Source: a virus. From it: 64,000 bases of DNA. Below are positions 1 to 64,000 of the stretch, piece after piece (position 1 is the stretch's first letter; every line of letters starts with the position of its first letter). The position numbers and the translations under genes were made by a program. The stretch covers positions 1-64,000 of the IMG/VR virus record IMGVR_UViG_3300034121_000527. The stretch is one strand, 5' to 3'. The notes under the pieces are model-generated. The model searched no databases, was not told the DNA's origin, and saw nothing but the letters and a program-made list of their open reading frames with translations.

Positions 1-154
1 TTGAAGTATTATTTGCATACAACCACACCTCGTCAATAATTGAAGACGAAGTTCCTGTTGCGTGAATGGTTGTGCCAGTTGAAGCAGTTTGAACTACTGT
101 GATGGGTTGTCCTTGTGTTGAACCACTCAGTAAAACTTTGCTAAATGTTGCCAT
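1..154 (-). CDS. Virion tail-associated protein, N-terminal fragment
   Basis: The reading frame runs off the left edge of the window. It begins with ATG at 152-154, six bases or so behind a good AAGGAG ribosome binding site, and encodes MATFSKVLLSGS followed by a Ser/Thr/Ile-rich stretch. The short beta-prone N-terminus resembles that of the structural protein at 5681-6013 (also opening with a short MA leader and many Thr/Ser). It directly follows the tail fibre gene, so a tail or fibre accessory role is inferred; no family is recognised from 51 residues. Confidence 0.7.
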   Translation of the reverse strand, partial: MATFSKVLLSGSTQGQPITVVQTASTGTTIHATGTSSSIIDEVWLYANNTS

Positions 155-163
155 GGTTACTCC

Positions 164-2782
164 TTAACCAAATACTTGATTTGCTATAATGTTTTGGTCG
201 CTTTCAAAACTACCACCAGCATTGGCAATCACAAACGCAGTCGTCGCTACTTTGGTTGAGTTATCGCCAACAGTCTGAGTTGTAGCGGTTACCGCTGATG
301 CTAATGCGCCAGTATAGGTTGTTGCAGTAATAGTCCCATTTACTTGAAGGGCTGTTGCTGGTGAAGCCGTACCAATACCAACATTGCCTGATGAGTCAAT
401 ACGCATCCGAACTGTGCTATTAGTAGTAAAGGCTAATGTAGTTGCACCTTCAGAACCAATAAACGGTGTATTGCCAGTAATAGAACCAAGCAGCAAACGA
501 CCACTTGTAGTAGTACCAAAAACACCCGACACATTGGCTTGCGAAGAAACTGTGTTGCTACCCAAAACTTCAAGTCTTGCCACTGGAACGGTAGTGGCGA
601 TACCAACATTGCCTGCGTTGGTAATACGCATACGCTCGGCGTTTACGGATGCGCCATTGGAAGTGGTGAAAAAAGTTATACGACCAGGAACACTACCTGT
701 TGCTACGGTACCATCAACATGAGCCGTAATTTGTGCTGCAATAGGGTCTAGTGTTGTTCCATCCGCACCAGCAAACATCAAATTTGCAATGCTGTCACCA
801 TCAACAAGTGCTGTTACTGCACCAGCAGCAGTGCCACGACTTTTACCCAGAACAAAACGCAGACCATTACTGTCGGCTCTGTTAAGAACAGAAGTAAATG
901 CAGTTAACCCACCGCTTCCTTGTTCATTGAAGATTTGGTTTACTACAGCATTTTGATAAGAACCACCAACACTTCTAGCACTGGTTGCACCAAGTAAAAT
1001 GTTTCCTGTTGAAACTGCCAAACCAGTTAAAGTACCGACACTAGTAATTGCTGTTTGAGCCGCACCAGTAACAGTTGCCGCACTACCAGTAGTGGAAATC
1101 GCCCAAGTGCCTGTTGCGTTTGTGCCGTCTGTCCACGCAATGTCTTTGAAGGTGGTGAACGCTGTGGCTGACCCGTATGCCTGCTGCCAGAGACGAAGCC
1201 CAAGGGCATCTTTTCGTAGGGCGAGCATGTTGTCGTTACCACCAGAAGCGTCGCTATATGTCCTGAATATAATTGCGTCAGCGTATGGGCCTGTGTTGTT
1301 GTTGTTCCATGATGTGAATGCTGTTGTGGCATAGTTCGCTGTAAAACTACTTGGGGCGGCAGTTCTATTGTCAACGCTTATTACTCGTGGAATAAAAATG
1401 TTGGCTGAACCGTTGAACGACACCCCGTTTATGTTGCGTGCTGTAGTTAAAGTCGCCGCGCTAGTCGCAGTGCTAGCGTTACCTGTTAATGCGCCAACGA
1501 AAGTTGGTGCTGTAACAGTCCCGGGAAATGTTGATGTGCCATCAGTGGCACATATTGTTGCTGTCTTTCTACCTGCCCATCCCGATACCCAGTTGTCAGG
1601 TGAACTATTTACCTGTAGCCCACTTTCTGCATTTACATATAAAAACTCATCCGTTTGTCCAGTAGCATACGAACTACTTTCGCCTGCATTTATAACAAGG
1701 TAATTTCCGTTTGATGTTCTCAACTCATTCGTGATAGTTGTTGAAGCAGTAGCCGTACCTGTAACATTCAATGAAGTCAGAGTACCAACACTAGTGATTG
1801 CTGTTTGAGCAGCACCAGTTACAGTTGCCGCAGTACCAGTAGTGTTTTGGTTGAGCGTAGGAATATCAGCAGCAACTATTGACCTAAATGTAGGAACTCC
1901 AGCAGTGCCATTGGGGGCCGCTAAAACATAGTTTGCAGTTTTGGATGCGTACGGGTTTTGTGTATCTCCATAACTAGCCGCTAAAGAAACGGTAGCCGAC
2001 GAACCTTCGCCAGCAGTATGCGCCACAGATACAGGACTTGTTCCAGAAATGCCCGACATGTAGTTACCTGTCGTGTCTGTACCAAGGTCAATAGCGTCAG
2101 CGACCCACAGTGAGCCGTTGTACTTTAAGAAGTCACCAGAAGCAGGTGAGGGCAGGCTCACATTATGTAGTTCATCTAGTTCATACCCATTTTGAGTAGC
2201 AACATAGATAATGCCGTTACTATTGGCTCGGACAACTACACCGATGAATACCAAGTGGTCTGGTGCTGCGGGCTTAGTTTTGGTAAATGCGCCAGCCTCG
2301 CCCAACCATAAAACATCTCCAGCGGTATATCCAACCGATAAATCAATACCATCTACATATCCACGGGTAACAATAGGCCCGTTGTTACTAGCGGTAATGT
2401 TTGCACCAACAACACCAATGGTCTTGGATGAGGTGGTATCACTGTTATTGTCTGCTCGTTTTACTGAGGCGTGGTCACCTGTTGCGCCAAATAAATAGAC
2501 GCAAGTACCAGTTGTAATAGTGGTTGCCTCAGCATTACGGACATAGGTAACTACTGGCGAATAATTATTAACCCAGTTAGTACCATCATAAGAAAGTCCT
2601 TGAAACTCTGCTGGTGATGTAATAACAACATCTGTAAGGTCGTTTAATGCCGCTACTGCTGATCCACCAGCAGAAGCCGCCCCAAACTTTGTGCCGTTAT
2701 ATTTAAGGACATCACCTGTTACAGCTCCCGCTGTATCAATTTCAATCCCTTTAACTTTAAGGGACTTTAAAAAGTTAGACAT
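164..2782 (-). CDS. Tail fibre protein (872 aa)
   Basis: Long, Thr/Ser/Gly/Ala-rich protein with the make-up of a phage tail fibre. The N-terminus (MSNFLKSLKVKG) resembles that of the next fibre gene (MSKFLNNVDLNG), suggesting a shared attachment segment. The sequence GDVLKYNGTKF recurs as FLKYNGSLW. A segment reading TVTGAAQTAITSVGTLT occurs twice (about residues 318-334 and 568-584). The C-terminal third carries RMRITNAGNVGI and RMRIDSSGNVGIGT repeats, common in phage and cyanophage fibres just before the receptor-binding or chaperone end. Start supported by AAAGGA upstream of ATG. Presumed role is host recognition at the baseplate periphery; the receptor cannot be inferred. Confidence 0.85.
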   Translation of the reverse strand: MSNFLKSLKVKGIEIDTAGAVTGDVLKYNGTKFGAASAGGSAVAALNDLTDVVITSPAEFQGLSYDGTNWVNNYSPVVTYVRNAEATTITTGTCVYLFGATGDHASVKRADNNSDTTSSKTIGVVGANITASNNGPIVTRGYVDGIDLSVGYTAGDVLWLGEAGAFTKTKPAAPDHLVFIGVVVRANSNGIIYVATQNGYELDELHNVSLPSPASGDFLKYNGSLWVADAIDLGTDTTGNYMSGISGTSPVSVAHTAGEGSSATVSLAASYGDTQNPYASKTANYVLAAPNGTAGVPTFRSIVAADIPTLNQNTTGTAATVTGAAQTAITSVGTLTSLNVTGTATASTTITNELRTSNGNYLVINAGESSSYATGQTDEFLYVNAESGLQVNSSPDNWVSGWAGRKTATICATDGTSTFPGTVTAPTFVGALTGNASTATSAATLTTARNINGVSFNGSANIFIPRVISVDNRTAAPSSFTANYATTAFTSWNNNNTGPYADAIIFRTYSDASGGNDNMLALRKDALGLRLWQQAYGSATAFTTFKDIAWTDGTNATGTWAISTTGSAATVTGAAQTAITSVGTLTGLAVSTGNILLGATSARSVGGSYQNAVVNQIFNEQGSGGLTAFTSVLNRADSNGLRFVLGKSRGTAAGAVTALVDGDSIANLMFAGADGTTLDPIAAQITAHVDGTVATGSVPGRITFFTTSNGASVNAERMRITNAGNVGIATTVPVARLEVLGSNTVSSQANVSGVFGTTTSGRLLLGSITGNTPFIGSEGATTLAFTTNSTVRMRIDSSGNVGIGTASPATALQVNGTITATTYTGALASAVTATTQTVGDNSTKVATTAFVIANAGGSFESDQNIIANQVFG
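1027..1840 (-). repeat. Two diverged direct repeats inside the tail fibre gene
   Basis: About 65 bases around 1027-1095 recur with few changes around 1771-1840; both encode the peptide TVTGAAQTAITSVGTLT. The feature spans both copies and the unique DNA between them. Such duplications in fibre genes are usual sites of recombination and module exchange; that role is inference. Confidence 0.7.
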
Positions 2783-2802
2783 TGTTGTCCTTTAATGACA
2801 GA

Positions 2803-4236
2803 TTAAGCAAGAATGACGACTCGGTATTGGTTGGCAGTCGGAGCAGTTGCAAAGTATACAGTTGTTGTAGAACTGGTATTAACAACATCAGCGTACACAA
2901 CTTCTCCCGTGGAAACTTCATATACCGACACGGAAATGTCTGCTGTACCAAGTCCATGGGTAAGTGCATAAGAAGTAGCACTAGTGGCTAAGGTTTCAGC
3001 ATGCTTTTTCTTTGTCCAAACTGGTGCGCTTGCTCCTGCGGTAAGTACATGTCCTGAAGTGCCTAATCCAAGGGTCGTGGTTGTTGCAGAACCAGTCTGG
3101 TAAACAATTGAACCAGCGGCACCACCAGTAACATTGGTAGCAGTAGTAGCGGTTGATGAGTTACCCGTGTACTGAGTAGCAGATAGAACTTGCGTACCAG
3201 CAATCTTTAGGACTTTACCCGATGCAAGGTCAATGTGCTCTGAAGAAGTCCATGAACTAGTTGCAGACACCCAGTTCCAGGTTTTGTTTCCATCTACACC
3301 ACCTGCAACAGTGATACCTCCACCATTTGCGGTGCTGTTGGTTGGGGTAGTTACTGAACCTAGAACAATGTTTATGTCGTCTACGGTGACAGTAGTGCTA
3401 TTAATAGTAGTGGTTGTACCGTTTACAACTAGGTCACCAGCAATTGTTACCGTACCTGCGGCATTACCAATGTTGACCGCAGTAGCCGCACCAGCAAAGT
3501 TTACTGTTGTTGCTGCTGTGTTGATTAGGTCGAAAGAAGTGCTTGCAGTAGTAAGTGAGGTAGTAATTGCGGGGCTAGTACCAAAGACAAGTGCTCCAGT
3601 ACCAGTTTCACCTGTAACTGCAGATGCTAAGTTTGCAGAAGATGGAGTAGCCAGGAATGTGGCAACCCCAGTTCCAAGACCCGAAATACCAGTTGCAACG
3701 GGGAGACCCGTTGCGTTAGTCAATATTGAACCAGCACCAACTGTACCAAGAACGGGGCTAACAAATGTTGGACTGTTGGCAAATACCAATGCTCCAGTAC
3801 CAGTTTCGTCCGAAATTACCCCTGCTAGCTGGGAAGATGTAGTTGCAGCAAATTGCGCCAAAGTATTAGTGGTTAGGGCCACATTAGAAATTGCGCCACT
3901 AGAACCGTTAACCGTAGTTACACCAGTCGTTGAAGTCAAATAAGTGTTGGTATCAACAGTCCAAGTACCTGAACCATTTGTCTTGAGGAACCCTGCGGTA
4001 CCTGTAAGGCTGGCAATAGCCGTAAGGTCAACGTCTGATGGTTGGTAAGTTCCTGAAGCACCTGCTGATATGGTTACCCAGGATGTACCGTTATGGAATT
4101 TAACTACATTACTACCGGTATCATAGTAAATCCCACCTGCGGTGGCGCTGGTTGTGGGAGCAACGGCTAAGTTTTGCAACTTAATATTTCGTAATTCATT
4201 GCCATTAAGATCAACATTATTTAAAAATTTAGACAT
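2803..4236 (-). CDS. Second tail fibre / structural protein (477 aa)
   Basis: Fibre-like protein with N-terminal MSKFLNNVDLNGNELRN and a YYDTGSNVVKFHNGTSW motif typical of phage fibre repeats. The middle contains two related repeats (ETGTGALVFANSPTF and ETGTGALVFGTSPAI). The C-terminal ~90 residues (THGLGTADISVSVYEVSTGEVVYADV) look like a compact globular tip domain. GAGGT precedes the ATG. The gene lies 20 bases upstream of the 872 aa fibre gene in the same transcript. It probably forms a shaft or a second fibre segment; the division of labour between the two is unknown. Confidence 0.8.
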   Translation of the reverse strand: MSKFLNNVDLNGNELRNIKLQNLAVAPTTSATAGGIYYDTGSNVVKFHNGTSWVTISAGASGTYQPSDVDLTAIASLTGTAGFLKTNGSGTWTVDTNTYLTSTTGVTTVNGSSGAISNVALTTNTLAQFAATTSSQLAGVISDETGTGALVFANSPTFVSPVLGTVGAGSILTNATGLPVATGISGLGTGVATFLATPSSANLASAVTGETGTGALVFGTSPAITTSLTTASTSFDLINTAATTVNFAGAATAVNIGNAAGTVTIAGDLVVNGTTTTINSTTVTVDDINIVLGSVTTPTNSTANGGGITVAGGVDGNKTWNWVSATSSWTSSEHIDLASGKVLKIAGTQVLSATQYTGNSSTATTATNVTGGAAGSIVYQTGSATTTTLGLGTSGHVLTAGASAPVWTKKKHAETLATSATSYALTHGLGTADISVSVYEVSTGEVVYADVVNTSSTTTVYFATAPTANQYRVVILA

Positions 4237-4242
4237 GGTACC

Positions 4243-4698
4243 TCACGATAGATAAGCCGATCCCCCAAATGGGGATGAAAATGAAACTGTTAAAACATTC
4301 GCTGACACATAGTTTACATCACCTACAACATGGTTGCCGCCGCTGTCAACAACTGAAACAGAGGGGGGAAATCCAAGATTATGGGTAATTGTCCAATTTG
4401 CTGATGAAACACTTTGTATATGGGTATAATTACCAGATATTGGTAAAACCAAGTTAAGAACTTGAGCCGGGGTAGTTCCTGTAATGGTTGCAGAAGCTTC
4501 ACCTAAGGTAACAGTGCCAACTGTTAGGACATTAGAGGGGCCTGTAGCACCAGTAGCACCCGTAGCGCCAGTAGGACCAGTTAACGTTTGTGTTTGAAGT
4601 TTCCATGCGCTAATGGTGGTCGAATAAATCCATGTCTTATCGCCACTTGTAAATGTTTGATTGTTTGTTGGGGATGCTGGGAAATCTATAGCAGCCAT
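4243..4698 (-). CDS. Collagen-like fibre protein with C-terminal tip domain (151 aa)
   Basis: Starts at ATG 4696-4698 (MAAIDFPASPTNNQTF). A longer in-frame extension is open upstream but overlaps the neighbouring gene in another frame and lacks a site. Residues ~20-30 (TFTSGDKTWIYSTTISAWKLQ region) are a common phage fibre-attachment motif. A short collagen-like Gly-X-Y run (GPTGATGATGATGP) follows, then a ~75-residue domain containing THNLGFPPSVSVVDSGGN, related in style to the tip of the 477 aa fibre. Probably a short fibre or trimeric tip. Confidence 0.75.
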   Translation of the reverse strand: MAAIDFPASPTNNQTFTSGDKTWIYSTTISAWKLQTQTLTGPTGATGATGATGPSNVLTVGTVTLGEASATITGTTPAQVLNLVLPISGNYTHIQSVSSANWTITHNLGFPPSVSVVDSGGNHVVGDVNYVSANVLTVSFSSPFGGSAYLS

Positions 4699-4699
4699 T

Positions 4700-4924
4700 T
4701 TATGGACTTTCTGGGAAGTCAACGGCAGGGGCTGGTGTCCAAGTAGCGGGGAAGTCACGCAATGTTTGGCGGTAGGTCGCCCATGCTGTTTTGTCGGTTG
4801 GTGTGTCTGGGATCATCGCCCAATCAGATTCGACTAGGAGTGCGTCACGGCGTAAACGCATGCGCTCTAGGAGCCATTCATTGGGTACTGAAGTTTCGTT
4901 TTCTGCCAATAGGTTCATGTTCAT
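4700..4924 (-). CDS. Tail fibre assembly chaperone-like protein (74 aa)
   Basis: Contains the pattern LLERMRLRRDALLVESDWAM..D....KTAWATYRQTLRDFPATW, which matches the phage tail assembly chaperone family (PF16778 type: R-x-x-R-D-x-L-L-x-x-S-D-W ... Y-R-Q-x-L-R-D). Members are often encoded next to, or fused with, fibre genes and help fold or attach fibres. The start codon overlaps the stop of the upstream gene (ATGA), implying translational coupling. Pro-rich C-terminus. Confidence 0.75.
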   Translation of the reverse strand: MNMNLLAENETSVPNEWLLERMRLRRDALLVESDWAMIPDTPTDKTAWATYRQTLRDFPATWTPAPAVDFPESP

Positions 4925-5688
4925 GCTGCCTTATAATACATGTTCCACCAAAGGATGTCATTTTCATCCCAAGTAATTGGTGCAGTATCAGTAATTGATG
5001 CGTTACTTAAGTAAGTACCCGAAGCGTCTAGGACTTGTAAAACAACACGGTTGGGGACATCACTAACTCCTGCTGTAGTAACAATCCCAGCATAACCTGT
5101 TGTTGCTGAAGTATCACGAATACCAACTTGACCGATAACAGTTCCAGGGAAATTTCCTGAAACAGTCGCATCTATGTTTACGGGAATTATCATTACGACA
5201 GGACCAAAAGCACTCACGGTAGTTGTACTACCAAAGACTACACGGCCCCAAACATGAACAAAGTCGTTTACACGACAATACGAACCTGTGGCTGTGCCAT
5301 TACCAATAGTCAAGCCAGCACTGAAAGTTGGGATGAAGGTTGGTGTATAAGAGGTGTAGATGCCAAATGAACCACCAATGTTTGCATTACCAAACTCAAC
5401 CCATTGTGTTGTATTACCATCGTTATAATAAATGTAAGTTCTACCATCATCTGAGTTAAACCAAACATCACGTACTGATGGAGATGTTGGAGTTGTCGCA
5501 GAAACAATATAAGTTGTATTACTTTCCCAACTTCTGACACCGGAAGTATTTGACGTTAAAACTTTTCCTGAAATGTCTGGAACTCCTAAGTCGGGCTCAG
5601 CATCCGCCAAATTAAGAAATTCATATCTATTAGCGGGGACTAAAGTAGGTGGAGTTTTCTTTACTTTCCCAGATTTAATCTCAGCCAT
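4921..5688 (-). CDS. Tail fibre-like structural protein (255 aa)
   Basis: The N-terminal ~30 residues are Lys-rich (MAEIKSGKVKKTPPT). Next comes an anchor-like segment (GKVLTSNTSGVRSWES) and the motif SPSVRDVWFNSDDGRTYIYYNDGNTTQWVEF, a widespread phage fibre module. The C-terminal ~130 residues (YTSYTPTFIPTFSAGLTIGNGTATGSY...) form a beta-rich domain of the kind found at fibre tips. Overlaps its upstream neighbour by 8 bases. A structural role is likely, the exact position in the virion is not known. Confidence 0.75.
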   Translation of the reverse strand: MAEIKSGKVKKTPPTLVPANRYEFLNLADAEPDLGVPDISGKVLTSNTSGVRSWESNTTYIVSATTPTSPSVRDVWFNSDDGRTYIYYNDGNTTQWVEFGNANIGGSFGIYTSYTPTFIPTFSAGLTIGNGTATGSYCRVNDFVHVWGRVVFGSTTTVSAFGPVVMIIPVNIDATVSGNFPGTVIGQVGIRDTSATTGYAGIVTTAGVSDVPNRVVLQVLDASGTYLSNASITDTAPITWDENDILWWNMYYKAA

Positions 5689-6013
5689 TTGAAGTTTCCA
5701 AAATACTCAATACTACTTTGACTGAACTACTCGCAACATTAGCACTAGCCGTTATAGACTGTCCTGTTTCAAGCACTAATTTTCCTGTTGTTGCAGAAAC
5801 TGCGTCATTTGGTGGAATAGAAAAATCTTTCAATAATTCAGTAGTTGTTACACCACTAACATGTGAAAATGTAATTGTTTTAGTTGCAGAAGTTATGTTA
5901 CTAACTTGCGCCATCAATATGATTGATGTATACCCCGTTGGAGCTGTATAAAGAGTCGTGGATGTAGTTAGAAGACTAGCAGTAACTGTTTTAAAAACAT
6001 TTAATTGAGCCAT
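5681..6013 (-). CDS. Small virion-type structural protein (110 aa)
   Basis: Predicted all-beta, with many Thr/Ser/Val and the segment LYTAPTGYTSIILMAQVSNITSATKTITF. This resembles small fibre-accessory proteins found in phage tail modules (alternating hydrophobic strands, no charged core). No family is firmly recognised. Its place within the fibre operon suggests an adaptor or decoration protein. Confidence 0.6.
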   Translation of the reverse strand: MAQLNVFKTVTASLLTTSTTLYTAPTGYTSIILMAQVSNITSATKTITFSHVSGVTTTELLKDFSIPPNDAVSATTGKLVLETGQSITASANVASSSVKVVLSILETSNG

Positions 6014-6015
6014 TT

Positions 6016-6309
6016 TTAACCTTCTTCTACGCTATTAGGAAATTCGTCGCCAATATTAAATAAATGTTTAATTGATGAATCAAATGCATACATGTCGCCT
6101 TGTGCAACTTTATGAACTTCTGGGTTATTGTGGAACACAGAGTAAACGAGAGACCTAAGAGATTTTTCCACTATTTCCATAGTAGCTTCATCAAATTCTA
6201 ACAATACTTTCTCTAATTCGTTTTCTATTGATTTTTCTACAAATGCTCGTAACTCACGTACTGTTGGGGACGTTGTTGCTGGCATTGACTGGGGGTCAAA
6301 CTTTTTCAT
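6016..6309 (-). CDS. Hypothetical protein in fibre operon (97 aa)
   Basis: Mostly alpha-helical and acidic (RELRAFVEKSIENELEKVLLEFDEATMEIVEKSLRSLVYSVF), unlike its beta-rich neighbours. Three bases separate it from the flanking genes. Not recognised. A helical acidic protein between fibre genes could be a second assembly factor, but nothing in the sequence proves it. Confidence 0.6.
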   Translation of the reverse strand: MKKFDPQSMPATTSPTVRELRAFVEKSIENELEKVLLEFDEATMEIVEKSLRSLVYSVFHNNPEVHKVAQGDMYAFDSSIKHLFNIGDEFPNSVEEG

Positions 6310-6311
6310 TT

Positions 6312-7616
6312 TTAACCTTCCAGAGCTAAGATATACGGGGTCATGATTGCAAAAAGACTTCTTTCAAAGGCTACACCTTCAATTGTGCCACTACCTCTAT
6401 CAACTTTTAAATCAGTACCAATTCTGAAGTCACCTTTTTGGTCGGTGCTAGTAAAAAAGACTTGTCCACCACCTGTCTGAATAACTTCTTTTGATTGATC
6501 TGGTATTCCACCAAATTGTGGACGAGAAGTTACTAAATCAGTACCAGAACCACAGTACTCAAAAGTGTGATTGGATGCCATAATTCGGCTTGCTTGATAA
6601 AACTTTGCTGTAGTCCCATTCGCAACAGCAGTTACTAATCGCTGGTCAAGGGATATCGTTGATGAACCCGAAGAAATGGCCGTTGCACCATCTATAGAAT
6701 AGTATGTTGTTCCGTTATCAAATGTTACTACGTTATTCAAATAAGGTGTATGACTAAGGCCGTTTATGGTAATTGTAGAAGAAGTTGCTGGAGTGGCTGC
6801 TGCTGCGGTACCTGAGTATAAAAGACCGCTAACACCTATAGCCTTTAATCCATAATTGCCAAAAGATGTATCTGACCCAATTAGGGAACAAAAACCACCA
6901 CTTTCACACAGCACACTTACATCGCAACAAATTGTATAAATAGCAATCAACTGTGCGTATCCACTATTAATTATATGAATACCTTTGCCACCAAGATTTA
7001 TTTGTGTAAATTGGCCGGCAAGCATTGATTTTCCGCCAGTAACAACAGAACCATCAATGCGCATTCCCGTGCCAGTAGTTGTATATGAGGAGCAATCAAA
7101 TACGTAGGGGCTTTGATATATGTTTCCAGCAGAACCGTTTGGGTTGTAAGCTATTGCTGCTGCTGGGGACACATGGTCTTTGAATGTAAATCCAGTAATG
7201 TACGAAGCATTGTTAACATACAAAATGTCTTGGCCAGTATTTAATGGTCTGATTGTTGTAGATCGTGCGCTATCGCCAATAAGTGAAACTTTTACAGGAA
7301 CTGTTAGCGGGTTGTTTTCTGTGTAGTCGCCACTTTTAACAAATACAGTGGTGTCAGAAGTAGCAATTGCTAATGCTGCTTTGATTGTAAGTTTGGCTTT
7401 TCTCAGGGTTGTACCGTCGTTAGAGTCGTTTCCACTTTTAGATACATAAAGAACATTTAAAGCAATTGATTGTTCTGTAGGACCAGTAGGACCAGCTACT
7501 CCAGGATCATGTATTTCTAATATCCCTTCTAAGGGTTTAGAAACACTTGAAACCGTAGTTGTCTTAGTTACTGTAGTGTATTTACTTGCTGGTTTTGAAA
7601 CTTCTACAGTACTCAT
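6312..7616 (-). CDS. Beta-helix tail/adhesion protein (434 aa)
   Basis: After a ~50-residue Thr/Ser/Val N-terminus and a short GPTGP element comes YVSKSGNDSNDGTTLRKAKLTIKAALAIA. This is the characteristic entry to right-handed parallel beta-helix (pectate-lyase-like) domains in phage tail proteins (DSNDGTT...TIKAAL). Stacked short strands with SLIGDSARSTTIRP and similar rungs follow to about residue 270. The last ~70 residues (GGGQVFFTSTDQKGDFRIGTDLKVDRGSGTIEG) resemble a phage beta-helix C-terminal motif. It may be adhesive or a polysaccharide depolymerase; no catalytic residues can be assigned by eye. ATGA overlap with the upstream gene. Confidence 0.75.
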   Translation of the reverse strand: MSTVEVSKPASKYTTVTKTTTVSSVSKPLEGILEIHDPGVAGPTGPTEQSIALNVLYVSKSGNDSNDGTTLRKAKLTIKAALAIATSDTTVFVKSGDYTENNPLTVPVKVSLIGDSARSTTIRPLNTGQDILYVNNASYITGFTFKDHVSPAAAIAYNPNGSAGNIYQSPYVFDCSSYTTTGTGMRIDGSVVTGGKSMLAGQFTQINLGGKGIHIINSGYAQLIAIYTICCDVSVLCESGGFCSLIGSDTSFGNYGLKAIGVSGLLYSGTAAAATPATSSTITINGLSHTPYLNNVVTFDNGTTYYSIDGATAISSGSSTISLDQRLVTAVANGTTAKFYQASRIMASNHTFEYCGSGTDLVTSRPQFGGIPDQSKEVIQTGGGQVFFTSTDQKGDFRIGTDLKVDRGSGTIEGVAFERSLFAIMTPYILALEG

Positions 7617-8350
7617 GTTGGGGGAGCCGATACTGCTGCTTCAACCACTACCGTTCCAGAAGCTAGGCAATCCCAATCTCCTGCTGAGTCTTTTACAAAC
7701 ATGTCGAATGAGTGAATACCTGCAGGTACGGTGTTTTTATCTGATATATGCAATTCTAAGGTTGCACCTGCTATTGGGGCTATATAACCACGACGATTTC
7801 CGGTCAGGGCTACAACAGTCTCTTCTGATGGCTTGGTAGCATACCAACGAAGGTCAAGTACAGTAGCACCAGTACTATCTTTTGCCTGCATAAAGGCATC
7901 TTGTACAGAGATAATAGTGTCTGTAGAGTCACGCCAAGTAAAGTTACGACGGAAATCAACACGCTGTTTAAATCTGATTTCCATAGCTTGCGTATCCTCC
8001 AAAGGCGTAACATTATTTAGTGCTGTAACACTAAGTGTACCTGCTGCAACAGGCCTTGTTATCTGGTCACTTGCACCATCATAGGGTGCTTTCCTAGCGT
8101 AAGTAGCTAAAACATCATAACTCAAGTCACCTACTGGCAAATCTGCAGTATCTTCTTCAGTTAGGGCTATCATAATTCCACCTTCTGAAGTAATGATAGT
8201 AGTCATTTCTTTACGGCCAGTTATGCTAGTTTGTACACTAGCACGTGCACTAATCGGTCGGATAACACGATGCGTGCGCTTATCCTTCACAATAATGAGT
8301 CTTTCCCACGGTAGACCTTTAGATATAGAATAGTTAACTTTATTTGTCAT
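7613..8350 (-). CDS. Baseplate/fibre structural protein, two-domain (245 aa)
   Basis: Two similar halves are visible: RVIRPISARASVQTS...ALTEEDTADLPVGDLSYDVLATY and SVQDAFMQAKDSTGATVLDLRW...GATLELHISDKNTVPAGIHSFDMFVKD. Each has the pattern of Ig-like domains found in BppU-type or upper baseplate/fibre proteins (a strand pair, then 'G.y.fDl...d.aG.w..l..G.v.v'). First gene of the fibre cluster after the hairpin at 8377-8404. A connector between baseplate and fibres is a reasonable guess. Confidence 0.65.
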   Translation of the reverse strand: MTNKVNYSISKGLPWERLIIVKDKRTHRVIRPISARASVQTSITGRKEMTTIITSEGGIMIALTEEDTADLPVGDLSYDVLATYARKAPYDGASDQITRPVAAGTLSVTALNNVTPLEDTQAMEIRFKQRVDFRRNFTWRDSTDTIISVQDAFMQAKDSTGATVLDLRWYATKPSEETVVALTGNRRGYIAPIAGATLELHISDKNTVPAGIHSFDMFVKDSAGDWDCLASGTVVVEAAVSAPPT

Positions 8351-8376
8351 AGGACCATTCTACCTCGTGGAGTACA

Positions 8377-8404
8377 GGGTGGGCCACCCTCAGATAGCCC
8401 ACCC
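8377..8404 (-). terminator. Hairpin between fibre operon and upstream gene
   Basis: Perfect inverted repeat GGGTGGGC / GCCCACCC with a 12-base loop. It lies in the 77-base gap between the genes at 8428 and 8350. On the minus strand it is not followed by a clear T-run, so it may attenuate or protect the mRNA rather than terminate it. Confidence 0.5.
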
Positions 8405-8427
8405 TTAACCGGATTCCGTTCTAATAA

Positions 8428-8700
8428 TTATACACTGCGCTTAGAGCGTGGTTTAGTAACTTTTAATTCAGGAAGTGCTTTAGTATTTTCAATGTTAGTA
8501 ACTCGAGAATCTATTCGATCTACTTTCCCATCTATTTTGTCTATTTTCCAATTCATTTGGTCAACTTTGATATCTAACTTATCAAGTATTTTCATATTTT
8601 GACCGTGTTGTTCTGTGTTTCGCTTATCAAAACGACTGAGGAACCACATAACTGGTCCTCCAATTAACGCAACTACGATGGGAATGTATATCGGTTCCAT
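8428..8700 (-). CDS. Membrane-anchored coiled-coil protein (90 aa)
   Basis: One N-terminal membrane segment (residues ~4-21, IYIPIVVALIGGPVMWFL) is followed by a long coiled coil of regular heptads (KILDKLDIKVDQMNWKIDKIDGKVDRIDSRVTNIEN) and a basic tail (KPRSKRSV). This resembles the small DUF2746-type membrane proteins of actinobacteriophages, suspected of holin or spanin-like lysis roles. Lysis function is inference; the ATG lacks a strong Shine-Dalgarno site. Confidence 0.65.
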   Translation of the reverse strand: MEPIYIPIVVALIGGPVMWFLSRFDKRNTEQHGQNMKILDKLDIKVDQMNWKIDKIDGKVDRIDSRVTNIENTKALPELKVTKPRSKRSV

Positions 8701-8887
8701 TTACTTTTCTACTTTCTTTTTATAAATAAGTGCTATAACCTGGTCATCAGCTAGTTTATTAAATACTTATTCACTAAAAACAACGTAGATTGATTCCCCG
8801 GTTAGTGAACTTACCTATATAAATTCTACTATGTTAGTAACGCCTTAGTCATGTATTTTGGAAATTGATGATACTAACATCAACTTA

Positions 8888-9238
8888 TTAAATGTATCGG
8901 ATGTATGGTTCTCCGGATTCATTATTTCTTCTTTTGGCTGATTTGTACTCGTCGTAGGCAAGTTGGTATAAGTGGTGAAAGTTGTCACCATTGTCGTAAT
9001 TTCTGGTAATGTCATCAAGTGTTTCGGGAAAAAGGGACTTAAAGTAGTTGTAGGAGCTAGAGAAGTCTGCGGGGGCTCCACAATTGTCACAGATTGGCTC
9101 ATCGTAGGCATTGTAGCAGTAACCACAGTGTCCACAATAGTAGTTGTTGTAGTTACTTATATTACAGGGGCAGTCGTCGTTGGGGCAATAGTAATAGTTG
9201 TCGTCGTCGGTTCCGTGGATGTTGTAGTTTCCGGACAT
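8888..9238 (-). CDS. Zinc-ribbon protein with Asn/Tyr/Asp-rich N-terminus (116 aa)
   Basis: Contains two ribbons: CPNDDCPC near residue 18 and CGHCGYCYNAYDEPICDNCGAP at ~35-56 (paired CxxC knuckles). The C-terminus is helical (LFPETLDDITRNY ... QLAYDEYKSAKRRN). The region is heavily biased to AAC, TAC and GAC codons, which makes the +1 frame look like a Thr-rich linker and creates a long antisense frame. I prefer this frame because of the cysteine pairs and the ordinary C-terminus. Start ATG has GGAG 11 bases upstream; the frame stays open for about 30 more codons upstream without a good start. Function unknown. Confidence 0.65.
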   Translation of the reverse strand: MSGNYNIHGTDDDNYYYCPNDDCPCNISNYNNYYCGHCGYCYNAYDEPICDNCGAPADFSSSYNYFKSLFPETLDDITRNYDNGDNFHHLYQLAYDEYKSAKRRNNESGEPYIRYI

Positions 9239-9381
9239 GTTGTTGGTGTCTCCGTTGTAGTTGAGGAAGTTGTTGTAGGCAATTATGGAAGGGTCGTCGT
9301 CGTAGATACTTCGGGTGGTAGCGATGTTGTCACCTCAGTTGTAGTCGTTGTATTTACTGGATTACCGTTAAAGGATAACAG

Positions 9382-9455
9382 TGCCGGATACGGGAGTTGA
9401 ACCCGTCTACGGGTGTTTATAAGACACCTTGCATCAACCGGACGCATCATCCGGC
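9382..9455 (-). tRNA. tRNA-Ile (anticodon UAU)
   Basis: Full cloverleaf on the minus strand: acceptor GCCGGAT/ATCCGGC, D stem TGCG/TGCA with GG in the loop, anticodon stem GGTGT/ACACC with loop CTTATAA, five-base variable loop and T arm ACGGG-TTCAACT-CCCGT. Loop position 34-36 reads UAU, which decodes AUA (Ile). Discriminator A at 9382; CCA is not encoded. Bacteria normally read AUA with a lysidine-modified CAU tRNA, so a UAU tRNA is unusual. Confidence 0.93.
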
Positions 9456-9463
9456 TAGCCGGG

Positions 9464-10060
9464 TTATTTAGCTATAGCATGTATAGCAAATTGCCAATGC
9501 CATTTACCAACAACTGGCCAAGTAATACCAGTATTTTCATCATGCCACCATTTAGCTTCAGTGTCATTAGGTATTTTATTAAAATAATCAGTTATTTCAG
9601 AAAAACCTAAGTTAGTTAGCAAACTATGCACTCGGTCATGGTGACAATTCCAATGATGTGCAGCTCCATCCCAAAATTCATGTTCTCTATCTGGTTGGTA
9701 GTTGTGTTCTTGGTGTTCCAGGGTAGAAAGTACCATGTGCCAGGGTTCTAATCCATCTTTCCATCTATTAATTGTCTTATATACGTCTGGGCCAACAATT
9801 AAAATTGGGGCATTTGGCTTTGCAACTCTTTTTATCTCTAAAAGGAAGCTATTTACAGATTTCCAATCAATATGTTCAATAACATGCCCTAAGTAGACAG
9901 CATCAAAATGGTTATCTGGAAAAGGATATGGTTCTCCAGGAAATACAACGACATCTGGTTTAGTTGTGGCACTAGACCATACATCAACATTTACCCAACC
10001 CTCTGCGTAGTGCGTTCCGCAGCCTGCATTTAGTAATAATTTACTATTGTTTTGTGACAT
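9464..10060 (-). CDS. SAM-dependent methyltransferase (198 aa)
   Basis: Class I methyltransferase fold (Methyltransf_11 type). Motif I is LLLNAGCGTHYAEGWVNVDV at residues 8-27 (GCG binds SAM, the final Asp binds the ribose). It is followed by FDAVYLGHVIEHI at ~52-64 and LLEIKRVAKPNAPILIVGPD, the post-motif strand. The second half is rich in His/Trp (HEFWDGAAHHWNCHHDRVHSLL), probably forming the substrate site. Such proteins in phages often act on sugars or small molecules; the substrate is not known. Follows AAGGAG. Confidence 0.8.
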   Translation of the reverse strand: MSQNNSKLLLNAGCGTHYAEGWVNVDVWSSATTKPDVVVFPGEPYPFPDNHFDAVYLGHVIEHIDWKSVNSFLLEIKRVAKPNAPILIVGPDVYKTINRWKDGLEPWHMVLSTLEHQEHNYQPDREHEFWDGAAHHWNCHHDRVHSLLTNLGFSEITDYFNKIPNDTEAKWWHDENTGITWPVVGKWHWQFAIHAIAK

Positions 10061-10094
10061 TTTGTGCAGCTCCTTGTGTTAGAGGAGAATTCTA

Positions 10095-10421
10095 TCACAT
10101 TGGACCACTCACATCGCAACAACCCGCACTATCACAGCTACATGATCCTATTGCATGCAGGAAATTAGCCTTTTTACTTGGCCAAGTGCCTGAAATACTA
10201 GTTGAAGGGACCATTACGTCACCTTGTTCATCCATAATATTTTGATCAGATGCCGATGCGTCTGCAATCATTGCAGATGTAGCTACTTTTCTTTGATTTT
10301 TTTCTTTTATAGACGGGTTATTAGACGGTTTTTTGTACTTTTTTACTGATGCAGCGTCAGATCTTGAGTATGGATCGTTAGGATTACCCTGATAATTGCC
10401 ATGTTTGTCAATATAACCCAT
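10095..10421 (-). CDS. Hypothetical protein with Cys-rich C-terminus (108 aa)
   Basis: Basic, low-complexity N-terminal half (MGYIDKHGNYQGNPNDPYSRSDAASVKKYKKP) and a C-terminus ending CSCDSAGCCDVSGPM, with five cysteines in eleven residues that could bind metal or form disulfides. Not recognised. Belongs to the run of small minus-strand genes to 14133. Confidence 0.6.
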   Translation of the reverse strand: MGYIDKHGNYQGNPNDPYSRSDAASVKKYKKPSNNPSIKEKNQRKVATSAMIADASASDQNIMDEQGDVMVPSTSISGTWPSKKANFLHAIGSCSCDSAGCCDVSGPM

Positions 10422-10430
10422 AAATTCTCA

Positions 10431-10982
10431 CTAATCTGTCAATTTTGTGTTAGGTTGAGACAATTTAGGGGCTTTATCAGGGTTGTCAGCATAATACTGA
10501 CGAACTTTGGCCAGTCCTTCATTTTCAATCTCTTTAACACGCTCTCCAGTAAGGTTAAATTGCAGACCAACTTCATCATGTGTTCGTGGTCTGTTCCTAT
10601 CTAAGCCAAGACGCATACGAATAACGTCATGTTCATGCTCATTAAGGCCCGGAAGCATGCTAGAAGTCTCATTAACAGTCATGCTTGACTGTGCTGGGTG
10701 TGTTCCTTCTTGCCTACCTACTACTGCAGCGGGGTCTGTACCATGTGCAAGATACTTAGAAACTGCTGCTTCTGGAAGTTCAGTGTCATCTAAATCTGAT
10801 GATCCGGCTCTTTCATCTAACCGACGTGTGGTTGTTGCATCAATTTCATCTCTACTTCTACGGTAAGTGTCAATAGACGCTTGTGTAAAGCCAGTTCTTG
10901 CTTGTAATCTTGGAGTCCTGCGATAGATCTTTTGCATACGTCCACGACTATCACTATATTCTTGTGGATGAAAACTAGTCAT
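10431..10982 (-). CDS. Sigma-70 region 4-like DNA-binding protein (183 aa)
   Basis: Residues ~109-161 (LPGLNEHEHDVIRMRLGLDRNRPRTHDEVGLQFNLTGERVKEIENEGLAKVRQ) follow the sigma-70 region 4 pattern: L-x-x-x-E-x-x-V-I-R-x-R-x-G-L, then T-x-x-E-V-G-x-x-F-x-L-T-x-E-R-V-x-x-I-E, then A-L-x-K-V-R. This domain is the helix-turn-helix that reads the -35 element. No region 2 is present; residues 1-105 are Arg-rich and unlike any sigma region I know. It could redirect host RNA polymerase to late promoters or act as an anti-host factor. Its place among late-strand genes is notable. Family assignment is firm for the HTH, role is inferred. Confidence 0.8.
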   Translation of the reverse strand: MTSFHPQEYSDSRGRMQKIYRRTPRLQARTGFTQASIDTYRRSRDEIDATTTRRLDERAGSSDLDDTELPEAAVSKYLAHGTDPAAVVGRQEGTHPAQSSMTVNETSSMLPGLNEHEHDVIRMRLGLDRNRPRTHDEVGLQFNLTGERVKEIENEGLAKVRQYYADNPDKAPKLSQPNTKLTD

Positions 10983-10984
10983 TT

Positions 10985-11416
10985 TTACTTACGTGAACCT
11001 TTAGGCATCTTGCGGGTGTCGTTAATAAACTTACCTGCCACTCCAAGAGCAGCTCCTACTGCTGCTCCCTTCATCATTTGTGGGGTGTCCATAACTGGGA
11101 GGTTTTCTGCGGGATGGCCAACTTCACCAGCGGCTAGGTTTACACCTCCGCCAAGAACAGCTGCTCCTGCAGTAGCGCCTAGTACTGCAGCAGTACCATA
11201 ACCACTATTAGCAAGTTGATTTCCAGCGTTAATAGACGATTGTTTAATGCCATCAGCAGTCATTAGTGGGGGAACTTTTCCAGTTTTGTGACCCATAATG
11301 GCATCTGCTTCAGCAGCAGTCCTACGTTGCTTACCATTTAAATATTTGGTACTTCTAAAATTACCATGTGGGTGTTCTCCACCAGATCCACCTCTGAGTA
11401 TGTCTTTAATTCCCAT
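10985..11416 (-). CDS. Gly/Ala-rich protein with hydrophobic stretches (143 aa)
   Basis: N-terminus MGIKDILRGGSGGEHPHGNF resembles that of the protein at 37069-37494 (MAIKDSMRGGGNAGRGDNPH). Residues ~72-95 (GYGTAAVLGATAGAAVLGGGVNLAAG) and ~115-127 (MMKGAAVGAALGVAG) are small-residue-rich hydrophobic segments with GxxxG patterns that could insert in membranes. Not recognised; AAGGAG precedes ATG. A virion-ejected or membrane-active role is possible but unproven. Confidence 0.6.
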   Translation of the reverse strand: MGIKDILRGGSGGEHPHGNFRSTKYLNGKQRRTAAEADAIMGHKTGKVPPLMTADGIKQSSINAGNQLANSGYGTAAVLGATAGAAVLGGGVNLAAGEVGHPAENLPVMDTPQMMKGAAVGAALGVAGKFINDTRKMPKGSRK

Positions 11417-11481
11417 GGAAACTCCTTAAGTTGTTTAGACCATTATAGACTAAGTTGACTTAACCTTCTCGTACTAATTTA

Positions 11482-12294
11482 TCAGTCTGGGAAGTAACCT
11501 TCAGGATCTATTTTAGCCCAAGTTCCTGTTTTAAGGTCAATATGGTCAACCTTTCCCTCTCCTATTGCAGAAGGTAAATGCATTACTTTCAAAAATTGAG
11601 AACCAAGCGTATGTGGATCTAATCTACGCTGTCTATCCATCTTGCCTAGAGATGGATTGTTAATAGACCTACTAACAAGAGCAGATACGTCTGCACTTGT
11701 CCCTTGTCTATTTCTATTAAATTCCTGAAATCTACTACTTATAGTTTTGATAGCATCTTTATAGTTATCATGATGGGTAGCGTCTAGATCAGAATGAGGG
11801 GTATTTCTATCACGATTTAACATGCTCATCAGATAGCCACTTGGAAGGGCAGAAGTAACATCAGTGACGACATCTTTGTATATGTCTCCTGAAAGATTAA
11901 AATCTTCATCAGGTACTCTAGGAATACCAGCAGCAAACTTATGTAGGTATGGTGCACGATGATCCAGTTCGTGCTGTGCACGTGCTCTTACTTCTGGATC
12001 ATGCTCTGTCGCCTGTGAAACTGACTTACGAGCAGATCTAATATGTCCCTCAGTAAGTTGTAGTCCCTCGTCATGACTATTGAAATCTAAATCTTCGTCT
12101 CCATCATATGAATCTTCATAAGAACTTAGTACTTTACTACTAAATTGAGGGTGTGCAGAAGCTAGGTCAATTCCCATACCACTACCAAAGTGTTGAAGTC
12201 TACGTATGTGGAATTCTGGATCGTCAGCCCTACCTGACATACTTGCAGCTGCACTCGGAATAATTAAACCACTTGCATTACGTAAAAGTTCCAT
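11482..12294 (-). CDS. Hypothetical protein (270 aa)
   Basis: Soluble, polar, His/Asp/Ser-rich protein starting MELLRNASGLIIPSAAAS. It has an acidic patch (SYEDSYDGDEDLDFNSHDEG, ~58-77) and helical segments (RSARKSVSQATEHDPEVRARAQHELDH). No catalytic motif or known family can be named. AAAGGA upstream of ATG supports translation. Gene order suggests co-expression with the ADP-ribosyltransferase-like and sigma-4-like genes. Confidence 0.6.
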   Translation of the reverse strand: MELLRNASGLIIPSAAASMSGRADDPEFHIRRLQHFGSGMGIDLASAHPQFSSKVLSSYEDSYDGDEDLDFNSHDEGLQLTEGHIRSARKSVSQATEHDPEVRARAQHELDHRAPYLHKFAAGIPRVPDEDFNLSGDIYKDVVTDVTSALPSGYLMSMLNRDRNTPHSDLDATHHDNYKDAIKTISSRFQEFNRNRQGTSADVSALVSRSINNPSLGKMDRQRRLDPHTLGSQFLKVMHLPSAIGEGKVDHIDLKTGTWAKIDPEGYFPD

Positions 12295-12368
12295 AATTTA
12301 ATCCTTTGTTATGTGACGCCCGTCACTATACGAAATCAGCAGTAGATCTATTTTACAGTATTTTAATG

Positions 12369-12857
12369 TTACTTTACAATAGATCCGGTAACCTTAACTG
12401 CGTCTGGGTCCCATACTGCAACAGTGCTGTAAGGCTTACCTTCTTTATTCACCCCAGAATTTTTATAGCCATGAAACCCGCGAGATTTTAGATACTCGTG
12501 TAAGGCAGTTCCGTCACTGAGAAACTCCCCATCACGATTCGCTTTGACGGTTGCGCCATGGTCCTCTGAGGTGGCCAAACGGGCGTCAGGCGACAATTCT
12601 GCGGTAACCACAGCGCCGGGCTCCAGCGGGGCTTTAACACCGGTATACGGGTCATCATGGTGGCCGCCCGTACGGGGAACTACATCAGTGGCGTAGTCTG
12701 AAGCTTCGGCAGGGTCTTCAGTGAAGTACATAGCCTGGCCGTACCGTTTACCATTAATAGACGGTCTAGTGGTATCAAACCCATCAGTCAGTATGCTGTT
12801 AGCACTGGCCAGTGATGTGCCATGGTACAAAGCAAACTGTTTGGGACTAAGAGTCAT
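12369..12857 (-). CDS. ADP-ribosyltransferase-like protein (162 aa)
   Basis: Begins with the ART-fold signature ALYHGTSLASANSILTDGF (His12 in YHGT), followed by RYGQAMYFTEDPAEASDYA (Tyr44). These are the first two positions of the H-Y-E triad that bind NAD+ in PARP/DTX-type enzymes. The C-terminal VAVWDPDAVKVTGSI matches the closing strand of small phage and bacterial ART-like domains. The third catalytic residue is not obvious. The DNA looks richer in G+C than its neighbours, hinting at separate acquisition. T4 packs comparable enzymes (Alt) into the virion to modify host RNA polymerase; whether this one does so is inference. Confidence 0.65.
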   Translation of the reverse strand: MTLSPKQFALYHGTSLASANSILTDGFDTTRPSINGKRYGQAMYFTEDPAEASDYATDVVPRTGGHHDDPYTGVKAPLEPGAVVTAELSPDARLATSEDHGATVKANRDGEFLSDGTALHEYLKSRGFHGYKNSGVNKEGKPYSTVAVWDPDAVKVTGSIVK

Positions 12858-13165
12858 ACCGGTGGTCTACTTAGCTTAGGGGTCATTCTATACATAGAGG
12901 GATTACCCTTCTCATTTGTATACTTCATAATTCTTCCACGTGGATGATTATTTACTATCTTTGACCTGGTATCCCACGATTGCTCAGTATTGTGAACGTA
13001 TATCCCTGATCCTGATATTCTATCAATTTCTTTTGGTATTATTGCTCGCTGCAATTCTCCATACTTGTTATTTCCATCAGGGTTGTATGTATTCCAGCGA
13101 CGGTGTTGATCCATAGCCATATACCCAAAGTCACCGTAGTCACCAAATTGATCAGGGTTAAGCAT
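12854..13165 (-). CDS. Hypothetical protein (103 aa)
   Basis: Tyr/Asn/Arg-rich soluble protein (MLNPDQFGDYGDFGYMAMDQHRRWNTYNPDGNNKYG) ending KLSRPPV. Its stop overlaps the start of the ADP-ribosyltransferase-like gene by four bases, so the two are probably coupled in translation; it could be a partner or immunity-type protein for that enzyme. Not recognised. Confidence 0.6.
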   Translation of the reverse strand: MLNPDQFGDYGDFGYMAMDQHRRWNTYNPDGNNKYGELQRAIIPKEIDRISGSGIYVHNTEQSWDTRSKIVNNHPRGRIMKYTNEKGNPSMYRMTPKLSRPPV

Positions 13166-13171
13166 TACTAC

Positions 13172-13471
13172 TTATGCTTTTTCGTTAGTTCCACCGATAG
13201 GCATAGCTGGAGCAGCATAGTTGTCATTATGACGATTCTTGAATGCACGACCTATCGTCTTAGCGGAACCTTCTGCTGTAGTTCCCTCCTCATTAGGAGG
13301 GGAGTCACGCAGAGTACGGTAACCATCAAGGTCATTTTGCAACCCTTCTGGAGTTTCATCAGGCATACCACCTGCGCGTTCCCAATACCTATTTGCTTGG
13401 GTAGCCATCAGGTGGGCTAACCTGGTAACTTGACGTCCTGGGTGTCTTGAAGTGTCTTCGCCTCTGGCCAT
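13172..13471 (-). CDS. Hypothetical protein (99 aa)
   Basis: Small, Arg/Asn/Gly-rich (MARGEDTSRHPGRQVTRLAHLMATQANRYWERAGGMPDET...). Clear AAGGAG site before ATG. No recognisable domain. Composition resembles the disordered proteins of the 34.6-38.3 kb block. Confidence 0.6.
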   Translation of the reverse strand: MARGEDTSRHPGRQVTRLAHLMATQANRYWERAGGMPDETPEGLQNDLDGYRTLRDSPPNEEGTTAEGSAKTIGRAFKNRHNDNYAAPAMPIGGTNEKA

Positions 13472-13509
13472 GGTGTAGCTCCTTAGTTACGGAATAGGTC
13501 TATTATATC

Positions 13510-14133
13510 TCAGTTTAGAATATGATCGTCAAACTCACCGGTATACATATTAAAATACCTAGGGTTTTCTATAGGTCCGGCAGATGTGCTTCCTACCTTC
13601 AAGTGGCTTGTTGAACCATCTAAAAAATGAGCTTTACGTCCAAGCACCGCGTCGGTATCAACTCCATGTTCTTTGAGAACATCCATAGTTCTTTCACGGT
13701 TTGCTTCTGCACCTATTACATCCCCTGTATGAGGATCTGCACGTGGTCTATCTCTTAGTACTTTGTCAACATGCTCTTTAGCACCTTCTTCATTTAAACC
13801 TATGTGGTCCCCTTCAGTCCATGCTTTTCCACCACTGTATAACCCCCATGGAGCAGCACTAACTGTAGCTTCGTGACCTTTTTCTTTAGCACTACCGACT
13901 TGACCAATAGAAAGACTAGCTGGTATTTTTCTATTTTTTAAAGGTATATCTGCACGTAAGTTACTACCATAATGTTCATCATAAGGGGTATGCCTATACT
14001 CTGGCTGACCTATTGGAACTACATGACCAGTTGGCAGGTGGGCAAACCCCGGGGTAATATCAACACCTGTATTTTCTTTCATACTTTGGAGTACACCTCG
14101 CATCTGTTCACCAGTTAGATGTTCATGTGACAT
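13510..14133 (-). CDS. Hypothetical protein (207 aa), last gene before strand switch
   Basis: Start chosen at ATG 14131-14133 because GGAGG sits five bases upstream; a longer frame would use a TTG that overlaps this site. Contains HEHLTGEQMRGVLQSMKENTGVDITPGFAHLPTGHVVPIG and, near the end, ENPRYFNMYTGEFDDHILN. Not recognised. It is the most upstream gene of the minus-strand late module, so the late promoter should lie in 14134-14391. Confidence 0.65.
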   Translation of the reverse strand: MSHEHLTGEQMRGVLQSMKENTGVDITPGFAHLPTGHVVPIGQPEYRHTPYDEHYGSNLRADIPLKNRKIPASLSIGQVGSAKEKGHEATVSAAPWGLYSGGKAWTEGDHIGLNEEGAKEHVDKVLRDRPRADPHTGDVIGAEANRERTMDVLKEHGVDTDAVLGRKAHFLDGSTSHLKVGSTSAGPIENPRYFNMYTGEFDDHILN

Positions 14134-14145
14134 AAGATCCTCCAA

Positions 14146-14391
14146 TTAAGAATAGGTCTATTATAACCTATTTAACGGTTGGGCCGCTTTACGTTATAAC
14201 CGGTTAAGTTGCGGAATAGGGCTATATGGGGGGTGGTGGTTCCTTGGGGGCTGGCCTCTACCGACTACACTTCGCTGGACTCCGCTTAATGGTGGTAGCC
14301 CCGCTCACGCATGGGGCGCCCTCACAAGGGAGTGCTGTGCGTGGGTCAGGTTAGCACGAGTGGTTCGTGCGTTCGTAGCATGGGAGAAAAC
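14146..14391. other. Structured non-coding region between divergent gene blocks
   Basis: No convincing gene. The strand changes here from minus (late) to plus (early). Several inverted repeats are visible: CACGCA (14306-14311) with TGCGTG (14338-14343), enclosing CCCT-CACA-AGGG (14319-14330), and GGGGCT near 14247 with AGCCCC near 14297. The right half is clearly G+C-richer than the surroundings. It should contain the promoters for both flanking units and possibly an operator; none can be assigned confidently. Confidence 0.5.
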
Positions 14392-14967
14392 ATGTCTACT
14401 ATTACCCTGTCCACACTCCTCACGGAAGGTCTACAGTCAGACGGCTCTGCCCTGTCATCTCTTGACAAGGCTAAGTTGGCTTGGCTCAGGATTAGCGAGC
14501 GAGCGAGCGAACTCGCAGGGGCGAAAGCCTCGGCGTTAGACCTCGAACTTGGAAAAGTCGTTTCGACGGCATACGGGGAGAAAGCACTTCCAAAAGGTTG
14601 GGCAAATATCCTCGTCGCTTTCGGGCAATTCTTTCTCAAGACGGCTCCCGTCAAGGAGAACCAGCGGTTCACGGCACTAGATGTGTGGCGCAAAATGGTG
14701 AGCAAGGGCGACCACGAAATTGTGGAAGCACTTATCGCCACTAGCACCACTCAGATGGGCGCATGGACTGCCCTGTGTGCCAAGCCCAAGGTTGAGTCAA
14801 CCGTTACTGACAATGCCAAGGCTGAGGCTGTGGCAAAGGTGTTCCCTCGTTCTGTCAAGAACTTGGAAGTGTTCTTTGCTGTGCCTCGTGCGCAATGGTC
14901 AACTGAGATGTTGATGGTCGAAAAGCAGATGGAAGTGTTCATCGAGCGTTGCTCGAACCACTCCTGA
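14392..14967 (+). CDS. Hypothetical early protein (191 aa)
   Basis: Start at ATG 14392 behind GGGAGAA; an upstream ATG at 14311 lies in the structured leader and lacks a site. The protein (MSTITLSTLLTEGLQSDGSALSSLDKAKLAW...) is Ala/Leu-rich and predicted all-alpha, including KAKLAWLRISERASELAGAKASALDLELGK. Codons are G+C-richer than in most of the window. It forms its own transcription unit, closed by the terminator just downstream. Not recognised; a first-expressed host-takeover protein is possible. Confidence 0.7.
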   Translation: MSTITLSTLLTEGLQSDGSALSSLDKAKLAWLRISERASELAGAKASALDLELGKVVSTAYGEKALPKGWANILVAFGQFFLKTAPVKENQRFTALDVWRKMVSKGDHEIVEALIATSTTQMGAWTALCAKPKVESTVTDNAKAEAVAKVFPRSVKNLEVFFAVPRAQWSTEMLMVEKQMEVFIERCSNHS

Positions 14968-14983
14968 GTGCTTGGAAAAGAGT

Positions 14984-15018
14984 GCCTCCACCCTTATGGG
15001 TGGGGGTGCTTTTTTTTT
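14984..15018 (+). terminator. Rho-independent terminator
   Basis: Stem CCTCCACCC / GGGTGGGGG with a four-base loop and one G-U pair, followed by nine T. It ends the single-gene unit 14392-14967. Confidence 0.9.
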
Positions 15019-15040
15019 GCCCATTTTTCCCCTGAAACTT

Positions 15041-15068
15041 TTGGGCTCTGTACACATTTTCATAGTGT
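15041..15068 (+). promoter_or_regulatory. Possible promoter (TTGGGC - 16 - TAGTGT)
   Basis: Directly after the terminator, a weak -35-like TTGGGC is followed 16 bases later by TAGTGT. The second terminator at 27345-27400 is also followed by TAGTGT with a -35-like TTGTCT 15 bases upstream, which supports the pair as a phage promoter. No mapped start is available. Confidence 0.4.
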
Positions 15069-15099
15069 GTAGAGCATAGGTGAGCGCTGTGTGGCGCTG

Positions 15100-15135
15100 G
15101 ACTAGCCTGCGTCGCAAACGTGATTGCGTCAAGGG
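15100..15135 (+). promoter_or_regulatory. Conserved post-terminator motif, copy 1
   Basis: Shares GACTAG, then CGTCGCAAaCGTGAT, then GTC and AAGG in the same order with 27438-27475, with only small gaps between blocks. In this copy CGCAA and TTGCG can pair. Both copies lie just after a terminator and before a plus-strand unit, so an operator or leader-RNA element is inferred. Confidence 0.6.
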
Positions 15136-15171
15136 TGACGTCCTATGGGTGTGACATATGTAACAGTGATG

Positions 15172-15183
15172 TGACAATTGTCA
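15172..15183. promoter_or_regulatory. Perfect palindrome, possible operator
   Basis: TGACAATTGTCA is its own reverse complement, and the flanking TGTGACA is repeated just upstream (around 15150). Its TTGTCA half could also serve as a -35 with CATAAT 18 bases downstream. Either a repressor site or a second promoter; unproven. Confidence 0.4.
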
Positions 15184-15530
15184 TACCTACCCTAAATACC
15201 TCATAATGTGGCAAATGTCACTAAGATTTGGCCTATGAGTGGGCCTATAGCGTGGTTGAGCACCAATATTGCGGTGCAAGCCCTGCTACAAGCACTACTA
15301 CCCCCATTCAGTAGTTGCTATCGCTACATTGCTCCCATGATGTAGTGAGTCCACTGCATAGGTGAGTCAGTGAGTGAGTTGCGCATACCATTGCATGCAC
15401 CACCACTGACAAGATCATCACTGTCTCTACCATTGACTAGAGCAGTGCTTATACCTTCTCCTATATAAAAGGGGAAGGTTAATCGGTTTGGGCGAAAAAA
15501 GTCGTCCATTGAGTGCCTGAGGAGGCATAT

Positions 15531-15914
15531 ATGTCAGTAATGGAAAGGGAACACGCCCAATATACGGCGTTGTATCCAACATCAGATATCCATGACGCTT
15601 GGGTGTGGCACACCCTGAGTGGTTCACACTACTCATATCATGGATTCAATGTGTGGCAACACCATGATAATGGTGAACTGGAAGTTGTGTTACGTAATGT
15701 AGCAGAATACTGGTTCCCTGAAATAGCGGGCTTTCGCCCGTTCTTCATGGCTGAGTCACCCACCAAAGGAAGATCATACTTCCGTAGTAACTTGGTGACC
15801 TCTTATTCATCTCCTTTATGGCAGATGAAGCGGTCATCTCGGGGCGATGTGCAAACCTGGTTGGTTCTTGATGACCAAGGTTGGGGCACAAGAGAAATGA
15901 TCAGAGCCCGCTGA
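15531..15914 (+). CDS. Hypothetical protein (127 aa)
   Basis: Start ATG 15531 after a strong GAGGAGG site. Trp/Tyr/His-rich protein (MSVMEREHAQYTALYPTSDIHDAWVWHTLSG...), with DAWVWHTLSGSHYSYHGFNVWQHHDNGELEVVL in the middle and DVQTWLVLDDQGWGTREM at the C-terminus. Not recognised. First protein gene of the long plus-strand unit, immediately before tRNA-Met. Confidence 0.7.
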   Translation: MSVMEREHAQYTALYPTSDIHDAWVWHTLSGSHYSYHGFNVWQHHDNGELEVVLRNVAEYWFPEIAGFRPFFMAESPTKGRSYFRSNLVTSYSSPLWQMKRSSRGDVQTWLVLDDQGWGTREMIRAR

Positions 15915-15920
15915 TCAAAC

Positions 15921-15997
15921 GCCACCATAGCTCAGTTGGTTAGAGCAAGGCACTCATAATGCCTGGGTCACAGGTTCAAGTCCTGTTGGTGGCACCA
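15921..15997 (+). tRNA. tRNA-Met (anticodon CAU)
   Basis: Acceptor GCCACCA/TGGTGGC, D arm GCTC...GAGC with GG, anticodon stem AGGCA/TGCCT around CTCATAA (CAU), T loop TTCAAGT, discriminator A and an encoded CCA. Reads as elongator Met. A CAU anticodon could in principle be lysidine-modified to Ile, but the phage already has Ile(UAU). Confidence 0.95.
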
Positions 15998-16028
15998 TAA
16001 TCTTACATAACAAACGAAAGGATAGATT

Positions 16029-16391
16029 ATGACCAAAGAAAAACTGATAGTTAATCTTTGCCTTGATGACATTATCAAGCCTGACCACGCTCTGAGGATA
16101 CTTGCCTCAGAGATTGGACTCAATGATGATGAAACCGAAGCATTCATCATCAAAATTGCCAGTCATTTCAAGGATAGAACTGGTAAGTCCAGATGGACAG
16201 ACAGCGAAGACGATCTCGTTGTCTCCATGTATGGGGAAGGTTATCCCCCCAAAGATATAGCTAGTAGATTGGGGCGAACTGTTGCCTCGGTAAATCAGCG
16301 CATTTTTATTTTGCGCAAGTGTGGGTACAACCTACCTAGTAAACGGCCTGATGCAATGGGTAACTCCTACGCTAAGAGGTGGGTGTCATGA
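16029..16391 (+). CDS. HTH DNA-binding protein, SANT/Myb-like (120 aa)
   Basis: Residues ~52-97 (RTGKSRWTDSEDDLVVSMYGEGYPPKDIASRLGRTVASVNQRIFILRKCG) follow the pattern of SANT/Myb or GcrA-like small helix-turn-helix domains: R-W-T-x-x-E-D-x-L, a turn, then D-I-A-x-x-L-G-R-T-x-x-S-V-x-x-R. The N-terminal ~50 residues are acidic and helical. Probably binds DNA and regulates early genes, or acts in host takeover. Good AAAGGA upstream (spacing a little long); follows tRNA-Met. Confidence 0.7.
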   Translation: MTKEKLIVNLCLDDIIKPDHALRILASEIGLNDDETEAFIIKIASHFKDRTGKSRWTDSEDDLVVSMYGEGYPPKDIASRLGRTVASVNQRIFILRKCGYNLPSKRPDAMGNSYAKRWVS

Positions 16392-16615
16392 ACCCTTTAG
16401 ATAACTTGGGCGACAAGCTCTACCGACGACTCACTAACATTGAGTCAATTGAGGTAGAGGAATATATCATCAAGACGTACGGCCAAAAGGTTGGCATGCG
16501 AATTATTCGCTTAGCCGACAACATTGGTTGGAGTGATGGTGAAGAAACAATTACAGCCGTTGCCGCTTTCAACCGTGCGGTGCAGTATTACCGCAGACAA
16601 CGGCTTGCTATCTAG
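16388..16615 (+). CDS. Hypothetical protein (75 aa)
   Basis: ATG at 16388 overlaps the upstream stop (ATGA), and GAGGTGG is in front; a GTG at 16379 is the other possibility. Basic helical protein (MNPLDNLGDKLYRRLTNIESIEVEEYIIKTYGQK...). Not recognised; coupled to the HTH gene, so possibly its partner. Confidence 0.6.
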   Translation: MNPLDNLGDKLYRRLTNIESIEVEEYIIKTYGQKVGMRIIRLADNIGWSDGEETITAVAAFNRAVQYYRRQRLAI

Positions 16616-17037
16616 GCCCCTGATGTGTGGGCTAGTAGATGACACTGTGCTATCTGTGGATAGTAGAAGAAATTTACGAAAGCGTTGGGTAAGGCAGTTT
16701 TGGCTTAGATGCCGGGTTCGCCCTTTAGCAGCATCGCTGTCTTACCCCCTAATACATCCCCAGGAAGAAGCGGCTGGGTATCAAGTGAGCTGATGGGCGA
16801 ATGTGTAAGCCCTAGTATCCCGAGTACCTCATCGGGCAAATTACACTACGAGGATATGGTCTGCTCGACCTTAACTGGCAAAAGCAACTATAGGAACTTA
16901 CATTGGCCTATAGCCAAGAGAAAATGTTCGTAATTAGAAAGCCAACGTAACGGCTTTATCTCGGAATACTGCTTCCGTCATCACGCCAGTAAGTTTTTTG
17001 TATATTTTTTACTTGCCAACTTTAAAAAATATACACT
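16616..17037 (+). ncRNA. Densely folded non-coding region beside tRNA-Arg
   Basis: No gene supported in 422 bases; short open frames here show no family or binding site. Base-pairing is extensive: GGGTAAGGCAG (16687-16697) with CTGTCTTACCC (16737-16747; 11 pairs, one G-U), GATGC/GCATC inside it (16708-16735), and GGG-TTCG-CCC (16714-16723) at the tip. Further hairpins are CCCGA/TCGGG near 16818-16836, CTATAGG/CCTATAG (16888-16913), AAAGCC/GGCTTT near 16938-16957, and an 11-bp perfect GTATATTTTTT/AAAAAATATAC (17000-17034) just before the tRNA. This looks like a structured RNA. GOLLD-type phage RNAs are often next to tRNAs, but I cannot confirm that class. Confidence 0.55.
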
Positions 17038-17113
17038 GCACCAGTAGCTCAATGGATAGAGCAACAGACTTCTAATCTGTAGGTTGTAGGTTCGAGACCT
17101 ACCTGGTGCGCCA
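17038..17113 (+). tRNA. tRNA-Arg (anticodon UCU)
   Basis: Acceptor GCACCAG/CTGGTGC, D arm GCTC...GAGC, anticodon stem ACAGA/TCTGT around CTTCTAA (UCU, reads AGA), T arm GTAGG-TTCGAGA-CCTAC, discriminator G and encoded CCA. AGA is a codon favoured in AT-rich genes. Confidence 0.95.
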
Positions 17114-17202
17114 AGCCAAGGGCTACGGTCATGTCATTCTTTTGGGGCTTTAAGAATAACCTGCGTTTAATTCATGCGTTAAAAGGTTATTCGCCCTTGG
17201 CT
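17114..17202 (+). ncRNA. Long bulged hairpin right after tRNA-Arg
   Basis: AGCCAAGGGC (17114-17123) pairs with GCCCTTGGCT (17193-17202), and GAATAACCT (17154-17162) pairs with AGGTTATTC (17184-17192). The 3' arm is continuous over 19 bases while the 5' arm has a ~30-base insert. It begins one base after the tRNA CCA, so it may aid tRNA 3' processing or be part of the same folded RNA as 16616-17037. Confidence 0.6.
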
Positions 17203-17235
17203 ACATATCTAAAACAACAAACGAAAGGAACAGCA

Positions 17236-17697
17236 ATGACCATATCATTAGTTATAGATCCAATTGGGACAATAAGAAAGATTGATTTAGACGGGTATGA
17301 ACCACTGTCTAACGCTGTGGGTGGACTCATTGAGTCAGTCCCAGCAAATCTTGCGGTCACCATTTGGTGCAACGAAGAAGGCAAGATGTTAGGTCAAGAT
17401 TTTAATCTTGTTGCCACAGACTTGTGGGAAGTGTTTGACGAATACGGCTGTGTAGCAGCTGGGGATGTACTGGTTGGTCCAATTGTTATTCAAGGACCAG
17501 CTGATGAGGAAGGGGAATGTACAGATGTTCCCGACTGGTTGCTCATGCACCTGGGCTTTAGTATGCAAGCACCAGCCCCCAATAGCGGAAAGACCGTGTG
17601 TGTCAACTGCCATGGAACTGGTTCTTTAATGAGAAACGGAATCCATGACGGGGCAGAATGCCCCAAGTGTTACGGATGGGGTAGCACTTATGAATAA
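17236..17697 (+). CDS. DUF3846-type protein with DnaJ-like zinc finger (153 aa)
   Basis: Start chosen at ATG 17236 behind GAAAGGA; the frame extends upstream into the hairpin. Residues ~1-105 follow the DUF3846 pattern: VIDPIGTIRKIDL, LSNAVGGLIESVP, IWCNEEGKMLGQDFNLVATDL, GDVLVGPIVIQG. The C-terminus adds CVNCHGTG...CPKCYGWG, two CxxCxGxG units as in the DnaJ central finger. DUF3846 proteins are common in actinophages and of unknown function. First of a coupled run of small zinc-binding proteins. Confidence 0.75.
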   Translation: MTISLVIDPIGTIRKIDLDGYEPLSNAVGGLIESVPANLAVTIWCNEEGKMLGQDFNLVATDLWEVFDEYGCVAAGDVLVGPIVIQGPADEEGECTDVPDWLLMHLGFSMQAPAPNSGKTVCVNCHGTGSLMRNGIHDGAECPKCYGWGSTYE

Positions 17698-18034
17698 GTT
17701 AATTAAATTCAAGTCAAAAGAAGATATCAATGGGTGGGTTGCACCACCTGATTACTTCCCAGGGCAAGACATTGCCCTGAGTATTGGGTTGAAGTGCCCA
17801 CAATGCAGAGGTCAGGAAGTAATAGCTATTCCTTATGATGACGCAACAATGCTCATAACATTGCGTACAGAAGCGATCAACTTTCCCGAACGTGCTGATG
17901 AGATTATTGACACTCTAAAGAACTTTGTTGACACTCTTGACTACTTTACCCCTGTGGAAAGAATCCAATTCATGTGGGGCTTCTGCAACCATGATTGTAT
18001 TGTCAATTGGCAAGCAGAACACCCTAATGAGTAG
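17690..18034 (+). CDS. Hypothetical protein with CxxC knuckle (114 aa)
   Basis: ATG 17690 overlaps the end of the previous gene by 8 bases. CPQCRGQEVIAI at ~35-46 is one zinc knuckle; the second Cys pair is not clear, but CNHDC near the C-terminus may complete it. The middle is acidic and helical. Not recognised. Confidence 0.6.
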   Translation: MNKLIKFKSKEDINGWVAPPDYFPGQDIALSIGLKCPQCRGQEVIAIPYDDATMLITLRTEAINFPERADEIIDTLKNFVDTLDYFTPVERIQFMWGFCNHDCIVNWQAEHPNE

Positions 18035-18185
18035 GACACGAGTTCAACACCACTACACCCATTTCTTAGGGTGTGGTCATCAATTACTTATGCTTGCAAA
18101 AGTAAGCAGAAGCAACAGGGACGTGGTAACCCGCCACCCCTGCTATTGCCCCAAGTGTGGGGCGGAATGGAGGAAGCAAAAATGA
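18027..18185 (+). CDS. Mini zinc-ribbon protein (52 aa)
   Basis: Overlaps the previous gene by 8 bases. GCGHQLLML (~23-31) and CYCPKCGAEWRKQK at the end give a Cys/His set typical of small zinc ribbons. Such phage miniproteins often bind host proteins or nucleic acid; the partner is unknown. Confidence 0.6.
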   Translation: MSRTRVQHHYTHFLGCGHQLLMLAKVSRSNRDVVTRHPCYCPKCGAEWRKQK

Positions 18186-18337
18186 TCACAGCTATTGGTT
18201 GGGGCATTTACTTGTCCCTCATTGGCTTGTTAGTTTGGCCAATTAAGACACTCATGGAAGACATAAGACAAAGGTCATTAGACAATGACTTTGAAGAGTT
18301 CGATGACGAGTTCCCATTTATGTGGGAGGAGGAGTAA
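18182..18337 (+). CDS. Single-pass membrane protein (51 aa)
   Basis: ATG overlaps the previous stop (ATGA). Residues ~3-20 (TAIGWGIYLSLIGLLVWPI) form one membrane segment; the remaining tail is strongly acidic (DNDFEEFDDEFPFMWEEE). Not recognised. Confidence 0.6.
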   Translation: MITAIGWGIYLSLIGLLVWPIKTLMEDIRQRSLDNDFEEFDDEFPFMWEEE

Positions 18338-18588
18338 TGCTTGTGGAATCTTTTGGTTCAATAATCATTCCATTAGGAAAAGATATGTCGGCATCTATCC
18401 GACAAGATGGTAACACCAAGTGTGTTGCCTTGTACGTGCCAAACCAACTTGTACCAGCAGATGATTGGACTACCCGGTCATCTGACATTACAGGATTTTG
18501 GGTTGTGTTCCAAACTACTGAAGAATTAATTGTTCTTCTTGATGAACTAGTTATCTACAGCGAGGAGAAAGATAATGAGAAAGCATAA
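18337..18588 (+). CDS. Hypothetical protein (83 aa)
   Basis: Start ATG 18337 after GGGAGGAGGAG. Beta-rich (SFGSIIIPLGKDMSASIRQ...CVALYVPNQLVP) with a helical acidic end. No family recognised. Confidence 0.6.
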   Translation: MLVESFGSIIIPLGKDMSASIRQDGNTKCVALYVPNQLVPADDWTTRSSDITGFWVVFQTTEELIVLLDELVIYSEEKDNEKA

Positions 18589-18814
18589 AGTGTGTGTTTC
18601 AATTTGTGTTGAGTTGGATGGGGATATGTATTTCCCCGAACGCTTTCAGCTTGACCCACAGGATGTGTTAAGCATCCGATCAAAGATGGCCGATGATGCT
18701 GAACCGTACATGATAGAGATTCTTGTACAAAAGGTTCTGCAATCATCTGTAGAAGATCTGGGGGCCAAGTGCGGGAGCATGTGGTCAACTAGCGAATCAT
18801 GGGACGCCCCATGA
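18575..18814 (+). CDS. Hypothetical protein (79 aa)
   Basis: Overlaps the upstream gene by 14 bases. N-terminal strand pattern KVCVSICVELDGDMYFPERFQLDPQDV, then a helix with several acidic residues. Not recognised. Confidence 0.55.
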   Translation: MRKHKVCVSICVELDGDMYFPERFQLDPQDVLSIRSKMADDAEPYMIEILVQKVLQSSVEDLGAKCGSMWSTSESWDAP

Positions 18815-19008
18815 AGACCTGTGTGTATTGCGGAGAAACAATGCACCCAGAGCGACCTTTTGATTACTGCTTAGACAGCAGTTGTTATGCAAAAGGTTTC
18901 AAGCAAACGGAATACTACATCTTAGGAGTACATAAAAGTACTCCTATTATATGTGGCCCAAAGTCAAGTGAAGTCACAGCCAATGTGTCATTCATGAATG
19001 CAAAATAA
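18811..19008 (+). CDS. Small zinc-finger-like protein (65 aa)
   Basis: ATG 18811 overlaps the previous stop (ATGA); an in-frame ATG four codons upstream is also possible. CVYCGETMHPERPFDYC...SSC near residues 4-25 resembles a zinc finger. Not recognised. Confidence 0.55.
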   Translation: MKTCVYCGETMHPERPFDYCLDSSCYAKGFKQTEYYILGVHKSTPIICGPKSSEVTANVSFMNAK

Positions 19009-19043
19009 ACAAACCAACCAAACGTCCAAGGAGGACAATCATC

Positions 19044-20330
19044 ATGGCAAGTGTCAAAGAATTAAGGAATGGGATGAGAGTGGTGGGCAAGTATCCGCCA
19101 TTCAAAGATGCTGAGGGTGAGATCACTCGCAGTGTATTGGTGCCAGGTGGTCCTGGTAGCAAGATTCAAGTAACTTTCGATGATCCGTTGTTAGGTACAG
19201 TGGAGATTCTGCCCAAGGGTGTTGAATTGATTGGACGTGTTAGCGTTGCAAACGCCGCCTCGTCCACTACAGCCTCCGCCACTACAGTGGTTGGTAATGT
19301 GATTATCAGCGATATGCGTATCGAATCGCTAGACGATCCTGCTTTGGACGACTTCCGTCCGAATATCAATCCTGCTAACTACGTATCACGTACGCTTGCA
19401 GGCGGTAAGACAGACTTGGAAGTTATGGAAGCATACTTCAATCGTCGTGACGAGAACGACGGGTACCCCGTATCCGTCGCTTTGGTAGGCGATACGCAAT
19501 CAGGTAAGACCTACCTCATTCAGGTACAGGCTTTCCGTATTGCCAAACTGTTGGGACTACAAAAGCCATTGCCGTTGTTCCTGCTCGCAGGTTCAAGCGC
19601 AATCACCGATCACGACTTGTTCGGACAGTATCGTCCGATCATTGTGAATGGGCAAGAACGTCTTGTGTGGATGGAGGGCATCGTTGCTCTAGCCGCTCGT
19701 CTCGGTGGTATCTTGTATCTTGACGAGGTTAACGCTATGTCAGGCTCAGTAACGGCAGCAATTCACCCACTGCTTGACAATCGTCACCAGTTCGTGAACA
19801 TCCGTAAGCCTGTCTGGAAAGGCACGGTTGAGGTTGACCCAATCACAGGCGTTGAGACGCATCATGGTGCATATCGCCCCGAAACAGTGGTGGCGAATAA
19901 GAACCTGTGGATCATGGCTTCATGGAACCCTGGTTATGCAGGCATGGCCAAAACCAATGAAGCGTTTGCTAACCGCTTCAAATTGTTGGAATGGAACTAC
20001 GACGAAGAGGTTGAGAAGAAGCTCATCAAGTCACCAGCAGTTCGGTTGCTTGGCCAGGCTTTGCGCAATGCTCGTGCTCAGCGTTCAATCACAACTCCTG
20101 TTGGTACACGGGCACTGCAGTTGCTTGAGGGTGACTTGGTTCACCTTGGAGTTGACTACAGCCTTTGGGCTTTCATGGGCCAGTTTGTGTCATCACAAGA
20201 AAAGATTGTGGTGAACGAGATCATCAAGGATCGTGGAATTGCAATCATGATGAAAGACGAATTCGAGCCTGACGTACCTGCGCCAGCAGTTGACCTCACA
20301 TCGCTTATTGGCGATAACGAGCCGTACTGA
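19044..20330 (+). CDS. MoxR/CobS-like AAA+ ATPase (428 aa)
   Basis: N-terminal ~65 residues form a KOW/SH3-like beta segment (GMRVVGKYPPFKDAEGEITRSVLVPGGPGSKIQVTFDDP). The AAA+ core has Walker A GDTQSGKT (149-156), Walker B ILYLDE (223-228), the N-rich sensor LWIMASWNPGYAGM (~300) and the DLFGQYRP motif of the MoxR branch. MoxR enzymes act as chaperone-like remodelers together with a vWA partner. The next gene encodes a vWA protein, so the two probably form one machine. AAGGAGG precedes ATG. G+C looks higher than in the following gene. Confidence 0.85.
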   Translation: MASVKELRNGMRVVGKYPPFKDAEGEITRSVLVPGGPGSKIQVTFDDPLLGTVEILPKGVELIGRVSVANAASSTTASATTVVGNVIISDMRIESLDDPALDDFRPNINPANYVSRTLAGGKTDLEVMEAYFNRRDENDGYPVSVALVGDTQSGKTYLIQVQAFRIAKLLGLQKPLPLFLLAGSSAITDHDLFGQYRPIIVNGQERLVWMEGIVALAARLGGILYLDEVNAMSGSVTAAIHPLLDNRHQFVNIRKPVWKGTVEVDPITGVETHHGAYRPETVVANKNLWIMASWNPGYAGMAKTNEAFANRFKLLEWNYDEEVEKKLIKSPAVRLLGQALRNARAQRSITTPVGTRALQLLEGDLVHLGVDYSLWAFMGQFVSSQEKIVVNEIIKDRGIAIMMKDEFEPDVPAPAVDLTSLIGDNEPY

Positions 20331-20347
20331 TCCTGAGGAGGAATCAC

Positions 20348-22567
20348 ATGGTAAAGAAACAAAAAATGAACGAGGATGCTCTTGACCGACGGTCAAAGGC
20401 ACGCTCCATGAATCGCCGTGAGGCACTAAAGATTCGGGAGGACTACAATAAGGAAGTCTTAAACTTGATTTACTCAAATGACAATCAAGTTGATAAAGGT
20501 TTCCTTAACCACAAAAGTAAGGGTGACCCACGTGCTATCAGAGCTACTGCTTATGTATTAGCTGAACGAGCACGTAAGGTTCTTACTTCTATGGGTATCA
20601 ACCCACCCCTATCGTTGGATGTTGCGTATTACCGCAATGAAGTTAAGACAGTCAGTGCCATTACTGACTACAACAAAATTTCAATCCAGTTTGATATGGG
20701 TATGGTTGATCCATCAGATACAACAAAGATTGCAGAGTTGTTATCTGCTCTCAAAGCAGTGGTTTACCACGAAGGTGGGCACATCATGCTCACTTTGCCT
20801 TGGAAAGTGTTGTTTGATTGCTCATTAATGGATAACGGAATGAATCCAATTTCGTTTAACCCATATCAAACTAAGTGGGGTGACAACTTTGCAGAAACTT
20901 ACCCCGCTTATGTTGGTATGCGCAGTGACCTGAGATCAATTACAGACACCGTTCCTACTCCCACCGACCATGGAATTGTTTTTAGCAGTGATTCCAAATG
21001 GCAACAACATCACAATCATTATTATGGTGTAGCTGAGGTTTTGCACCCCAGTTGGAACCTATTGGAAGATGGGCGTATGGAGAGTGAGATGACTATCAAT
21101 AACCCTCCCATGATTAACTACTTCACTTCCTTAGTACTTAACTACATCGTTGATGAGGAAGAGCCAGGCTATGCTTGGCCGTTTGTTATCACTAGGTTGC
21201 ATTTGGATGAGGAGCTCATAGATAACATTAGACAATTGGCATATAAGTTTGCAGAAGATAAGAACTTAGATGTTACTCTTGTTGATCAAATCGAAGAGCA
21301 AATCCATGTGTATCGTCAAGCTAAGACACCAACAGATGTTGTTGTTGCTACTTGGCAAATGCACAACCTCATCACTCAGTGGATGGCCGGGGGTAAAGGT
21401 AATGATGGTAAGCAACCACAACCTGAAGATGGACGTGGACGACAAGGTAAAGGTTCACCTAATCCTGGCGGTACTAATGAGGGTAATAACCCTGGTAAAA
21501 CCGTAGTCCACGAACAACCAACCTTTGGTGATGAAGGTAAAGGTTGGGAGACAAAGCCCGGAGATCCTAAGCAAAAACCTGAAGAGGGTGAAGGTGAAGG
21601 TAAGGGGGAAGGTGAGGGTGAAGGTAACCCAACAAACGAAGGTAAAACTGGTAAGGGTAATGAATCTGATAAGGATTCAAAAGAAATTAGTCCTACCGGT
21701 GGTACTAAAGGCACTGGTGGTAAGGTTAAACAAAACATTAACTACCAAGAGATTCGTGAGAAACTCAAAGAGAAAACCAAAGAAGCAATGAAGCGTATTG
21801 TTTCTAACGACGAAGCGGAACAGCTCATCTCTGAAATCAATACAGAGTTGATGCGAGACATGCCACATAATGGTGCTGTATCAAATATGGACGGTGCTCT
21901 TATGGCCGATGCAATGTCTGTAGCTAGTCAAATGTTATCGGCGCTTGAACCGTTAGCATTGACAGCTGATCCTGCTTGGCGTTTCCGTCAGGAACATGGT
22001 GTGCTTGACCCCACGTCATACAAAATGCACGAGCCTGGTGACTCAGACTATTGGGTTGACTACGAAGGTGAAGGTGCCCATGGCCATAGTCTTGCTGTGT
22101 CTGTTATGTTAGACACTTCAGGTTCTATGCAAGGTTGGATGGATCAACTATCAGTTGCGGCGTATGGTATACGTAGTGCTTGTGATAGCTTAGAAATCCC
22201 ATGCACAGTGTCTACCTTTGACACAGAGCCATACATGATCTGGGATCATGATGAGGTTGCACAACCAGTGCTTATCCATGATGGTGGTGGTACAAATCCG
22301 CTTGATGGTTTGCGCCAAATTAAAAATCAGGTTGCTGGTAAAAAGCGCCACCTTGTTGTTATACTCACCGATGGCGAGTGGTCACAAGTAAATTCAATCA
22401 AGCCATTTGTACAACCTGGCCAGTACTGGTTACTAGTTGGCCTTGGTAACGCTCATTACGCCAAGGAGCTTGTATCCAAGAAAGGTGGTGACGTGGCAAT
22501 TGGTATTGATGACGTAATGAATCTCCCCAAGGAGATTGAGAAAGCTCTTATCGGATTCCTAGCCTAG
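20348..22567 (+). CDS. vWA protein with HExxH motif, CobT-like (739 aa)
   Basis: Three parts. Residues ~1-370 contain VVYHEGGHIML (HEGGH, 141-145), which fits the HExxH zinc metallopeptidase signature. Residues ~385-465 are a disordered Gly/Glu/Lys linker (repeats of GEGEG). From ~480 a helical region leads into a C-terminal vWA domain with MIDAS residues DTSGS (~588), GGGTNP (~650) and LTDGEW (~674). The layout matches CobT-like partners of MoxR/CobS ATPases but with an added peptidase-like N-terminal domain. Whether the HEGGH site is active is unknown. Strong GAGGAGG site; 17 bases downstream of the ATPase. Confidence 0.8.
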   Translation: MVKKQKMNEDALDRRSKARSMNRREALKIREDYNKEVLNLIYSNDNQVDKGFLNHKSKGDPRAIRATAYVLAERARKVLTSMGINPPLSLDVAYYRNEVKTVSAITDYNKISIQFDMGMVDPSDTTKIAELLSALKAVVYHEGGHIMLTLPWKVLFDCSLMDNGMNPISFNPYQTKWGDNFAETYPAYVGMRSDLRSITDTVPTPTDHGIVFSSDSKWQQHHNHYYGVAEVLHPSWNLLEDGRMESEMTINNPPMINYFTSLVLNYIVDEEEPGYAWPFVITRLHLDEELIDNIRQLAYKFAEDKNLDVTLVDQIEEQIHVYRQAKTPTDVVVATWQMHNLITQWMAGGKGNDGKQPQPEDGRGRQGKGSPNPGGTNEGNNPGKTVVHEQPTFGDEGKGWETKPGDPKQKPEEGEGEGKGEGEGEGNPTNEGKTGKGNESDKDSKEISPTGGTKGTGGKVKQNINYQEIREKLKEKTKEAMKRIVSNDEAEQLISEINTELMRDMPHNGAVSNMDGALMADAMSVASQMLSALEPLALTADPAWRFRQEHGVLDPTSYKMHEPGDSDYWVDYEGEGAHGHSLAVSVMLDTSGSMQGWMDQLSVAAYGIRSACDSLEIPCTVSTFDTEPYMIWDHDEVAQPVLIHDGGGTNPLDGLRQIKNQVAGKKRHLVVILTDGEWSQVNSIKPFVQPGQYWLLVGLGNAHYAKELVSKKGGDVAIGIDDVMNLPKEIEKALIGFLA

Positions 22568-22575
22568 GAGGTTAT

Positions 22576-22851
22576 ATGGAATGGTCAGATGTTTCTGACG
22601 TTGAAATAGAGGAAGAACTACCTGGTGTTATTCAGGTAGTTAAAATAATCAGATACGACATTGAACATGTTTTATCTGCGATGCAAAAGAACGGAGAGTT
22701 CCCTAACCCAACCATAGATGACATTCTCAGTGTTGTTGCTGGTTGGGCTTCGGAAGACTTTGGGTGTCAGTGGGGTCATCCCACTGACGCATCAAAGTTG
22801 GTGTACTTGGATGACTTAGGTAATTCATTGTATGTTCCGGAGGAAGAATGA
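22576..22851 (+). CDS. Hypothetical acidic protein (91 aa)
   Basis: Acidic protein (VEIEEELPGVIQVVKIIRYDIEHV), with DASKLVYLDDLGNSLYVPEEE at the end. Not recognised. Placed between the vWA and SNF2 genes, AGGAGG upstream and overlapping the next start, so it is likely part of the same functional unit. Confidence 0.65.
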   Translation: MEWSDVSDVEIEEELPGVIQVVKIIRYDIEHVLSAMQKNGEFPNPTIDDILSVVAGWASEDFGCQWGHPTDASKLVYLDDLGNSLYVPEEE

Positions 22852-24320
22852 GTGGACAACTCAGTTCGGCAAACGTGCCGGCGTCCAATTCGCTGTATCT
22901 TCCTAGCCTCGATATCAATCTGTTTGATTATCAAGTAGAAGCGTTTGAATGGGCTGTTGATAAACAACAATCTTATCTAGCGTTAGATATGGGGCTGGGA
23001 AAAACAGCGGTAGCAATTGCTGTTGCTTCGGCATTAGTTGAACAGCTACAGCAAAAAGTACTTATCATAGTTCCCCCAAGTCTTATATTAAATTGGGTAA
23101 CAGAATTTGGTAAGTTCAATAAAAACATAAGGGTTGCCGTGCTGCGTGGTAAATCCCCATCTGGGCTACCAGATGCCGATGTATACATAATCGGTAACGC
23201 AGTTTTAGCGCAATGGGTTTTAGTACTTATGGGAGAAATAGACGCCCTCATAGTTGATGAAGCCCATTTCTTTAAGAATAACTCCAAGCGTACAAAGGCT
23301 TTGATAAGCCTTAGTCAATACATGCCCACTAATGCAATACGTGTTCTTATGTCAGGAACACCTGCGCCCAATGGGAGAAACATGGAGTTAGTTACCCAGT
23401 TAGATACTCTTGGCCCTAATGCATGGCAAGGAGTTGGTGGTATTGGGTATTTTTGGCAACACTATGCCCCTTGGTCTGGCGTAATCATTAATGGGAAGAA
23501 AGTAGGAAGAATATCCACTAATGATCTAGACCTTAAAAACAAAATGCATGATTCTTTTATGTTTAGGCGTAAAAGAGATGAGGTATTAGATTTGCCTACA
23601 AAAACAAGAGCCACCGTTGTTCTTGAGGGAACAGGTACCGCTGTTGACGATTACATAGCCTGTGAGAATGATTTAATTGCATGGCTTGAGTCTTTAGACA
23701 AGGATACAACTGGGGCCGAAAGAGCATATGCATTGGTGCAACTTGGTTTTTTGCGTAAGCATGTGGGTAAAGCTAAGGTTGAATCAATCATCAAGTTTGC
23801 ATCTGAAATATTAGATAATGAACCTGGTGGTTTGTTCATTGTTGCCGAACACATAGACACTATGAATGCCTTAACTGCTGGTCTTAGCAAATATAAGGTT
23901 TGTGAAGTCCGTGGTGGTATGTCAGAGTCTGCTAAACACAAAGCAGTCAACGACTTTAATAGTGGCGCTTCAAGAGTTATGGTAGGTCAGATAATATCTG
24001 CTGGTACGGGCTTGACTCTTACTGGTAACGGAATTAACGTGAACCACCGAACAATCATTGCGCAGTTACCGTGGAATCCTGCCTCGCTTAAACAAGCAGA
24101 GGATAGAGTCCACAGAATTTCACAGTCAATGGATGTATGCGTTACCATTCCGCTGTGCCATATAGAGGGTCGCCAAACAATTGATGAAAGATTGTGGGGT
24201 GTCCTTGAAGATAAGGCGTTCTCAACAGGAATTCTTATTGATGGGGAAGCCGAAGTGTTACTAGAAACAATTCAAAACGGGGTTCTTGACTCCTACAAAC
24301 GAAAGAAGGTAAATCCATGA
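22848..24320 (+). CDS. SNF2-family DNA helicase/translocase, copy 1 (490 aa)
   Basis: Motif I DMGLGKT (47-53), Ia LIIVPPSLILNW, II DEAH (137-140), III VLMSGTPAPNG, then the second RecA-like lobe with VMVGQIISAGTGLTLTG (V) and KQAEDRVHRISQ (VI). This is a superfamily 2 SNF2-type ATPase that tracks on double-stranded DNA. Starts by overlapping the stop of the 91 aa gene. The phage has a second SNF2 at 51412-52959 in the replication module; this copy is in the early MoxR-vWA operon and is more divergent. Confidence 0.88.
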   Translation: MSGQLSSANVPASNSLYLPSLDINLFDYQVEAFEWAVDKQQSYLALDMGLGKTAVAIAVASALVEQLQQKVLIIVPPSLILNWVTEFGKFNKNIRVAVLRGKSPSGLPDADVYIIGNAVLAQWVLVLMGEIDALIVDEAHFFKNNSKRTKALISLSQYMPTNAIRVLMSGTPAPNGRNMELVTQLDTLGPNAWQGVGGIGYFWQHYAPWSGVIINGKKVGRISTNDLDLKNKMHDSFMFRRKRDEVLDLPTKTRATVVLEGTGTAVDDYIACENDLIAWLESLDKDTTGAERAYALVQLGFLRKHVGKAKVESIIKFASEILDNEPGGLFIVAEHIDTMNALTAGLSKYKVCEVRGGMSESAKHKAVNDFNSGASRVMVGQIISAGTGLTLTGNGINVNHRTIIAQLPWNPASLKQAEDRVHRISQSMDVCVTIPLCHIEGRQTIDERLWGVLEDKAFSTGILIDGEAEVLLETIQNGVLDSYKRKKVNP

Positions 24321-24673
24321 AAGTTAACTCATTCAATATAGGTAAGGAATGGTTAGACAAGAAGAAAGCACTTGCTGAATTGCAAGCTGAATTTGATGAG
24401 CTAGATTCGAAGCTCAAGGAGTTCATGTTTTCTACTGGCCTCAAATCAATTGAAATTGACAAGAGTGTTATTGAGTTACAAGTTAACGCTCGCAGATCAT
24501 TCGATGCTACTGCATTGAAGGATATGGTTAGCGCCTCAGTGTTTAACAAGATAACAAAGCCAACTGTTGACACAGCATTGATTGACGCCGCAGTTAAGTT
24601 GGGCACAATCAAGCCTGATGTGGTTGAACAAGTAACCAAGAAAACCGAATACAAACAACTACGAGTGAAGTGA
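24317..24673 (+). CDS. Coiled-coil protein, SNF2-coupled (118 aa)
   Basis: The N-terminal ~40 residues form a coiled coil (EWLDKKKALAELQAEFDELDSKLKEFMFS), followed by KSIEIDKSVIELQVNARRSFDATALKDMV. Overlaps the helicase gene (ATGA). Its layout (coiled coil, then a beta pair, then helix ending in Lys-rich QLRVK) resembles the 142 aa protein coupled to the other SNF2 gene at 50976-51404, so both SNF2 helicases may have such a companion. Confidence 0.65.
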   Translation: MKVNSFNIGKEWLDKKKALAELQAEFDELDSKLKEFMFSTGLKSIEIDKSVIELQVNARRSFDATALKDMVSASVFNKITKPTVDTALIDAAVKLGTIKPDVVEQVTKKTEYKQLRVK

Positions 24674-24680
24674 GGAAAAA

Positions 24681-24947
24681 ATGAGCACATCAACAAATGT
24701 ACATTTAACTGGGTTTTATACCCCAAAGGTAAGCATTGAATTTAATGACTACCTTGATTGCGGAGCTCCATTTAGGACATTGAAGCTATGCGCAGGAGAA
24801 CATGAGGTAAATGTATTCTTCATGGAACATGATGAACCAAACCTAATTGAGGTTCTTAAGCAAATCATTGAGTCAGCAACTAATAAGTTGAATGAGTTGT
24901 CTGTCTCGGCATGGGTAAATGCAGTCAAAGAATTGGGGGAGAAATGA
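24681..24947 (+). CDS. Hypothetical protein (88 aa)
   Basis: Starts with a beta segment (VHLTGFYTPKVSIEFND), then DCGAPFRTLKLCAGEHEVNVFFMEHDEP and an acidic C-terminal helix. Not recognised. GAGGAAAA upstream. Confidence 0.6.
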   Translation: MSTSTNVHLTGFYTPKVSIEFNDYLDCGAPFRTLKLCAGEHEVNVFFMEHDEPNLIEVLKQIIESATNKLNELSVSAWVNAVKELGEK

Positions 24948-25156
24948 ATGAGCCTATTGGAGTTAGCGCATGGATTCATCCACCTGTAAAAGGTAGGGAT
25001 GAATGGTTAGTTGAACTAACAACAAAGGAAGGGGTGGGTAGTAAGGAGTTTAGTTCCTCTGCCCAAGCGTTTAAATTCCTTGAGCAAGCAGCAGAAAATC
25101 TAGTAGCACGTCTTGGCCCGATGAAGGTTGAGCTATTCTCAAACAAGGAGAGATGA
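24944..25156 (+). CDS. Hypothetical protein (70 aa)
   Basis: ATG 24944 overlaps the previous stop. Small mixed alpha/beta protein (SAWIHPPVKGRDEWLVELTTKEGVG). Not recognised. Confidence 0.55.
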   Translation: MNEPIGVSAWIHPPVKGRDEWLVELTTKEGVGSKEFSSSAQAFKFLEQAAENLVARLGPMKVELFSNKER

Positions 25157-25157
25157 C

Positions 25158-25358
25158 ATGCCAGGATACAACATGCCCGACGGTTGTTACGAGAGTGACA
25201 TACCCGGTTGGTACGACGAAGACATAACCACAATGGTTTATTGTGACGACTGCCAAATCGACTTTGAAGCAGAAGTTACTTACAATCGTGGTTCAGAACA
25301 CGGGGATGTAACTTGCCCCGAATGTAATAAGGAATGGTTTTACGAATATGACAACTAA
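25158..25358 (+). CDS. Zinc-ribbon miniprotein (66 aa)
   Basis: AAGGAGAG upstream of ATG 25158. CDDC at ~29-32 and CPEC at ~53-56 form a classical two-knuckle zinc ribbon (VYCDDCQIDFEAEV...DVTCPECNKEW). Tyr/Asp-rich N-terminus. Role unknown. Confidence 0.7.
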   Translation: MPGYNMPDGCYESDIPGWYDEDITTMVYCDDCQIDFEAEVTYNRGSEHGDVTCPECNKEWFYEYDN

Positions 25359-25389
25359 CCAAAACAACAACAACAACAAGGAGCCAGTA

Positions 25390-25974
25390 ATGTTTACCTA
25401 TCACGGAGTGTTTAAAGAACACGGAAAATCACCTGCTACACCGCAAGAGTGGCAGACCTGTGAAACAACACATGACTACGTTTGGATGTTCTATGTAACA
25501 TCCGAGTTCACTAAGTCAATGATGATGTCTTACTTGAACGACCATCAGAATCCAAAGATTGTCGAGAAAGAAATGGATCAGTTCATGGAAGAACTACAGC
25601 GTCAGACTGGTTTGTCTGTTGAAGAAACGGCCATGTATGCAAGACTTGGACAGTACATTGTGCAAGACCGTGAGTACAGGGATGACCCTGAGGGTGCCCG
25701 TCAATCTGCTTACCAAAGTTTCCAAGAGCATATGGAAGTCAAAGAGCAGTTTGATAATGCTGAAAGCATTGAAGACTTGGACATGCCTGAAGATATTGTA
25801 CGCATGGCAGAAGAGTTCAACAACATGATTGAAGAGCGTCATGAAAAGAACAACAAGATTGAATTAGAGCTTGCAGCTTTGGAAGCAGAAATGAAGGCCG
25901 ATGAATTGGCTGGAGTGTTCACTGAACTTGAGAACCTTCTCAAGAAGATCAATGAAGAGGAGGGAGACAAGTGA
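25390..25974 (+). CDS. Acidic coiled-coil protein (194 aa)
   Basis: Start placed at ATG 25390 behind AAGGAG; an upstream ATG at 25348 would add an Asn-run (MTTNQNNNNNKEPV) and overlap the previous gene. N-terminus MFTYHGVFKEHGKSPATPQEWQ; C-terminal ~60 residues are strongly coiled-coil and acidic. Not recognised. Confidence 0.65.
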   Translation: MFTYHGVFKEHGKSPATPQEWQTCETTHDYVWMFYVTSEFTKSMMMSYLNDHQNPKIVEKEMDQFMEELQRQTGLSVEETAMYARLGQYIVQDREYRDDPEGARQSAYQSFQEHMEVKEQFDNAESIEDLDMPEDIVRMAEEFNNMIEERHEKNNKIELELAALEAEMKADELAGVFTELENLLKKINEEEGDK

Positions 25975-26510
25975 TTACTATTGACACTCTAAGAGACATG
26001 CTTGTGGATCTTAAAAGTAAAACTCGTAAAGATATCCACGATGAACTAATGCCATTCCTTATCCCTATAAAAGATATGGAGAAGGAGTTGTTTGGTGCAC
26101 CCATTTCTACCATACCGTTTGGTGATGGAGATACTTACAAGTTATTTAATTTCCTTTCACAAAACCTGCTTATGCTAGAGGGGTATGCTCAGTTTGCTTT
26201 AATTGCTCCAGGAAGAGGGTTTAACCCTGAAACTAATGAACGAAAGAAAGTGTTCTTGTTGTTCGTTGTTGAAAGCCATGACGTTGTAACCGTTGGTACT
26301 TGGGATCATGAATCTGGTGAATACCTTCAAGAACCCCAGCTGATACATCCAGACGAAGTGGCAGGTGATCTTCTTTTAGCAATCAAACTCTTTGCGTACC
26401 TTTTAGAATGCGCTAAGAATGGCATATATAAGCCTGGTGAGTTTGCTCAAGCAACTAAGTTGGTACAAGAAACAATGGGTATTCTTGTGTCAAGAAATGC
26501 AGGTGACTAA
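25971..26510 (+). CDS. Hypothetical protein (179 aa)
   Basis: Starts with GTG, overlapping the previous stop, behind GAGGGAG. Helical protein with a central segment QFALIAPGRGFNPETNERKKVFLLFVVESHDVVTVGTW. No known family. Overlaps the next gene by one base. Confidence 0.6.
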   Translation: MITIDTLRDMLVDLKSKTRKDIHDELMPFLIPIKDMEKELFGAPISTIPFGDGDTYKLFNFLSQNLLMLEGYAQFALIAPGRGFNPETNERKKVFLLFVVESHDVVTVGTWDHESGEYLQEPQLIHPDEVAGDLLLAIKLFAYLLECAKNGIYKPGEFAQATKLVQETMGILVSRNAGD

Positions 26511-26905
26511 TGCAACTGCGACCTGGACTCGAAGACCTAGCCAATCGTGTGCACTGTGATTTTACTGCATCCTTTCCCGAACAAGGTTGGGATAAAATTA
26601 TCATTGACTGCCATAACAGCATTATAACTATTGATCCTGATTATGTAATACACCAGGTTAAGGAAAAGTTTGGAACGCTTAGGTATTACATAGCTAGTAG
26701 TCACGTTGATAGAAATAAAATAGATGAAATCATTAGGCAAGCAGAACAACTAAGTGCGGTGACTTGTGAACGGTGTGGTGAGCCTGGTAAGTTAGATCGT
26801 GAGGAGCGATGGGTTATGACCCTGTGCTCCGAATGTGCATCTAACAGAAAGGCTAGACGTGATGCCACGACAACATCAGTCAACGTCAATGAGGAAATTG
26901 CTTAA
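26510..26905 (+). CDS. Zinc-ribbon protein, KEKFGTLRYY family (131 aa)
   Basis: Contains IDPDYVIHQVKEKFGTLRYYI (~41-61) and, after an acidic helix, CERCGEPGKL...WVMTLCSECA (~86-112), a CxxC...CxxC ribbon. This pairing is a widespread conserved phage/bacterial small protein of unknown function. Overlaps the preceding gene by one base. Confidence 0.7.
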   Translation: MQLRPGLEDLANRVHCDFTASFPEQGWDKIIIDCHNSIITIDPDYVIHQVKEKFGTLRYYIASSHVDRNKIDEIIRQAEQLSAVTCERCGEPGKLDREERWVMTLCSECASNRKARRDATTTSVNVNEEIA

Positions 26906-27071
26906 AGAAATCAAAGACTTAGGGTTTGACATAACCCAAAAGAAATCAGGAACCTATGTACTTGTACCGCCGGCTCACATTGATGGGCCGGCGTATACAA
27001 CTCACGCAACTGAGTCTGCATTTCATCCAATAAAACGAGACTTCAAAAAACTATACAAAATAGAACTGTGA
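26862..27071 (+). CDS. HicA-like small protein (69 aa)
   Basis: ATG 26862 is the better start (AAAGG eight bases upstream; overlaps the previous gene by 44 bases); an internal ATG at 26889 is the alternative. KLLKEIKDLGFDITQKKSGTYVLVPP...AYTTHATESAFHPIKRDFKKLY follows the HicA/YcfA double-stranded RNA-binding-like fold. The catalytic His of HicA toxins is not at the usual place, so toxin activity is doubtful; no HicB antitoxin is seen beside it. Confidence 0.6.
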   Translation: MPRQHQSTSMRKLLKEIKDLGFDITQKKSGTYVLVPPAHIDGPAYTTHATESAFHPIKRDFKKLYKIEL

Positions 27072-27077
27072 GGAAAT

Positions 27078-27341
27078 ATGGAAACTAAAGAATGGCGATC
27101 TATGGCCGCTTGCCTTGGAGTACCAACAGAACGATTCTTTCTTAGTAAGGGAGAGTCAAGTAAAGAAGCAAAGGAGATATGTAGTACATGCCCAGTCAAA
27201 GCTGAGTGCTTAGATGAGGCAGTACACATGAACCCCATATATGACACCTATGGAATTTATGGTGGCAAGTCATCTAGGGAGAGAAACAAGATACGTAAAC
27301 AGTTAGGTCTTGTGTTTTCACCCATAGATCATAAACAATAA
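27078..27341 (+). CDS. WhiB-family Fe-S transcription regulator, copy 1 (87 aa)
   Basis: Four cluster cysteines C12, C35, C38, C44 (C-x-x-C in STCPVKAEC), Trp6 N-terminal, and the turn GIYGG (59-63; the usual form is G-V/I-W-G-G) followed by a basic tail RERNKIRK. WhiB proteins bind a [4Fe-4S] cluster, contact region 4 of the housekeeping sigma factor and control transcription; phage copies are known to rewire the host. Last gene of the early unit, right before the terminator. Confidence 0.88.
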   Translation: METKEWRSMAACLGVPTERFFLSKGESSKEAKEICSTCPVKAECLDEAVHMNPIYDTYGIYGGKSSRERNKIRKQLGLVFSPIDHKQ

Positions 27342-27344
27342 GAG

Positions 27345-27400
27345 CAACCCCTGACGGGAGTCACTGTAACAAGTGGCCCCGTCAGGGGTGCTTTTTTTTT
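27345..27400 (+). terminator. Rho-independent terminator
   Basis: Perfect 11-bp stem CCCCTGACGGG (27348-27358) / CCCGTCAGGGG (27378-27388) with a 19-base loop, then a run of nine T. It ends the long unit 15531-27341. Confidence 0.92.
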
Positions 27401-27409
27401 GTCAATTTT

Positions 27410-27475
27410 TTGTCTGTAAATTTCAGTGGATAGTGTAGACTAGTACTCGTCGCAAGCGTGATGCTGTCCAAAGGA
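27410..27475 (+). promoter_or_regulatory. Promoter region with conserved post-terminator motif, copy 2
   Basis: TTGTCT (27410-27415) and TAGTGT (27431-27436) form a promoter-like pair (15-base spacer). Then 27438-27475 repeats the motif of 15100-15135 (GACTAG, CGTCGCAAgCGTGAT, GTC, AAAGG). Here the motif is followed within ten bases by the HNH start codon, so it lies in the 5' UTR. Confidence 0.55.
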
Positions 27476-27482
27476 GAAATCT

Positions 27483-27953
27483 ATGAGTCTATGCCGTGGC
27501 CCGTTATGTAGTGAAAAAACTGTGGCTAAAGGATTATGTGCTGCCCATTACAAACAATTGAAGCGTGATGGTAAGTTGCATGTCATTGAGAAGTCACAAC
27601 TTCCAGAAGATAAGTTCTGGAAGAACATCAAGAAAGAAGAGAATGGTTGCTGGACATGGACAGGCACCGTTGACAAAGGTTATGGCCGTATGTATGTTGG
27701 AAACAAAGCATTCCAATCGCATAGATGGTCATATGAGCAACACAGACATGTGTCTTTGACTAAGGCCGAAACACTTGACCACTTGTGCAGAAACACACTA
27801 TGTTGTAATCCTGAGCATCTTGAAAAAGTTGCTCTAATTGAGAATATTGAAAGACAGCACCTGTATCATGCACTCAACGCAGAAATAAAAAGACTGCGTG
27901 AGTTCCTTACTGATATTGGTTACGATCCCGATACTTTACAAAAGGAGTTGTGA
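27483..27953 (+). CDS. HNH endonuclease (156 aa)
   Basis: N-terminal zinc-binding C-x4-C-x9-C...H (CRGPLCSEKTVAKGLCAAHYK). The HNH_3 nuclease core follows: WTWTGTVDKGYGRMYVGNKAFQSHRWSYEQH, then LDHLCRNTLCCNPEHLEKV with catalytic His and the N...H pair. A free-standing, probably homing, endonuclease of the type common in phage early regions. AAAGGAG directly upstream. Confidence 0.85.
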   Translation: MSLCRGPLCSEKTVAKGLCAAHYKQLKRDGKLHVIEKSQLPEDKFWKNIKKEENGCWTWTGTVDKGYGRMYVGNKAFQSHRWSYEQHRHVSLTKAETLDHLCRNTLCCNPEHLEKVALIENIERQHLYHALNAEIKRLREFLTDIGYDPDTLQKEL

Positions 27954-27954
27954 T

Positions 27955-28029
27955 ATGTGGATAGTTATGGCAATTATTTTGTGCGTAATTTTGTACTATG
28001 TAACAAGCCAAATAGATGGAGATAAATAA
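27955..28029 (+). CDS. 24-residue membrane peptide
   Basis: ATG 27955 follows AAAGGAG with a seven-base spacer and the stop overlaps the next start (TAATG). The peptide, starting MWIVMAIILCVILYYV, is nearly all membrane segment with a charged tail. The good site and tight coupling argue it is translated. Confidence 0.6.
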   Translation: MWIVMAIILCVILYYVTSQIDGDK

Positions 28030-28493
28030 TGCAAACGTTTGTACCACACGGAAGTGACTTCACTAGCAATGCCATGGTGCTTGATCGGCAACGCCTTGGT
28101 AAACAGCGAGTTGAAGGCTTACAAATTATTAATACATTGCTCGGTTACAGTGATGGCTGGGCAAATCACCCAGCGGTAAAAATGTGGAAAGGGTATGAGC
28201 AAGCCCTTGTTAAGTACACATTGAGTATGTGTAATGCTTGGACACTAAAAGGATACAAAGATACATGTGCCACAAAAATATTAGAAAAAAGCATTGACTC
28301 AGGGTTATTTGTTCCCGAAACTGTTTGGGCAGATATTGAGTTGCCCACTTGGTTAGATGACCCTGAAGTAATGGAATCACATAAGTCAAATTTACTTCGT
28401 AAGTTACCTAGCCATTACTCAAAGTATTGGCCTGAAGTGTCACCTGACCTGCCTTACAAATGGCCAACCCCAAGTTCAAAGGATGTTAAATAA
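28029..28493 (+). CDS. Pyrimidine dimer glycosylase-like / MSMEG_6728 family (154 aa)
   Basis: MQTFVPHGSDFTSNAMVLDRQRLGKQRVEGLQIINTLLG...GWANHPAVKMWKGYEQALVKYTLSMCNAW corresponds to the family related to T4 endonuclease V (pyrimidine dimer glycosylase): early Arg-rich helix (LDRQRLGKQRVE), NHP-x-x-x-M-W, and YEQAL. Probably DNA repair or nucleic-acid binding. The catalytic N-terminal Thr of T4 PDG is not obvious, so enzymatic activity is unproven. Confidence 0.7.
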   Translation: MQTFVPHGSDFTSNAMVLDRQRLGKQRVEGLQIINTLLGYSDGWANHPAVKMWKGYEQALVKYTLSMCNAWTLKGYKDTCATKILEKSIDSGLFVPETVWADIELPTWLDDPEVMESHKSNLLRKLPSHYSKYWPEVSPDLPYKWPTPSSKDVK

Positions 28494-28735
28494 TGATTGC
28501 CATAGGATTCATTGAGTTTATGATGTTTATATGCATCCCAGGAGTGTTTGTTATTATGTTAATTTCTTTTGTTTGTGCAGATAATAGTGAATCCTCGGTA
28601 AGAGAACGACAACACAGAACTGGGAATCTTTGGGGGGATGACTCCGAGGATGATGAGCAAGGATATGAGCTACGTAGAGACATGTCATATTATTACAGAA
28701 ACGAAAACTTTGATAGACAACAAGGGAATAGATAG
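28493..28735 (+). CDS. Membrane protein (80 aa)
   Basis: One N-terminal membrane segment (IGFIEFMMFICIPGVFVIMLISFVC) followed by a hydrophilic, Arg/Asp/Tyr-rich tail. Coupled to the previous gene. Not recognised. Confidence 0.6.
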   Translation: MIAIGFIEFMMFICIPGVFVIMLISFVCADNSESSVRERQHRTGNLWGDDSEDDEQGYELRRDMSYYYRNENFDRQQGNR

Positions 28736-28772
28736 TACTGTACCTTATTGCAATCGTGGCTTCGTCCAAAAT

Positions 28773-28823
28773 AAAAAACCCCTAGTGGTGCCAATTTGGT
28801 GCCACTAGGGGTTCTTTTTTTTT
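28773..28823. terminator. Bidirectional terminator between convergent units
   Basis: Stem CCCCTAGTGG (28779-28788) / CCACTAGGGG (28802-28811), flanked by A-run on the left and T-run on the right, so it serves the plus unit ending at 28735 and the minus unit ending at 28825. Confidence 0.92.
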
Positions 28824-28824
28824 G

Positions 28825-29889
28825 TCACAAATTACTGATGAAATTTATAAGGCGTTCTAACCCAATGTTTATGTCTCTTGAAGCAATCTGCTCTCGCATT
28901 GGGGCACCAAGTTCTTCTCGAACTTTTGGATCGCATAGTCTTTTTATAGACTTAATCCAATCTACTGGCTTTTTAGCTATTATACCAACTCCTAAAGTTT
29001 TATTTAGGTTTATGTAGGCATCTAAGTCTTGGGCAATGAATGGGATTCCAGAGGCCGCATACTCTAATCCTTTAATATCAGATTTTGCCATATTAAAAGG
29101 TGTTTTGTTTAACGGAACAATACCCACATCCATGGTTAATAAACTTGGGTATTCTACAGCTGGGACCAATGGCTTGGTAGCTACTAAATTTAAGTCAACC
29201 CCTATTTTACTAGCAAAAGAAGGAGCAGCTATATGGTTACCCCCATGGTAAAGCTTGACTTTACCAGCGTTGGCTAATGGGGATAAGATTCCTTTAAGTG
29301 TTTCAATATCTTTGCTTCTATGAGAAGTTGACCCAACCCACCCAACTATGGGTGTTGTTGTGTCAGTGTATTCAATTTGCTTAAATCTTGAAATGTCCAC
29401 TGTGTTCTCTAGAATGTGTATTGGGCACCTTACAAACTTAGATATACGATCCCGTAGGTAAGGGGTGCTTACAGTGACTACATCAGAATGTGTCAATATT
29501 GATTTATAAAAATTGGTATTTTCATTTTTATTGAATTGAGGGTGGTTGTGTTTAAATGCCATATTTGAGGTGTCTAACCCCCAATACCAGTCATCTAAAT
29601 CATTAATAACCTTTTGGCCGTTTGCTCTAGCCCTTAGCACATGTTGTGTTAGGCCCTCATGCATTAAACGTTGCATATATATAATGTCAACTTCATGTAG
29701 TTTTTCATCAATGGATTTAATTACAAACCTATCATTAAACCAAGTGAGTACACCAACACTGACGTCAAAGGGTAAAGTTGAGATGTACTGACCCAAGCGG
29801 GCCCATCCACTTCCACCCCATTGTTCAGTTTCTAAACCAGTTTTGTTTGGGTGTAACCAATCACCCGATGCTATGCCTAGACGAAGCAC
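28825..29889 (-). CDS. GT-B glycosyltransferase (354 aa)
   Basis: Begins with GTG behind GGGAG. N-terminal lobe contains NDLDDWYWG and DVVTVSTPYLRDRI (typical 'DvvtvsTp.L.d.i' of GT4 enzymes). The second lobe starts PIVGWVGSTSHRSKDIETL, and the donor-binding end is DIKGLEYAASGIPFIAQDLDAY (E in KGLEYAA...G.P.ia). It transfers a sugar to an unknown acceptor, perhaps a virion glycan, DNA base or host envelope. Confidence 0.85.
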   Translation of the reverse strand: MLRLGIASGDWLHPNKTGLETEQWGGSGWARLGQYISTLPFDVSVGVLTWFNDRFVIKSIDEKLHEVDIIYMQRLMHEGLTQHVLRARANGQKVINDLDDWYWGLDTSNMAFKHNHPQFNKNENTNFYKSILTHSDVVTVSTPYLRDRISKFVRCPIHILENTVDISRFKQIEYTDTTTPIVGWVGSTSHRSKDIETLKGILSPLANAGKVKLYHGGNHIAAPSFASKIGVDLNLVATKPLVPAVEYPSLLTMDVGIVPLNKTPFNMAKSDIKGLEYAASGIPFIAQDLDAYINLNKTLGVGIIAKKPVDWIKSIKRLCDPKVREELGAPMREQIASRDINIGLERLINFISNL

Positions 29890-30067
29890 GTGAACTCCCT
29901 CTGTATTCCATTTTGTGAACTTTTTTACCTACGCCACAATGATGAGTGGGGTGGTCGTTCAAAGGAACGAACACCTCCACTCCCTCATTGCATTTAGGGC
30001 ATGCATAGTACCCTTTCGGGTATTGTGCTTTCTCTGTATCAGACATGAGAAACATTGTACTACTCAT
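29861..30067 (-). CDS. Small zinc-binding protein (68 aa)
   Basis: Start at ATG 30065-30067, joined to the previous stop (TGATG). CPKCNEG ... HHCG (~24-45) looks like a Cys/His knuckle; tail basic (GSSRASSRHSIG). Ends inside the glycosyltransferase N-terminus. Role unknown. Confidence 0.55.
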   Translation of the reverse strand: MSSTMFLMSDTEKAQYPKGYYACPKCNEGVEVFVPLNDHPTHHCGVGKKVHKMEYRGSSRASSRHSIG

Positions 30068-30306
30068 CAGACTGATTTGCGGCGCTTCCAAGTGATAGCA
30101 AAGAACTTGATATCCATTGCGTTCCATAATGGGGTGGCGGCCAAGGTTGTGATTGGCTTGGGGAAGTCAGCTCGTTTACGAAGAGCATGGATCTGTTGCT
30201 TTGGGCAATTTAGGATCTCTGCTACTTCTGAAGTTCCAACAATGTCGCCAATGTTAATAAGCAACATATCAGAGTCTAATTGAACTGTTATGGTGTTTTC
30301 ATTCAT
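30067..30306 (-). CDS. AlpA/excisionase-like HTH DNA-binding protein (79 aa)
   Basis: IVGTSEVAEILNCPKQQIHALRKRADFPKPITTLAATPLWNAMDIKFFAITWKRR follows the winged HTH_17 pattern: GTSEVAEILN as helix 1-2 and the RKRADFPKP..L......W....I..F...W..R wing. AAGGAG precedes ATG. A small transcription factor or excisionase-type protein; no integrase is seen nearby, so regulation is the more likely role. Confidence 0.75.
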   Translation of the reverse strand: MNENTITVQLDSDMLLINIGDIVGTSEVAEILNCPKQQIHALRKRADFPKPITTLAATPLWNAMDIKFFAITWKRRKSV

Positions 30307-30389
30307 ATTGTGCTCCTTATGAGGTGCCCATACCGGGCTTTGTTTAGATACTACAACACATTATTAACAATTACAACTACCGTTGTATA

Positions 30390-30935
30390 TTATTTGCACT
30401 TACGAGTCCACGGTATAAACCCGCAACCCTTGTGGTCATCAAACCACCTATACATTTCCCAAGCCCACGTGAAGTTCACTAATGGATCTTGAATCATGTC
30501 CCAATCTCCAAAGAAGTCTTCAACTTCGTTAGACCAAACTCTGTTGATCTGCAGTGGTCCATAATCTGAACCGTTCCAGTTTGGGTGTCCTGGAATGATA
30601 TTTAAGCAACGTGATTCTGACCACGCTTCTTCAAGAACATCTACTAGCAGTTCTTGGGGCCACCCAGCTTGTAAAGCAATGGGGGCTAACTCTTCACATT
30701 TTGAACCAACTGGAACCAACGTAGTGGTTGTTGTGGTCTCGGGGATTGTAGTTGTCGTTTCAGGAACGACAGTTGTTGTGGTTGTTTCTGGGATAGTGAC
30801 CACAACAGTAGTTGTGATGGGGTTTTCTTGGATTTTTACTTTCTGTGATTCTGTACCGTTTGCCAGTGGTGCGACGATTGCGATACTTGCGGCTAGTGCT
30901 ACTAGTATAACTGGTTTAGAGTATTTAATTTTCAA
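30390..30935 (-). CDS. Secreted lysozyme-like protein, endolysin candidate (181 aa)
   Basis: Signal-like N-terminus (residues 1-27, MKIKYSKPVILVALAASIAIVAP) and a Thr-rich linker (~41-73). The C-terminal lysozyme/transglycosylase-like domain has EEAWSESRC (102-110; Glu107 the likely catalytic acid) and GSDYGPLQINRVW (122-134), the G-x-x-Q-I-N element of this fold. It would cleave peptidoglycan after export by the host Sec system, as in some actinophage and mycobacterial lysis systems. Alternatively it is a secreted anti-superinfection or cell-wall remodelling enzyme. Confidence 0.75.
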   Translation of the reverse strand: MKIKYSKPVILVALAASIAIVAPLANGTESQKVKIQENPITTTVVVTIPETTTTTVVPETTTTIPETTTTTTLVPVGSKCEELAPIALQAGWPQELLVDVLEEAWSESRCLNIIPGHPNWNGSDYGPLQINRVWSNEVEDFFGDWDMIQDPLVNFTWAWEMYRWFDDHKGCGFIPWTRKCK

Positions 30936-30954
30936 AAGCTAGCTCCTTGATAGG

Positions 30955-30995
30955 GGATAAAAACAATGCCCAGCCTGAACTGGATTGGCTGGGCA
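30955..30995 (-). terminator. Rho-independent terminator
   Basis: Perfect 9-bp stem TGCCCAGCC / GGCTGGGCA (30967-30995), followed on the minus strand by TTGTTTTTATC. It separates the WhiB-2 gene from the lysozyme gene, which therefore needs its own promoter or read-through. Confidence 0.8.
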
Positions 30996-31033
30996 CTATC
31001 TATATTACCAAAGTGTTACGAGTACTAGCTACA

Positions 31034-31417
31034 TTACATGCTAGAAAGCTTGAAAACTAATGATTCTATGTCAAAATCTTGCCCTCTAGCAGGGAAAATG
31101 TCTAGTGTGACATGTTTCCTAACTACAACAGAGGCCTCTCTACACTTAGGGCATCTGCATCCTGAACGATACATTTCAAGAGATCCATGATGCATTCTTG
31201 CTGTACCACGTCTCTCCTGTGGTGTCAAGCCACCCCACAAACCCCAATGCTCTTCAATACCATAATCAAGACAGCTTTGCCACACTGGACAAGTATTGCA
31301 TACTGCCTTACCCACTTTGTAATAGGCGTTGTGGTTGGTCTCCTCTAATGGAGGGAAGAATAAGTTTGGGTGTAGCCCCTTGCACGGAGCTTCCTCCATC
31401 CAAGGTTTAGAGTTCAT
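31034..31417 (-). CDS. WhiB-family regulator with extra Cys-rich C-terminus, copy 2 (127 aa)
   Basis: PCKGLHPNLFFPP...VCNTCPVWQSCLDYGIEEHWGLWGGLTPQERR gives cluster cysteines C12, C40, C43, C49 and GLWGG (59-63). After the WhiB part, GCRCPKCRE (C87, C89, C92) adds a second metal-binding segment, and the C-terminus has FPARGQDFDIESLVF. The extension is longer than usual. It may direct a different promoter set from copy 1. Confidence 0.88.
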   Translation of the reverse strand: MNSKPWMEEAPCKGLHPNLFFPPLEETNHNAYYKVGKAVCNTCPVWQSCLDYGIEEHWGLWGGLTPQERRGTARMHHGSLEMYRSGCRCPKCREASVVVRKHVTLDIFPARGQDFDIESLVFKLSSM

Positions 31418-31707
31418 TCAGCTTCCCGACGAAACAAACACAAAGCAATAATTGCGTACGTAGCAATATCCAAAAGACTGTCTTCAACACCTTCGTTTTG
31501 AAGTGTTGACCCCTTGGCGTATGACTGGAGTCTTACAACTTTGTCATTTGCTCTGACCATGGCACCTACCCACGGTGGTATGCCCCATTCTTGAGAAGCA
31601 CTTACGTTGGCAAAGAAGTCCTCATCTGTTCCGTAGTCTGCACCCTTACGGCGATGCATTTCCATAACTTCGTAAAGAACCTTTTCAAATTCCGGATCAC
31701 CAGTCAT
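31414..31707 (-). CDS. MazG/DUF1599-like protein (97 aa)
   Basis: Start placed at ATG 31707 (AAGGAA nine bases upstream); an ATG at 31731 lacks a site. Pattern RRKGADYGTDEDFFANVSASQEWGIPPWVGAMVRANDKVVRLQSYAKGSTLQNEGVEDSLLDIATYAIIAL matches small MazG-like nucleotide pyrophosphohydrolases (KxxDYG, N...S, DK..RL, E..ED.L.D...Y). Would adjust nucleotide pools; the exact substrate is unknown. Confidence 0.75.
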   Translation of the reverse strand: MTGDPEFEKVLYEVMEMHRRKGADYGTDEDFFANVSASQEWGIPPWVGAMVRANDKVVRLQSYAKGSTLQNEGVEDSLLDIATYAIIALCLFRREAE

Positions 31708-31900
31708 GATACACAGTTCCTTCAAATTCATCTAAAAGTCTCCCTCCAATTAACGGGCTCGTAGTTAGAAATGTAAAGAAACTCCAAGTAACTAAAAATG
31801 GCCAATCTATTCCGTTACTAGAGATAAGGTTAGTAAGTGTAGCTATGGTTGAAATTACAATAGCCATAAACACTCGGCGTCTAGTTTGATATATGGTCAC
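31697..31900 (-). CDS. Two-pass membrane protein (67 aa)
   Basis: Two hydrophobic stretches (FMAIVISTIATLTNLIS and WPFLVTWSFFTFLTTSPLI) with a basic N-terminus (MTIYQTRRRV). Overlaps both neighbours. Not recognised. Confidence 0.55.
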   Translation of the reverse strand: MTIYQTRRRVFMAIVISTIATLTNLISSNGIDWPFLVTWSFFTFLTTSPLIGGRLLDEFEGTVYHDW

Positions 31901-32196
31901 TCTTGGTCACCATCTGATACATAAAAAAGTACATTGTATATCTCGTTAGTTAACCACTCAGCTGCCTTCTGCAGACCATCTTCTGATGAGATGTCCCAGT
32001 TAACCCAAAGAGTACAACCCTTGGTGCTTAGATAGCTCATTACTTCTTCTACCCCAATAACAGAGGTTTCAATATTATTTCCAATAATGTTGTTACAGCC
32101 AGCGATATTCCCAGATTGGTAAGCATTATCACCAAAGTGTTGAACAGCACTTTCTGGATCAACTTTCTTACCGTCTCTCCACCATATCTTAGTCAT
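31897..32196 (-). CDS. Hypothetical protein (99 aa)
   Basis: Contains AGCNNIIGNNIETSVIGVEEVMSYL and WVNWDISSEDGLQKAAEWL. Acidic, probably alpha/beta. Not recognised. Upstream site GAGGAAA. Confidence 0.6.
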   Translation of the reverse strand: MTKIWWRDGKKVDPESAVQHFGDNAYQSGNIAGCNNIIGNNIETSVIGVEEVMSYLSTKGCTLWVNWDISSEDGLQKAAEWLTNEIYNVLFYVSDGDQE

Positions 32197-32236
32197 ATTT
32201 CCTCCTTATTGTGTTACTTGTATTCTATAGACTGGG

Positions 32237-33664
32237 TTAGCTTAAATCAATTACATCTTGGATAAATTGGTCTGTTTGATTTGGGCCCAATCCTCCACCA
32301 GGAAGCTGCCGAGCAGTTTCTCCGGCTTTGCTACCAAACAATCTAGAAAGTACCCCTGCGTTACCTCTTGCTTCTACTTCAATGCGCATAAGATCACGGG
32401 TGTCGGAGATGTTTTTAAACTTGTCAATTAGAGAGAATAACCTATCCATTTCTGATGACAAGGCGGGGTCAAGGCCCTGGCCCTCAAGCTCTTCGGCAAA
32501 TCTTGCAAACAAAACTCGACTGGCTTGCATCTCAATCATTGCCTGCAGAACAGCATTTAACTGATCCTTAGATCGTATTTCTACAGGTAACTTAAACCCA
32601 CAATCTGAATGTTCCTTGAATGCAGGACAACGTGATGCAAGATAGCAACTATCACATTGTCGCAAAGGTCCACTTTGATACCTAATGACAGGGGTTTCTG
32701 TAGGGGCGATTTCTATGTGTTCTCCCTGCTCAGAGCCACTTTGTGTACCCATTGAGATGATATGTTCTATGCCCATAACCGGTAGCAATAGACGCTCACT
32801 TTCGTGCCGCTTCTCTAGGTGGGAGATAGCAATATTACCCCCCTTGGAAACCGGTTTATCTACATTAGGTGACATAGGGGGTATATCAACTATATCCCCC
32901 TCTTCTACCTCTCCAAACTCAGACTCATCATCAGTAACTTGAGGGTCATAGCCCAAAAATGTGGACTGTTCCCAAGCCTTCCAAGACTTGATTGCAAGTG
33001 ACCCAACCGCTGTCACATTGTCTTCTAAGATTGCTTCGTAATCAATACCTAATCTTAAAATGTCCGCTCTGTGCTTCTTGCGAGAAGATTCTTTCTGCTG
33101 CGCAGGGTATCTATGGAGACCATGACCATCCCATACTTGGGTCTCACCATAGCGTATGGATGAGGTCCAAGATCCAACTACAACAGCTTCCCAAGGGAGT
33201 GCTTGGATAACGTCAGGTTTACTTGTTAAACCATAAAGCTTTGCTCCCCAACGCTGTGAGAGTGACCGGATACGCGGAAGTGTTTTAGAGTTTATGGCCT
33301 TGTCTGAGATAGCAGCTCTACCATAACGTTGGCATAACCATGCCAGTCTTTCTAAATCGTCGTCATCTGACCATACCGGGACGTACTTATCTCCCAACCA
33401 TTCCCCATCCATATCAGGACGCCCAATAACAACAGATAAGGAGTCGGCGTGGTCTCTTACAAAGGTTTCATACTTATTGAGGTCCTCATCCCCCTCTGAT
33501 GTATACACCAGAATTTCAGCAGAAGCAAACACCTCTTCAGGGTTAAACTCCTTACGTTTTGGGATGGGCAAGTGAGTAATGTTCACAGCTACTCTAGTTA
33601 TTTCATTAGATATGAGCAGGTTTCTGTGGGTGCCTTTTTCGGCACCTCCAAAGAATATGTGCAT
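32237..33664 (-). CDS. Conserved phage protein with CxxCx5Cx7C motif (475 aa)
   Basis: N-terminal ~230 residues form an alpha/beta domain (MHIFFGGAEKGTHRNLL ... VVIGRPDMDGEWLGDKYVPVW ... VVVGSWTSSIRYGETQVWDGHGLHRY). A ~110-residue acidic linker follows, then QCDSCYLASRCPAFKEHSDCGF (~344-365, C-x2-C-x5-C-x7-C), a possible zinc or Fe-S site, and a helical C-terminus. I do not recognise the family. It is tightly coupled to the HAD-like and zinc-finger genes upstream. Confidence 0.6.
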   Translation of the reverse strand: MHIFFGGAEKGTHRNLLISNEITRVAVNITHLPIPKRKEFNPEEVFASAEILVYTSEGDEDLNKYETFVRDHADSLSVVIGRPDMDGEWLGDKYVPVWSDDDDLERLAWLCQRYGRAAISDKAINSKTLPRIRSLSQRWGAKLYGLTSKPDVIQALPWEAVVVGSWTSSIRYGETQVWDGHGLHRYPAQQKESSRKKHRADILRLGIDYEAILEDNVTAVGSLAIKSWKAWEQSTFLGYDPQVTDDESEFGEVEEGDIVDIPPMSPNVDKPVSKGGNIAISHLEKRHESERLLLPVMGIEHIISMGTQSGSEQGEHIEIAPTETPVIRYQSGPLRQCDSCYLASRCPAFKEHSDCGFKLPVEIRSKDQLNAVLQAMIEMQASRVLFARFAEELEGQGLDPALSSEMDRLFSLIDKFKNISDTRDLMRIEVEARGNAGVLSRLFGSKAGETARQLPGGGLGPNQTDQFIQDVIDLS

Positions 33665-34134
33665 TACTCTCTCCAGGTCTTCTCAGCAGCTTTTAGGGCT
33701 TGACTGTCTAATTCCTCAACCAAAACATCCCACTCTTTTATTATCTTCATGTTAGACCATTCAGGTCGTACCAAGTACGGGGATGCAATTAAAAGGGTAG
33801 CCATACCTAGTTTAAGTAGTTCTGCACAGGTTCTAGGATTGTTATCTACATACCACTCTGGTTTACCAAAAATTGCACCAATACGGTTTATCTTTTCTGC
33901 CTGTAAAACAGGATCAGGTTCATCAAGCATTTCATAAAATGAAGGTTTTATTCCTTCTTTTTTAAGCCAATCTTCAAGTACTGGTCTGCTGTAGTCCTCA
34001 TTAACTACTAGGCATATACGACCAAGTGACTGTTCATGCAACATACGCCAGATATACAACCCTTGTGAGTCTGGCTGGCGTAATGCTATGGAGTCTGCTG
34101 GGCGAGCCAATACAGAAAAGTTAAAAAGTATCAC
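33664..34134 (-). CDS. HAD-like hypothetical protein (156 aa)
   Basis: C-terminal WYVDNNPRTCAELLKLGMATLLIASPYLVRPEW resembles the last motif of HAD phosphatases/nucleotidases (D-N-x-P ... A...G). The N-terminal nucleophile motif DxDxT is absent, so it may be an inactive or very divergent member. The GLYIWRMLHEQSLGRICLVVNEDYSRPVLEDWL part is Rossmann-like. One-base overlap with both neighbours. Confidence 0.5.
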   Translation of the reverse strand: MILFNFSVLARPADSIALRQPDSQGLYIWRMLHEQSLGRICLVVNEDYSRPVLEDWLKKEGIKPSFYEMLDEPDPVLQAEKINRIGAIFGKPEWYVDNNPRTCAELLKLGMATLLIASPYLVRPEWSNMKIIKEWDVLVEELDSQALKAAEKTWRE

Positions 34135-34589
34135 TAGTCATACATCTTTTTAGCAATACGATTCTTGTGAGTTACAAACTCTTGTGCTGGGCAGTAGTGG
34201 CAAAGGTACTGGCGGTTTTCTCTAGGAACACCAATCTTGCGACCAATGGTTTTGCTCTCATCTTCATAGTCAATACACATGCCTGCTGGCCGGTTATGTC
34301 TACTAAAGCACTTAAGAGCTTCAACTTTTAGGTCATCTTTTAGTTCACGAACTTGCCATTCATTTTTAGCAAGTTCTTTATTGATCTGAGTTTCATCACC
34401 AAGTTTGTCCCAGGTGGCTTGATCACACCTAAGAATAAGGGATTTGTGGGCGTCTGGATCAGGGTTTGCGGCCTGACCAAGGTGCCTATTACACAGCTCT
34501 ATAAGCTCCATGTCATACTGAACAGGACCTTCATAGTCCTTCATTCTGTACATGGTTCCACAGGTTTGACACGTCAAAAGACGGGGCAT
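34134..34589 (-). CDS. Zinc-finger hypothetical protein (151 aa)
   Basis: N-terminal CQTCG (7-11) and C-terminal YLCHYCPAQEF give two CxxC pairs about 120 residues apart. An internal C-x-I-D region and a basic end (HKNRIAKKMYD) follow. Not recognised. Coupled to the following HAD-like gene. Confidence 0.6.
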   Translation of the reverse strand: MPRLLTCQTCGTMYRMKDYEGPVQYDMELIELCNRHLGQAANPDPDAHKSLILRCDQATWDKLGDETQINKELAKNEWQVRELKDDLKVEALKCFSRHNRPAGMCIDYEDESKTIGRKIGVPRENRQYLCHYCPAQEFVTHKNRIAKKMYD

Positions 34590-34611
34590 GTTGTACTCCT
34601 AATTGTTTATA

Positions 34612-34836
34612 CTACTGCTTGTCTGCGTAGCCGTATTCGTAATCATCATCTGAGTTTACATTAACTCCACGCTTTTTGTCAACGACATTGTACTGTGTTT
34701 GAAGCATTTTTGCTCTGTCAAATACATGGCTTTCTTCAAGGTCACCACCACGGTCTGGGGTGATGCTCTTCATTGTACCGTCTTGTTCTCCAAGCTTACG
34801 GTCACCATTCATTGATCTTGATGTATTAACTGCCAT
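34612..34836 (-). CDS. Small charged disordered protein (74 aa)
   Basis: GGAGG upstream of ATG. Arg/Asp-rich sequence (MAVNTSRSMNGDRKLGEQDGTMKSITPDRGG ... DDDYEYGYADKQ) without a hydrophobic core. First of a block of low-complexity proteins. Not recognised. Confidence 0.6.
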   Translation of the reverse strand: MAVNTSRSMNGDRKLGEQDGTMKSITPDRGGDLEESHVFDRAKMLQTQYNVVDKKRGVNVNSDDDYEYGYADKQ

Positions 34837-34846
34837 TTTAACCTCC

Positions 34847-36532
34847 TCAGGTTCCTGGGCGTCGTGAACGTTGGCGGAAAGCCTGACGCTTCATTTCCAT
34901 ATCAGCTTGCCCAATTCCTTGCATTCCAACTCCCGCATAACCTGTTTGACCTTGGGTAAAGTCAGGAGTAGGGGCTTGTGGGTGACGTGATGGGCCTTGA
35001 TAGCTTGGGTTACCAAAATCAGGACGTACTGCACCAGTAAGTGGGTTCATATCATGACGTCCTGGTTGTGGGCCCATTGGGGTCATTTGTGATGGGTCAA
35101 ACCCCATGTTTTGTGATTGTTGCATAGCATATGCATTATAGCCGTTCATCTTACCCTGCCATGCATCATTGCTTGGAAGAGCACCTGGTCTTGCAGTTCT
35201 TCCAACTGGCCCACGTCCACCATAAGCACCTGGTGGAGTAGTGTTTTGAATAGGGGCAGCTGCGGGGTTACTACCAACACCATTAACACCTATTGTTCTA
35301 CCTGGTGTGTCTAATGCTTGCACCTGTGTTTGGGGTAGTCCTGTAGTTGCAGGGGGCTGTGCTGCTTGTGGTTGGCTAGCAACCGGGGTGTTACCTACAC
35401 CACGTGCTTTTGCGTCTTCTAATCCTTTTAAAGCCGTTTGGGTGTATACATCTAGGTTACCTGGATTTTGGTTTACTCCAGGAGTTGCGGATTGTGTAGT
35501 GGGTTGTGCCATGCCTGGGGTGACTGGCGGTACAAAGCCAGCACCAGGAACACCATTACCAGCACCACGTGCTTTTGCTTCTGCTATGCCTTTTTCGGCA
35601 GTAGCTGTGTACACATCCACATTACGTGGAGCAGCTTGTTGTGGAGTGGCTGTTTGTTTTGGAGCAGCACCTGGTTTTGCTTTGGGTGCCCTAGGGGCGC
35701 GTGCCTTTTTAGCTGCAGGAGGTGCTGCACCTCCACCAGGGGGCGGGGGAGGGGGCGGAGGTCCACCTGGAGGTCCACCTGGAGGTCCACCTGGAGGGCC
35801 ACCTGGAGGTCCACCTGGTGGGTTGTTGAACGGGCTGTTAGGGCCAAATGATAGGTTTAAACTGGATTGCCTTGCAAAGGCTCCTAAGTTGTTTTGGGTG
35901 CCAGATCCACTATTTATGTTTCCTAGAGCGCCCATGTTTCCAGACATGTCGTTTCCAACAAAGTTTCCAACACTACCAGACATGTCATTACCTATAATAT
36001 TATTGCCACCAGCTTTGTTGCCTGATTGACTCATGGCTCCTCCTCCTGAACTCTGTGTGGTCACGGGGGGTTGAACCGACCCAGACGCTCCTGAACTTTT
36101 CTCTGTCTTATCTTTTTTCATCTTGCCCGGTCCTCCAAAGAACTTTCTAATAGTAAATTCTTCGTTAGAACCACTACCTTGGACTCTCCTACTATTATAG
36201 CTTGGGCCTGAATTGGGAACTCCAGTAGTTCCTGTTGCACTGCTTGCTTCATACCCAACTCTTCCATTACTACCTAAGCTAGTATTAATGTCTCTTGCAT
36301 AAGTAGAGCTAAACCCAGGATTGGCAGGGTTACTACCCATGGCCGGAGCACCCTGTATGGGGTTGATATTCCCACGTATTTCTCCAGAAGACTGCGCTCC
36401 ACCTTGAGCATATGCTTGGCGCATTTGCCAAGAGCCCTCAAGAGTACCTTTGTTCCTTAGGTTCTGAGAGTAAAAGTCATGTGTAGGGGCTTTACCGTCA
36501 TTCTGTGTATAAAAGTCTCCGTTGAAAGGCAT
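34847..36532 (-). CDS. Pro/Gly/Gln-rich disordered protein (561 aa)
   Basis: Low-complexity throughout: Asn/Gly/Ser-rich N-terminal half with GNDMSGNMG-like units, then a (PPGG)n run and eight prolines (about residues 237-265), an Ala/Lys-rich basic segment (AAPPAAKKARAPRAPKAKPGAAPK), and two copies of DVYTxTAxKGxxxAKARG. The Tyr/Gln/Met-rich end (GYAGVGMQGIGQADMEMKRQAF) may self-associate. Possible virion core or condensate-forming protein; no function can be assigned. Confidence 0.6.
   Translation of the reverse strand: MPFNGDFYTQNDGKAPTHDFYSQNLRNKGTLEGSWQMRQAYAQGGAQSSGEIRGNINPIQGAPAMGSNPANPGFSSTYARDINTSLGSNGRVGYEASSATGTTGVPNSGPSYNSRRVQGSGSNEEFTIRKFFGGPGKMKKDKTEKSSGASGSVQPPVTTQSSGGGAMSQSGNKAGGNNIIGNDMSGSVGNFVGNDMSGNMGALGNINSGSGTQNNLGAFARQSSLNLSFGPNSPFNNPPGGPPGGPPGGPPGGPPGGPPPPPPPPGGGAAPPAAKKARAPRAPKAKPGAAPKQTATPQQAAPRNVDVYTATAEKGIAEAKARGAGNGVPGAGFVPPVTPGMAQPTTQSATPGVNQNPGNLDVYTQTALKGLEDAKARGVGNTPVASQPQAAQPPATTGLPQTQVQALDTPGRTIGVNGVGSNPAAAPIQNTTPPGAYGGRGPVGRTARPGALPSNDAWQGKMNGYNAYAMQQSQNMGFDPSQMTPMGPQPGRHDMNPLTGAVRPDFGNPSYQGPSRHPQAPTPDFTQGQTGYAGVGMQGIGQADMEMKRQAFRQRSRRPGT
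35760..35820. repeat. 12-bp tandem repeat coding for GGPP
   Basis: About five copies of GGTCCACCTGGA in tandem on the plus strand, coding on the minus strand for the PPGG run of the 561 aa protein. The antisense strand also keeps long open frames here, which are artefacts of the repeat. Confidence 0.85.
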
Positions 36533-36533
36533 G

Positions 36534-36827
36534 TTATACGTTTCCTAACGAGTTCATAGAGTACCGTCCAGTGGCTTCAAAGTCACCAGTGTTCATCTCT
36601 GGCATAACCGGCATACCTGAGATCCACGAACGATTGGTTACCCCATAGCGGCTCATACTAAAAATGTCCATAAGGTTAGGTGACTGCTTAATAAACCCAC
36701 GAGTCTGTGGAAAAAGCTGTTGAGGAACAGTAGGGCGGATTGCACGTATGGTGTCGGGGTCGCTAATGGCGGCCTGTAAGGCCTGATCCACTAGAAACTC
36801 CTGACGTGACTGCCATGGACGTGCCAT
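36534..36827 (-). CDS. Hypothetical protein (97 aa)
   Basis: Met/Ser/Arg-rich (MARPWQSRQEFLVDQALQAAISDPDTIRAIRPTVPQQLF...), with ATGRYSMNSLGNV at the end. One base from the following gene. Not recognised. Confidence 0.55.
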   Translation of the reverse strand: MARPWQSRQEFLVDQALQAAISDPDTIRAIRPTVPQQLFPQTRGFIKQSPNLMDIFSMSRYGVTNRSWISGMPVMPEMNTGDFEATGRYSMNSLGNV

Positions 36828-36845
36828 TCTTATCCTTTAAATATG

Positions 36846-37043
36846 TTACCCAGTGTATCCTGGGTAACCTCTACGGTTACCTAAACTGTTTTGCATTTTT
36901 GTAGATGTAGCTATTACATCTTTGTATTGCTCACTAATCTTTTCTGAAGTTTTAATTGCTTCTTCTAAAGAAAGACCTGGGTTAAGTCCTTCAACGTTAA
37001 TCTTGTACCAAGCTTCAGCAATTGTCATGTGAGGCTTAATCAT
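36846..37043 (-). CDS. Hypothetical helical protein (65 aa)
   Basis: Helical (MTIAEAWYKINVEGLNPGLSLEEAIKTSEKISEQYKDV) with a Gly/Arg-rich end (NRRGYPGYTG). Start near AAGGAG. Not recognised. Confidence 0.55.
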   Translation of the reverse strand: MIKPHMTIAEAWYKINVEGLNPGLSLEEAIKTSEKISEQYKDVIATSTKMQNSLGNRRGYPGYTG

Positions 37044-37068
37044 ATTGTGTTCTCCTTGTTGTGTTTAG

Positions 37069-37494
37069 TTAGTATCCGCCAACTCTAGGTGTTGGCTTTC
37101 CATAAGCATCTTGAATCATATTCTGGTGTCCATTAGCGCCGACAATTGAAGCTTGTCGTGCATTACTTCTACCCATTGTTTGATTTTCTGGGTTCTTACC
37201 TGAGTTATTGGTACCCGTTCTAAGATCTCTATAATGGTCTTTAATTCCAGCCATATTTTCATTAGGAACAGCATACGCCGCAGAACCTGAATAACCACGC
37301 TGACTGGTGGGAGCGTTATAAACTTTAGATGTACCCATGGGTGCTGCTACTCCTGCGGGGGTAGGATTAGCAGATTTTACAAGAGTACTAAGTTCGGGGG
37401 TACCCATATCGCCTGATGGTGCAAGTCTAGGAGTGTGAGGGTTATCTCCACGTCCGGCATTCCCGCCGCCTCTCATACTGTCTTTAATAGCCAT
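37069..37494 (-). CDS. Gly/Asn/Ser-rich disordered protein (141 aa)
   Basis: AAAGGAG upstream. N-terminus MAIKDSMRGGGNAGRGDNPH is like that of 10985-11416. Otherwise low complexity, Gly, Asn, Pro, Thr-rich. Not recognised; belongs with 34612-38028. Confidence 0.55.
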   Translation of the reverse strand: MAIKDSMRGGGNAGRGDNPHTPRLAPSGDMGTPELSTLVKSANPTPAGVAAPMGTSKVYNAPTSQRGYSGSAAYAVPNENMAGIKDHYRDLRTGTNNSGKNPENQTMGRSNARQASIVGANGHQNMIQDAYGKPTPRVGGY

Positions 37495-37524
37495 AATTTA
37501 CTCCTTTGTTGATACACAAGTTTA

Positions 37525-38028
37525 TCATCTCCACGGGGGAGCAAGTGACTTTAATAAGCTTCTTCGTTGCATGTCTACAACTTCTTCTTGAGGGCGGTCT
37601 AGGCCCCTAGGAATGCCTCTGGGACCAGCTTTACCATCATTAGTTAACCTTACTGGTTCAGCCCCTGGAGGGGCAAACTTGAGTCCTTGTGACTGTAGCA
37701 CTAACCCTGTTTGTAGGTTGAACTCATCTGGCCAAACATAGTCACCGGCATTAATACGCTCACCCTTATGTACACCACGTGTATAAGGACGACTATTAGT
37801 ACGTTGTACAGCATTTAATATCTTGTCTTGTCTCCGGTTGGATGACATAGTTCCCAGGTAGCCGTCTGGGTATTGCGTGTCAGGTGAACCACCCCATGCT
37901 GAAAGTTGTGCGTCTTTAGCACTACGAAAGGTAGGTGTAGGGCCTAGTAATGGTTGGCTCTCTGGAGTATAAGGGTCGTAACCCCCACCCCAGTCAGTGA
38001 ATGTTTGCTGGTTTGGACTAGCGGCCAT
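37525..38028 (-). CDS. Hypothetical protein (167 aa)
   Basis: Pro/Gly/Arg-rich with few hydrophobic residues (MAASPNQQTFTDWGGGYDPYTPESQ...), and a C-terminal RPQEEVVDMQRRSLLKSLAPPWR. Start has GGAG close upstream. Not recognised. Confidence 0.55.
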   Translation of the reverse strand: MAASPNQQTFTDWGGGYDPYTPESQPLLGPTPTFRSAKDAQLSAWGGSPDTQYPDGYLGTMSSNRRQDKILNAVQRTNSRPYTRGVHKGERINAGDYVWPDEFNLQTGLVLQSQGLKFAPPGAEPVRLTNDGKAGPRGIPRGLDRPQEEVVDMQRRSLLKSLAPPWR

Positions 38029-38167
38029 TTACTCCACCAAATGCCCCAAGAATTCCACCTTGTCCTCCACCAACATTAGAAATTGGCTTAGGACGTGGAG
38101 CAACCTTCTTAACTACTTTTTTATTAAGCTTTTTCTTAGAAGTTGAAGAAGTCTTCTTTGAGGCCAT
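38018..38167 (-). CDS. Lys-rich miniprotein (49 aa)
   Basis: ATG 38167 behind AAAGGA; overlaps the next gene by 11 bases. N-terminal half is strongly basic (MASKKTSSTSKKKLNKKVVKKV), the end Gly-rich (VGGGQGGILGAFGG). Too short for a family call; likely binds nucleic acid or an acidic partner. Confidence 0.55.
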   Translation of the reverse strand: MASKKTSSTSKKKLNKKVVKKVAPRPKPISNVGGGQGGILGAFGGVNGR

Positions 38168-38297
38168 GACGGTCCTTTTCTTTACGTTTCTGTTTGCGTT
38201 CTAGCTTATCTTGTTCTTCGTAGATGTTATCAAACTCATCATCTAAATGTGGTGAATTAGCTAGCTTGCGCCAATCGTCATTATTATACTTACGCAT
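38136..38297 (-). CDS. Charged miniprotein (53 aa)
   Basis: Begins MRKYNNDDWRKLANS and has a Lys/Arg/Glu-rich middle (EQDKLERKQKRKEKDRHG). Overlaps the following start by 32 bases in another frame. No strong ribosome site, so the call is tentative. Confidence 0.45.
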   Translation of the reverse strand: MRKYNNDDWRKLANSPHLDDEFDNIYEEQDKLERKQKRKEKDRHGLKEDFFNF

Positions 38298-38329
38298 TTT
38301 AGTAGTTTACACCTTATACCTATATTTGC

Positions 38330-41300
38330 TTACATTCCCTGAGGAATTATTTCTCTACCCATACGTGATGGGCCCTTGGTAGGGTCATACACACGGTTGG
38401 TAGTATTACCCATTTGCTTCATGCTTAAATGGGTGTTGGGAGCACTAGCTGGGGTTCCTGACCATGCGTAATCACTAGTGTTATCTTCAACTGCTGTAGG
38501 TGCTTCAATTGCTGCTGGTGCTGTTGCACTAGCTTCTTGTGGACGCATTCTTTTTGGTGCAATCTTTGAGTATTGCCCTGCATTAAACAAACGGCCAGTT
38601 GGCTTAGCATCTTGTCCTCGTTCACCGAAATGTGCCCCAGTGCCAAGTCCTTGTGTTTGTCTTTGTGATAGTTCTCTACGTGTCATCTCAACACCAGTAG
38701 TAGGAACTGTATAGTTCCGTTCTTTAACAGCTGTTTCTTGTGGAGTTAAAGAAGGAAGTTGCTTATAGAGAACAGGTATTCTTTCTGTTTCTATATTGCT
38801 TGTTTTGTAACTTGGTGGAGCAATAGGTTTACCCATAAGAGGATTACGTGTTGTAGAGTTAATTCCAATAACTCCACCAGAGCTATCTTTAAGTTGGTCT
38901 TCTGAGGAAGTGTAATTACCTAAGTTTTCACCCTCAATAGGCGTTTTAATAAACTCAGCTTTTTTAAGTCCCTCTAAAGCCATACGTGTGTATGCATTAG
39001 CATTATTTGGAACATTAAATTGTGAGCTAAGGCGTGATGACTGCGGGGGAGTTGGTGCAGATCTTGTGGGTTTAGTTTGCGCCCAAGGAGTTGCCGTAGG
39101 AGAACTAGGTTCAGTCCTGGTAACAGTCTCCCTAGAAACAGTACCTGCTGGTTCTATCATACCTCTACCAGCAGACTTTGGTAGTATTCTGTCGCTGGTA
39201 CTGGTTGTTTCTATAGTTTCACTTACTTGTGAAGTACCCTCTGCTGCCTTGCGCGCTGCAGATTCTGCTCCAATTTTTCTTCCCATTTCAATTTTACCAA
39301 ATGATGGGAGTTCGGTTCCAGCAGTAATATTCCAACCTCTTTTACGTACTGCTATAGATAAGCGTTGACGTTCTTCGGTTGATTCTGGAATATTAATAGC
39401 ACCAGATCTATCTGATACACCTAGGTCATGCAGAGCTTCAATAGTCATACCATTTGGTAAGGTACCAAATGGTCTAGAAACTTCTCCAGTTTCGGAGGTG
39501 TCTGTGTAGCTTTCCAATGCACTGTGAACTTGCTCACTAAGAGTTAGTGGGGACTTAGCTCTTCTTGAGGTGGAAGTTGACGTATCCTTGACCGGTGCAA
39601 GTTCAATTTCTTGGTACTTGGGCTTGCCTGTCTTTTTATCTATTTCTTTTGCTTTTGATCCATATGCAATAGCGTCAATCCATTTAACGCCAGGGTCAAC
39701 GCTTGAGTCACCCCTAGTATAGGCTTCATCTGGGTTAGTGGTACTGACTAGTCTACGCCTACGTATTACCCGCTCTTTGCCCCCTGCTTTTGACAGTCCA
39801 GCAATAGACTGAGCAACATGTAAACGAACCGCATTTGCTTTTTCAGCTTCTGCAGTGTCTGTTGCAGACCCAGCAGATACTGGCCGGTCTATGACCGTGC
39901 CATCCGGTAGTTCTACTTCTTCAGTCTCCATGTTTCCACGAAGATCGCGTTTGACAGAACCTTGGGAAGCAATTATATCAAGGTGTTCTCTTGCTGCTTT
40001 GTCACCTGCAGCTTTTATGGCCTTAGTATGAACAGCTCTTAAAGCTTGATGAGCACGTTTTTGAGCGTCATCAGCATTAGCTGGGAGTTCAGTAAGCATA
40101 GCAATTTGTTCACCCTTAGCATTTACATGCGTACCTTCTTCAAGGGCTTTTCTAGTTTCCATTTGTGCTTTTTGCCGTTTTGATTCAATGTCTCTAGCAT
40201 CTATGATGCCTTGTTCAACATGTGGTTTTCTGATGTTTAGAACTTCTACTGCTCGTTTTACAGCATCTACGTCTGCATCAACAAGGCCTTGCCGTACGTC
40301 ACGAGCCATGCTTGTGTTAGGGGATTCTTGAGCAAGACCAAGTTGGTCTTTAAGTTGGGTAATGTCTGTACCTTCAGCATTTGCTTTTGAAATCTGTGCC
40401 TGAATACCTCTAGCGGCAAGTGCTTCATAACCTTGGAACTGTCTACCAACTGGGCCAATGGCTACAGGGTCGGTATAAGTTCTGTTTAAAGCGCGTCCAC
40501 CTAATTGACGTACTTCCCATGGTTTAGCCGCGGTTGCATCCCGCATAACTTTTATGGGGGTACCTCTAGAGTTGGTCTTATCTACCAATCGTCCATCTTT
40601 ATCTTTTACTTTTTCAGTTTGGACAATGTTTTCTGGAATCTTTCTCTTTGCCATTTCGGCAGCAACTTTTGTTGCAACAAGTGAAGATTCTGGCATGCTT
40701 GCAAGTTCTTCTTCAGTATGCCCGGCTGCTTTAACTTGGGATTCAACCAGTCGTCTAGTTATATCATATTGTGGATTACGAATACGTGAGGCAGTTTGAG
40801 GAGTAAGAATCCCTTCGCGACGTGCTTTCTGCGTTATCTTTGCTTGTTCTCTTATAGGTAGCTTCTCAAAACCTGGTGCGCGTGTTGGGTCACCTTGGTC
40901 AGAAATAAATTCACTTGTCTTAGTACTTGCAGCGAGCTTTTCACGTTCTTCTGTACTTAAATTAAGTAAAGAACCAGAACCAGTTCCTTCAGCCATCTGA
41001 GATAGCTTCATTCTTTCTCTATCTCCGAGATTAGCTTTACTGTTACGAGTAACTACATTTGGTCTGGTAGCTCTTTCTTTTGCTATTTCATGAAGGTCAT
41101 GCAAGTAATCAAGTCTGTTTGGAGTAACATTACGCTTTACGTAAGACCCACCTCCTGCAGCTCCAACCTTTACTACCTCTCCACCCTGCCCTGTTATTTC
41201 ATCTACTACTTCTTTAATGAGACCAAGGCCAGTAATATTTTTTGTGGATTTTCCTTCTTCATCTTTTCCGTCTTCTACTTTAACGCCTTGTCGTGTTGAC

Positions 41301-42928
41301 TTGGCTCTGACGTAGTTGTAATTGATTGGTTTATCACCCTCATACGCCACAGGACGGGTTTGCTCGTATTTGAATCCTGCTTTTTCTAGGATTCCATGGA
41401 TTTCTGAATTTGGGTCAGCTACTTCTGCAGCAGTAAGTGAAAGAGGGGTTCCTTCTTTAGCTGCTCTTTTCTTTTCTTGTTCAATAAAAGAGTTGTAGTC
41501 TACTGGTTCGTCAGAAGATACACCGTATTCATCCTTGTTTGTTGCTGCTTTTTCTCGTCTCCAGCTTTCAAAAGAGGTATTGCTAGCAATTGTGCCTTGA
41601 GCTTTTGCGGCATCAAACTCGGTTTTCATCAAACCTATTTTGTTACTCTCGGCTGTAAATCTTGCTTTTTGACCTCTTGTGGCTTCTCTAACTGCGGAAA
41701 ATGCAGGTGCAAGTGCGTCTCTATTGGAATCAATCCATGCTTGTGCATCTTGTAATGCAAGAGTTTTGCGCTCATCTTCAATACCACTAGCAATATCTTT
41801 AAATGCGGCTGGATCAATATCTGTATCTGGGGATTGTTCAGCTTTACGGAGTTCTGATACTTGACCTGCTTGCCCACCAATAAACCTTGCTGCGCTAGCT
41901 TCTCGTGCTGCGTTTCTACCCTCACGTGTTGATACATCAAACTGGGGGCCCATTGTTCCGCCAGTACCAGCAACCATTCCAGAACCTTTAGCATCAAGTT
42001 CTGCTTGTTCATCTGCTGATACATCACCAAATTGTGGTGTTACGGCATTAGCTGCGGCATATTCAATTTCAGCAGCTGTTTGTAAAGTACCTCTAGCTTT
42101 TTCAGAGCCACCACCAGAAGATGGGTTATAGGCATCTTTAGCAGCTTCAATGTCTTTATCTGAAGGCATTGTCTTGCCTGTGTCAATACCCTCGGTATCA
42201 CTGGGGATCTGTTCGCCTGCAGCGTTTTCACCAGATACTCCACCACTACCAGAAGGTCGGGCTGTCCCAGGTCCAAGAGTTTCTCTAACGTTCTCATCTA
42301 TACCTGGGATACCACCCATGTACCATATACTGGCAATAAAGTCAGCTTCTGTTGGCGTTTGCCCAGTGCTAGCACTTACATAACCACGGTAAGCTTTAGG
42401 ATTTTCAGGTTCGTAGCGAACTCCGGTGGTACGTCCACCAACTGTTTTAAAGAATGCTCGTGTGTCAATACCCATTCTTGCAGCTGCTTCATGACGGGCA
42501 GCTTCACGTGCGTCCTCTTCTTGGATGACGTCATCTTCACTGTAATAGCTTCTTTTTGCGCGTTCTGCAACAACTTGTCTGTTCTGTTCTGCAGTGGTGT
42601 CTTGCCTTGAAGTGCGAGCTACTGAGGTGTTTCTACGGCTGGTTTTAACCGACTTGGTTTCTCCACGCTTACGTTGTTTTGCCTTAGGAGTAGCTCTTGT
42701 TGCTTCAGCTGCACCTGTTTTACGTTGGTTTGCTTTGCGGTTTATTTCATATCTTTTAAGGTTCGGTGGAAGAGCCTTAAAAGCAGCTGCGTAAGTTTCA
42801 GTTAGAGGGGTTTCTTTACCTTCATCATCCCAAAATCTTTCCATACCGCCTGGCTGGTCTTTGGATAGGTTTGCTAATATCCCCAGTTCTTCTGCACTAA
42901 ACGGTTTTGGTATTTTCTTTTCAGCCAT
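38330..42928 (-). CDS. Very large hydrophilic protein (1532 aa)
   Basis: The longest gene of the window. Mainly charged and helical, rich in Ala, Glu, Lys, Arg, Thr; no membrane segment or catalytic motif seen. N-terminus MAEKKIPKPFSAEELGILANLSKDQPGGMERF; the segment around residues 60-130 is very basic (RKTGAAEATRATPKAKQRKRG...). The last ~250 residues are low complexity and include NAYTRMALEGLKKAEF, related to the DVYTxTAxKG units of the 561 aa protein. GGGAG lies upstream of ATG. It may be a large internal virion or ejection protein; unproven. Confidence 0.6.
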   Translation of the reverse strand: MAEKKIPKPFSAEELGILANLSKDQPGGMERFWDDEGKETPLTETYAAAFKALPPNLKRYEINRKANQRKTGAAEATRATPKAKQRKRGETKSVKTSRRNTSVARTSRQDTTAEQNRQVVAERAKRSYYSEDDVIQEEDAREAARHEAAARMGIDTRAFFKTVGGRTTGVRYEPENPKAYRGYVSASTGQTPTEADFIASIWYMGGIPGIDENVRETLGPGTARPSGSGGVSGENAAGEQIPSDTEGIDTGKTMPSDKDIEAAKDAYNPSSGGGSEKARGTLQTAAEIEYAAANAVTPQFGDVSADEQAELDAKGSGMVAGTGGTMGPQFDVSTREGRNAAREASAARFIGGQAGQVSELRKAEQSPDTDIDPAAFKDIASGIEDERKTLALQDAQAWIDSNRDALAPAFSAVREATRGQKARFTAESNKIGLMKTEFDAAKAQGTIASNTSFESWRREKAATNKDEYGVSSDEPVDYNSFIEQEKKRAAKEGTPLSLTAAEVADPNSEIHGILEKAGFKYEQTRPVAYEGDKPINYNYVRAKSTRQGVKVEDGKDEEGKSTKNITGLGLIKEVVDEITGQGGEVVKVGAAGGGSYVKRNVTPNRLDYLHDLHEIAKERATRPNVVTRNSKANLGDRERMKLSQMAEGTGSGSLLNLSTEEREKLAASTKTSEFISDQGDPTRAPGFEKLPIREQAKITQKARREGILTPQTASRIRNPQYDITRRLVESQVKAAGHTEEELASMPESSLVATKVAAEMAKRKIPENIVQTEKVKDKDGRLVDKTNSRGTPIKVMRDATAAKPWEVRQLGGRALNRTYTDPVAIGPVGRQFQGYEALAARGIQAQISKANAEGTDITQLKDQLGLAQESPNTSMARDVRQGLVDADVDAVKRAVEVLNIRKPHVEQGIIDARDIESKRQKAQMETRKALEEGTHVNAKGEQIAMLTELPANADDAQKRAHQALRAVHTKAIKAAGDKAAREHLDIIASQGSVKRDLRGNMETEEVELPDGTVIDRPVSAGSATDTAEAEKANAVRLHVAQSIAGLSKAGGKERVIRRRRLVSTTNPDEAYTRGDSSVDPGVKWIDAIAYGSKAKEIDKKTGKPKYQEIELAPVKDTSTSTSRRAKSPLTLSEQVHSALESYTDTSETGEVSRPFGTLPNGMTIEALHDLGVSDRSGAINIPESTEERQRLSIAVRKRGWNITAGTELPSFGKIEMGRKIGAESAARKAAEGTSQVSETIETTSTSDRILPKSAGRGMIEPAGTVSRETVTRTEPSSPTATPWAQTKPTRSAPTPPQSSRLSSQFNVPNNANAYTRMALEGLKKAEFIKTPIEGENLGNYTSSEDQLKDSSGGVIGINSTTRNPLMGKPIAPPSYKTSNIETERIPVLYKQLPSLTPQETAVKERNYTVPTTGVEMTRRELSQRQTQGLGTGAHFGERGQDAKPTGRLFNAGQYSKIAPKRMRPQEASATAPAAIEAPTAVEDNTSDYAWSGTPASAPNTHLSMKQMGNTTNRVYDPTKGPSRMGREIIPQGM

Positions 42929-42991
42929 AGCTAGCTATCTCCCAGAATGCGCAATTAGAGGTACTTAATAATACCACTTTATATAGGGTTA

Positions 42992-43273
42992 TTATCGTTC
43001 GACTGGTTTAAAGGCGATAGCTGAGATGGTCTCTCCGTTATCCCCTTCAATGTCATCAAAACCAATAACAAAGCATAAATCTACGCCTCGTGGAGCAACA
43101 AAGCCACGTGCGATAGCGCATGCTTTGACGGCCTGGTTTACCGCGCTTGCACCAATAGCGCGCATCTTTGGGTGCTGTCCGGCGATTACGGCTCGGGCTA
43201 CGATAGATCCAACACTCTGTGGGTTGCTGCTACCGGAAACTTTTACAATATCGTCTACGTTGTCTTGTGACAT
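42992..43273 (-). CDS. SpoVS-like (Alba-superfamily) protein (93 aa)
   Basis: VSGSSNPQSVGSIVARAV...MRAIGASAVNQAVKACAIARGFVAPRGVDLCFVIGFDDIEGDNGETISAIAF follows stage V sporulation protein S: V-s-g-S-S-x-P-x-x-V-A-g-x-I, A-I-G-A-x-A-V-N-Q-A-v-K-A-i-A-I-A-R-G-y, and the final strand pair. SpoVS belongs to the Alba-like nucleic-acid binders. In a phage with no sporulating context it may bind DNA/RNA in the replication module. GGAG before ATG. Confidence 0.85.
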   Translation of the reverse strand: MSQDNVDDIVKVSGSSNPQSVGSIVARAVIAGQHPKMRAIGASAVNQAVKACAIARGFVAPRGVDLCFVIGFDDIEGDNGETISAIAFKPVER

Positions 43274-43289
43274 GATTTACTCCATATAG

Positions 43290-43315
43290 TTAAAGGGTTA
43301 TTATCAACCCTTTAA
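43290..43315. terminator. AT-rich perfect hairpin
   Basis: TTAAAGGGTT / AACCCTTTAA, a 10-bp stem with a six-base loop in the 44-base gap between two genes. No T-run on the minus strand, so an mRNA-stability or processing element is as likely as termination. Confidence 0.5.
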
Positions 43316-43317
43316 TT

Positions 43318-43680
43318 TTACGAGTAACCACCCTCTTGTAGCAGTGTAACGAAGTCATCTAACCTCATCACAACATAGGTATCACCCAATGCTTTTTCAC
43401 CTTTACCAGCGCGTTTAACAACTAAGGCAGGCATAGATTTTCCTAACCTAGCTGCTTGCTCTACTGTAGCATCTAACCAGCCACTTAAGCTTAACTTACG
43501 TTGGTTTTTACATTGTATAGCAAGTTCTCGTTCTTGCCCCTCATTACGGATACCATTGATATCCCCGGTATCTTCCCCACCCTTTAAGACCGTACGGGAT
43601 GCTTTTGGAAAACCTTTAGCATTAAGGTACTTACGTATGGCTGTTTCAAAGGAAGTGCCTTTTTGTTTAGCCGCTGACAT
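43318..43680 (-). CDS. PD-(D/E)XK nuclease, Holliday-junction resolvase-like (120 aa)
   Basis: KGTSFETAIRKYLNAKGFP (Glu12), then GGEDTGDINGI (Asp40) and LAIQCKNQRKLSLSGWL (Gln55-Cys-Lys57; the E-x-K motif is Q-C-K here). The closing VKRAGKGEKALGDTYVVMRLDDFVTLL resembles archaeal Hjc and phage homologues. Resolves or trims branched DNA in recombination-dependent replication. The Glu-to-Gln change is unusual in the catalytic motif. Confidence 0.75.
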   Translation of the reverse strand: MSAAKQKGTSFETAIRKYLNAKGFPKASRTVLKGGEDTGDINGIRNEGQERELAIQCKNQRKLSLSGWLDATVEQAARLGKSMPALVVKRAGKGEKALGDTYVVMRLDDFVTLLQEGGYS

Positions 43681-43852
43681 TCTTGGTGTCCTTTATAGAG
43701 TTCCTAATTTCTATAAGAAGTGCTTTAATTTCTTTGAGTGTTTCATTAACTCCGTTAATAGGGGCAACTGACGCACGTGCGTTTGCAGCTTGGCGCATAC
43801 GCTCGTTTTCTTCTCTAGCGTTTTTAGCGCCAAGTTCATCCCATGTTGTCAT
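43667..43852 (-). CDS. Hypothetical protein (61 aa)
   Basis: ATG 43852 with GGAG six bases upstream; the longer open frame would overlap the previous gene. Helical (MTTWDELGAKNAREENERMRQAANAR), Asn/Ala/Lys-rich end. Not recognised. Confidence 0.55.
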   Translation of the reverse strand: MTTWDELGAKNAREENERMRQAANARASVAPINGVNETLKEIKALLIEIRNSIKDTKNVSG

Positions 43853-43853
43853 G

Positions 43854-44351
43854 TCATGCTCCAAATCTTGATGTACGTTGTTCTTTACTGTGCAAACCAA
43901 TTCTACGACTAAGTTCTCGTGAGAGCAGCTGTGCTCCACGTTCGCATGAGTCAAACAATGCTTCTAATAGCTTTCTATACGCTCTAGAAACTTGGTATTT
44001 CTCTTGTTGGGACAAGACGCGGGAATCTACATCTCTTTTTGCTTTTGCGATAGTAACGCGATCCCCCTTGGCATCTGCTCCCCACTGCTCTATTAAAACC
44101 TTTGCCTCTGTAACCCGACATTGATTACCCTCTCTGTCTTCTTCAATCTCTGCTTGAACTAGCTGGCCTTTAAGATATGACACCCATGCCATAAACTCCG
44201 TGTAGACGTTCATGAGGTCTCTATCATCCATGTCATCTAAATCATTAGGTAAGTCTGGTGGGGAGTCTGACGGGCGTGTTGGTAACGCAAACTTAGTTTT
44301 AAAGCGTGTAAGTGCTGGGCCTTCATCTTCAACTTTGGGAATTACTCTCAT
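43854..44351 (-). CDS. Helical hypothetical protein (165 aa)
   Basis: Start at ATG 44351 overlapping the upstream stop (ATGA). Mostly alpha-helical, with LMNVYTEFMAWVSYLKGQLVQAEIEE and RAYRKLLEALFDSCERGAQLLSRELSRRIG. N-terminal ~40 residues Pro/Asp-rich. Gene order suggests a recombination or replication accessory factor. Confidence 0.6.
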   Translation of the reverse strand: MRVIPKVEDEGPALTRFKTKFALPTRPSDSPPDLPNDLDDMDDRDLMNVYTEFMAWVSYLKGQLVQAEIEEDREGNQCRVTEAKVLIEQWGADAKGDRVTIAKAKRDVDSRVLSQQEKYQVSRAYRKLLEALFDSCERGAQLLSRELSRRIGLHSKEQRTSRFGA

Positions 44352-45217
44352 TTCCAGCATTCCTTTTTATATGGGCAAAACTTACATCCACTAGAATTTT
44401 TGTCGTACGCCCAATCCGGTGTATCGGGAAGGGTGTCCTCTTCTAAATGGTACATAACTGTTTTACAGTTATCTAGTATTGGCTGCATAATTTCTTCTTG
44501 GTAATTTACCGTAAACTCTTTTACCTCTTGTGTGGGCTTCCACTCGTAGATAAACACAATACTGTCATGCCCTGTGCAATACATGTACACATGGCCTTGT
44601 CGAACGTGTGAAGCAAAAGGCTTTTTAATGTTCTTCCAAAGTCCATCAAGAGTAAGTTCGCCACTTGAGTACGCTTTAAAAAGAGTTGGGTGATCCCATC
44701 TAACAGTTCCTAGCCCTACGCTCTTTATCTCAATAAGGGCTCTACCATCCGCATCCACAACTTCTCCATCGGCGTGACCGAGTATTCGGTGTGCATCGTT
44801 ACGTACAGGTACCTCCCTATAACGAAAGGCATTACTAGAACAAACAGGGCAGCACTTAGGAGAAACACCTTCCCAGCGTTCATTACAATCTTCACATTCC
44901 CAGGTTCCCCCAAGAATGCCAGCTTGCTGAATCCACTTTTGCCACTTTGCGTGTATTGCATGGCCCTCCTCAAAAACGTTAAGGCGACTAAAGGCTAAGG
45001 ATTCTTCTGCCGCAGGGTATTGTTTAATTTTATACCATGCGGCTCTAGCACACCAGTCCTTTTTAGAAAGTTCTGAAGGGTGTAGATGCTCTGTGTCTCT
45101 AGTGCTATTGCGCTCTTTACTATTAAGAGCCACTTGAGTTTGTATTGCTGGGAGGATTCTTCCCTTAACTTTTGCTAGATCTTTGTAGTTCTTTGTGTAC
45201 CACGGGGTATCAGTCAT
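44348..45217 (-). CDS. PD-(D/E)XK exonuclease, Cas4/AddB-like (289 aa)
   Basis: Start chosen at ATG 45217 (AAAGGA upstream), shorter than the full open frame. Nuclease motif: HADG with Asp150, then LIEIKSV with Glu163 and Lys165. C56 plus the C-terminal GCKFCPYKKECWK fit the four-cysteine Fe-S arrangement of Cas4/AddB nucleases. An inserted zinc ribbon, CEDC...CCPVC (~108-126), is extra. Probably makes 3' single-stranded ends for RecA. Part of the recombination cluster. Confidence 0.8.
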   Translation of the reverse strand: MTDTPWYTKNYKDLAKVKGRILPAIQTQVALNSKERNSTRDTEHLHPSELSKKDWCARAAWYKIKQYPAAEESLAFSRLNVFEEGHAIHAKWQKWIQQAGILGGTWECEDCNERWEGVSPKCCPVCSSNAFRYREVPVRNDAHRILGHADGEVVDADGRALIEIKSVGLGTVRWDHPTLFKAYSSGELTLDGLWKNIKKPFASHVRQGHVYMYCTGHDSIVFIYEWKPTQEVKEFTVNYQEEIMQPILDNCKTVMYHLEEDTLPDTPDWAYDKNSSGCKFCPYKKECWK

Positions 45218-45350
45218 TTGTTTCCTTTGGAAAAGCAGCGATGATATCTTCAACGCTCTTATTTTTCCAGTTGTACATTGATGCAATGATTCTTGCTAGG
45301 TGTGCGCAATCGCTACGTAACTTTTCAAGTTCGTTAGGTGTGTCAGTCAT
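45210..45350 (-). CDS. Hypothetical small protein (46 aa)
   Basis: Starts at ATG 45350 behind GAGG (MTDTPNELEKLRSDCAHLARI...). The MTDTP start is the same as that of the nuclease downstream. One helix-rich segment. Not recognised. Confidence 0.55.
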   Translation of the reverse strand: MTDTPNELEKLRSDCAHLARIIASMYNWKNKSVEDIIAAFPKETND

Positions 45351-45519
45351 TTTGTGCCTCTTCGTAGTTATACATTGCTGGAATTGATCTGTTCCTACAT
45401 GGTTTGCAGTTGTCCATGTGGGCTGCCGCCATGTATAAATCATAGGCAATCTTTTTCCATTTGTTACGTTCTTCTAATAAAGCCATGTAACTAATGGGCT
45501 CTGTGTTTGGGTTACTCAT
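45343..45519 (-). CDS. Small protein with CxxC (58 aa)
   Basis: ATG 45519 overlaps the upstream stop (ATGA), and the end overlaps the next gene by 8 bases. MSNPNTEPISYMALLEERNKWKK then HMDNCKPCRNRSIP with one CxxC. Not recognised. Confidence 0.6.
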   Translation of the reverse strand: MSNPNTEPISYMALLEERNKWKKIAYDLYMAAAHMDNCKPCRNRSIPAMYNYEEAQND

Positions 45520-45845
45520 GCTTCTCCAATAAGCATTTGAAAATCAGCTTCGTTCAATACTACATAGTGACGACCACCCAAGTCAAATTGCAAAACAGGT
45601 AGTCTGTCTTCTAGTACTGCACGTTGTGTTAACTCTACCAGCTCTTGAGACTTAACTGAATATGATTTAACATTATTTGTAAGTTTGTTCTCAATAAGCA
45701 TCTCGTGAGTGCGCACATCATTCTTGCGCATCCAACCAGATCCTGACCCTGCATTACGACTTCCATTGTAAATCTTTGCAGAACGGTTTTCTTGTTTCTT
45801 GGAAGCCTTCATTATTGAACGCTTTTCTTCTTTACCAAACATCAT
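45516..45845 (-). CDS. PD-(D/E)XK resolvase-like nuclease (109 aa)
   Basis: GSGSGWMRKNDVRTHEMLIENKLTNNVKSYSV contains Asp43 (NDVRT) and Glu52-Asn-Lys54, the D...E-x-K pair of Holliday-junction resolvase-like nucleases. It ends with a VLQFDLGGRHYVVLNEADF strand pair. Coupled to RecA, consistent with branch resolution. Second of three PD-(D/E)XK genes in 3 kb. Confidence 0.7.
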   Translation of the reverse strand: MMFGKEEKRSIMKASKKQENRSAKIYNGSRNAGSGSGWMRKNDVRTHEMLIENKLTNNVKSYSVKSQELVELTQRAVLEDRLPVLQFDLGGRHYVVLNEADFQMLIGEA

Positions 45846-46861
45846 AGGAAATACTCCGTAGCTTTCTGTCTTAGCTCTGCTTGCATGTCTAGATCTTCAC
45901 GAACAGCATTGAGTAATGCTTCCTTACCTTGCCATTTCTGACCGTTGTAGTTATAGTAAGCCCCACCTCGTGTAATGATTTCTACCGAGATGCAGATGTT
46001 AACAATATCTTTTATTGTGTCAAATTCCCCAAGTTTAAAACCGTTTGCCTCTGAGAAGTAGAAATCTACGACGGCAACCTGCTGTGGACGGTATGTCTTG
46101 TTCTTCATGGTGCGAGCACGTATAGTCTGACCTACTGGCTCATCCTTTTCTTTAATCCACTCGTCACGCTTAACTTCTACTCTGGCAAAGTAGTGGAAGT
46201 TCTTGGCCTTACCACCTGGGGTAGTTCGTGGGTCACCATACATGACGCCAATCTTTTCACGCCATTGGTTGATAATCAAACCTGTACAACCACGGTCTTC
46301 TACGACCATTGAGCGTTTCTGTGCCTTGCTACTCTTGCGGAAGAACTTACCTGTAAGACGTGCTCCTAAACCCATCGTGAACTCATCCATCATCTTTTCT
46401 GCTTCATCACCTGGGACTAGGGCAGGTAAAGAATCAAGAATGATGCAATCAACAGCACGGTTTTCCATTGCACGAATAATCAAGTCATAAACTTGTTCCA
46501 TGATGTTGGTTTCAACTACCCAAAGTCGGTCAAGGTCTACACCAATTGCTTTGGCATAATCCGGTACAAACTCTTCAGCAGCAATCCACATAGCTACCCA
46601 CTCGGGATCTAGTGCTTGGTTAGCCGCAATAGTTTTGTAAGCAAGTGCAGTCTTGCCTGAGGATTCATCCCCAATAATCTCAGACCACTGGTTTGCTGGC
46701 CATCCTCCGCCAAGCATTAAGTCATAGGCAAGAATACCTGTAGTAATACGGGGTACTTCTTCTTTGACTTGATTACCTTGGACAATTATGTTTTCGCCGT
46801 ACTTTTTATTGATTGCGGAGATGATTGAATCAAGGCTCTCGCGTGTTGCATCAATGCGCAT
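45842..46861 (-). CDS. recA: RecA-like recombinase (339 aa)
   Basis: Walker A GDESSGKT (64-71), preceded by ITTGILAYDLMLGGGWPANQWSEI. Walker B DCIILDSLPAL, and a catalytic Glu in AAEEFVPDYAKAIG. Length and order match the core of RecA/UvsX. It also has GLIINQWREKIGV...TTPGGKAKNFHYFARVEVKR, the loop 2 and following region of RecA. Loads on ssDNA and does strand exchange for repair and recombination-dependent replication. Coupled to the nuclease gene downstream. Confidence 0.92.
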   Translation of the reverse strand: MRIDATRESLDSIISAINKKYGENIIVQGNQVKEEVPRITTGILAYDLMLGGGWPANQWSEIIGDESSGKTALAYKTIAANQALDPEWVAMWIAAEEFVPDYAKAIGVDLDRLWVVETNIMEQVYDLIIRAMENRAVDCIILDSLPALVPGDEAEKMMDEFTMGLGARLTGKFFRKSSKAQKRSMVVEDRGCTGLIINQWREKIGVMYGDPRTTPGGKAKNFHYFARVEVKRDEWIKEKDEPVGQTIRARTMKNKTYRPQQVAVVDFYFSEANGFKLGEFDTIKDIVNICISVEIITRGGAYYNYNGQKWQGKEALLNAVREDLDMQAELRQKATEYFL

Positions 46862-46875
46862 TTGTTTCCTTTTTG

Positions 46876-47280
46876 TTAGACGCCCCAGGAACTCTGGGAA
46901 GCTTGGTCATACATGCCATTCCAGCCACATTCAAAACATCTTGGTGCTGGTGACTTACCTTGAATACTTGTGCTTGCTGCTCTAGAACTGCGTGTAAATA
47001 CGTTAGGGCTACCACATTCAGGGCAAGTAACGTCCCCTTGTTTTTTGGCAGCTTCCCCACCCTTCCATAGTCTTAACGCTTCACCCATTGTAATTTGTGC
47101 TTGTGAATCTAAATCTGGGCGTAAAACGCGTTGTGGTTCATCAGGACCTTGTTGAGGGATTACTGGTTGCGGGAATCTGATAGCACCAGAGGTAGGTGGT
47201 ATAACTGGGTTGAAGCTACGGTTGGTAGATGTAACGGGCTTTTCTCCACTTAGTTTTTTTGACCACCAGTCACTGCTCAT
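46876..47280 (-). CDS. Zinc-ribbon protein (134 aa)
   Basis: ATG 47280 follows a GGAGGAGG site inside the end of the previous gene. N-terminal Pro-rich half (SSDWWSKKLSGEKPV...), then TCPECGSPNVFTR...APRCFECGWNG (~85-120), a classic CxxC..CxxC zinc ribbon. Encoded between RecA and polymerase, so possibly a replication or transcription accessory. Confidence 0.65.
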   Translation of the reverse strand: MSSDWWSKKLSGEKPVTSTNRSFNPVIPPTSGAIRFPQPVIPQQGPDEPQRVLRPDLDSQAQITMGEALRLWKGGEAAKKQGDVTCPECGSPNVFTRSSRAASTSIQGKSPAPRCFECGWNGMYDQASQSSWGV

Positions 47281-47731
47281 CTTCTTCGTCCTCCTCCTCA
47301 TAATCGTCTTCGTCATAGTCTAGGTCATCTAGTGCCGCTGAAAGCATCATTTCAACTAAAGATTCCATTGTTTTTGTCATAGATGGATCAGAGGTTAAAG
47401 TTTCATCAATAGATATTATATCTTGATCTACTAGATGCGCAATGGTAGCTACTGCAAATGATGTAATAATATTTTCAGTAGCTTTTAAGGTTACTTCATC
47501 AAAGTCATTGTTCTCTCGAAGGACTGTTATCATCCATGAGGCACATTCTTTTAAATGATGTAGTACTCCTGTATTAGATAATATAAACCACTTTTGCATA
47601 GTGTCTATAATCTCGTGTTCTTGAACATCCGGAGACGGCACAGAGAACCCAGCAGTGTGAGCTAACTTTTGACCCTCCAATATAGATAGAGTCAGATAGA
47701 AGTTACGTTCTTCTACTGGGCTTGAAGCCAT
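47270..47731 (-). CDS. Acidic helical protein (153 aa)
   Basis: Start ATG 47731 (AAAGGA upstream). All-helical, ending with a long acidic tail (LDDLDYDEDDYEEEDEEDEQ). Not recognised. Its stop overlaps the next gene. Confidence 0.6.
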   Translation of the reverse strand: MASSPVEERNFYLTLSILEGQKLAHTAGFSVPSPDVQEHEIIDTMQKWFILSNTGVLHHLKECASWMITVLRENNDFDEVTLKATENIITSFAVATIAHLVDQDIISIDETLTSDPSMTKTMESLVEMMLSAALDDLDYDEDDYEEEDEEDEQ

Positions 47732-47733
47732 GA

Positions 47734-49821
47734 TCATCCTTTCGCCTCCGACCAGTTATAAGCTGAGTGGCAAGACACTCTTAGTGGTATTCCACTAATA
47801 ATGTTACCATCACCCATGGCATTTATAAATAAAGGTTGGATTACGTCCACTGAGTCTTCTGGAACCATTGCTACTAGTTCGTCATGTACTTGAACAAGTA
47901 TCTTAGAGTCTGTATCTTTGAGTACTTCATAAACGTCAATCATAGCTTTTTTACAGATATCAGCTGCTGATCCTTGAACCACCGCATTAACGGCCTGACG
48001 TTCTGCTCTAGAACGCAACATATAGTCGTCTGATCGTAAGTCAGGTAGTCTGCGGCGGCGACCTGAGATGGTTTTTACATACCCCATTTTTATACCCTCG
48101 TCAATAATTGACTTCTTCCATTTAGTTATTCCTGAGAACTGTTTATAGTACTGGTCAATAACAAACCGTGCGTGCTCTTCGTCAACGCCAGTTGTTCGTG
48201 CCAGTTTTTGAGGGCCTCCACCATAGGCAGTTAGGAAGTTAACCCCTTTTCCAAGCTGTCTTTCTTCTGAAGTAACTTCCTCAACTGGTTTACCCAAGAT
48301 AAGAGCAGCTGCTCCAGAGTGGATGTCATCGCCATTGAGAAAGAATTCGCTCATTTTCTTATCTCCTGAGAACATGCACATAACACGAAGCTCAATCTGG
48401 TCATAGTCAGCTACTAGTAGGACATTTCCTGGAGTGGCCACAAACAAGCTACGAACACTGCTGTCTCTTGGGATATTTTGTAGGTTGGGGTTACTTGAGG
48501 ACAAACGACCAGTGGCAGTTCTGTGTAAGTGGAATGACGGATGTAAAGAACCCTTATTCAGCTTTGTAAGCAACCCATCAACATAGGTTGACTTAACCTT
48601 TTTTGTTTCTGCCCAGTCAATTAACATTGGAACAATTGGGTGTTTGGCCTCAAGGTTGTGTAAAGCCTCTTCGTCTACTGAGGCTGAGCCCTTTTCTGTA
48701 AACTTGGTGGGCTTTAGACCAAGACCACCCTCCCGCTTCTTTGTAAACAACAACTGTTGTTTGTGTTTAGGGCTATCTGGGTTGAATCCAGGGGGAGCGT
48801 AGTCCATCATGTTTAGAAGCAAATTGTTTAGACTTTTGTCTAGTTCAACACCTAGCTTCTTCATAGATCTGTAGTCAACAGGTATACCTGTATCTTCCAT
48901 TTCCATAAGGACACGTATAACTTCCATGTCTTGGCGTAAGCATGACAGTAGTTCTTCTTTGTTTTGAATCTTCTGCCAAAGGATCTTGTACAAGTGCCAG
49001 GTCCATTTGGCATCTAGGTGCACATACTTTGTTGCTTTTGAAAAAGGAACCAAAGTTATCATTGCACCAAGTTTCCCATCTTGATGGTAGGGGTTAAACC
49101 CACCAAAGTTATGGGCTATTAGTTTATCCAGGCTGTACTCAGACAGATTCTCATTTAAGATATGCTGTGCGATCATTGTGTCAATGAACGGGCCCTCTGG
49201 CAGTTCATTATTAAAATACTTACGAACAGATCTTGCATCAAACTTGACGTTATGGCCAATCTTTACAAGATCACCAAAGAATATAGGTTCAAGTTCCTTA
49301 AAAACCTCAGTTCGAGACAGCTGTTCCGGAGCAGGGGAAAACACTGCTGGGATATAATACCTACCCTTAGCCATTGACTCCTTACCATTAGCCAGGAGTT
49401 TACGGTAGCCGCTTGGAGGAATGGTAGAGCCATCACCGCGTTCTTCAGGGATAATGATTTCGCCGTTGGGATGCCCCATTGGAATTGCCCATGAATGACC
49501 CTCTGTAGCAAGCCCAAGCCAAAATACTTCATTGCGCATTGGATCTAACGCAAGAGTGTTTGCCCATTTGTTTACAAGGATTTCTTTTGATCGGGCAATT
49601 ACATCTTCAGAGGTTGTTTTAATGGTTGTGGCGTGTGTTTCCCATTCCTGGTCAATCCAAGCCATAACATCAGAATGCCGTTCTACAATACCTCGGGTTT
49701 CAACGTCAAATGCAAACGCCCCTACTTCAGTAATTGTAGCTACAATTTCCTGTAACTCTTCTATTGTAGATACAACATGGGGGGCCGTTAAGCCCCCCAT
49801 GCAACCATTAAACTGGTTCAT
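47734..49821 (-). CDS. DNA polymerase, family A with 3'-5' exonuclease domain (695 aa)
   Basis: Exonuclease domain with AFDVETRG (Asp39, Glu41). Polymerase motif A VADYDQIELRV (~470). O-helix RQLGKGVNFLTAYG (~517-530) with the usual Arg, Lys and Phe positions. Motif C VQVHDELV (~645). No 5'-3' exonuclease domain, as in T7-like phage polymerases, but with an insertion between exo motif I and the rest. Phe in the O-helix predicts normal discrimination against dideoxynucleotides. Main replicative polymerase. Confidence 0.93.
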   Translation of the reverse strand: MNQFNGCMGGLTAPHVVSTIEELQEIVATITEVGAFAFDVETRGIVERHSDVMAWIDQEWETHATTIKTTSEDVIARSKEILVNKWANTLALDPMRNEVFWLGLATEGHSWAIPMGHPNGEIIIPEERGDGSTIPPSGYRKLLANGKESMAKGRYYIPAVFSPAPEQLSRTEVFKELEPIFFGDLVKIGHNVKFDARSVRKYFNNELPEGPFIDTMIAQHILNENLSEYSLDKLIAHNFGGFNPYHQDGKLGAMITLVPFSKATKYVHLDAKWTWHLYKILWQKIQNKEELLSCLRQDMEVIRVLMEMEDTGIPVDYRSMKKLGVELDKSLNNLLLNMMDYAPPGFNPDSPKHKQQLLFTKKREGGLGLKPTKFTEKGSASVDEEALHNLEAKHPIVPMLIDWAETKKVKSTYVDGLLTKLNKGSLHPSFHLHRTATGRLSSSNPNLQNIPRDSSVRSLFVATPGNVLLVADYDQIELRVMCMFSGDKKMSEFFLNGDDIHSGAAALILGKPVEEVTSEERQLGKGVNFLTAYGGGPQKLARTTGVDEEHARFVIDQYYKQFSGITKWKKSIIDEGIKMGYVKTISGRRRRLPDLRSDDYMLRSRAERQAVNAVVQGSAADICKKAMIDVYEVLKDTDSKILVQVHDELVAMVPEDSVDVIQPLFINAMGDGNIISGIPLRVSCHSAYNWSEAKG

Positions 49822-49822
49822 C

Positions 49823-50518
49823 TCAGTCTGCCAAATCTTCTAAGGCAATCTGAGTAAGGTCCTTGCGGGTTGGGATTTGGATAATTTCAGGGGTGTAGGC
49901 ATCCTTGCGGAAAACCTTTAAGTCATCTTCGGTAAGACCGTCAATATTCCACTCTTCAAGATCTCGTTCCTTAACTAACTGATGGTTAGTTGCAGAAGTT
50001 GCACCCTTGCCTGAACGGCTGACCGCCCAGTAGTGCTTGGAAAGTGGTCCCTGTCGTGGGTCAATGTGGAAGTTCTTAAGTTGGTCAATAACTCGTGGTC
50101 CAACTTCATAGGACTTGTGCATTGGTTCAGCATCTGAAGACAACAACACTACGTTAAACGCAAATCGTGTTGAGGGTCGGCTACCTGCATCACAAAGCGG
50201 ACAACCCTTGGGGTCTAGGTCAGCAATGCAAGTAAAAGACTTCTGACCAGTACGTTCTACCCAGTGTTGGCGGTAGGTGGCGTACGGCTCATCTTCAAGA
50301 AACTTAATAATGGTTGTATCTTCTGAAATACGTAATCTCTGTGCGTATGGGGAATCTGCTGATTTAGCTTGCTCTACAGCACCCCAACCACTACGGATTA
50401 CTTTGGTAGCCACAGCGGGCTTGTCATCATCATCATCATCGATTTTGCGGCTTGCACGTGTTGGCTTTGCCGCTTCTTCCATGATTTCTGTTTCGTCGTC
50501 GTCGTCGTATCTGCTCAT
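49823..50518 (-). CDS. ssDNA-binding protein, gp32-like (231 aa)
   Basis: Start ATG 50518 behind AAAGGA. Acidic N-terminus, then FLEDEPYATYRQHWVERTGQKSFTCIADLDPKGCPLCDAG, with paired cysteines around zinc as in T4 gp32-type OB-fold proteins and many actinophage homologues. C-terminal acidic/hydrophobic tail LTQIALEDLAD probably contacts replisome partners. Directly upstream of the polymerase gene. Confidence 0.75.
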   Translation of the reverse strand: MSRYDDDDETEIMEEAAKPTRASRKIDDDDDDKPAVATKVIRSGWGAVEQAKSADSPYAQRLRISEDTTIIKFLEDEPYATYRQHWVERTGQKSFTCIADLDPKGCPLCDAGSRPSTRFAFNVVLLSSDAEPMHKSYEVGPRVIDQLKNFHIDPRQGPLSKHYWAVSRSGKGATSATNHQLVKERDLEEWNIDGLTEDDLKVFRKDAYTPEIIQIPTRKDLTQIALEDLAD

Positions 50519-50538
50519 TATTTTGTCCTTTGTGTTTG

Positions 50539-50979
50539 TTAGTTGGGCCATTTTTGTTTTATGTATTTTCTGAATCCATCCCAGTTGGCCTTTGCTGGGT
50601 TGGAAATTTGAAACTGATCAACAGCGTCAATCAGAAACTCTACCTGCTCCAAACTGTAAAGTCTACGACCTTTCAAAGTTTTTCCAGGAATTTGTTGGCC
50701 ACGTGGTGTGGGGGTTCTAAAAGTGGCTCTAGGTATCCACCCCTGTTGCTCCCACATCCTAATGGTCACCGGCTTTCTATCTAATGCCTTAGCAAGTTCT
50801 CCAACAGAAAAGAACATACGCTCTTCTCCAGACATATGGAAAACCTTACCACGTGCACCATTTAGTCTATCTTCAAGTCTTGAATCTTTTTTCTTGGCAC
50901 TTTCTCTATTTTTAGGAGGAGTTTTACCAGGATAGTCAGGTAGATCGTTGAAGAAGTCTAACGGGTCTTTGGGCATCAT
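50539..50979 (-). CDS. MerR-like HTH protein (146 aa)
   Basis: Winged HTH in FFSVGELAKALDRKPVTIRMWEQQGWIPRATFRTPTPRGQQIPGKTLKGRRLYSLEQVEFLI (~56-115): SVGELAKAL...VTIRMWE then the RRLYSLEQVEFL second half typical of MerR family. Arg/Lys-rich N-terminus. A DNA-binding accessory of the replication operon or its regulator. Confidence 0.75.
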   Translation of the reverse strand: MMPKDPLDFFNDLPDYPGKTPPKNRESAKKKDSRLEDRLNGARGKVFHMSGEERMFFSVGELAKALDRKPVTIRMWEQQGWIPRATFRTPTPRGQQIPGKTLKGRRLYSLEQVEFLIDAVDQFQISNPAKANWDGFRKYIKQKWPN

Positions 50980-51404
50980 TCGTCTCCGTAACTCTTGCCC
51001 TCTACGACTTTAAACGCCCATGATTCTTTTTTGACATAAAGCTCGTCAAGTTCAAGTTTTAGTTCTGGGTTATCCCATACTTTACCTAAAAGCTTATCTT
51101 CGCTAAGTATTCTTACTTCTTCAGAGACGTCTTTCCACATGTTCTTAGATCTAGCCCACTGTTCTGCAGCATGGTTATCTAGGTTGATAGACACACGACG
51201 TTCTCTTTTAAGTTGGTGCTCTCCTGCAGGGAGCCACTTGTGTCCTTTGTCATCAACGTCTCCGAAAGAATCTACTTGGCTGCTCAGCTCTTTTTTAATC
51301 TTGTCTAGGCGCTCTTGGTATTTTTCAATAAGGCTCTTTAAGTTTACGTATTCAGTAACTATGCGTCCTAGGTCAATTTCATGGATCTTTGAGTTATTAC
51401 TCAT
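50976..51404 (-). CDS. Coiled-coil protein, SNF2-coupled copy 2 (142 aa)
   Basis: Start ATG 51404 behind AGGAG. Begins with a coiled coil (VTEYVNLKSLIEKYQERLDKIKKELSSQV), then a beta region and acidic helices. Layout matches 24317-24673, which follows the other SNF2 gene. Coupled to the MerR-like gene. Confidence 0.6.
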   Translation of the reverse strand: MSNNSKIHEIDLGRIVTEYVNLKSLIEKYQERLDKIKKELSSQVDSFGDVDDKGHKWLPAGEHQLKRERRVSINLDNHAAEQWARSKNMWKDVSEEVRILSEDKLLGKVWDNPELKLELDELYVKKESWAFKVVEGKSYGDE

Positions 51405-51411
51405 GGTGCTC

Positions 51412-52959
51412 CTATACGTGTGAGTCACGCAGAAATTGCGTGAGGCTTCCTAGTGTTATGTCAAACCCACCACGAACATCATGGTGTTTTCCATCTACAA
51501 ATGCTTCATTAATTGAACGTTTTTGTTGAAGCATTTCGTATTGGCGTTCCTCAATACTACCCTGCATAACAAAAGTTGCAATAGTAACGTGAGGAAATTC
51601 TGAAGAAAGTCTAATAATTCTTGCTTCTCTTTGTTCAAGTTTTCCACTGCTCCATGGAAGGTCATATGAAATTAGATAGTTGGCCATAGGTAAGTCAACA
51701 CCATACCCACCAGCATCTGAGGAGAGGAACAACCTGGTATCTGGGTCAGTACCAAACTGTTGTTTAGAATTATCGCGATCTTCCGCTGACATCCCGCCCA
51801 TAAATAAAACACTCTTTGTTAACTTAGAGGTGGATTCTTTAATCAATCTTAGGTTTTCTTTAAAGAAAGAAAATAGAACTACTTTATTCTTGGGGTCAGC
51901 ACTAAGGACTTCTTCAATGTACTCAACTACTGCATTAAGTTTGGGGGTGTCTATCGCTTTAGATAGGTAACCTCTTGCGTCAATGTCAAATGCGTAAGCA
52001 CTCCCCTCATTGGGGCGTTTTGGGTCTGCGTATATTGCAGCGGATCTTGATACGAGGTTTGGGTTGTCACACAACATTCTAAGGACGGTCAGTCTAGACA
52101 TGATTTGCCCTTGTGCTTCGTTAGAAGCTGGGTCGTTGTAGTGTTTCCATAAGTTGAAAGAACCACCGTGCTTAGACATGGCTTGCTGAAGTTGGTGTAG
52201 TAGGTCAATTGCAATAGTTCTGTATAAGGTTGCCCCATGGGTATCAAATGGTACGGGGATTAATTGATGGATAATTTCAGGAAGCTGATCAGCAATGTCT
52301 TCTCGAGTTTTTCTGATCATGCAGTCTTCCATTGAAGAATGTAGGTTGTTTAAGTTTCGATAGCGCACGGGTTTACCATAGTAATCACGAACTATGAAGG
52401 TTCTATCAAAGGCATCAAATGGACCAAGTACCGTTGGGTCAACAAACTCCATGATGGAGAACAACTCTTCTGGTCGGTTTTCAATTGGCTGGCCGGTTAG
52501 AGCGTACCTGTATACCATTGGTTTGGATATTCTTTTTACCATCTTAGAGCGTTTACTTGAACGGGATTTAAGCATGGTTGCTTCGTCCACCACAATTGCT
52601 TGACATGGGATGCGTTTAAAGAACTCTAGGTCTCTAATAAGACATTCAGTATTAACAATCACATACTGTGATGAAATGGCTGCTTTCCAAAGTTTCTCTC
52701 TAGTCTTTGCAGGGCCATCAATAACAGTTACTCTGGAGTTTGTAAACCTCTGTATTTCACGTTTCCACTGGTACTTGAGTGATGCTGGGACAACAACTAA
52801 ACATCGATCAATATCTCTGTTGACTAAGAGGGTTTCTATGCAAGAGATAGTTGTAACGGTTTTTCCTGCTCCCATAACAAGTCCAAGAAGTACTTGACCA
52901 CGGTCAAGCATCTTTTCAACTGATTCTTCTTGGTATGGGTAAAGGGAACCTGTAAACAT
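51412..52959 (-). CDS. SNF2-family DNA helicase/translocase, copy 2 (515 aa)
   Basis: Motif I MGAGKT (29-34), Ia VVVPASLKYQW, II DEAT (125-128), III ALTGQPIENRPEEL, V FLSSDAGGYGVDLPMANYLI, VI KLEQREARIIRLSS. A phage SNF2/SMARCAL1-like ATPase that probably remodels forks or strips proteins in the replication module. It differs from the copy at 22848-24320 (DEAT instead of DEAH), so it is not a recent duplication. Confidence 0.88.
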   Translation of the reverse strand: MFTGSLYPYQEESVEKMLDRGQVLLGLVMGAGKTVTTISCIETLLVNRDIDRCLVVVPASLKYQWKREIQRFTNSRVTVIDGPAKTREKLWKAAISSQYVIVNTECLIRDLEFFKRIPCQAIVVDEATMLKSRSSKRSKMVKRISKPMVYRYALTGQPIENRPEELFSIMEFVDPTVLGPFDAFDRTFIVRDYYGKPVRYRNLNNLHSSMEDCMIRKTREDIADQLPEIIHQLIPVPFDTHGATLYRTIAIDLLHQLQQAMSKHGGSFNLWKHYNDPASNEAQGQIMSRLTVLRMLCDNPNLVSRSAAIYADPKRPNEGSAYAFDIDARGYLSKAIDTPKLNAVVEYIEEVLSADPKNKVVLFSFFKENLRLIKESTSKLTKSVLFMGGMSAEDRDNSKQQFGTDPDTRLFLSSDAGGYGVDLPMANYLISYDLPWSSGKLEQREARIIRLSSEFPHVTIATFVMQGSIEERQYEMLQQKRSINEAFVDGKHHDVRGGFDITLGSLTQFLRDSHV

Positions 52960-53877
52960 CTAAGCAATCCATGGGGGCATAATCTTGGCTGTTTCTAAAC
53001 CAACCTCAATTTCAACGTCCGTCATATCTCCTATATCTTTAGCATCAGTATTTTTGTAGTTCCACCAGTACAACCCTTTGCGAGGTGTACCAAGTGCGTG
53101 GTAAAGCTTCTTACTAGATTCTACACCAGCTTTATCGTTATCCATTGCTACTATAACTTTATCAGCTAAATGCAGTATAAGGTCTATTTGCTCTTGAGAT
53201 ACATACGCACCAAAAGTTCCAAGTGCTTGGGCTTTATCCGTTACCTTGGCAAACCTAATAACATCTAATGGTGACTCTACAATAACTGCTGTTGAGCTGC
53301 GGAAACGTTCAACTCCAAATAGGGTCTTAGATTTCTTTACCCCAGTTGGAAAATTTAATACACTACCTAATCTTTTTTCTTGCCAACCATCCAACCGTCC
53401 AGTAGCAGACATGATTGGGATGGCCCAGGATTTATTCTTGGGGTTCCAACGTACACCATATCGGTGTGTTATCTCAGGGTCTAAGTTGCGAGAATTGCAT
53501 AACCGTTCTGGAACTCGGTCAAATCCAAAGAAGGCATCGCGATCTACAAACACATCTTCTTGTTGGGCTTTGCCCTCTATCAAAGTTTTGTAGCTTGCGT
53601 CTACAATCATCTTCTGTATTTCAATCCCAGAGTCACCCCCTGAGAGCTCATACAATAAAGATGAGAGCGACCCACGTGCTCCACATGAGAAGCAGATCCA
53701 TAACCCAGTTGTGGCATTCATGCTCCAAGACGGAGAATTGTCTGGTTTGCCAACTGTTCTGATGTGAACTGGGCATTTACCAGTTATTTCTTTGTCTCCA
53801 ACTCTTTTAACCTCCACCCCTAGTGATTCTAGGACTTGGGCCAAGTTAGTCGAATGAGGGGTTGATGTGGTCGTCAT
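52960..53877 (-). CDS. DnaG-type primase (305 aa)
   Basis: Start ATG 53877 with GAGGAGG nine bases upstream, inside the helicase gene. Zinc finger C35, H38, C62, C65 (CPVH...CFSC), then RNA polymerase/Toprim segment with VIVESPLDVIR (~200) and VAMDNDKAG (~245). Lacks a C-terminal helicase-binding domain of DnaG, so shorter than the bacterial enzyme. Makes RNA primers for the DnaB-like helicase encoded next to it. Confidence 0.85.
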   Translation of the reverse strand: MTTTSTPHSTNLAQVLESLGVEVKRVGDKEITGKCPVHIRTVGKPDNSPSWSMNATTGLWICFSCGARGSLSSLLYELSGGDSGIEIQKMIVDASYKTLIEGKAQQEDVFVDRDAFFGFDRVPERLCNSRNLDPEITHRYGVRWNPKNKSWAIPIMSATGRLDGWQEKRLGSVLNFPTGVKKSKTLFGVERFRSSTAVIVESPLDVIRFAKVTDKAQALGTFGAYVSQEQIDLILHLADKVIVAMDNDKAGVESSKKLYHALGTPRKGLYWWNYKNTDAKDIGDMTDVEIEVGLETAKIMPPWIA

Positions 53878-55099
53878 AATCTGATACCTCCTCAAATTCC
53901 ATAGTAGTCCAGTCCCACTTAACGTGTACTTCACCAGTAGGGGCTGTTCGGGCTAATACAACTCTAATGATTGCTTGGTCTTCCATATCTGGGTTTCGCT
54001 CAACACCAAGAATCAAGTCAGCGTCTTGCGCAAAAGATGAGGTGTAACCAATTGCATCTGCCGTAACCGCACGAGTCTTTTTATTGCCTAGCTTCCAAGA
54101 AAGAACCTGGGTAGTTGCAACCACAGGAATATCAAAACGCTGTGCAAGTCTTTTCAGAGATCTTGTGATGTTGGTTAGGGCTTGGGGGCTTCCCTTTGCT
54201 TCACCCTCCTCATCATCCATCAAGTACACACCATCAACAAACAACACGTCAGGTTGGTACTCCTGTACTTTTCCAGCAAGAGCTGTAACTGTTGTAAGTG
54301 ATGAGGTATCTTCACTGAAAACAAATGGATGCATGTTTTTGCGGATGCTCAGGGCTTTGCGGATCTTTACCATGTCATCGTTGTTTAAGTCACCTGACAA
54401 GATGCGGGTATACGGTACTTTGGAAATCAATGAGTCATACCGTGCTTCTTGTTCTTCAATGCTCATTTCAAAAGAAACAAAGAGTGGGCGCTTGCCGTGA
54501 ATGTGTGCAGAGTTGGCAAGGATCAAAGCAAACAAAGACTTACCACGCTTTGGTTCACCAGCAAACACAATGAATTGCTGTGGACGTAATCCGTGTGTAA
54601 TTTTGTCAAGACCATGAAAGCCAGTTGGAATACCACGAAGAGCGTTTGGAGTATTCCGCATTACCTCATAGCGGGCCATTCTGTTTTCCCAGTTTTGGAT
54701 AATGTCAATGTCTCTAAGGCGGGCAGCATCAACCGATGCTTTTTGTAAACCTACCGATAGAGCGGCCATTGCCTCTTCAAGGTTGTTTGCGTCAATCGCA
54801 GGAATTGCATGAGACAAAGAATCCATGATGGTTCTTCTTCTAAACCCTGCTACCACTTCTTCAATCAACCTAGAGAAAGTTTCTCCAGAGGCATCTTCTA
54901 ATGTGACATCTCCAAATTCTTGGTTGAACACACGTTCGGTAGGAACTGCACCATGAACGCGGTTGAATTCCAATAACCATGACCATATCTCAGGCCATGA
55001 ACCAGTAAAGTGGTCAACTTTCAAACCGGCTTTGATTGGGGTATTCAAGTCTTTTTCTTGAATGATTTTTGAAACTAGGTATAGCTCGCTGGAAGCCAT
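53846..55099 (-). CDS. DnaB-like replicative helicase (417 aa)
   Basis: N-terminal helical domain, then RecA-like core: Walker A GEPKRGKS (about residue 175), Walker B region DVLFVDGVYLMDD, and VVATTQVLSWKLGN. Start taken as the ATG four codons into the open frame because GGAG lies six bases upstream. This is the family 4 helicase partner of primase and of the DnaC-like loader upstream. Coupled genes, in the order loader, unknown, helicase, primase. Confidence 0.88.
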   Translation of the reverse strand: MASSELYLVSKIIQEKDLNTPIKAGLKVDHFTGSWPEIWSWLLEFNRVHGAVPTERVFNQEFGDVTLEDASGETFSRLIEEVVAGFRRRTIMDSLSHAIPAIDANNLEEAMAALSVGLQKASVDAARLRDIDIIQNWENRMARYEVMRNTPNALRGIPTGFHGLDKITHGLRPQQFIVFAGEPKRGKSLFALILANSAHIHGKRPLFVSFEMSIEEQEARYDSLISKVPYTRILSGDLNNDDMVKIRKALSIRKNMHPFVFSEDTSSLTTVTALAGKVQEYQPDVLFVDGVYLMDDEEGEAKGSPQALTNITRSLKRLAQRFDIPVVATTQVLSWKLGNKKTRAVTADAIGYTSSFAQDADLILGVERNPDMEDQAIIRVVLARTAPTGEVHVKWDWTTMEFEEVSDYDDHINPSFD

Positions 55100-55542
55100 C
55101 ATATTCTCCATGCAGTGTTTGGTTTAACAACGTGGGCTCTAAACCCTATCGTAAACGCTTCTTCGTCAGTTGATACATACACCGTTCGTATGCCTCTGTT
55201 GTATCGTAAATCTATTTCGTAATCTTTTGGTGAGTCGTACCACAACACTGTGGTACGGACTCCTTTACGTAGTAACCATTCGTAAATTGGATCAACTGCA
55301 TCGGGGTGCAGGAAGGTAATTACATCAGTACCAATTCCCAACCGATTAACGCAGTCAGCTAGGGAGCGTACAGCAAGATCATTTGGTTTCCACATTGGAA
55401 TTGCAGTTTCCCAATTATTTGCTCGTTCATAAAATTTGTACTTGGTCTTAGCTGTAATTCCTTCGGGAGGTGTTGCTAGGACACCCTCCCATATACAGGA
55501 TTGTCCAAGAATGGAATACTCTGCTATGTCACCACGTTCCAT
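55099..55542 (-). CDS. Hypothetical replication-cluster protein (147 aa)
   Basis: Alpha/beta protein (VITFLHPDAVDPIYEWLLRKGVRTTVLWYDSPKDYEIDLRYNRGIRTVYVSTDEEAFTIGF). The IYEWLLRKGV...VLWYDS part resembles a Rossmann-type domain also seen at 58787-59560 (CVYDWMLDNEIDYEVV). Not recognised; lies between loader and helicase with stop/start overlap, so it probably belongs to that complex. Confidence 0.65.
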   Translation of the reverse strand: MERGDIAEYSILGQSCIWEGVLATPPEGITAKTKYKFYERANNWETAIPMWKPNDLAVRSLADCVNRLGIGTDVITFLHPDAVDPIYEWLLRKGVRTTVLWYDSPKDYEIDLRYNRGIRTVYVSTDEEAFTIGFRAHVVKPNTAWRI

Positions 55543-56150
55543 TAGGAAACCCTTATTTCAGTCATCTCTGTTGTGGATACCTTGACCCGATCACCATACC
55601 GACGATTGAAGTCCATAGTTCCTAGGGTTGTGGTAATAATCATTGATCGGGTGTCCTCATACCGTCTGCGGATAAGACTGCCAACTTCATGAGTTGAAAA
55701 GTCTGTTTCACGCTCTTGTCCCACTCCATCCAGTAGCACAACATCAAATACTCCTTGGATGTACTTAAGCAAGTATGGCATTGAGTACATCTCTGGAAGA
55801 AGACCACCATCTTGTTCAAACGTATCTTTGAGCATGTCTATGTATCGGTCACTGCTTACAAAACGGCCAGATGCACCGTTGCGCAAAACAAGTTCTTGAA
55901 GAACTGCTTGACCAACAATACTTTTTCCTGATCCAGTCTTGCCGTACAAAAACAAGCTGTCACCTTGCTGGTAGTTATTAACCCAGTTGGTAACTTCTTC
56001 AATACAGCGATCACTTACCGTAAGTGACTCTAACGACCATTCTGCCCAGCGTGTGGGAATTCGTGTATGGAATAAGCGCTCTTCAACAGAGCGGTTTCTC
56101 CACCACTTCTCTGATTTCCAATCAGTCGGAACCTGGAATGTCTGTGTCAT
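55542..56150 (-). CDS. DnaC/DnaA-like AAA+ helicase loader (202 aa)
   Basis: Start ATG 56150 behind GGAG. Walker A GKTGSGKS (70-77), Walker B DVVLLDGVG, sensor SMIITTTLGTMDF and an arginine finger-like RRRYED. Fits DnaC/IstB-type loaders. With the initiator upstream and helicase downstream it forms a lambda O-P-like initiation cassette. Confidence 0.85.
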   Translation of the reverse strand: MTQTFQVPTDWKSEKWWRNRSVEERLFHTRIPTRWAEWSLESLTVSDRCIEEVTNWVNNYQQGDSLFLYGKTGSGKSIVGQAVLQELVLRNGASGRFVSSDRYIDMLKDTFEQDGGLLPEMYSMPYLLKYIQGVFDVVLLDGVGQERETDFSTHEVGSLIRRRYEDTRSMIITTTLGTMDFNRRYGDRVKVSTTEMTEIRVS

Positions 56151-56337
56151 GATTCTCCGTGTAGTAGCCATTTTCAATTATGCTCCAAAAGTCTGAGTCA
56201 ATGGTTGAAGCTTCTGAGGTGCGCAACTCTAGCCACTCTTCAAACTCTTCGTGTGTTTCAAATGCGGTTGTGACCCAATTCACAAAACGTATTAGTTCTT
56301 CAAAACTTGTAAATGCAAACACTCCATCAATTTCCAT
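56122..56337 (-). CDS. Acidic small protein (71 aa)
   Basis: Acidic (MEIDGVFAFTSFEELIRFVNWVTTAFETHEEFEEWLELRTSE) and fully overlapping at its ends with neighbours on both sides. Overlaps the loader start by 29 bases. Translation start is weak. May be a loader partner. Confidence 0.5.
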   Translation of the reverse strand: MEIDGVFAFTSFEELIRFVNWVTTAFETHEEFEEWLELRTSEASTIDSDFWSIIENGYYTENHDTDIPGSD

Positions 56338-57592
56338 GGGTCACTCTCCGATAGTTGTAAATCGCTGAAACAATCGTATCAGCGGCGGGTCGGAGGGTGG
56401 TGCGAGTTTTTGCAAGCAGTTCTTTTGGAAGTGTGATACCAACAAGATCTTCCTGTAATTCTTTAAGGTCTGCCTCTTCTTCTCCAATATGCCACTTGAC
56501 CAGGGAGTTTAAAGAACTAATTTGGTTTCTAAACATCGATGATGAAAAGTCATCAGCTAGCTCGATAACTTGTGCTACTAGCTCTGGGTATCTATAGCAA
56601 ACATCCATTCCTGAGATAATGATAACCTTACGTAAGGATTCATCAGAAGCTTTATCCCAAGGTAAGTCCAGCCCCTCACGATTAAAATCATTGAGCATCA
56701 AACTTAGAATTGGGCTGGTGTTATCTAACACTGTGTCAAGTGTTTCCATTAATGATGCTTGAACACCTTTGCTAGAAAACATGAGCACTGGGGATTCTGC
56801 TCCACGCATACGGTCGGTGCTAAAGAACTTGTCAATCATCTGACGAACGGTTGTTCGTGAAACACCAGCGTCTAGTAGAAGCTTGATTGTTCTGCGGAGA
56901 ATGTTCATGTCCTGAAAAGAGTACGAACAAACCATTACTGATCTGGGATGGTACACAAAGTAACTAGCTAAATCGTTTACCTCTGGTCGAGGTTTACGTT
57001 TTACGGGTTCTTCAACCTTTGCTTTTTCATTTACGTCTGCGCCAAGAATCATATCCTCTACCTTATCACGAGGGCCATCGGCCTTCTTTACGGTTTTATT
57101 ACTATTACTCTCTATTATTACTATTTCTCTAGAGATCAGCGCTTTTGTTACCTGTGCTGGTGTTATGTTCATTTTGATAGGGTCATGGGTGACCCTATCA
57201 GGGGTAGTAGGTAGGGTCATGGGTGACCCTATTGAGGGTGTTGTGTTGGTGGTTGATAGGGTCATGGGTGACCCTATTGCTGGTTGTGTGTAGTTAATAA
57301 TGTAAGTGTTTGGTTTTGGTTTTTGTCGTAATTTTGTTGTGATTATTTGTTGCTCTGAGAGCCATTTGAGTGATCGTTTTACAGTTTCTTTTGAAGTGTA
57401 TGATGCATCAGCAATCTCTTGAATAGACGCCGAAACAGATTTGTTATGGATGTGCATCATTGAAACAAGGCATGTTAAAACCTGCAGATCGCGTGGTTGA
57501 CCATGCTTAAAAATGAGGGGCACTGCCCACTCAGGGACTGCTAAAAAGCGTCCACCAAAAACGTTACTGGTTCCCATTGGACTAGTGATCAT
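56327..57592 (-). CDS. Winged-helix replication initiator-like protein (421 aa)
   Basis: N-terminal helix-turn-helix (DLQVLTCLVSMMHIHNKSVSASIQEIADASYTSKETVKRSLKWLSEQQIITTKL, ~34-87) is a winged helix of the replication-initiator kind. Residues ~100-145 are a linker encoded by the iterons. The rest is helical with Arg/Lys-rich segment ~185-200. Position right before helicase loader and helicase genes, and iterons inside the gene, argue for an O-like origin-binding initiator; no standard initiator family is proven. GGAGGTGA lies 12 bases upstream of ATG. Confidence 0.7.
   Translation of the reverse strand: MITSPMGTSNVFGGRFLAVPEWAVPLIFKHGQPRDLQVLTCLVSMMHIHNKSVSASIQEIADASYTSKETVKRSLKWLSEQQIITTKLRQKPKPNTYIINYTQPAIGSPMTLSTTNTTPSIGSPMTLPTTPDRVTHDPIKMNITPAQVTKALISREIVIIESNSNKTVKKADGPRDKVEDMILGADVNEKAKVEEPVKRKPRPEVNDLASYFVYHPRSVMVCSYSFQDMNILRRTIKLLLDAGVSRTTVRQMIDKFFSTDRMRGAESPVLMFSSKGVQASLMETLDTVLDNTSPILSLMLNDFNREGLDLPWDKASDESLRKVIIISGMDVCYRYPELVAQVIELADDFSSSMFRNQISSLNSLVKWHIGEEEADLKELQEDLVGITLPKELLAKTRTTLRPAADTIVSAIYNYRRVTHGN
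57177..57278. repeat. Three palindromic iterons inside initiator gene, candidate origin
   Basis: Three copies of arms TAGGGTCA and TGACCCTA around TGGG: 57177-57200, 57213-57232 and 57257-57278 (the first and third extend to ATAGGGTCA/TGACCCTAT or more). The core of 20 bases is identical in all three. Two copies are read as IGSPMTL and one as DRVTHDPI, so the DNA, not the protein, is conserved. This is what is expected for binding sites of the encoded initiator, as in lambda O. Confidence 0.85.
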
Positions 57593-57667
57593 AGCCCACT
57601 CAAGTCACCTCCACAACCCCTCTTCAAAAATGATACGATTTGTGGTGGCAAATAACAAGGAGTTTTT

Positions 57668-58102
57668 ATGAAAGATTTAGCCAAGTCGCTCAAAGTGTTA
57701 GTGTCTGACGTAGTTACATTCTACTTTATGGCACATGGGTATCACTGGAATGTGGAGGGTCAGGACTTCAGCCAGTACCATTCATTGTTCTCGGAGATTT
57801 ACGAAGATGCATACGGGTCAATTGACCCAATTGCTGAAAACATTCGTAAGTTGGATGATTATGCTCCCTTTAGTCTTCAAAAATTCCTTGATCTAAGAAC
57901 TATTGATTTTAAAGATGTTCAACCTAATCCTAAGGCAATGGCCAAGTCATTGCTAACAGCAAATGATTCTTTGCTTGTATCTCTTAAAGATACCTTTGAA
58001 GCAGCTATGAAGGCCGACGAACAAGGTATTGCTAACTTCTTGTCAGAGCGTATTGACATGCACCAAAAATGGGCTTGGCAACTTCGAGCCTCAACCAAGT
58101 AA
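57668..58102 (+). CDS. dps: Dps-like ferritin (144 aa)
   Basis: HGYHWNVEGQDFSQYHSLFSEIYEDAYGSIDPIAENIRKLDDYAP is the Dps signature. All four ferroxidase ligands are in place: His26, His38, Asp53 and Glu57, with the spacing of E. coli Dps. It is a normal length for the family without long tails. Dps oxidises iron with peroxide and protects DNA; here it may shield phage or host DNA from oxidative damage or restriction. Opens an isolated plus-strand unit; AAGGAG upstream. Confidence 0.93.
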   Translation: MKDLAKSLKVLVSDVVTFYFMAHGYHWNVEGQDFSQYHSLFSEIYEDAYGSIDPIAENIRKLDDYAPFSLQKFLDLRTIDFKDVQPNPKAMAKSLLTANDSLLVSLKDTFEAAMKADEQGIANFLSERIDMHQKWAWQLRASTK

Positions 58103-58111
58103 GGAGCCAGC

Positions 58112-58411
58112 ATGGCAGAAAAAAAGAAAGCCCCAGCTAAAAAGACAGCCGCTTGGTCTCGTGCCGAGGGTAAAGACCCCAAGGGGGGTCTTAACGAAAA
58201 AGGACGCAAGTCCTATGAACGTGAGAACCCTGGTAGTGACCTTAAACCACCGGTAAAGAAAGAACAGGCCGCTAAGTCTGAGAAGTCAGCAGCGCGTCGT
58301 GATTCTTTCTGTGCGCGTATGGAAGGCATGAAGAAAAAGAACACTTCATCAAAAACAGCCAACGATCCTGACTCCCGTATTAACAAGTCCTTGCGGGCTT
58401 GGGATTGCTAA
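58112..58411 (+). CDS. DUF6321-type basic phage protein (99 aa)
   Basis: PKGGLNEKGRKSYERENPGSDLKPP and SFCARMEGMKKKNTSSKTANDPDSRINKSLRAWDC are the conserved blocks of a protein widespread in environmental phages (DUF6321). Lys-rich N-terminus (MAEKKKAPAKK). Function unknown; the charge suggests DNA binding. Ten bases after dps. Confidence 0.8.
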   Translation: MAEKKKAPAKKTAAWSRAEGKDPKGGLNEKGRKSYERENPGSDLKPPVKKEQAAKSEKSAARRDSFCARMEGMKKKNTSSKTANDPDSRINKSLRAWDC

Positions 58412-58412
58412 T

Positions 58413-58577
58413 ATGGCTGAAAAGAAAAAAGTATGGGAAACTAAAGACCCTACTAAGTCAGACAAAAAACTTACCCCTGATCAAAAAGCTAAGGCAAAAG
58501 CTTCTGCCAAAGCGGCTGGTCGTCCTTACCCTAATCTTATTGATAATATGAAAGTATCCAAGAAGGGAGGTAAGTAG
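58413..58577 (+). CDS. Lys-rich small protein (54 aa)
   Basis: Very basic (MAEKKKVWETKDPTKSD, then KAKAKASAKAAGRPYPNL and KVSKKGGK), starting one base after the previous stop. The MAEKKK start is shared with the upstream gene, implying common origin. Likely nucleic-acid-binding. Confidence 0.65.
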   Translation: MAEKKKVWETKDPTKSDKKLTPDQKAKAKASAKAAGRPYPNLIDNMKVSKKGGK

Positions 58578-58578
58578 T

Positions 58579-58692
58579 ATGTGCACAGCATGTGGATGTG
58601 ATCTTAAGGACAAGAAGGACCCCGGCTATGGTAAGGGTCCTGCAAAGAAGAAAGCAGCACCAGCCAAGAAGGCAGCCCCTAAGAAAAAGTGA
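58579..58692 (+). CDS. Cys/Lys-rich peptide (37 aa)
   Basis: MCTACGCDLKDKKDPGYG then AKKKAAPAKKAAPKKK. Three cysteines near the N-terminus and an H1-like Lys/Ala/Pro tail. Starts one base after the previous stop; short but compositionally like its neighbours. Confidence 0.6.
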   Translation: MCTACGCDLKDKKDPGYGKGPAKKKAAPAKKAAPKKK

Positions 58693-58727
58693 ACTCATTA
58701 ATTTAGTAGTAGTTACTACTGAATAAC

Positions 58728-58753
58728 AAAAGGCCCCCGCAAGGGGGCCTTTT
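58728..58753. terminator. Bidirectional terminator
   Basis: AAAAGGCCCCC-GCAA-GGGGGCCTTTT, a perfect hairpin with a GNRA-type loop, serves both the plus unit and the minus unit ending at 58787. A smaller hairpin AGTAGT/ACTACT lies just upstream. Confidence 0.92.
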
Positions 58754-58786
58754 GCTTGGTTTGGGAACCGTATGTAAAGGACAATA

Positions 58787-59560
58787 TTACTCGTCCGATT
58801 GACTATCTACAACCAAATTCATAATCTTTTTCAAAAGATCTTTATTTACTCCAAAGCCAAGTTCAGTCCCGTCATTAAACAATAACAGGATTGATCCAAT
58901 TTCAATATCTTCTTTGACCTTGGTTGAACCAGTCAAAGCGTCAATTGCTTCCTCCTTGTTCTTTACCAGGAACCCAGCATTAGCTGCCATTCTTTTTACT
59001 GATGCAGCTGGCATAATTTCAAGAGTTTCTCTATCAAAGCTAGTTACATCTAAATCAAGAACCTTGTCCAGATGATCTTCCATTTCAGATACCTCTGTCA
59101 CTGACAGGGTTACTTCACTTTGTTCTGGTAGGTCAACCACAATAGGACACAACCCATTAGTAAGCTCTAATGATTCAAGACCACGGTTAATTGTACTGTT
59201 GGCAAGATTAAGTGAACGCTCAGGATTGATTTCATCCCACATGATAAGTGCAATACCAGGTTTGCAGTCAACCAAAAGGTCAATCACTGTAGAGTCTACA
59301 TCTTCTACTAGGGTCACATTTAAAGCATGGTTGCTCAATGCTTTTGGAAGTGGTCGTCCTTCCGAAGAAGCAACTACCTCATAGTCAATTTCATTATCAA
59401 GCATCCAGTCATAAACGCATTCCATTGATGGGGAAATTGTTTTTGAACCATACCAGGGGATCACAAAAGCGTGTTTTGCAATATCATTAAGTGAAGCGTT
59501 AATTACTTCTTTTGGAACACTAGCCCCGCCAAGAATTCCGTATGTATTTGTCTTTGCCAT
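58787..59560 (-). CDS. Hypothetical protein (257 aa)
   Basis: Start ATG 59560 behind AGGAG (MAKTNTYGILGGASVPKEVINASL...). N-terminal half alpha/beta with ECVYDWMLDNEIDYEVVASSEGRPLP, similar in style to the replication-cluster protein at 55099. C-terminal half acidic and helical. Not recognised. Last gene of the baseplate unit. Confidence 0.6.
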   Translation of the reverse strand: MAKTNTYGILGGASVPKEVINASLNDIAKHAFVIPWYGSKTISPSMECVYDWMLDNEIDYEVVASSEGRPLPKALSNHALNVTLVEDVDSTVIDLLVDCKPGIALIMWDEINPERSLNLANSTINRGLESLELTNGLCPIVVDLPEQSEVTLSVTEVSEMEDHLDKVLDLDVTSFDRETLEIMPAASVKRMAANAGFLVKNKEEAIDALTGSTKVKEDIEIGSILLLFNDGTELGFGVNKDLLKKIMNLVVDSQSDE

Positions 59561-59567
59561 AACACTC

Positions 59568-59822
59568 CTATCGAAGACTCTTGCGGTGTGCAGCATCTCC
59601 ACTAAGAGTCAAAAGGCGGAGCGCTGAATGCACTGTACCAGATAAAGCTGCTATTGCAGCACCGGCTACAATAATATTATCAACATCAATAACTAGGCAC
59701 GCTAAATAAGATAGGGCTATTGAAGCCAATATTTTGACCCATGGCATTGCCTCTTTTGGAAGCAGCGAGTCAATAAGTTGTAGCACTTTATATACAGCTA
59801 ATGAAGCTATTAATAAGTTCAT
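59568..59822 (-). CDS. Multi-pass membrane protein, holin candidate (84 aa)
   Basis: AGGAGAC before ATG. Three likely membrane segments (LLIASLAVYKVLQLIDSLL, VKILASIALSYLACLVIDV, IIVAGAAIAALSGTVHSAL) with a basic C-terminus (SGDAAHRKSLR). Size and topology fit a class I holin, but the lysozyme-like gene is 29 kb away, so this is tentative. Confidence 0.5.
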   Translation of the reverse strand: MNLLIASLAVYKVLQLIDSLLPKEAMPWVKILASIALSYLACLVIDVDNIIVAGAAIAALSGTVHSALRLLTLSGDAAHRKSLR

Positions 59823-62041
59823 GTGTCTCCTGGTATCACGTCGTACGTAACAGCATACTTGTAGGTGGGTGTTTTTGAAATTACATTACTAGTGTTTTTG
59901 TAGTAACCATTACTATACAGCGTTCCAGATGTTAAGAGCTCTGGGACTGGCAAGATACTTTGAAGGAATCTAGAAACTACTTGTTGTGTCTTTTTCCAGT
60001 TTGTACTGTATACAGAGTATGAATTATCTTTTTCTCCAAGCCATCGATAATCTGAAATGCTTCCAGTACTTAAGCCACTTAATAACCAACCACCTTCAAC
60101 GGTATTTCCATCAAAGTAGGTTCCAATGTAGTCTCGCTCCAAAAGCGTGTAAGCAAAATCATTATAAGAAATGCTTTGTCCTTGAAAAACATTATAATAT
60201 TCAATAGATAAAGTTAACTGTCTATAACTAGTAACAGTGCTAGGTATTTCTAATCTCCAATATTTTGTTGAACCAAATACCTGAGGGGTAACATCAGTTA
60301 CAATTTCCCGCCCTACCGCCGTACCACCTGATGAATAAGCAACACCCGCGGTAAAATAAATAAAATAGAATTGTGTTGGACTGGAAGCAACAACCTGTGA
60401 TGTGTGATCATAATCACTTGGTGTTACCCCAGTTACTGCAACAGTCTGTCCAGTAACAAAACCGTGAGGTGTTGTTGTGTTGTAAGTTGTTGTACCATAG
60501 AATGAAGAGTAAGAAGCACTGGATATACTGATTTCTGGTGGATTAGCGGCACCACCAGCTGTCCAAAAGGAAACGGATTTAATAGCTCCCTGAACATCTT
60601 TTACCCCAGATACAGCACCAGGAACATTTATTGAAAAGTAAAAAGTTTCTCCACCAGTCGCATTTACATAACTGTATGATTTATAGGCTTTACCAGATGT
60701 TGAAAACGTTCCCGGGCTGTTGCCTTGTGCAATTGTTTTAAAACTTGTAGTACTCAGCACAATTACGGATTGTTTAGATTTATTGTATCCGCTTGGGCTT
60801 ACTCCAGTAATATCAACTAAATCACCATTAGTAAAGTTATGGGGAGTAGTAGTTGTATAAGTAAACGTTCCAGAAGATGCCGAGGAATACACAGCATTAC
60901 TGACTGCATAAGTAATACCACCTGTTTCAAGTATAGAAGTACCAGTAGTCCCTTCTGGGGAAAAATTAAGCCAACTTTGAGTTGTAGGTGTTGCGGAAGT
61001 TAGAACAGTACTTGGGGTGCCTCCATCTAGTGGAGGAGTTGTAAAAGCTGAAGTGCTAGCGTTCCCATTATCGTAAACAACCCCACCATAACTACTGGAG
61101 GGGTATCCTCCATCAATACCAGCGGCAACCCCATTAACAAACCGTGGATCTTTAAGTAAATTTACTCTCTCAGAGTAAACTTTTATAGTTTTGTTAGTTG
61201 AGTTAACCTCAACATTAGCACCACATATTGCCTCTAGATACTTTTCAATGGAACTTGGTGAACCGTTATTGCGTCTTGTAGTGCTCACTACCTTTAGTAA
61301 TTCTCGTAATCTCTGTGATCCCAAATCATTAGTTGTTACGGGTACACCCATATCTTGAGCCAAAAAATTAAGAGTTTCTTCGTTGCCTACAAAAGGATCT
61401 TTCATAGCCATACTAAAATCTAGTGTTGTACGAACTTTGTCAACTTCCCAACCAAATATTGATAGGTACTTTTTAAGATCCCCGGTATTATTCTCATCCT
61501 GATTTTGGTAGTACACAGGAATTTTTGAATATAAATCCTCAGTAGAACCATAGTCATTTGGGATTAATACCTCTAACTTTGCAACCTGTTCGTAGTAGTC
61601 ATCACCACTAGTTGATAGGTACCTAATAAACATTGTGTAATATGCCCAATCATCAGCAATACCCACATGTCTAAATTCCCCAATAGTTCTTGTATCCACT
61701 ATTCTTGTTCCCTCAGCAATAGTGTCTGGGCATCCAGTTGATGAGTACACAATATGCACAGAATAGGGCTTTGGAAGAGATGTAGCATCATACAATGTAA
61801 GCCCCCAACTAAGTACTACTGATTGGTAGTCATACGCATATGCTTCAAAAAATGCAGCGTTAGATAGTTTTCCACCTGCAGTTATCTGTGTATCAAGAAT
61901 TGGGGCTATCTGTACATCGTCACCTTTAATATATGTAGCAGAAGCACCGTGAGTAGACGCACCAAATGTAGCTGTATCATACTGCACATACGAACCACCA
62001 AATGACTGGGTGTCTCTTAGTATAAAAGATTTACGTGTCAT
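59819..62041 (-). CDS. Baseplate protein, gpI-like with fibre-type domains (740 aa)
   Basis: YSKIPVYYQNQDENNTGDLKKYLSIFGWEVDKVRTTLDFSMAMKDPF and LREL...RRNNGSPSSIEKYLEAICG resemble tail protein I of contractile phages: an acidic N-terminal helix pair, then 'lR..l......r..GT...ie.yl'. The C-terminal ~400 residues are Thr/Ser/Tyr-rich and beta-like, with TTTPHNFTNGDLVDITGVSPSGYN and TTTPHGFVTGQTVAVTGVTPSDYD as two related repeats. Longer than gpI by about 500 residues, so it may also build a fibre-connector. Confidence 0.75.
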   Translation of the reverse strand: MTRKSFILRDTQSFGGSYVQYDTATFGASTHGASATYIKGDDVQIAPILDTQITAGGKLSNAAFFEAYAYDYQSVVLSWGLTLYDATSLPKPYSVHIVYSSTGCPDTIAEGTRIVDTRTIGEFRHVGIADDWAYYTMFIRYLSTSGDDYYEQVAKLEVLIPNDYGSTEDLYSKIPVYYQNQDENNTGDLKKYLSIFGWEVDKVRTTLDFSMAMKDPFVGNEETLNFLAQDMGVPVTTNDLGSQRLRELLKVVSTTRRNNGSPSSIEKYLEAICGANVEVNSTNKTIKVYSERVNLLKDPRFVNGVAAGIDGGYPSSSYGGVVYDNGNASTSAFTTPPLDGGTPSTVLTSATPTTQSWLNFSPEGTTGTSILETGGITYAVSNAVYSSASSGTFTYTTTTPHNFTNGDLVDITGVSPSGYNKSKQSVIVLSTTSFKTIAQGNSPGTFSTSGKAYKSYSYVNATGGETFYFSINVPGAVSGVKDVQGAIKSVSFWTAGGAANPPEISISSASYSSFYGTTTYNTTTPHGFVTGQTVAVTGVTPSDYDHTSQVVASSPTQFYFIYFTAGVAYSSGGTAVGREIVTDVTPQVFGSTKYWRLEIPSTVTSYRQLTLSIEYYNVFQGQSISYNDFAYTLLERDYIGTYFDGNTVEGGWLLSGLSTGSISDYRWLGEKDNSYSVYSTNWKKTQQVVSRFLQSILPVPELLTSGTLYSNGYYKNTSNVISKTPTYKYAVTYDVIPGDT

Positions 62042-62048
62042 GTTTTTA

Positions 62049-63521
62049 CTACACGCTCATTCCTGAAAGCATAGTTACCCCTATATTTCCTTTTCTTAAA
62101 ACACTAGCTGGGTCTAAGGTAGTAACTATGTTCCCAGAAGCAGCAGCAGAACTTCTCATTTCAAATGCAGTTATATCTATGTAGTCTATCCCATCCAATG
62201 CCATTACAGTTTTGTATACTTCTGACTTTCTAAGTTGTTTACCAAAATCAGTATTATCAAAATCTAGCAAACCATTAATTGCGTTTTTTACATTTGTTTC
62301 AACCCAACTTCTCACAAAACCATCAGACACAGTAACAGTTATGTCTATATCTAATCTAACTACAGGGATTGAAGATACTGCAACTGGGGTGACACCTAAC
62401 ATAGATCTTGGGGTTACAAACGATAATATTGAAGTTCTTAAAGCAGCAGGAACAGCTATTGAGTACCCAGTCATTGTTAAGAAATCGCTAGTGTATGGAA
62501 GTGCATAAAGGTTTACTGATGCGTTTGCACCTGACGTTGGGGTGTACGTTGCAACAGCTTTATAAACCCCATTAACCGATTTAGTAAGATCAGCGTAATC
62601 AACAAGAGTTACGGCCCTATCCTGTGTACGCATGTACGAAACAATATTGGTTTTAAGAGTTTCTGCGGTTTCTCCGTTACTACCACCAGTAGCCGAAGTT
62701 GAGCCGTTTATTGTAATGTACGAAGGAGTGCTACTAACAAAACTATTTATTAAATTACTACCAATGTTTCCATTTACTCCAGAACTTCTAGTGTAGTTAA
62801 TTGTAATAGTTGACCCGGATGGAGGAATAAAACCATTTGTACGGTTACCAAAAGTAACACGTACATCACCAGACGCAGCCAAAGAAACAACAAACCCTCT
62901 AGCATTTTTAGGGATTTCCTGCACAGATGCGTACCTTAACCATAAGGTTTTAACGCCATCCTCAGTCACGTACACCGAAGTTGTTTTCATATCTGCGTCT
63001 GAATACCCAATAAGGTACGACTGGTTTGGGGCCCCACTTGCTGAAGTAGACAGTACTTCATCAACAATCTTAGTTCCTTCAAAAAGGTTAACCGCAGCAC
63101 TAACACTTGGCCCAACTGTAGCATCATCTATATTATAAAAATAATAAATTTTATTGTCTGATACTGCAGAAAACTTAGTTCCTGCGGGAATGCTATATGT
63201 ACTTGCAGAAGAGCTATTTGATATGTAAACAGTTGCCATTGCTGAAGCCCTACCACTAGGTACATACCCAAACATATTTGCGTACGCAACAAGGCTTTCT
63301 CTTTGTGTAGCAGTACTTATGAAAGATTCACGCCCAGCTCTATCCACATAATAATGTAGGATGTCCCCCATATAAGACCATAAGTCCACAAATAACATAC
63401 CAAAGTCAGAAGGATCACGGTCGGTCCATTCTGGGGACACTTTATTTGCCCTAGTCAATAGGTCTTGACGGATGGTTGAGTATGTCCTACTTGCGTAGTT
63501 AAATGTTTGTTCAGTTGCCAT
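62049..63521 (-). CDS. Baseplate wedge, J/gp6-like (490 aa)
   Basis: RTYSTIRQDLLTRANKVSPEWTDRDPSDFGMLFVDLWSYMGDILHYYVDRAGRESFISTATQRESLVAYANMFGYVP is the standard N-terminus of phage baseplate assembly protein J/gp6. It ends with RPSMLGVTPVAV-like and LDFDNTDFGKQLRKSEVYKTVM segments. Builds the baseplate inner ring/wedge of contractile tails. Confidence 0.88.
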   Translation of the reverse strand: MATEQTFNYASRTYSTIRQDLLTRANKVSPEWTDRDPSDFGMLFVDLWSYMGDILHYYVDRAGRESFISTATQRESLVAYANMFGYVPSGRASAMATVYISNSSSASTYSIPAGTKFSAVSDNKIYYFYNIDDATVGPSVSAAVNLFEGTKIVDEVLSTSASGAPNQSYLIGYSDADMKTTSVYVTEDGVKTLWLRYASVQEIPKNARGFVVSLAASGDVRVTFGNRTNGFIPPSGSTITINYTRSSGVNGNIGSNLINSFVSSTPSYITINGSTSATGGSNGETAETLKTNIVSYMRTQDRAVTLVDYADLTKSVNGVYKAVATYTPTSGANASVNLYALPYTSDFLTMTGYSIAVPAALRTSILSFVTPRSMLGVTPVAVSSIPVVRLDIDITVTVSDGFVRSWVETNVKNAINGLLDFDNTDFGKQLRKSEVYKTVMALDGIDYIDITAFEMRSSAAASGNIVTTLDPASVLRKGNIGVTMLSGMSV

Positions 63522-63529
63522 TTTTCACC

Positions 63530-63928
63530 TTACACAATCGTATCTTCAGTAATTAAACCAGGAACAGCTATCTTTATATTGCTTCTTTGTACAACGCCCA
63601 GAGGGAGACGGTATGTAACGTACACGTTAAGTGTAGGATCAGAGTTTGTTATAGATGAGGCATCAAACCACATATCTAGTATAGTCGCATTTTTTATACC
63701 ATCTTCAAGATCCATTAAAGCATCAATCTTAGCGTCAATTAACATTAGGTCATCTGGGATCTCATTAATTAAGGATGCAACTGTACTTCCATAACTAGGG
63801 TTTAGGATTCTTTCTAGTTTTTGTGTATTTAATACATTCTCTATTTTTTGGTTTATAACAGTAGAAACATCTTTAGTTGCTGATACTTTTCCACCAACAA
63901 AAGTGAAGGGTGTTTTAATTGCTTTCAT
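63530..63928 (-). CDS. Baseplate wedge, gp25/W-like (132 aa)
   Basis: VINQKIENVLNTQKLERILNPSYGSTVASLINEIPDDLMLIDAKIDALMDLEDGIKNATIL follows gp25: 'i.q.i..iL.t..GeR...p.~Gs.l..ll' and acidic helices. Size is right for the family. It binds gp6/J at the baseplate wedge; together they indicate a contractile tail. Confidence 0.8.
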   Translation of the reverse strand: MKAIKTPFTFVGGKVSATKDVSTVINQKIENVLNTQKLERILNPSYGSTVASLINEIPDDLMLIDAKIDALMDLEDGIKNATILDMWFDASSITNSDPTLNVYVTYRLPLGVVQRSNIKIAVPGLITEDTIV

Positions 63929-63941
63929 AGAATCCTCCTAA

Positions 63942-64000
63942 TTACGCTGTTCTACCATTGATATTGCTTACTAAATAAACTCTATTAAAGTTTTCTCCCT
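63942..64000 (-). CDS. C-terminal fragment of the next upstream gene
   Basis: The frame enters from the right edge and ends with GENFNRVYLVSNINGRTA and TAA, 13 bases before the gp25-like start. By phage gene order it should be a tail or baseplate protein, but the fragment is too short to identify. Confidence 0.6.
   Translation of the reverse strand, partial: GENFNRVYLVSNINGRTA

Follow-up and report, generated by a model that had tools for sequence, protein, structure and literature searches.

The DNA that we analysed (the window) is a stretch of 64,000 nucleotides, positions 1 to 64,000 of the IMG/VR virus record IMGVR_UViG_3300034121_000527, which has 93,972 bases in all. The best relative of its helicase is the helicase of Streptomyces phage BRock (39% identity), which makes an actinobacterium the likely host; the phage belongs to a little-known group. 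A rightward block in the window comprises tRNA-Met, two small genes, tRNA-Arg(UCU) and a DUF3846 gene (Table 1), and 422 bases separate the stop codon of the second small gene from tRNA-Arg. The original prediction had noticed about 420 bases without a gene here, and we likewise found no conserved gene between positions 16616 and 17037. Positions 19044-22567 encode an AAA-ATPase followed by a VWA-type protein, an arrangement reminiscent of CobS/CobT or MoxR/VWA pairs.

A conserved non-coding control region of 545 nt (14968-15512) lies upstream in the same putative operon. It contains a terminator-like hairpin with T9, three TGTGACAnnTGTCACA-like palindromes (15150-15222) and TTGACT...TATATAAAAGGGG elements, and parts of it are retained even in the contigs L039 and L040, which are discussed below. 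A 39-nt near copy (82%) of a segment near the start of the control region can be found at positions 27385-27423. Between positions 15400 and 17300 no terminator-like site was found on the plus strand, so that read-through into tRNA-Arg is expected, and no clear sigma-70 promoter was seen near the 422-base gap.

To find relatives, viral contigs were searched with an RNA motif, the tRNA and two proteins, namely the one encoded before the RNA and the VWA protein nearby. Six distinct full-length versions of a conserved, structured region, which we refer to as the type-1 RNA, were recovered (in the window and in contigs L002, L003, L004, L007 and L008), three of them close, together with a seventh (L034) of which only a 3′ fragment is present. 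Across all relatives, identity to the window is 68-96% over the whole RNA and 87-98% over its core; in the most distant contigs (L004, L007 and L008) the corresponding values are about 69-72% and, for the core of ~90 columns, 87-90%. In every member, tRNA-Arg(UCU) starts 2-3 bases 3′ of the RNA, and the spacing between the terminal helix (P14) and the tRNA is constant in all seven sequences. The gene 5′ of the RNA is a different one in L007 and L008, where the RNA is nevertheless kept, which indicates that the RNA is linked to the tRNA rather than to the preceding gene.

Table 1. Features of the type-1 RNA locus and of the Gordonia phage candidate; positions are those of the window unless another record is named.
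Feature	Position	Strand	Remarks
tRNA-Met	15921-15997		rightward block
Small gene	16029-16391		rightward block
Small gene	16379-16615		rightward block; stop codon 16613-16615
Type-1 structured RNA, P1 to end of P14	16615-17035	+	conserved in six contigs; covarying helices; non-coding
P1 hairpin, GGCCC/GGGCT	16615-16619/16629-16633	+	two compensatory pairs
P2 pseudoknot, P1 loop GATGTGT with ATACATC	16622-16628/16752-16758	+	
P4 arm, GGGTAAGGCAG/CTGTCTTACCC	16687-16697/16737-16747	+	11 bp
Inside P4, GATGC/GCATC	16708-16712/16731-16735		
Inside P4, GGG-UUCG-CCC	16714-16723		
P6 hairpin, CCCAG/CTGGG	16759-16778	+	invariant in six
Core including P7, P8 and P9	16795-16846	+	
P7, GGGC/GCCC	16795-16798/16809-16812	+	invariant
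P8, GTGTAA/TTACAC	16803-16808/16841-16846	+	
P9, CCCG/CGGG	16819-16822/16833-16836	+	invariant
P10 hairpin, GGTC/GACC	16858-16870	+	AGGT/ACCT in L004 (three compensated pairs)
P11 hairpin, CTATAGG/CCTATAG	16888-16894/16907-16913	+	hand alignment
Second pseudoknot, ACATT/AATGT	16900-16904/16923-16927	+	rebuilt with new sequence in L008
P12, AAAGCC/GGCTTT	16938-16943/16952-16957	+	
P13, CGGAA/TTCCG	16962-16966/16973-16977	+	
P14 terminal A/T-rich hairpin	16999-17011/17023-17035	+	13 bp, perfect; ends 2 nt 5′ of tRNA
tRNA-Arg (UCU)	17038-17113	+	ARAGORN; Rfam RF00005, 73.7 bits
Hairpin insert, ~90 nt	17114-17203	+	absent from all relatives, L007/L008 included
DUF3846 gene	3′ of tRNA-Arg		rightward block
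Gordonia candidate	L058:4370-5190 (UBSmoodge PQ201087.1, 58882-59702)		plus 10 further records

At the sensitivity of blastn, no recognisable type-1 copy was present among 50,697 annotated phage records, and the matches of annotated phages to the RNAs of the window, L008 and L040 were those of chance only. The core motif had one match in bacterial genomes, apparently within a Sphingobacterium coding sequence, and a relaxed core pattern had three additional matches among the viral contigs, in coding-looking sequence; these were also attributed to chance. In BRock, the slot 5′ of the phage's own tRNA-Arg(UCU) is occupied by a coding-looking ORF and no RNA was seen there. The BRock genome also has an Rfam tmRNA match of 64.5 bits and only 81 nt on the minus strand (L056:2141-2221; record positions 97140-97220), which looks like a tRNA-like domain without the tag part, is unannotated and is not reported by ARAGORN.

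A lack of covariation among relatives would have spoken against the folded RNA of the original prediction, but covariation was found: some 30 pairs, spread over ten helices and including two pseudoknots, have changed on both sides. As these counts derive mostly from a hand alignment of six sequences, single helices are to be held with care, while the structure as a whole is clear. P1 is rebuilt as GGGCC/GGCCT in L004 and as AGCCT/AGGCT in L007 and L008. Its loop forms the P2 pseudoknot with a partner ~130 bases away, in which 97.6% of the cells are paired and three pairs have changed on both sides, compared with 19-64% pairing in slid registers. The predicted 11-bp stem with nested GATGC/GCATC and a UUCG-capped tip was located at 16687-16747, where it forms P4; in L007 and L008, three adjacent G-C pairs of this arm are replaced by A-U, U-A and A-U, and the inner arm is remodelled. 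P6 opens the most conserved part of the molecule (CCCCAGG...TACAC). Within this core, A-U in P8 becomes G-C in L007 and G-U in L002, and P7 and P8 jointly would be a further pseudoknot. The invariance of P6, P7 and P9 neither supports nor contradicts these helices, and P7 and P9 are compatible with the alignment but unproven. The palindromic P9 loop (GGAATTCC/GGTTAACC/GGAGTTCC) was considered as a self-dimerisation site and dropped, as a coding control shows a similar or higher rate of such positions.

In the 3′ half, L002, L007 and L008 form the stem of P11 from altered sequences; neither this stem nor its pseudoknot could be placed in the hand alignment of L004. P12 and P13 together have four pairs with both sides changed in an unguided MAFFT alignment. 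P14 is 100% paired in the seven sequences, with three compensated pairs; it corresponds to the AT stem of the original prediction, which was rightly called perfect and is longer than the 11 bp given for it. GATGAC (near 16638) could also pair to GTCATC (near 16978), but this additional helix was rejected because it is broken in L004.

Three helices of the 3′ part could be evaluated on the unguided alignment, and here 99.3% of 141 cells are paired and 7 of 21 pairs have changed on both sides. In 500 shuffles, neither the percentage of paired cells nor the covariation score was ever attained, and pairing fell to 38-63% once the partner was shifted by 1-3 columns. Folding of the single sequence alone is weak evidence and would not convince: the 422 nt 5′ of the tRNA gave a z-score of -1.99, and 4 of 100 shuffles matched or exceeded their stability; the antisense strand gave -1.72, and the whole 595 nt (tRNA included) gave -3.17. 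RNAalifold on the type-1 alignment yielded a z-score of -7.6, compared with -1.9 to -4.6 for coding controls under the same shuffle, which is lenient and leaves the test with only moderate specificity; the opposite strand scores as well, and the two strands are not told apart by this measure. It is the comparative evidence that places the RNA beyond chance.

The strand is indicated by the wobble pairs, with 17 G-U against one A-C in the paired cells, from which the plus strand is the RNA; this agrees with the earlier assignment of all pairs to the transcribed strand. Insertions and deletions relative to the window argue against coding, as most of them are not multiples of three (5 of 5, 5 of 5, 15 of 18, 13 of 14 and 14 of 18 in the five relatives), and the conserved coding frame that would have spoken against an RNA was not found. 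We conclude from these sequence comparisons that positions 16615-17035 encode a real structured non-coding RNA on the plus strand. The expectation of a single large structured RNA adjoining a phage tRNA is borne out by the covarying helices in the six versions.

The relation to the tRNA is different from the one first proposed, in which the RNA encloses tRNA-Arg. The tRNA does follow, at the predicted place (17038-17113, anticodon TCT in the DNA), and the bulged hairpin described after it does exist at 17114-17202, closed by 10 perfect pairs (17114-17123/17193-17202). However, this insert, which is present only once in the genome, has no counterpart in any relative and was rejected as a part of the conserved RNA. 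Because the 3′ end of the RNA lies 2-3 bases short of the tRNA in each relative, the type-1 RNA adjoins tRNA-Arg and does not enclose it.

A search of 16400-17300 (901 bases) against Rfam with cmscan at E ≤ 10 and permissive filters returned only the tRNA and its mirror, the latter a match to plastid-ycf2 that is the antisense of tRNA-Arg. At the gathering level, the window as well as L002, L004, L007 and L008 gave tRNA only, and neither ARAGORN nor Rfam detected a tmRNA in the window. Recognisable GOLLD, ROOL, OLE, intron, RNase P and tmRNA sequences are thereby excluded, and the suggested membership of GOLLD is not supported. A short search of literature other than subscription journals did not find a description of the type-1 RNA. 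The other suggestion, that of a new class, is the probable one, given that nothing in Rfam apart from tRNA was matched.

We consider there to be a good probability that the type-1 RNA represents a new class, namely a free-standing phage RNA of ~420 nt that is transcribed as part of an operon, released by RNase P and active in trans. The rightward operon that includes tRNA-Met, the small genes and tRNA-Arg would be transcribed through the RNA. Cleavage at the 5′ ends of tRNAs is an established activity of RNase P, and a cut at the 5′ end of tRNA-Arg (17037/17038) would free the 3′ end of the RNA just past P14. The freed RNA would then fold compactly into a form with multiple pseudoknots and would act in trans; its role would most likely be a structural or binding one, as has been proposed for GOLLD and ROOL, which are themselves thought to act in trans. 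We infer action in trans from the size of the RNA, its pseudoknots and the lack of a nearby cis target.

An unlikely alternative is a cis-acting leader that controls the maturation or dosage of tRNA-Arg or the expression of the DUF3846 gene, with no independent RNA being made. The strict coupling to the tRNA at constant spacing in all members and the same operon strand throughout would fit such a leader, but 420 nt with pseudoknots far exceeds what a tRNA leader generally needs, no terminator-like site was seen on the plus strand, and the tRNA intervenes before the next gene. We see very little chance that the type-1 RNA belongs to GOLLD or ROOL as a truncated or highly diverged form beyond recognition by the covariance models: the setting is the same, in that these are large, pseudoknotted phage RNAs beside tRNAs (PMC12286853), but the permissive search of the 901 bases found only the tRNA and its mirror, and the type-1 RNA is only about half to two thirds as long. 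A ribozyme that cleaves itself or splices, such as a derived group I intron beside a tRNA, appears equally improbable, since the pseudoknotted fold and the highly conserved core of ~90 nt that could suggest it are set against a tRNA-Arg that is complete and uninterrupted, with no split exons visible, and against a search at E ≤ 10 in which none of the group I, group II and ribozyme families of Rfam was matched. A DNA-level element such as an origin, packaging or recombination site, with inverted repeats that act as DNA, is hardly credible either: such sites are frequent in phage intergenic regions, but they would tolerate G-U and A-C alike, against the counts of 17 and 1.

The slot of the new RNA class that we favour appears to hold other RNAs in other phages. 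Two more distant relatives, L040 and L037 (the same stretch as L039), encode VWA proteins that are 42-44% identical to that of the window and have an RNA of ~540 nt, here called type 2, directly 5′ of tRNA-Arg(UCU) (L039:5750-6420 and L040:5100-5830), which is not in Rfam. The RNAalifold consensus of the two sequences contains 10 compensated pairs, one of them in the tRNA and one beyond it, and the type-2 RNA may enclose tRNA-Arg, as conserved sequence continues past the tRNA. Type 2 has no blastn similarity to type 1, and the best score of the covariance model R1 in this comparison was 3.4 bits; a covariance model of the type-1 core matched neither the type-2 loci nor BRock.

In Gordonia phages (UBSmoodge, Gray, Chidiebere and others), a conserved, mostly unannotated stretch of ~740 nt lies 5′ of an AAA-ATPase and VWA (CobT-like) gene pair, a pair that is shared with the phage of the window. 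The stretch is 87% identical between two groups of sequences and has 11 compensated pairs in its consensus fold, in which 10 pairs have a broken cell, and it has no match in Rfam. Unlike type 1, this candidate is G+C-rich, it has no visible sequence similarity to type 1, and no tRNA is adjacent to it in UBSmoodge. Type 1, type 2 and the Gordonia candidate appear to be distinct RNAs at corresponding positions, a pattern in which two of the three rest on few or close sequences, which is its main limit. As the Gordonia candidate occurs in cultivated phages, its expression and the effect of its deletion are directly testable.

Few RNAs of unknown function are as elaborate as GOLLD and ROOL, the large structured phage RNAs beside tRNAs. 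Like the type-1 RNA, GOLLD is a large structured phage RNA that is often found near tRNA genes, and a phage tRNA gene is directly adjacent to type 1 in all of its members. Many GOLLD members, however, exceed 800 nt, compared with ~420 nt for type 1, and tRNAs are sometimes inside the GOLLD linker (PMC12286853), whereas the tRNA of type 1 lies 3′ of the RNA and the GOLLD model was unmatched at E ≤ 10. ROOL is a phage or prophage RNA with several pseudoknots that occurs near tRNA islands, with one example of 659 nt (PMC12286853). Type 1 resembles it in its position beside tRNA-Arg and in its two pseudoknots with compensatory changes, and differs in being shorter and in having no match to the ROOL model at E ≤ 10. 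Both GOLLD and ROOL form RNA-only cages (PMC12286853), and it is conceivable, though we advance this only as a speculation, that the slot before the gene module in actinobacterial phages is a hot spot for several unrelated large structured RNAs that do the same job, self-assembling or scaffolding like these cages. A compact class together with two unrelated RNAs in like positions suggests that large phage RNAs of this kind are commoner and more replaceable than Rfam shows.

Follow-up and report, generated by a model that had tools for sequence, protein, structure and literature searches.

We propose that an operon of a tailed bacterial virus encodes a phage remodelling machine in which a MoxR-type AAA+ ATPase would work with a metallopeptidase built into its vWA-domain partner, and that this machine would act early on DNA-bound proteins. 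This is the reading that we prefer, although we hold it tentatively. It builds on the homology of the AAA+, vWA and SNF2 proteins, on the conservation of a metal site and on gene linkage. The window analyzed here, 64,000 nucleotides in length, belongs to a 93,972-base virus record (a phage of about 94 kb), and the five open reading frames concerned all lie on its + strand between positions 19044 and 24673, with the following features.

19044..20330, + strand: moxR, MoxR/NorQ/CobS-type AAA+ ATPase, 428 aa (AAA_5 E 1.4e-11; phrog_249 E 3.2e-20)
19488..19511, + strand: Walker A motif GDTQSGKT of the AAA+ protein, from the translation; G149, K155 and T156 invariant in 12/12
19704..19727, + strand: Walker B region GGILYLDE of the AAA+ protein, from the translation; E228 invariant in 12/12
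20348..22567, + strand: putative zincin-vWA protein, 739 aa (open reading frame, alignment, AlphaFold2 model)
20768..20782, + strand: zinc-binding signature HEGGH (residues 141-145), a motif on predicted helix 125-148
21065..21082, + strand: EDGRME (residues 240-245), a motif on predicted helix 214-251 that may provide the third metal ligand
22112..22129, + strand: MIDAS motif DTSGSM (residues 589-594), completed by T649 (22292) and D675 (22370)
22576..22851, + strand: small acidic protein, 91 aa, with 20 D/E versus 4 K/R
22848..24320, + strand: SNF2/SWI2 ATPase, 490 aa, core only (SNF2-rel_dom E 1.6e-21; Helicase_C 1.8e-10)
22986..23006, + strand: SNF2 Walker A motif DMGLGKT, from the translation
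23256-23267, + strand: SNF2 DEAH motif, from the translation
24317..24673, + strand: coiled-coil protein of 118 aa, made up of helix 2-40, a beta hairpin and a small alpha/beta part
24491..24508, + strand: RRSFDA motif in the coiled-coil protein, with D63 conserved in 7/7 aligned

The features that the initial annotation had ascribed to the five genes (the open reading frames, a MoxR AAA+ ATPase, the HEGGH site, the acidic composition and an SNF2 ATPase) were all recovered. It had also described the last four genes as closely spaced; this is correct, but the gap between moxR and the vWA gene is only 17 bases, so that all five are in fact close (17, 8, -4 and -4 bases in gene order). Since relatives retain the proteins of these five frames at identities as low as 30-50%, they are not chance open reading frames. 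These relatives were gathered by protein and profile searches because no record of the phage collection matched in a near-DNA search. Promoter-like sites (12) are fewer than in shuffled sequences (mean 18.2) and define no operon boundary, and terminator-like sites amount to 15 versus 7.5 in shuffles. The operon sits in a block of small genes of no assigned function.

The first protein is of the MoxR/NorQ/CobS class, with an AAA_5-type core, Walker A and B motifs and an adjoining gene for a vWA partner. At its N terminus lies an additional domain of some 60 residues, which resembles KOW/SH3 domains on visual inspection only. When compared with solved structures, the profile of its family matched midasin (1e-63), CbbQ (2.1e-25) and NorQ (1.2e-24). 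One viral AAA+ protein of the MoxR/CobS type is matched by 468 phage records, and a MoxR gene is found within 1 kb of the vWA gene in 130 of 133 IMG/VR relatives. The families and the adjoining genes thus support the MoxR-vWA remodelling pair that had been suggested at first. The pair is not universal, given that cr114_1 and Cece possess a MoxR-like gene whose vWA partner is absent from the stretch examined. An open reading frame of 1397 aa (L040), considered as a possible MoxR-vWA fusion, was rejected as it lacks Walker A.

The second protein displays an N-terminal metallopeptidase-like domain, a low-complexity, Gly/charged linker (residues ~351-465), a CobT-like segment and a C-terminal vWA domain. 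Its AlphaFold2 model is of moderate confidence (pLDDT 67.9, pTM 0.50). In structure comparisons of this model, the vWA part superimposes on the Rea1 MIDAS domain (Z 18.5, rmsd 2.9, 196 residues) and on the NorD vWA domain (Z 15.1, rmsd 7.2, 209 residues). None of the structural matches listed concerned the N-terminal domain, and no metallopeptidase was among the VIA-align and Foldseek matches listed for it, with a model that is only moderately confident. The HExxH motif and a candidate acidic ligand downstream of it both fall on predicted helices, and this domain is a candidate for a zincin fold.

YHExxH and LEDxRxE are invariant in 12/12 proteins, the others being 19-69% identical to that of the window. 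HExxH and MIDAS are kept in 17/17 proteins of distant phages, the window and 16 others, which bears out the metal site first noticed in this protein; ten of these had been recruited via the AAA+ protein, a paper or SNF2 and not via the motif (four actinophages, two T4-like cyanophages, and Vibrio, Rhizobium, Escherichia and Microcystis phages). Vibrio phage JSF27 has kept HExxH but shows VVDHNIE where ED-x-R-x-E is expected. HExxH and MIDAS were also present in 133/133 distinct IMG/VR proteins, partly recruited by these very motifs, since HE and LED patterns served in the scans, one of which took the best 80 among 148 relatives; this set corresponds to 154 loci less 21 whose vWA protein is identical to another. 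In one of these (L118), the HExxH lies further inside the open reading frame, read from stop to stop. A search of 58 alphaproteobacterial genomes with the vWA profile gave a single match, in an already known MAG. Compared with one relative (L018), the zincin part is 37% identical and the vWA part 67%, with the metal motifs fixed, a pattern that would fit a catalytic site facing changing clients. The protein looks like a metal-dependent protease that would cleave peptides, although the HExxH could bind a structural metal instead of a catalytic one.

Published work knows the viral MoxR-vWA pair as "CobST": it has been so named in many tailed viruses and proposed to serve vitamin B12 synthesis (PMC8651126), and cobS is described as a core gene of T4-like cyanophages (PMC3037559). 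The pair would then be a viral cobaltochelatase using host CobN, and a segment preceding the vWA domain is indeed shared with CobT (W-x-F..E-x-G-x-LD, DxSGSM). However, the CobT N-terminal domain (PF06213) has no match in the record, whereas a Caulobacter control does match, and the HExxH kept in the viral proteins is missing from the equivalent position of 30/30 cellular CobT, 4 of these loci having been found by BLAST and not by motif. Cellular CobT instead shows, at the position before E-x-x-R, variants such as HHDxxxH, and the single HExxH found in a CobT open reading frame (L064) is far upstream of the homologous place. CobN is absent from 14/14 phage records, even if that of the host could serve, and the RNR large subunit is absent from the record of the window and from 9/13 other records tested. 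A role in B12 synthesis thus appears highly improbable; a cobalt chelatase is unlikely and an ATP-driven remodeller or protease likelier.

Another metal-related hypothesis is that the pair inserts a metal cofactor as NorQD does, the HExxH carrying or sensing the metal and the client being loaded without proteolysis. The nearest AAA+ and vWA relatives with structures (NorQ, NorD, CobT) do insert metals, and a mechanism has been put forward for NorQD (PMC13036017). On the other hand, CobT is a cellular metal inserter without HExxH, and this motif is therefore not needed for metal insertion. The missing RNR large subunit also means that an RNR client is not phage-encoded here. We consider this hypothesis decidedly unlikely.

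The third conserved gene of the module across lineages is that of the coiled-coil protein. All ten members examined match the tail of phrog_434, and 4/10 match phrog_253 (Gam); its sequence thus suggests a likeness to the tail that ends phage RecE-like exonucleases and, more weakly, to Mu Gam. Its model is well defined (pLDDT 90.3) and gave no fold match in the PDB, the best Foldseek E being 0.096. The initial annotation had taken it for a partner of the SNF2 ATPase. It is not simply that: the actinophages Chidiebere, Cantare, GMA6 and DalanDe all have a homologue, which follows MoxR-vWA in records that are entirely devoid of SNF2, and in L020 and L021 the SNF2 gene is found on the opposite side of MoxR-vWA. 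The gene goes with the MoxR-vWA pair and not with SNF2.

The module has SNF2 as an optional fourth component. The protein combines an SNF2 N-terminal domain with a Helicase_C domain, shows motifs I and II, and falls in a group of MoxR-linked SNF2s. These group in a tree apart from the second SNF2 of the window (24% identical), with a joint split of all MoxR-linked SNF2s supported at only 0.38, a weak deep support. The small acidic protein is found solely beside the module, in the clade of the window and its 40-44% relatives. A check of co-occurrence, as had been advised, gave a mixed answer: SNF2 occurs within ~10 kb of the pair in 14/33 vWA clusters. In the two largest clusters (58/133 proteins), both SNF2 and the coiled-coil protein are missing within reach of the pair, so that DNA targeting driven by SNF2 cannot be a family rule.

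One may wonder whether SNF2 and the coiled-coil protein are unrelated neighbours, MoxR-vWA lying by chance in a replication/recombination block. These two large clusters agree with this idea, as do the actinophages and most annotated phages tested, which are without a MoxR-type SNF2. All genes of a phage are moreover co-inherited, and the correlated distances that we observed, in a comparison without a control gene, may reflect such whole-genome co-inheritance. However, the SNF2 linkage, unlinked as it is in some lineages, persists in distant relatives across three or more gene orders (MoxR-vWA-SNF2, SNF2-MoxR-vWA and SNF2..vWA-MoxR). The SNF2 linked to the pair is distinct from the one that the same genome has in its replication block, and relatives of SNF2 are present in 781 of 50,697 records of the phage collection, a count obtained by another method than that of the clusters. 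We regard unrelated neighbours as a real possibility, albeit not a probable one.

The genomic context also bears on virion assembly or maturation, in which the MoxR and zincin-vWA proteins would act as a chaperone-protease folding and trimming structural proteins. Processing of structural proteins is common in tailed phages, which favors such a role. Iyer et al. (2021, PMC7824862) proposed virion assembly for the pair in group 2.2 jumbo phages, and ATV p618/p892 offer a precedent in tail development (cited in PMC7911831). Against it, some 10.7 kb separate the operon, which is encoded by the + strand, from the tail-fibre block, and the sheath, portal and terminase genes are found on the - strand. 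Annotated phages have the pair in the midst of replication and recombination genes (gp45/44/62/46/47; DnaB, DnaG, DnaE, SSB and RecA; PolI and helicase), and in several lineages it travels with the recombination-tail-like protein and SNF2. Virion assembly is rather unlikely on these grounds.

A last hypothesis is counter-defence or host takeover, the machine disassembling or cutting host defence complexes or chromatin proteins. The fast evolution of the zincin domain around fixed metal motifs would suit it, and so would a location in a block of small uncharacterized genes, as is typical for the early regions of phages. On the other hand, only the SNF2 protein matched PADLOC models, which were helicase models; the AAA+, vWA and coiled-coil proteins matched none, and a membership in the bacterial MoxR-vWA conflict systems evoked at first is thus not supported. 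The presence of cobS in the core of T4-like cyanophages (PMC3037559) and of the pair in widely different phages speaks for a housekeeping role. We find counter-defence quite unlikely.

Returning to a remodelling machine with its own metallopeptidase, the following course of events could be imagined. The MoxR protein would assemble, as NorQ does, as a hexameric ring with ATPase activity. The vWA domain would dock on this ring, its MIDAS metal binding an acidic residue of the client. ATP turnover could then twist or stretch the long Gly/charged linker, so that the client is pulled between the vWA and N-terminal domains, as proposed for NorQD (twisting and linker stretching, PMC13036017). The HExxH/ED-x-R-x-E domain would cut the exposed segment, or at least hold it by the metal. 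The coiled-coil protein, like the tail of a recombination exonuclease, could bring the machine to DNA or recombination intermediates. In this lineage, the dedicated SNF2 translocase would add force from the DNA side, and protein-DNA complexes would therefore be stripped and cut. We infer complex formation, catalysis, DNA targeting and this order of events from the features described above, and the early timing from gene neighbours only. The likely job would be the removal or cutting of DNA-bound proteins early in infection.

A parallel can be drawn with the HExxH proteases SPRTN and Wss1, which act with the AAA+ motor p97/Cdc48 on DNA-bound proteins. The motor is of another AAA+ class, and the stripping and cutting that we propose would resemble theirs by analogy only. 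Midasin/Rea1, a single giant polypeptide that functions in ribosome assembly, offers another comparison: its MIDAS domain and AAA ring gave the best structural matches for the vWA domain and the best AAA+ profile matches. It is not known to have a zincin domain. NorQ-NorD (PMC13036017; PDB 9qhd, 9qh8) shares the AAA+ family, the vWA domain and the layout of N-terminal domain, linker and vWA domain, but NorD serves nitric oxide reductase, and a search of the main text of that article for HEXXH found 0 occurrences. The ternary conflict systems with VMAP, iSTAND or FtsH (PMC7159879), as described there, also combine a MoxR-vWA couple with a third protein. Here the third component is the recombination-tail-like protein, and no VMAP, iSTAND, FtsH or beta-propeller component was among the Pfam and PADLOC matches of the module neighbours.

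The pair is common in viruses, and the explanations in print are B12 synthesis or virion assembly. The viral cobST cluster (Liu et al. 2021, PMC8651126; Mae-Yong1326-1, PMC9503304) is, by its description, the same gene pair, and HExxH and MIDAS are both present in the Microcystis phage, the two T4-like cyanophages and other phages that we tested. Its name implies cobalt chelation, whereas the metal-site motif is absent from cellular CobT. This conserved protease-like site thus offers a simple and decisive test between the B12 and virion-assembly stories. A broader and rather doubtful hypothesis would be that the viral "CobST" genes, including the core gene of marine T4-like cyanophages, are not B12 enzymes but virus-wide AAA+-driven metalloproteases; in the present branch, where a recombination-tail-like protein and their own SNF2 translocase accompany them, they would strip and cut DNA-bound proteins so that replication and recombination can pass, as a phage counterpart of SPRTN/Wss1 with p97. 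The view that no phage system of this kind had been described is only partly right, as both "CobST" and a MoxR with a metallopeptidase-vWA protein are published. The latter, in group 2.2 jumbo phages (PMC7824862), is a close described case: a MoxR-clade AAA+ beside a vWA protein that begins with a metallopeptidase domain, already proposed to be an ATP-driven remodeller or protease, with a role in virion assembly. Compared with that description, the present module belongs to a 94 kb phage and has a conserved RecE-tail/Gam-like third gene and a linked SNF2; these linked genes suggest a concrete class of targets, namely DNA-bound proteins.

The five open reading frames lie where the initial annotation had placed them, all on the + strand and tightly packed (intergenic gaps of 17, 8, -4 and -4 bases). 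They encode, in order, a MoxR-type AAA+ ATPase (AAA_5 match), a 739-aa protein with an HEGGH motif and a C-terminal vWA/MIDAS domain, an acidic protein of 91 aa, an SNF2 ATPase and a coiled-coil protein of 118 aa. The source virus record (93,972 bases) holds a virion block with a contractile tail, whose sheath, portal and terminase genes are on the - strand, and the virus brings a replication block of its own, likewise on the - strand, comprising a PolI-type polymerase, a UvsX-like recombinase, a Cas4-like exonuclease, DnaG and DnaB. Further features of the window are as follows.

16029-16391, + strand, T5 D5-like transcription regulator (phrog_323)
28029-28493, + strand, pyrimidine dimer DNA glycosylase (PF03013, E 6e-22)
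32237-33664, - strand, match to phrog_887 (queuine tRNA-ribosyltransferase; E 6.8e-38)
38330-42928, - strand, 1532-aa open reading frame without Pfam or PHROG match
51412-52959, - strand, second, divergent SNF2 ATPase within the replication block, adjoining DnaG and DnaB

The phrog_887-matching protein could be a DpdA-like enzyme of 7-deazaguanine DNA modification. The second SNF2 copy is also found in relatives G065 and G066.

A MoxR and vWA pair with a metallopeptidase is already described in the available part of PMC7824862, and the accessible portion of PMC10638138 includes a Staphylococcus jumbo phage table in which an AAA ATPase adjoins a 'metallopeptidase'. No title or abstract in the literature searched describes linked SNF2 and coiled-coil genes. 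Wherever the contig spans the module, the MoxR-vWA-small-SNF2-coiled-coil order is unchanged, both among close relatives and among relatives whose vWA protein is 40-44% identical. At loci L020 and L021 (about 30%) the order is SNF2-MoxR-vWA-coiled-coil; the L022 contig ends inside the vWA gene. By eye, proteins resembling the T5 D5-like regulator come after the coiled-coil gene at L020 and L021.

Two further scans (68 loci; best 80 of 148) brought the loci examined, with the earlier ones, to 154, giving 133 distinct vWA proteins, which fall into 33 clusters when grouped at 40% identity. In this check of the five-gene co-occurrence, MoxR was found within 1 kb of the vWA gene in 130/133, and SNF2 in reach (about 10 kb) for 38/133 proteins and 14/33 clusters. 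The coiled-coil protein is in reach for 31/133 (12 clusters) and both for 25/133 (7 clusters); neither is in reach in the two largest clusters (58 proteins).

MoxR also adjoins vWA in the Gordonia and Brevibacterium phages Chidiebere, GMA6, DalanDe and Cantare (about 20-30%), where the pair is labelled 'porphyrin biosynthesis', 'AAA-ATPase', 'CobT-like' or hypothetical. A coiled-coil homologue follows the pair within about 3 kb in all four (E 1e-7 to 1e-8; hhalign 95.5% for Cantare), and none of the four whole records gave a credible SNF2 match (GMA6, one 10.7-bit match). The coiled-coil protein is thus tied first to MoxR-vWA, with SNF2 as an addition. The coiled-coil protein had been proposed as the partner of SNF2; the two are indeed co-linked in the window lineage, but in these actinophages it accompanies MoxR-vWA without SNF2.

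Other arrangements were observed. At two MoxR loci, cr114_1 and Microbacterium phage Cece, no vWA partner was found in the stretch fetched; in Cece (L048, 9656-12994) the MoxR-like gene adjoins an rIIA-like gene. A contig binned as Armatimonadota, probably of phage origin, carries SNF2, MoxR and zincin-vWA genes, the latter two divergent (L041, 109-9827). A Rhodobacteraceae MAG encodes a 1397-aa protein with about 700 extra, partly repetitive N-terminal residues fused to the zincin-vWA part (L040, 297-4487). By eye only, a separately encoded small basic protein upstream of MoxR (L039, 5894-6565) resembles the extra N-terminal domain of the window MoxR.

Of 28 SNF2 proteins placed in a tree, 22 come from MoxR-vWA phages; these 22 lie apart from the window's second SNF2, 24% identical to the first, and from five other phage SNF2s (four from records without an AAA+ match of the same profile, one with an 18-bit match). 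Support is 0.999 for 16 of them, including the window and a Microcystis phage, and 0.884 for the other six, with only 0.38 for the joint split of all 22. Across 18 loci, the pairwise distances of SNF2 are correlated with those of MoxR (r 0.69; 0/2000 permutations), a result that whole-genome co-inheritance could also produce.

The YHExxH, LEDxRxE and MIDAS residues are invariant across 12 aligned vWA proteins. HExxH is present in 17/17 proteins compared and the exact EDxRxE in 14/17; a Rhizobium phage has EDTMIE, an Escherichia phage EDVFIE and Vibrio JSF27 VVDHNIE in the corresponding region. In a predicted model of moderate confidence (pLDDT 67.9), HEGGH falls within helix 125-148 and EDGRME within helix 214-251, a placement as expected for a zincin. 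Compared with its counterpart at locus L018, the window's protein is 37% identical in the zincin part and 67% in the vWA part. All of the 133 proteins carry HExxH, 130 carry DxSxS and 127 carry ED-x-x-x-E, counts biased upwards because the scans used HE and LED patterns; in a less biased set, reached via the AAA+ protein, a paper or SNF2, HExxH is found in 10/10 phage proteins.

The viral pair has been read as CobST (PMC8651126), a proposal repeated in the available text of PMC9503304. Cellular CobT (PF06213) is present in 41/58 genomes, and 30 loci (L049-L078) were sampled from the matches. In none of these 30 proteins does HExxH stand at the homologous position; most have a variant there, for example HHDxxxH (FH or YH in some, HHE in one), then E-x-x-R. 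This contrast was not found in the portions of related literature examined. The RNR large subunit is encoded in only 4/14 phage records, the window's phage not among them. Given the lack of HExxH at that position in the 30 cellular CobT proteins and of PF06213 in the phage record, we consider it unlikely that the viral vWA protein is a CobT. CobN, for which a host copy could serve, occurs in none of 14 phage records. Viral and cellular proteins share a CobT-like segment ahead of the vWA domain; they are thus relatives, but the viral ones retain a site missing from cellular CobT.

MoxR-vWA pairs are protein remodellers. The kinship with conflict systems initially suggested was judged unsupported after a defence-model search. 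The main rival explanation, after Iyer et al. 2021 (PMC7824862, available part), is that the pair acts in virion assembly. In annotated phages, the neighbours of the pair are replication and recombination genes. We favour the module being an ATP-driven remodeller and metalloprotease whose clients would be DNA-bound proteins, because of this neighbourhood, a NorD-like layout and the conserved protease-like site. The recombination-tail-like coiled-coil protein would work with MoxR-vWA and, in the window lineage, so would the SNF2 translocase. For NorQD, the authors propose, in the accessible text of PMC13036017, a mechanism in which the ring acts on the NorD linker, twisting and stretching it between two points of leverage. 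The viral vWA protein is alike in layout to NorD, to which it adds the conserved protease-like site.
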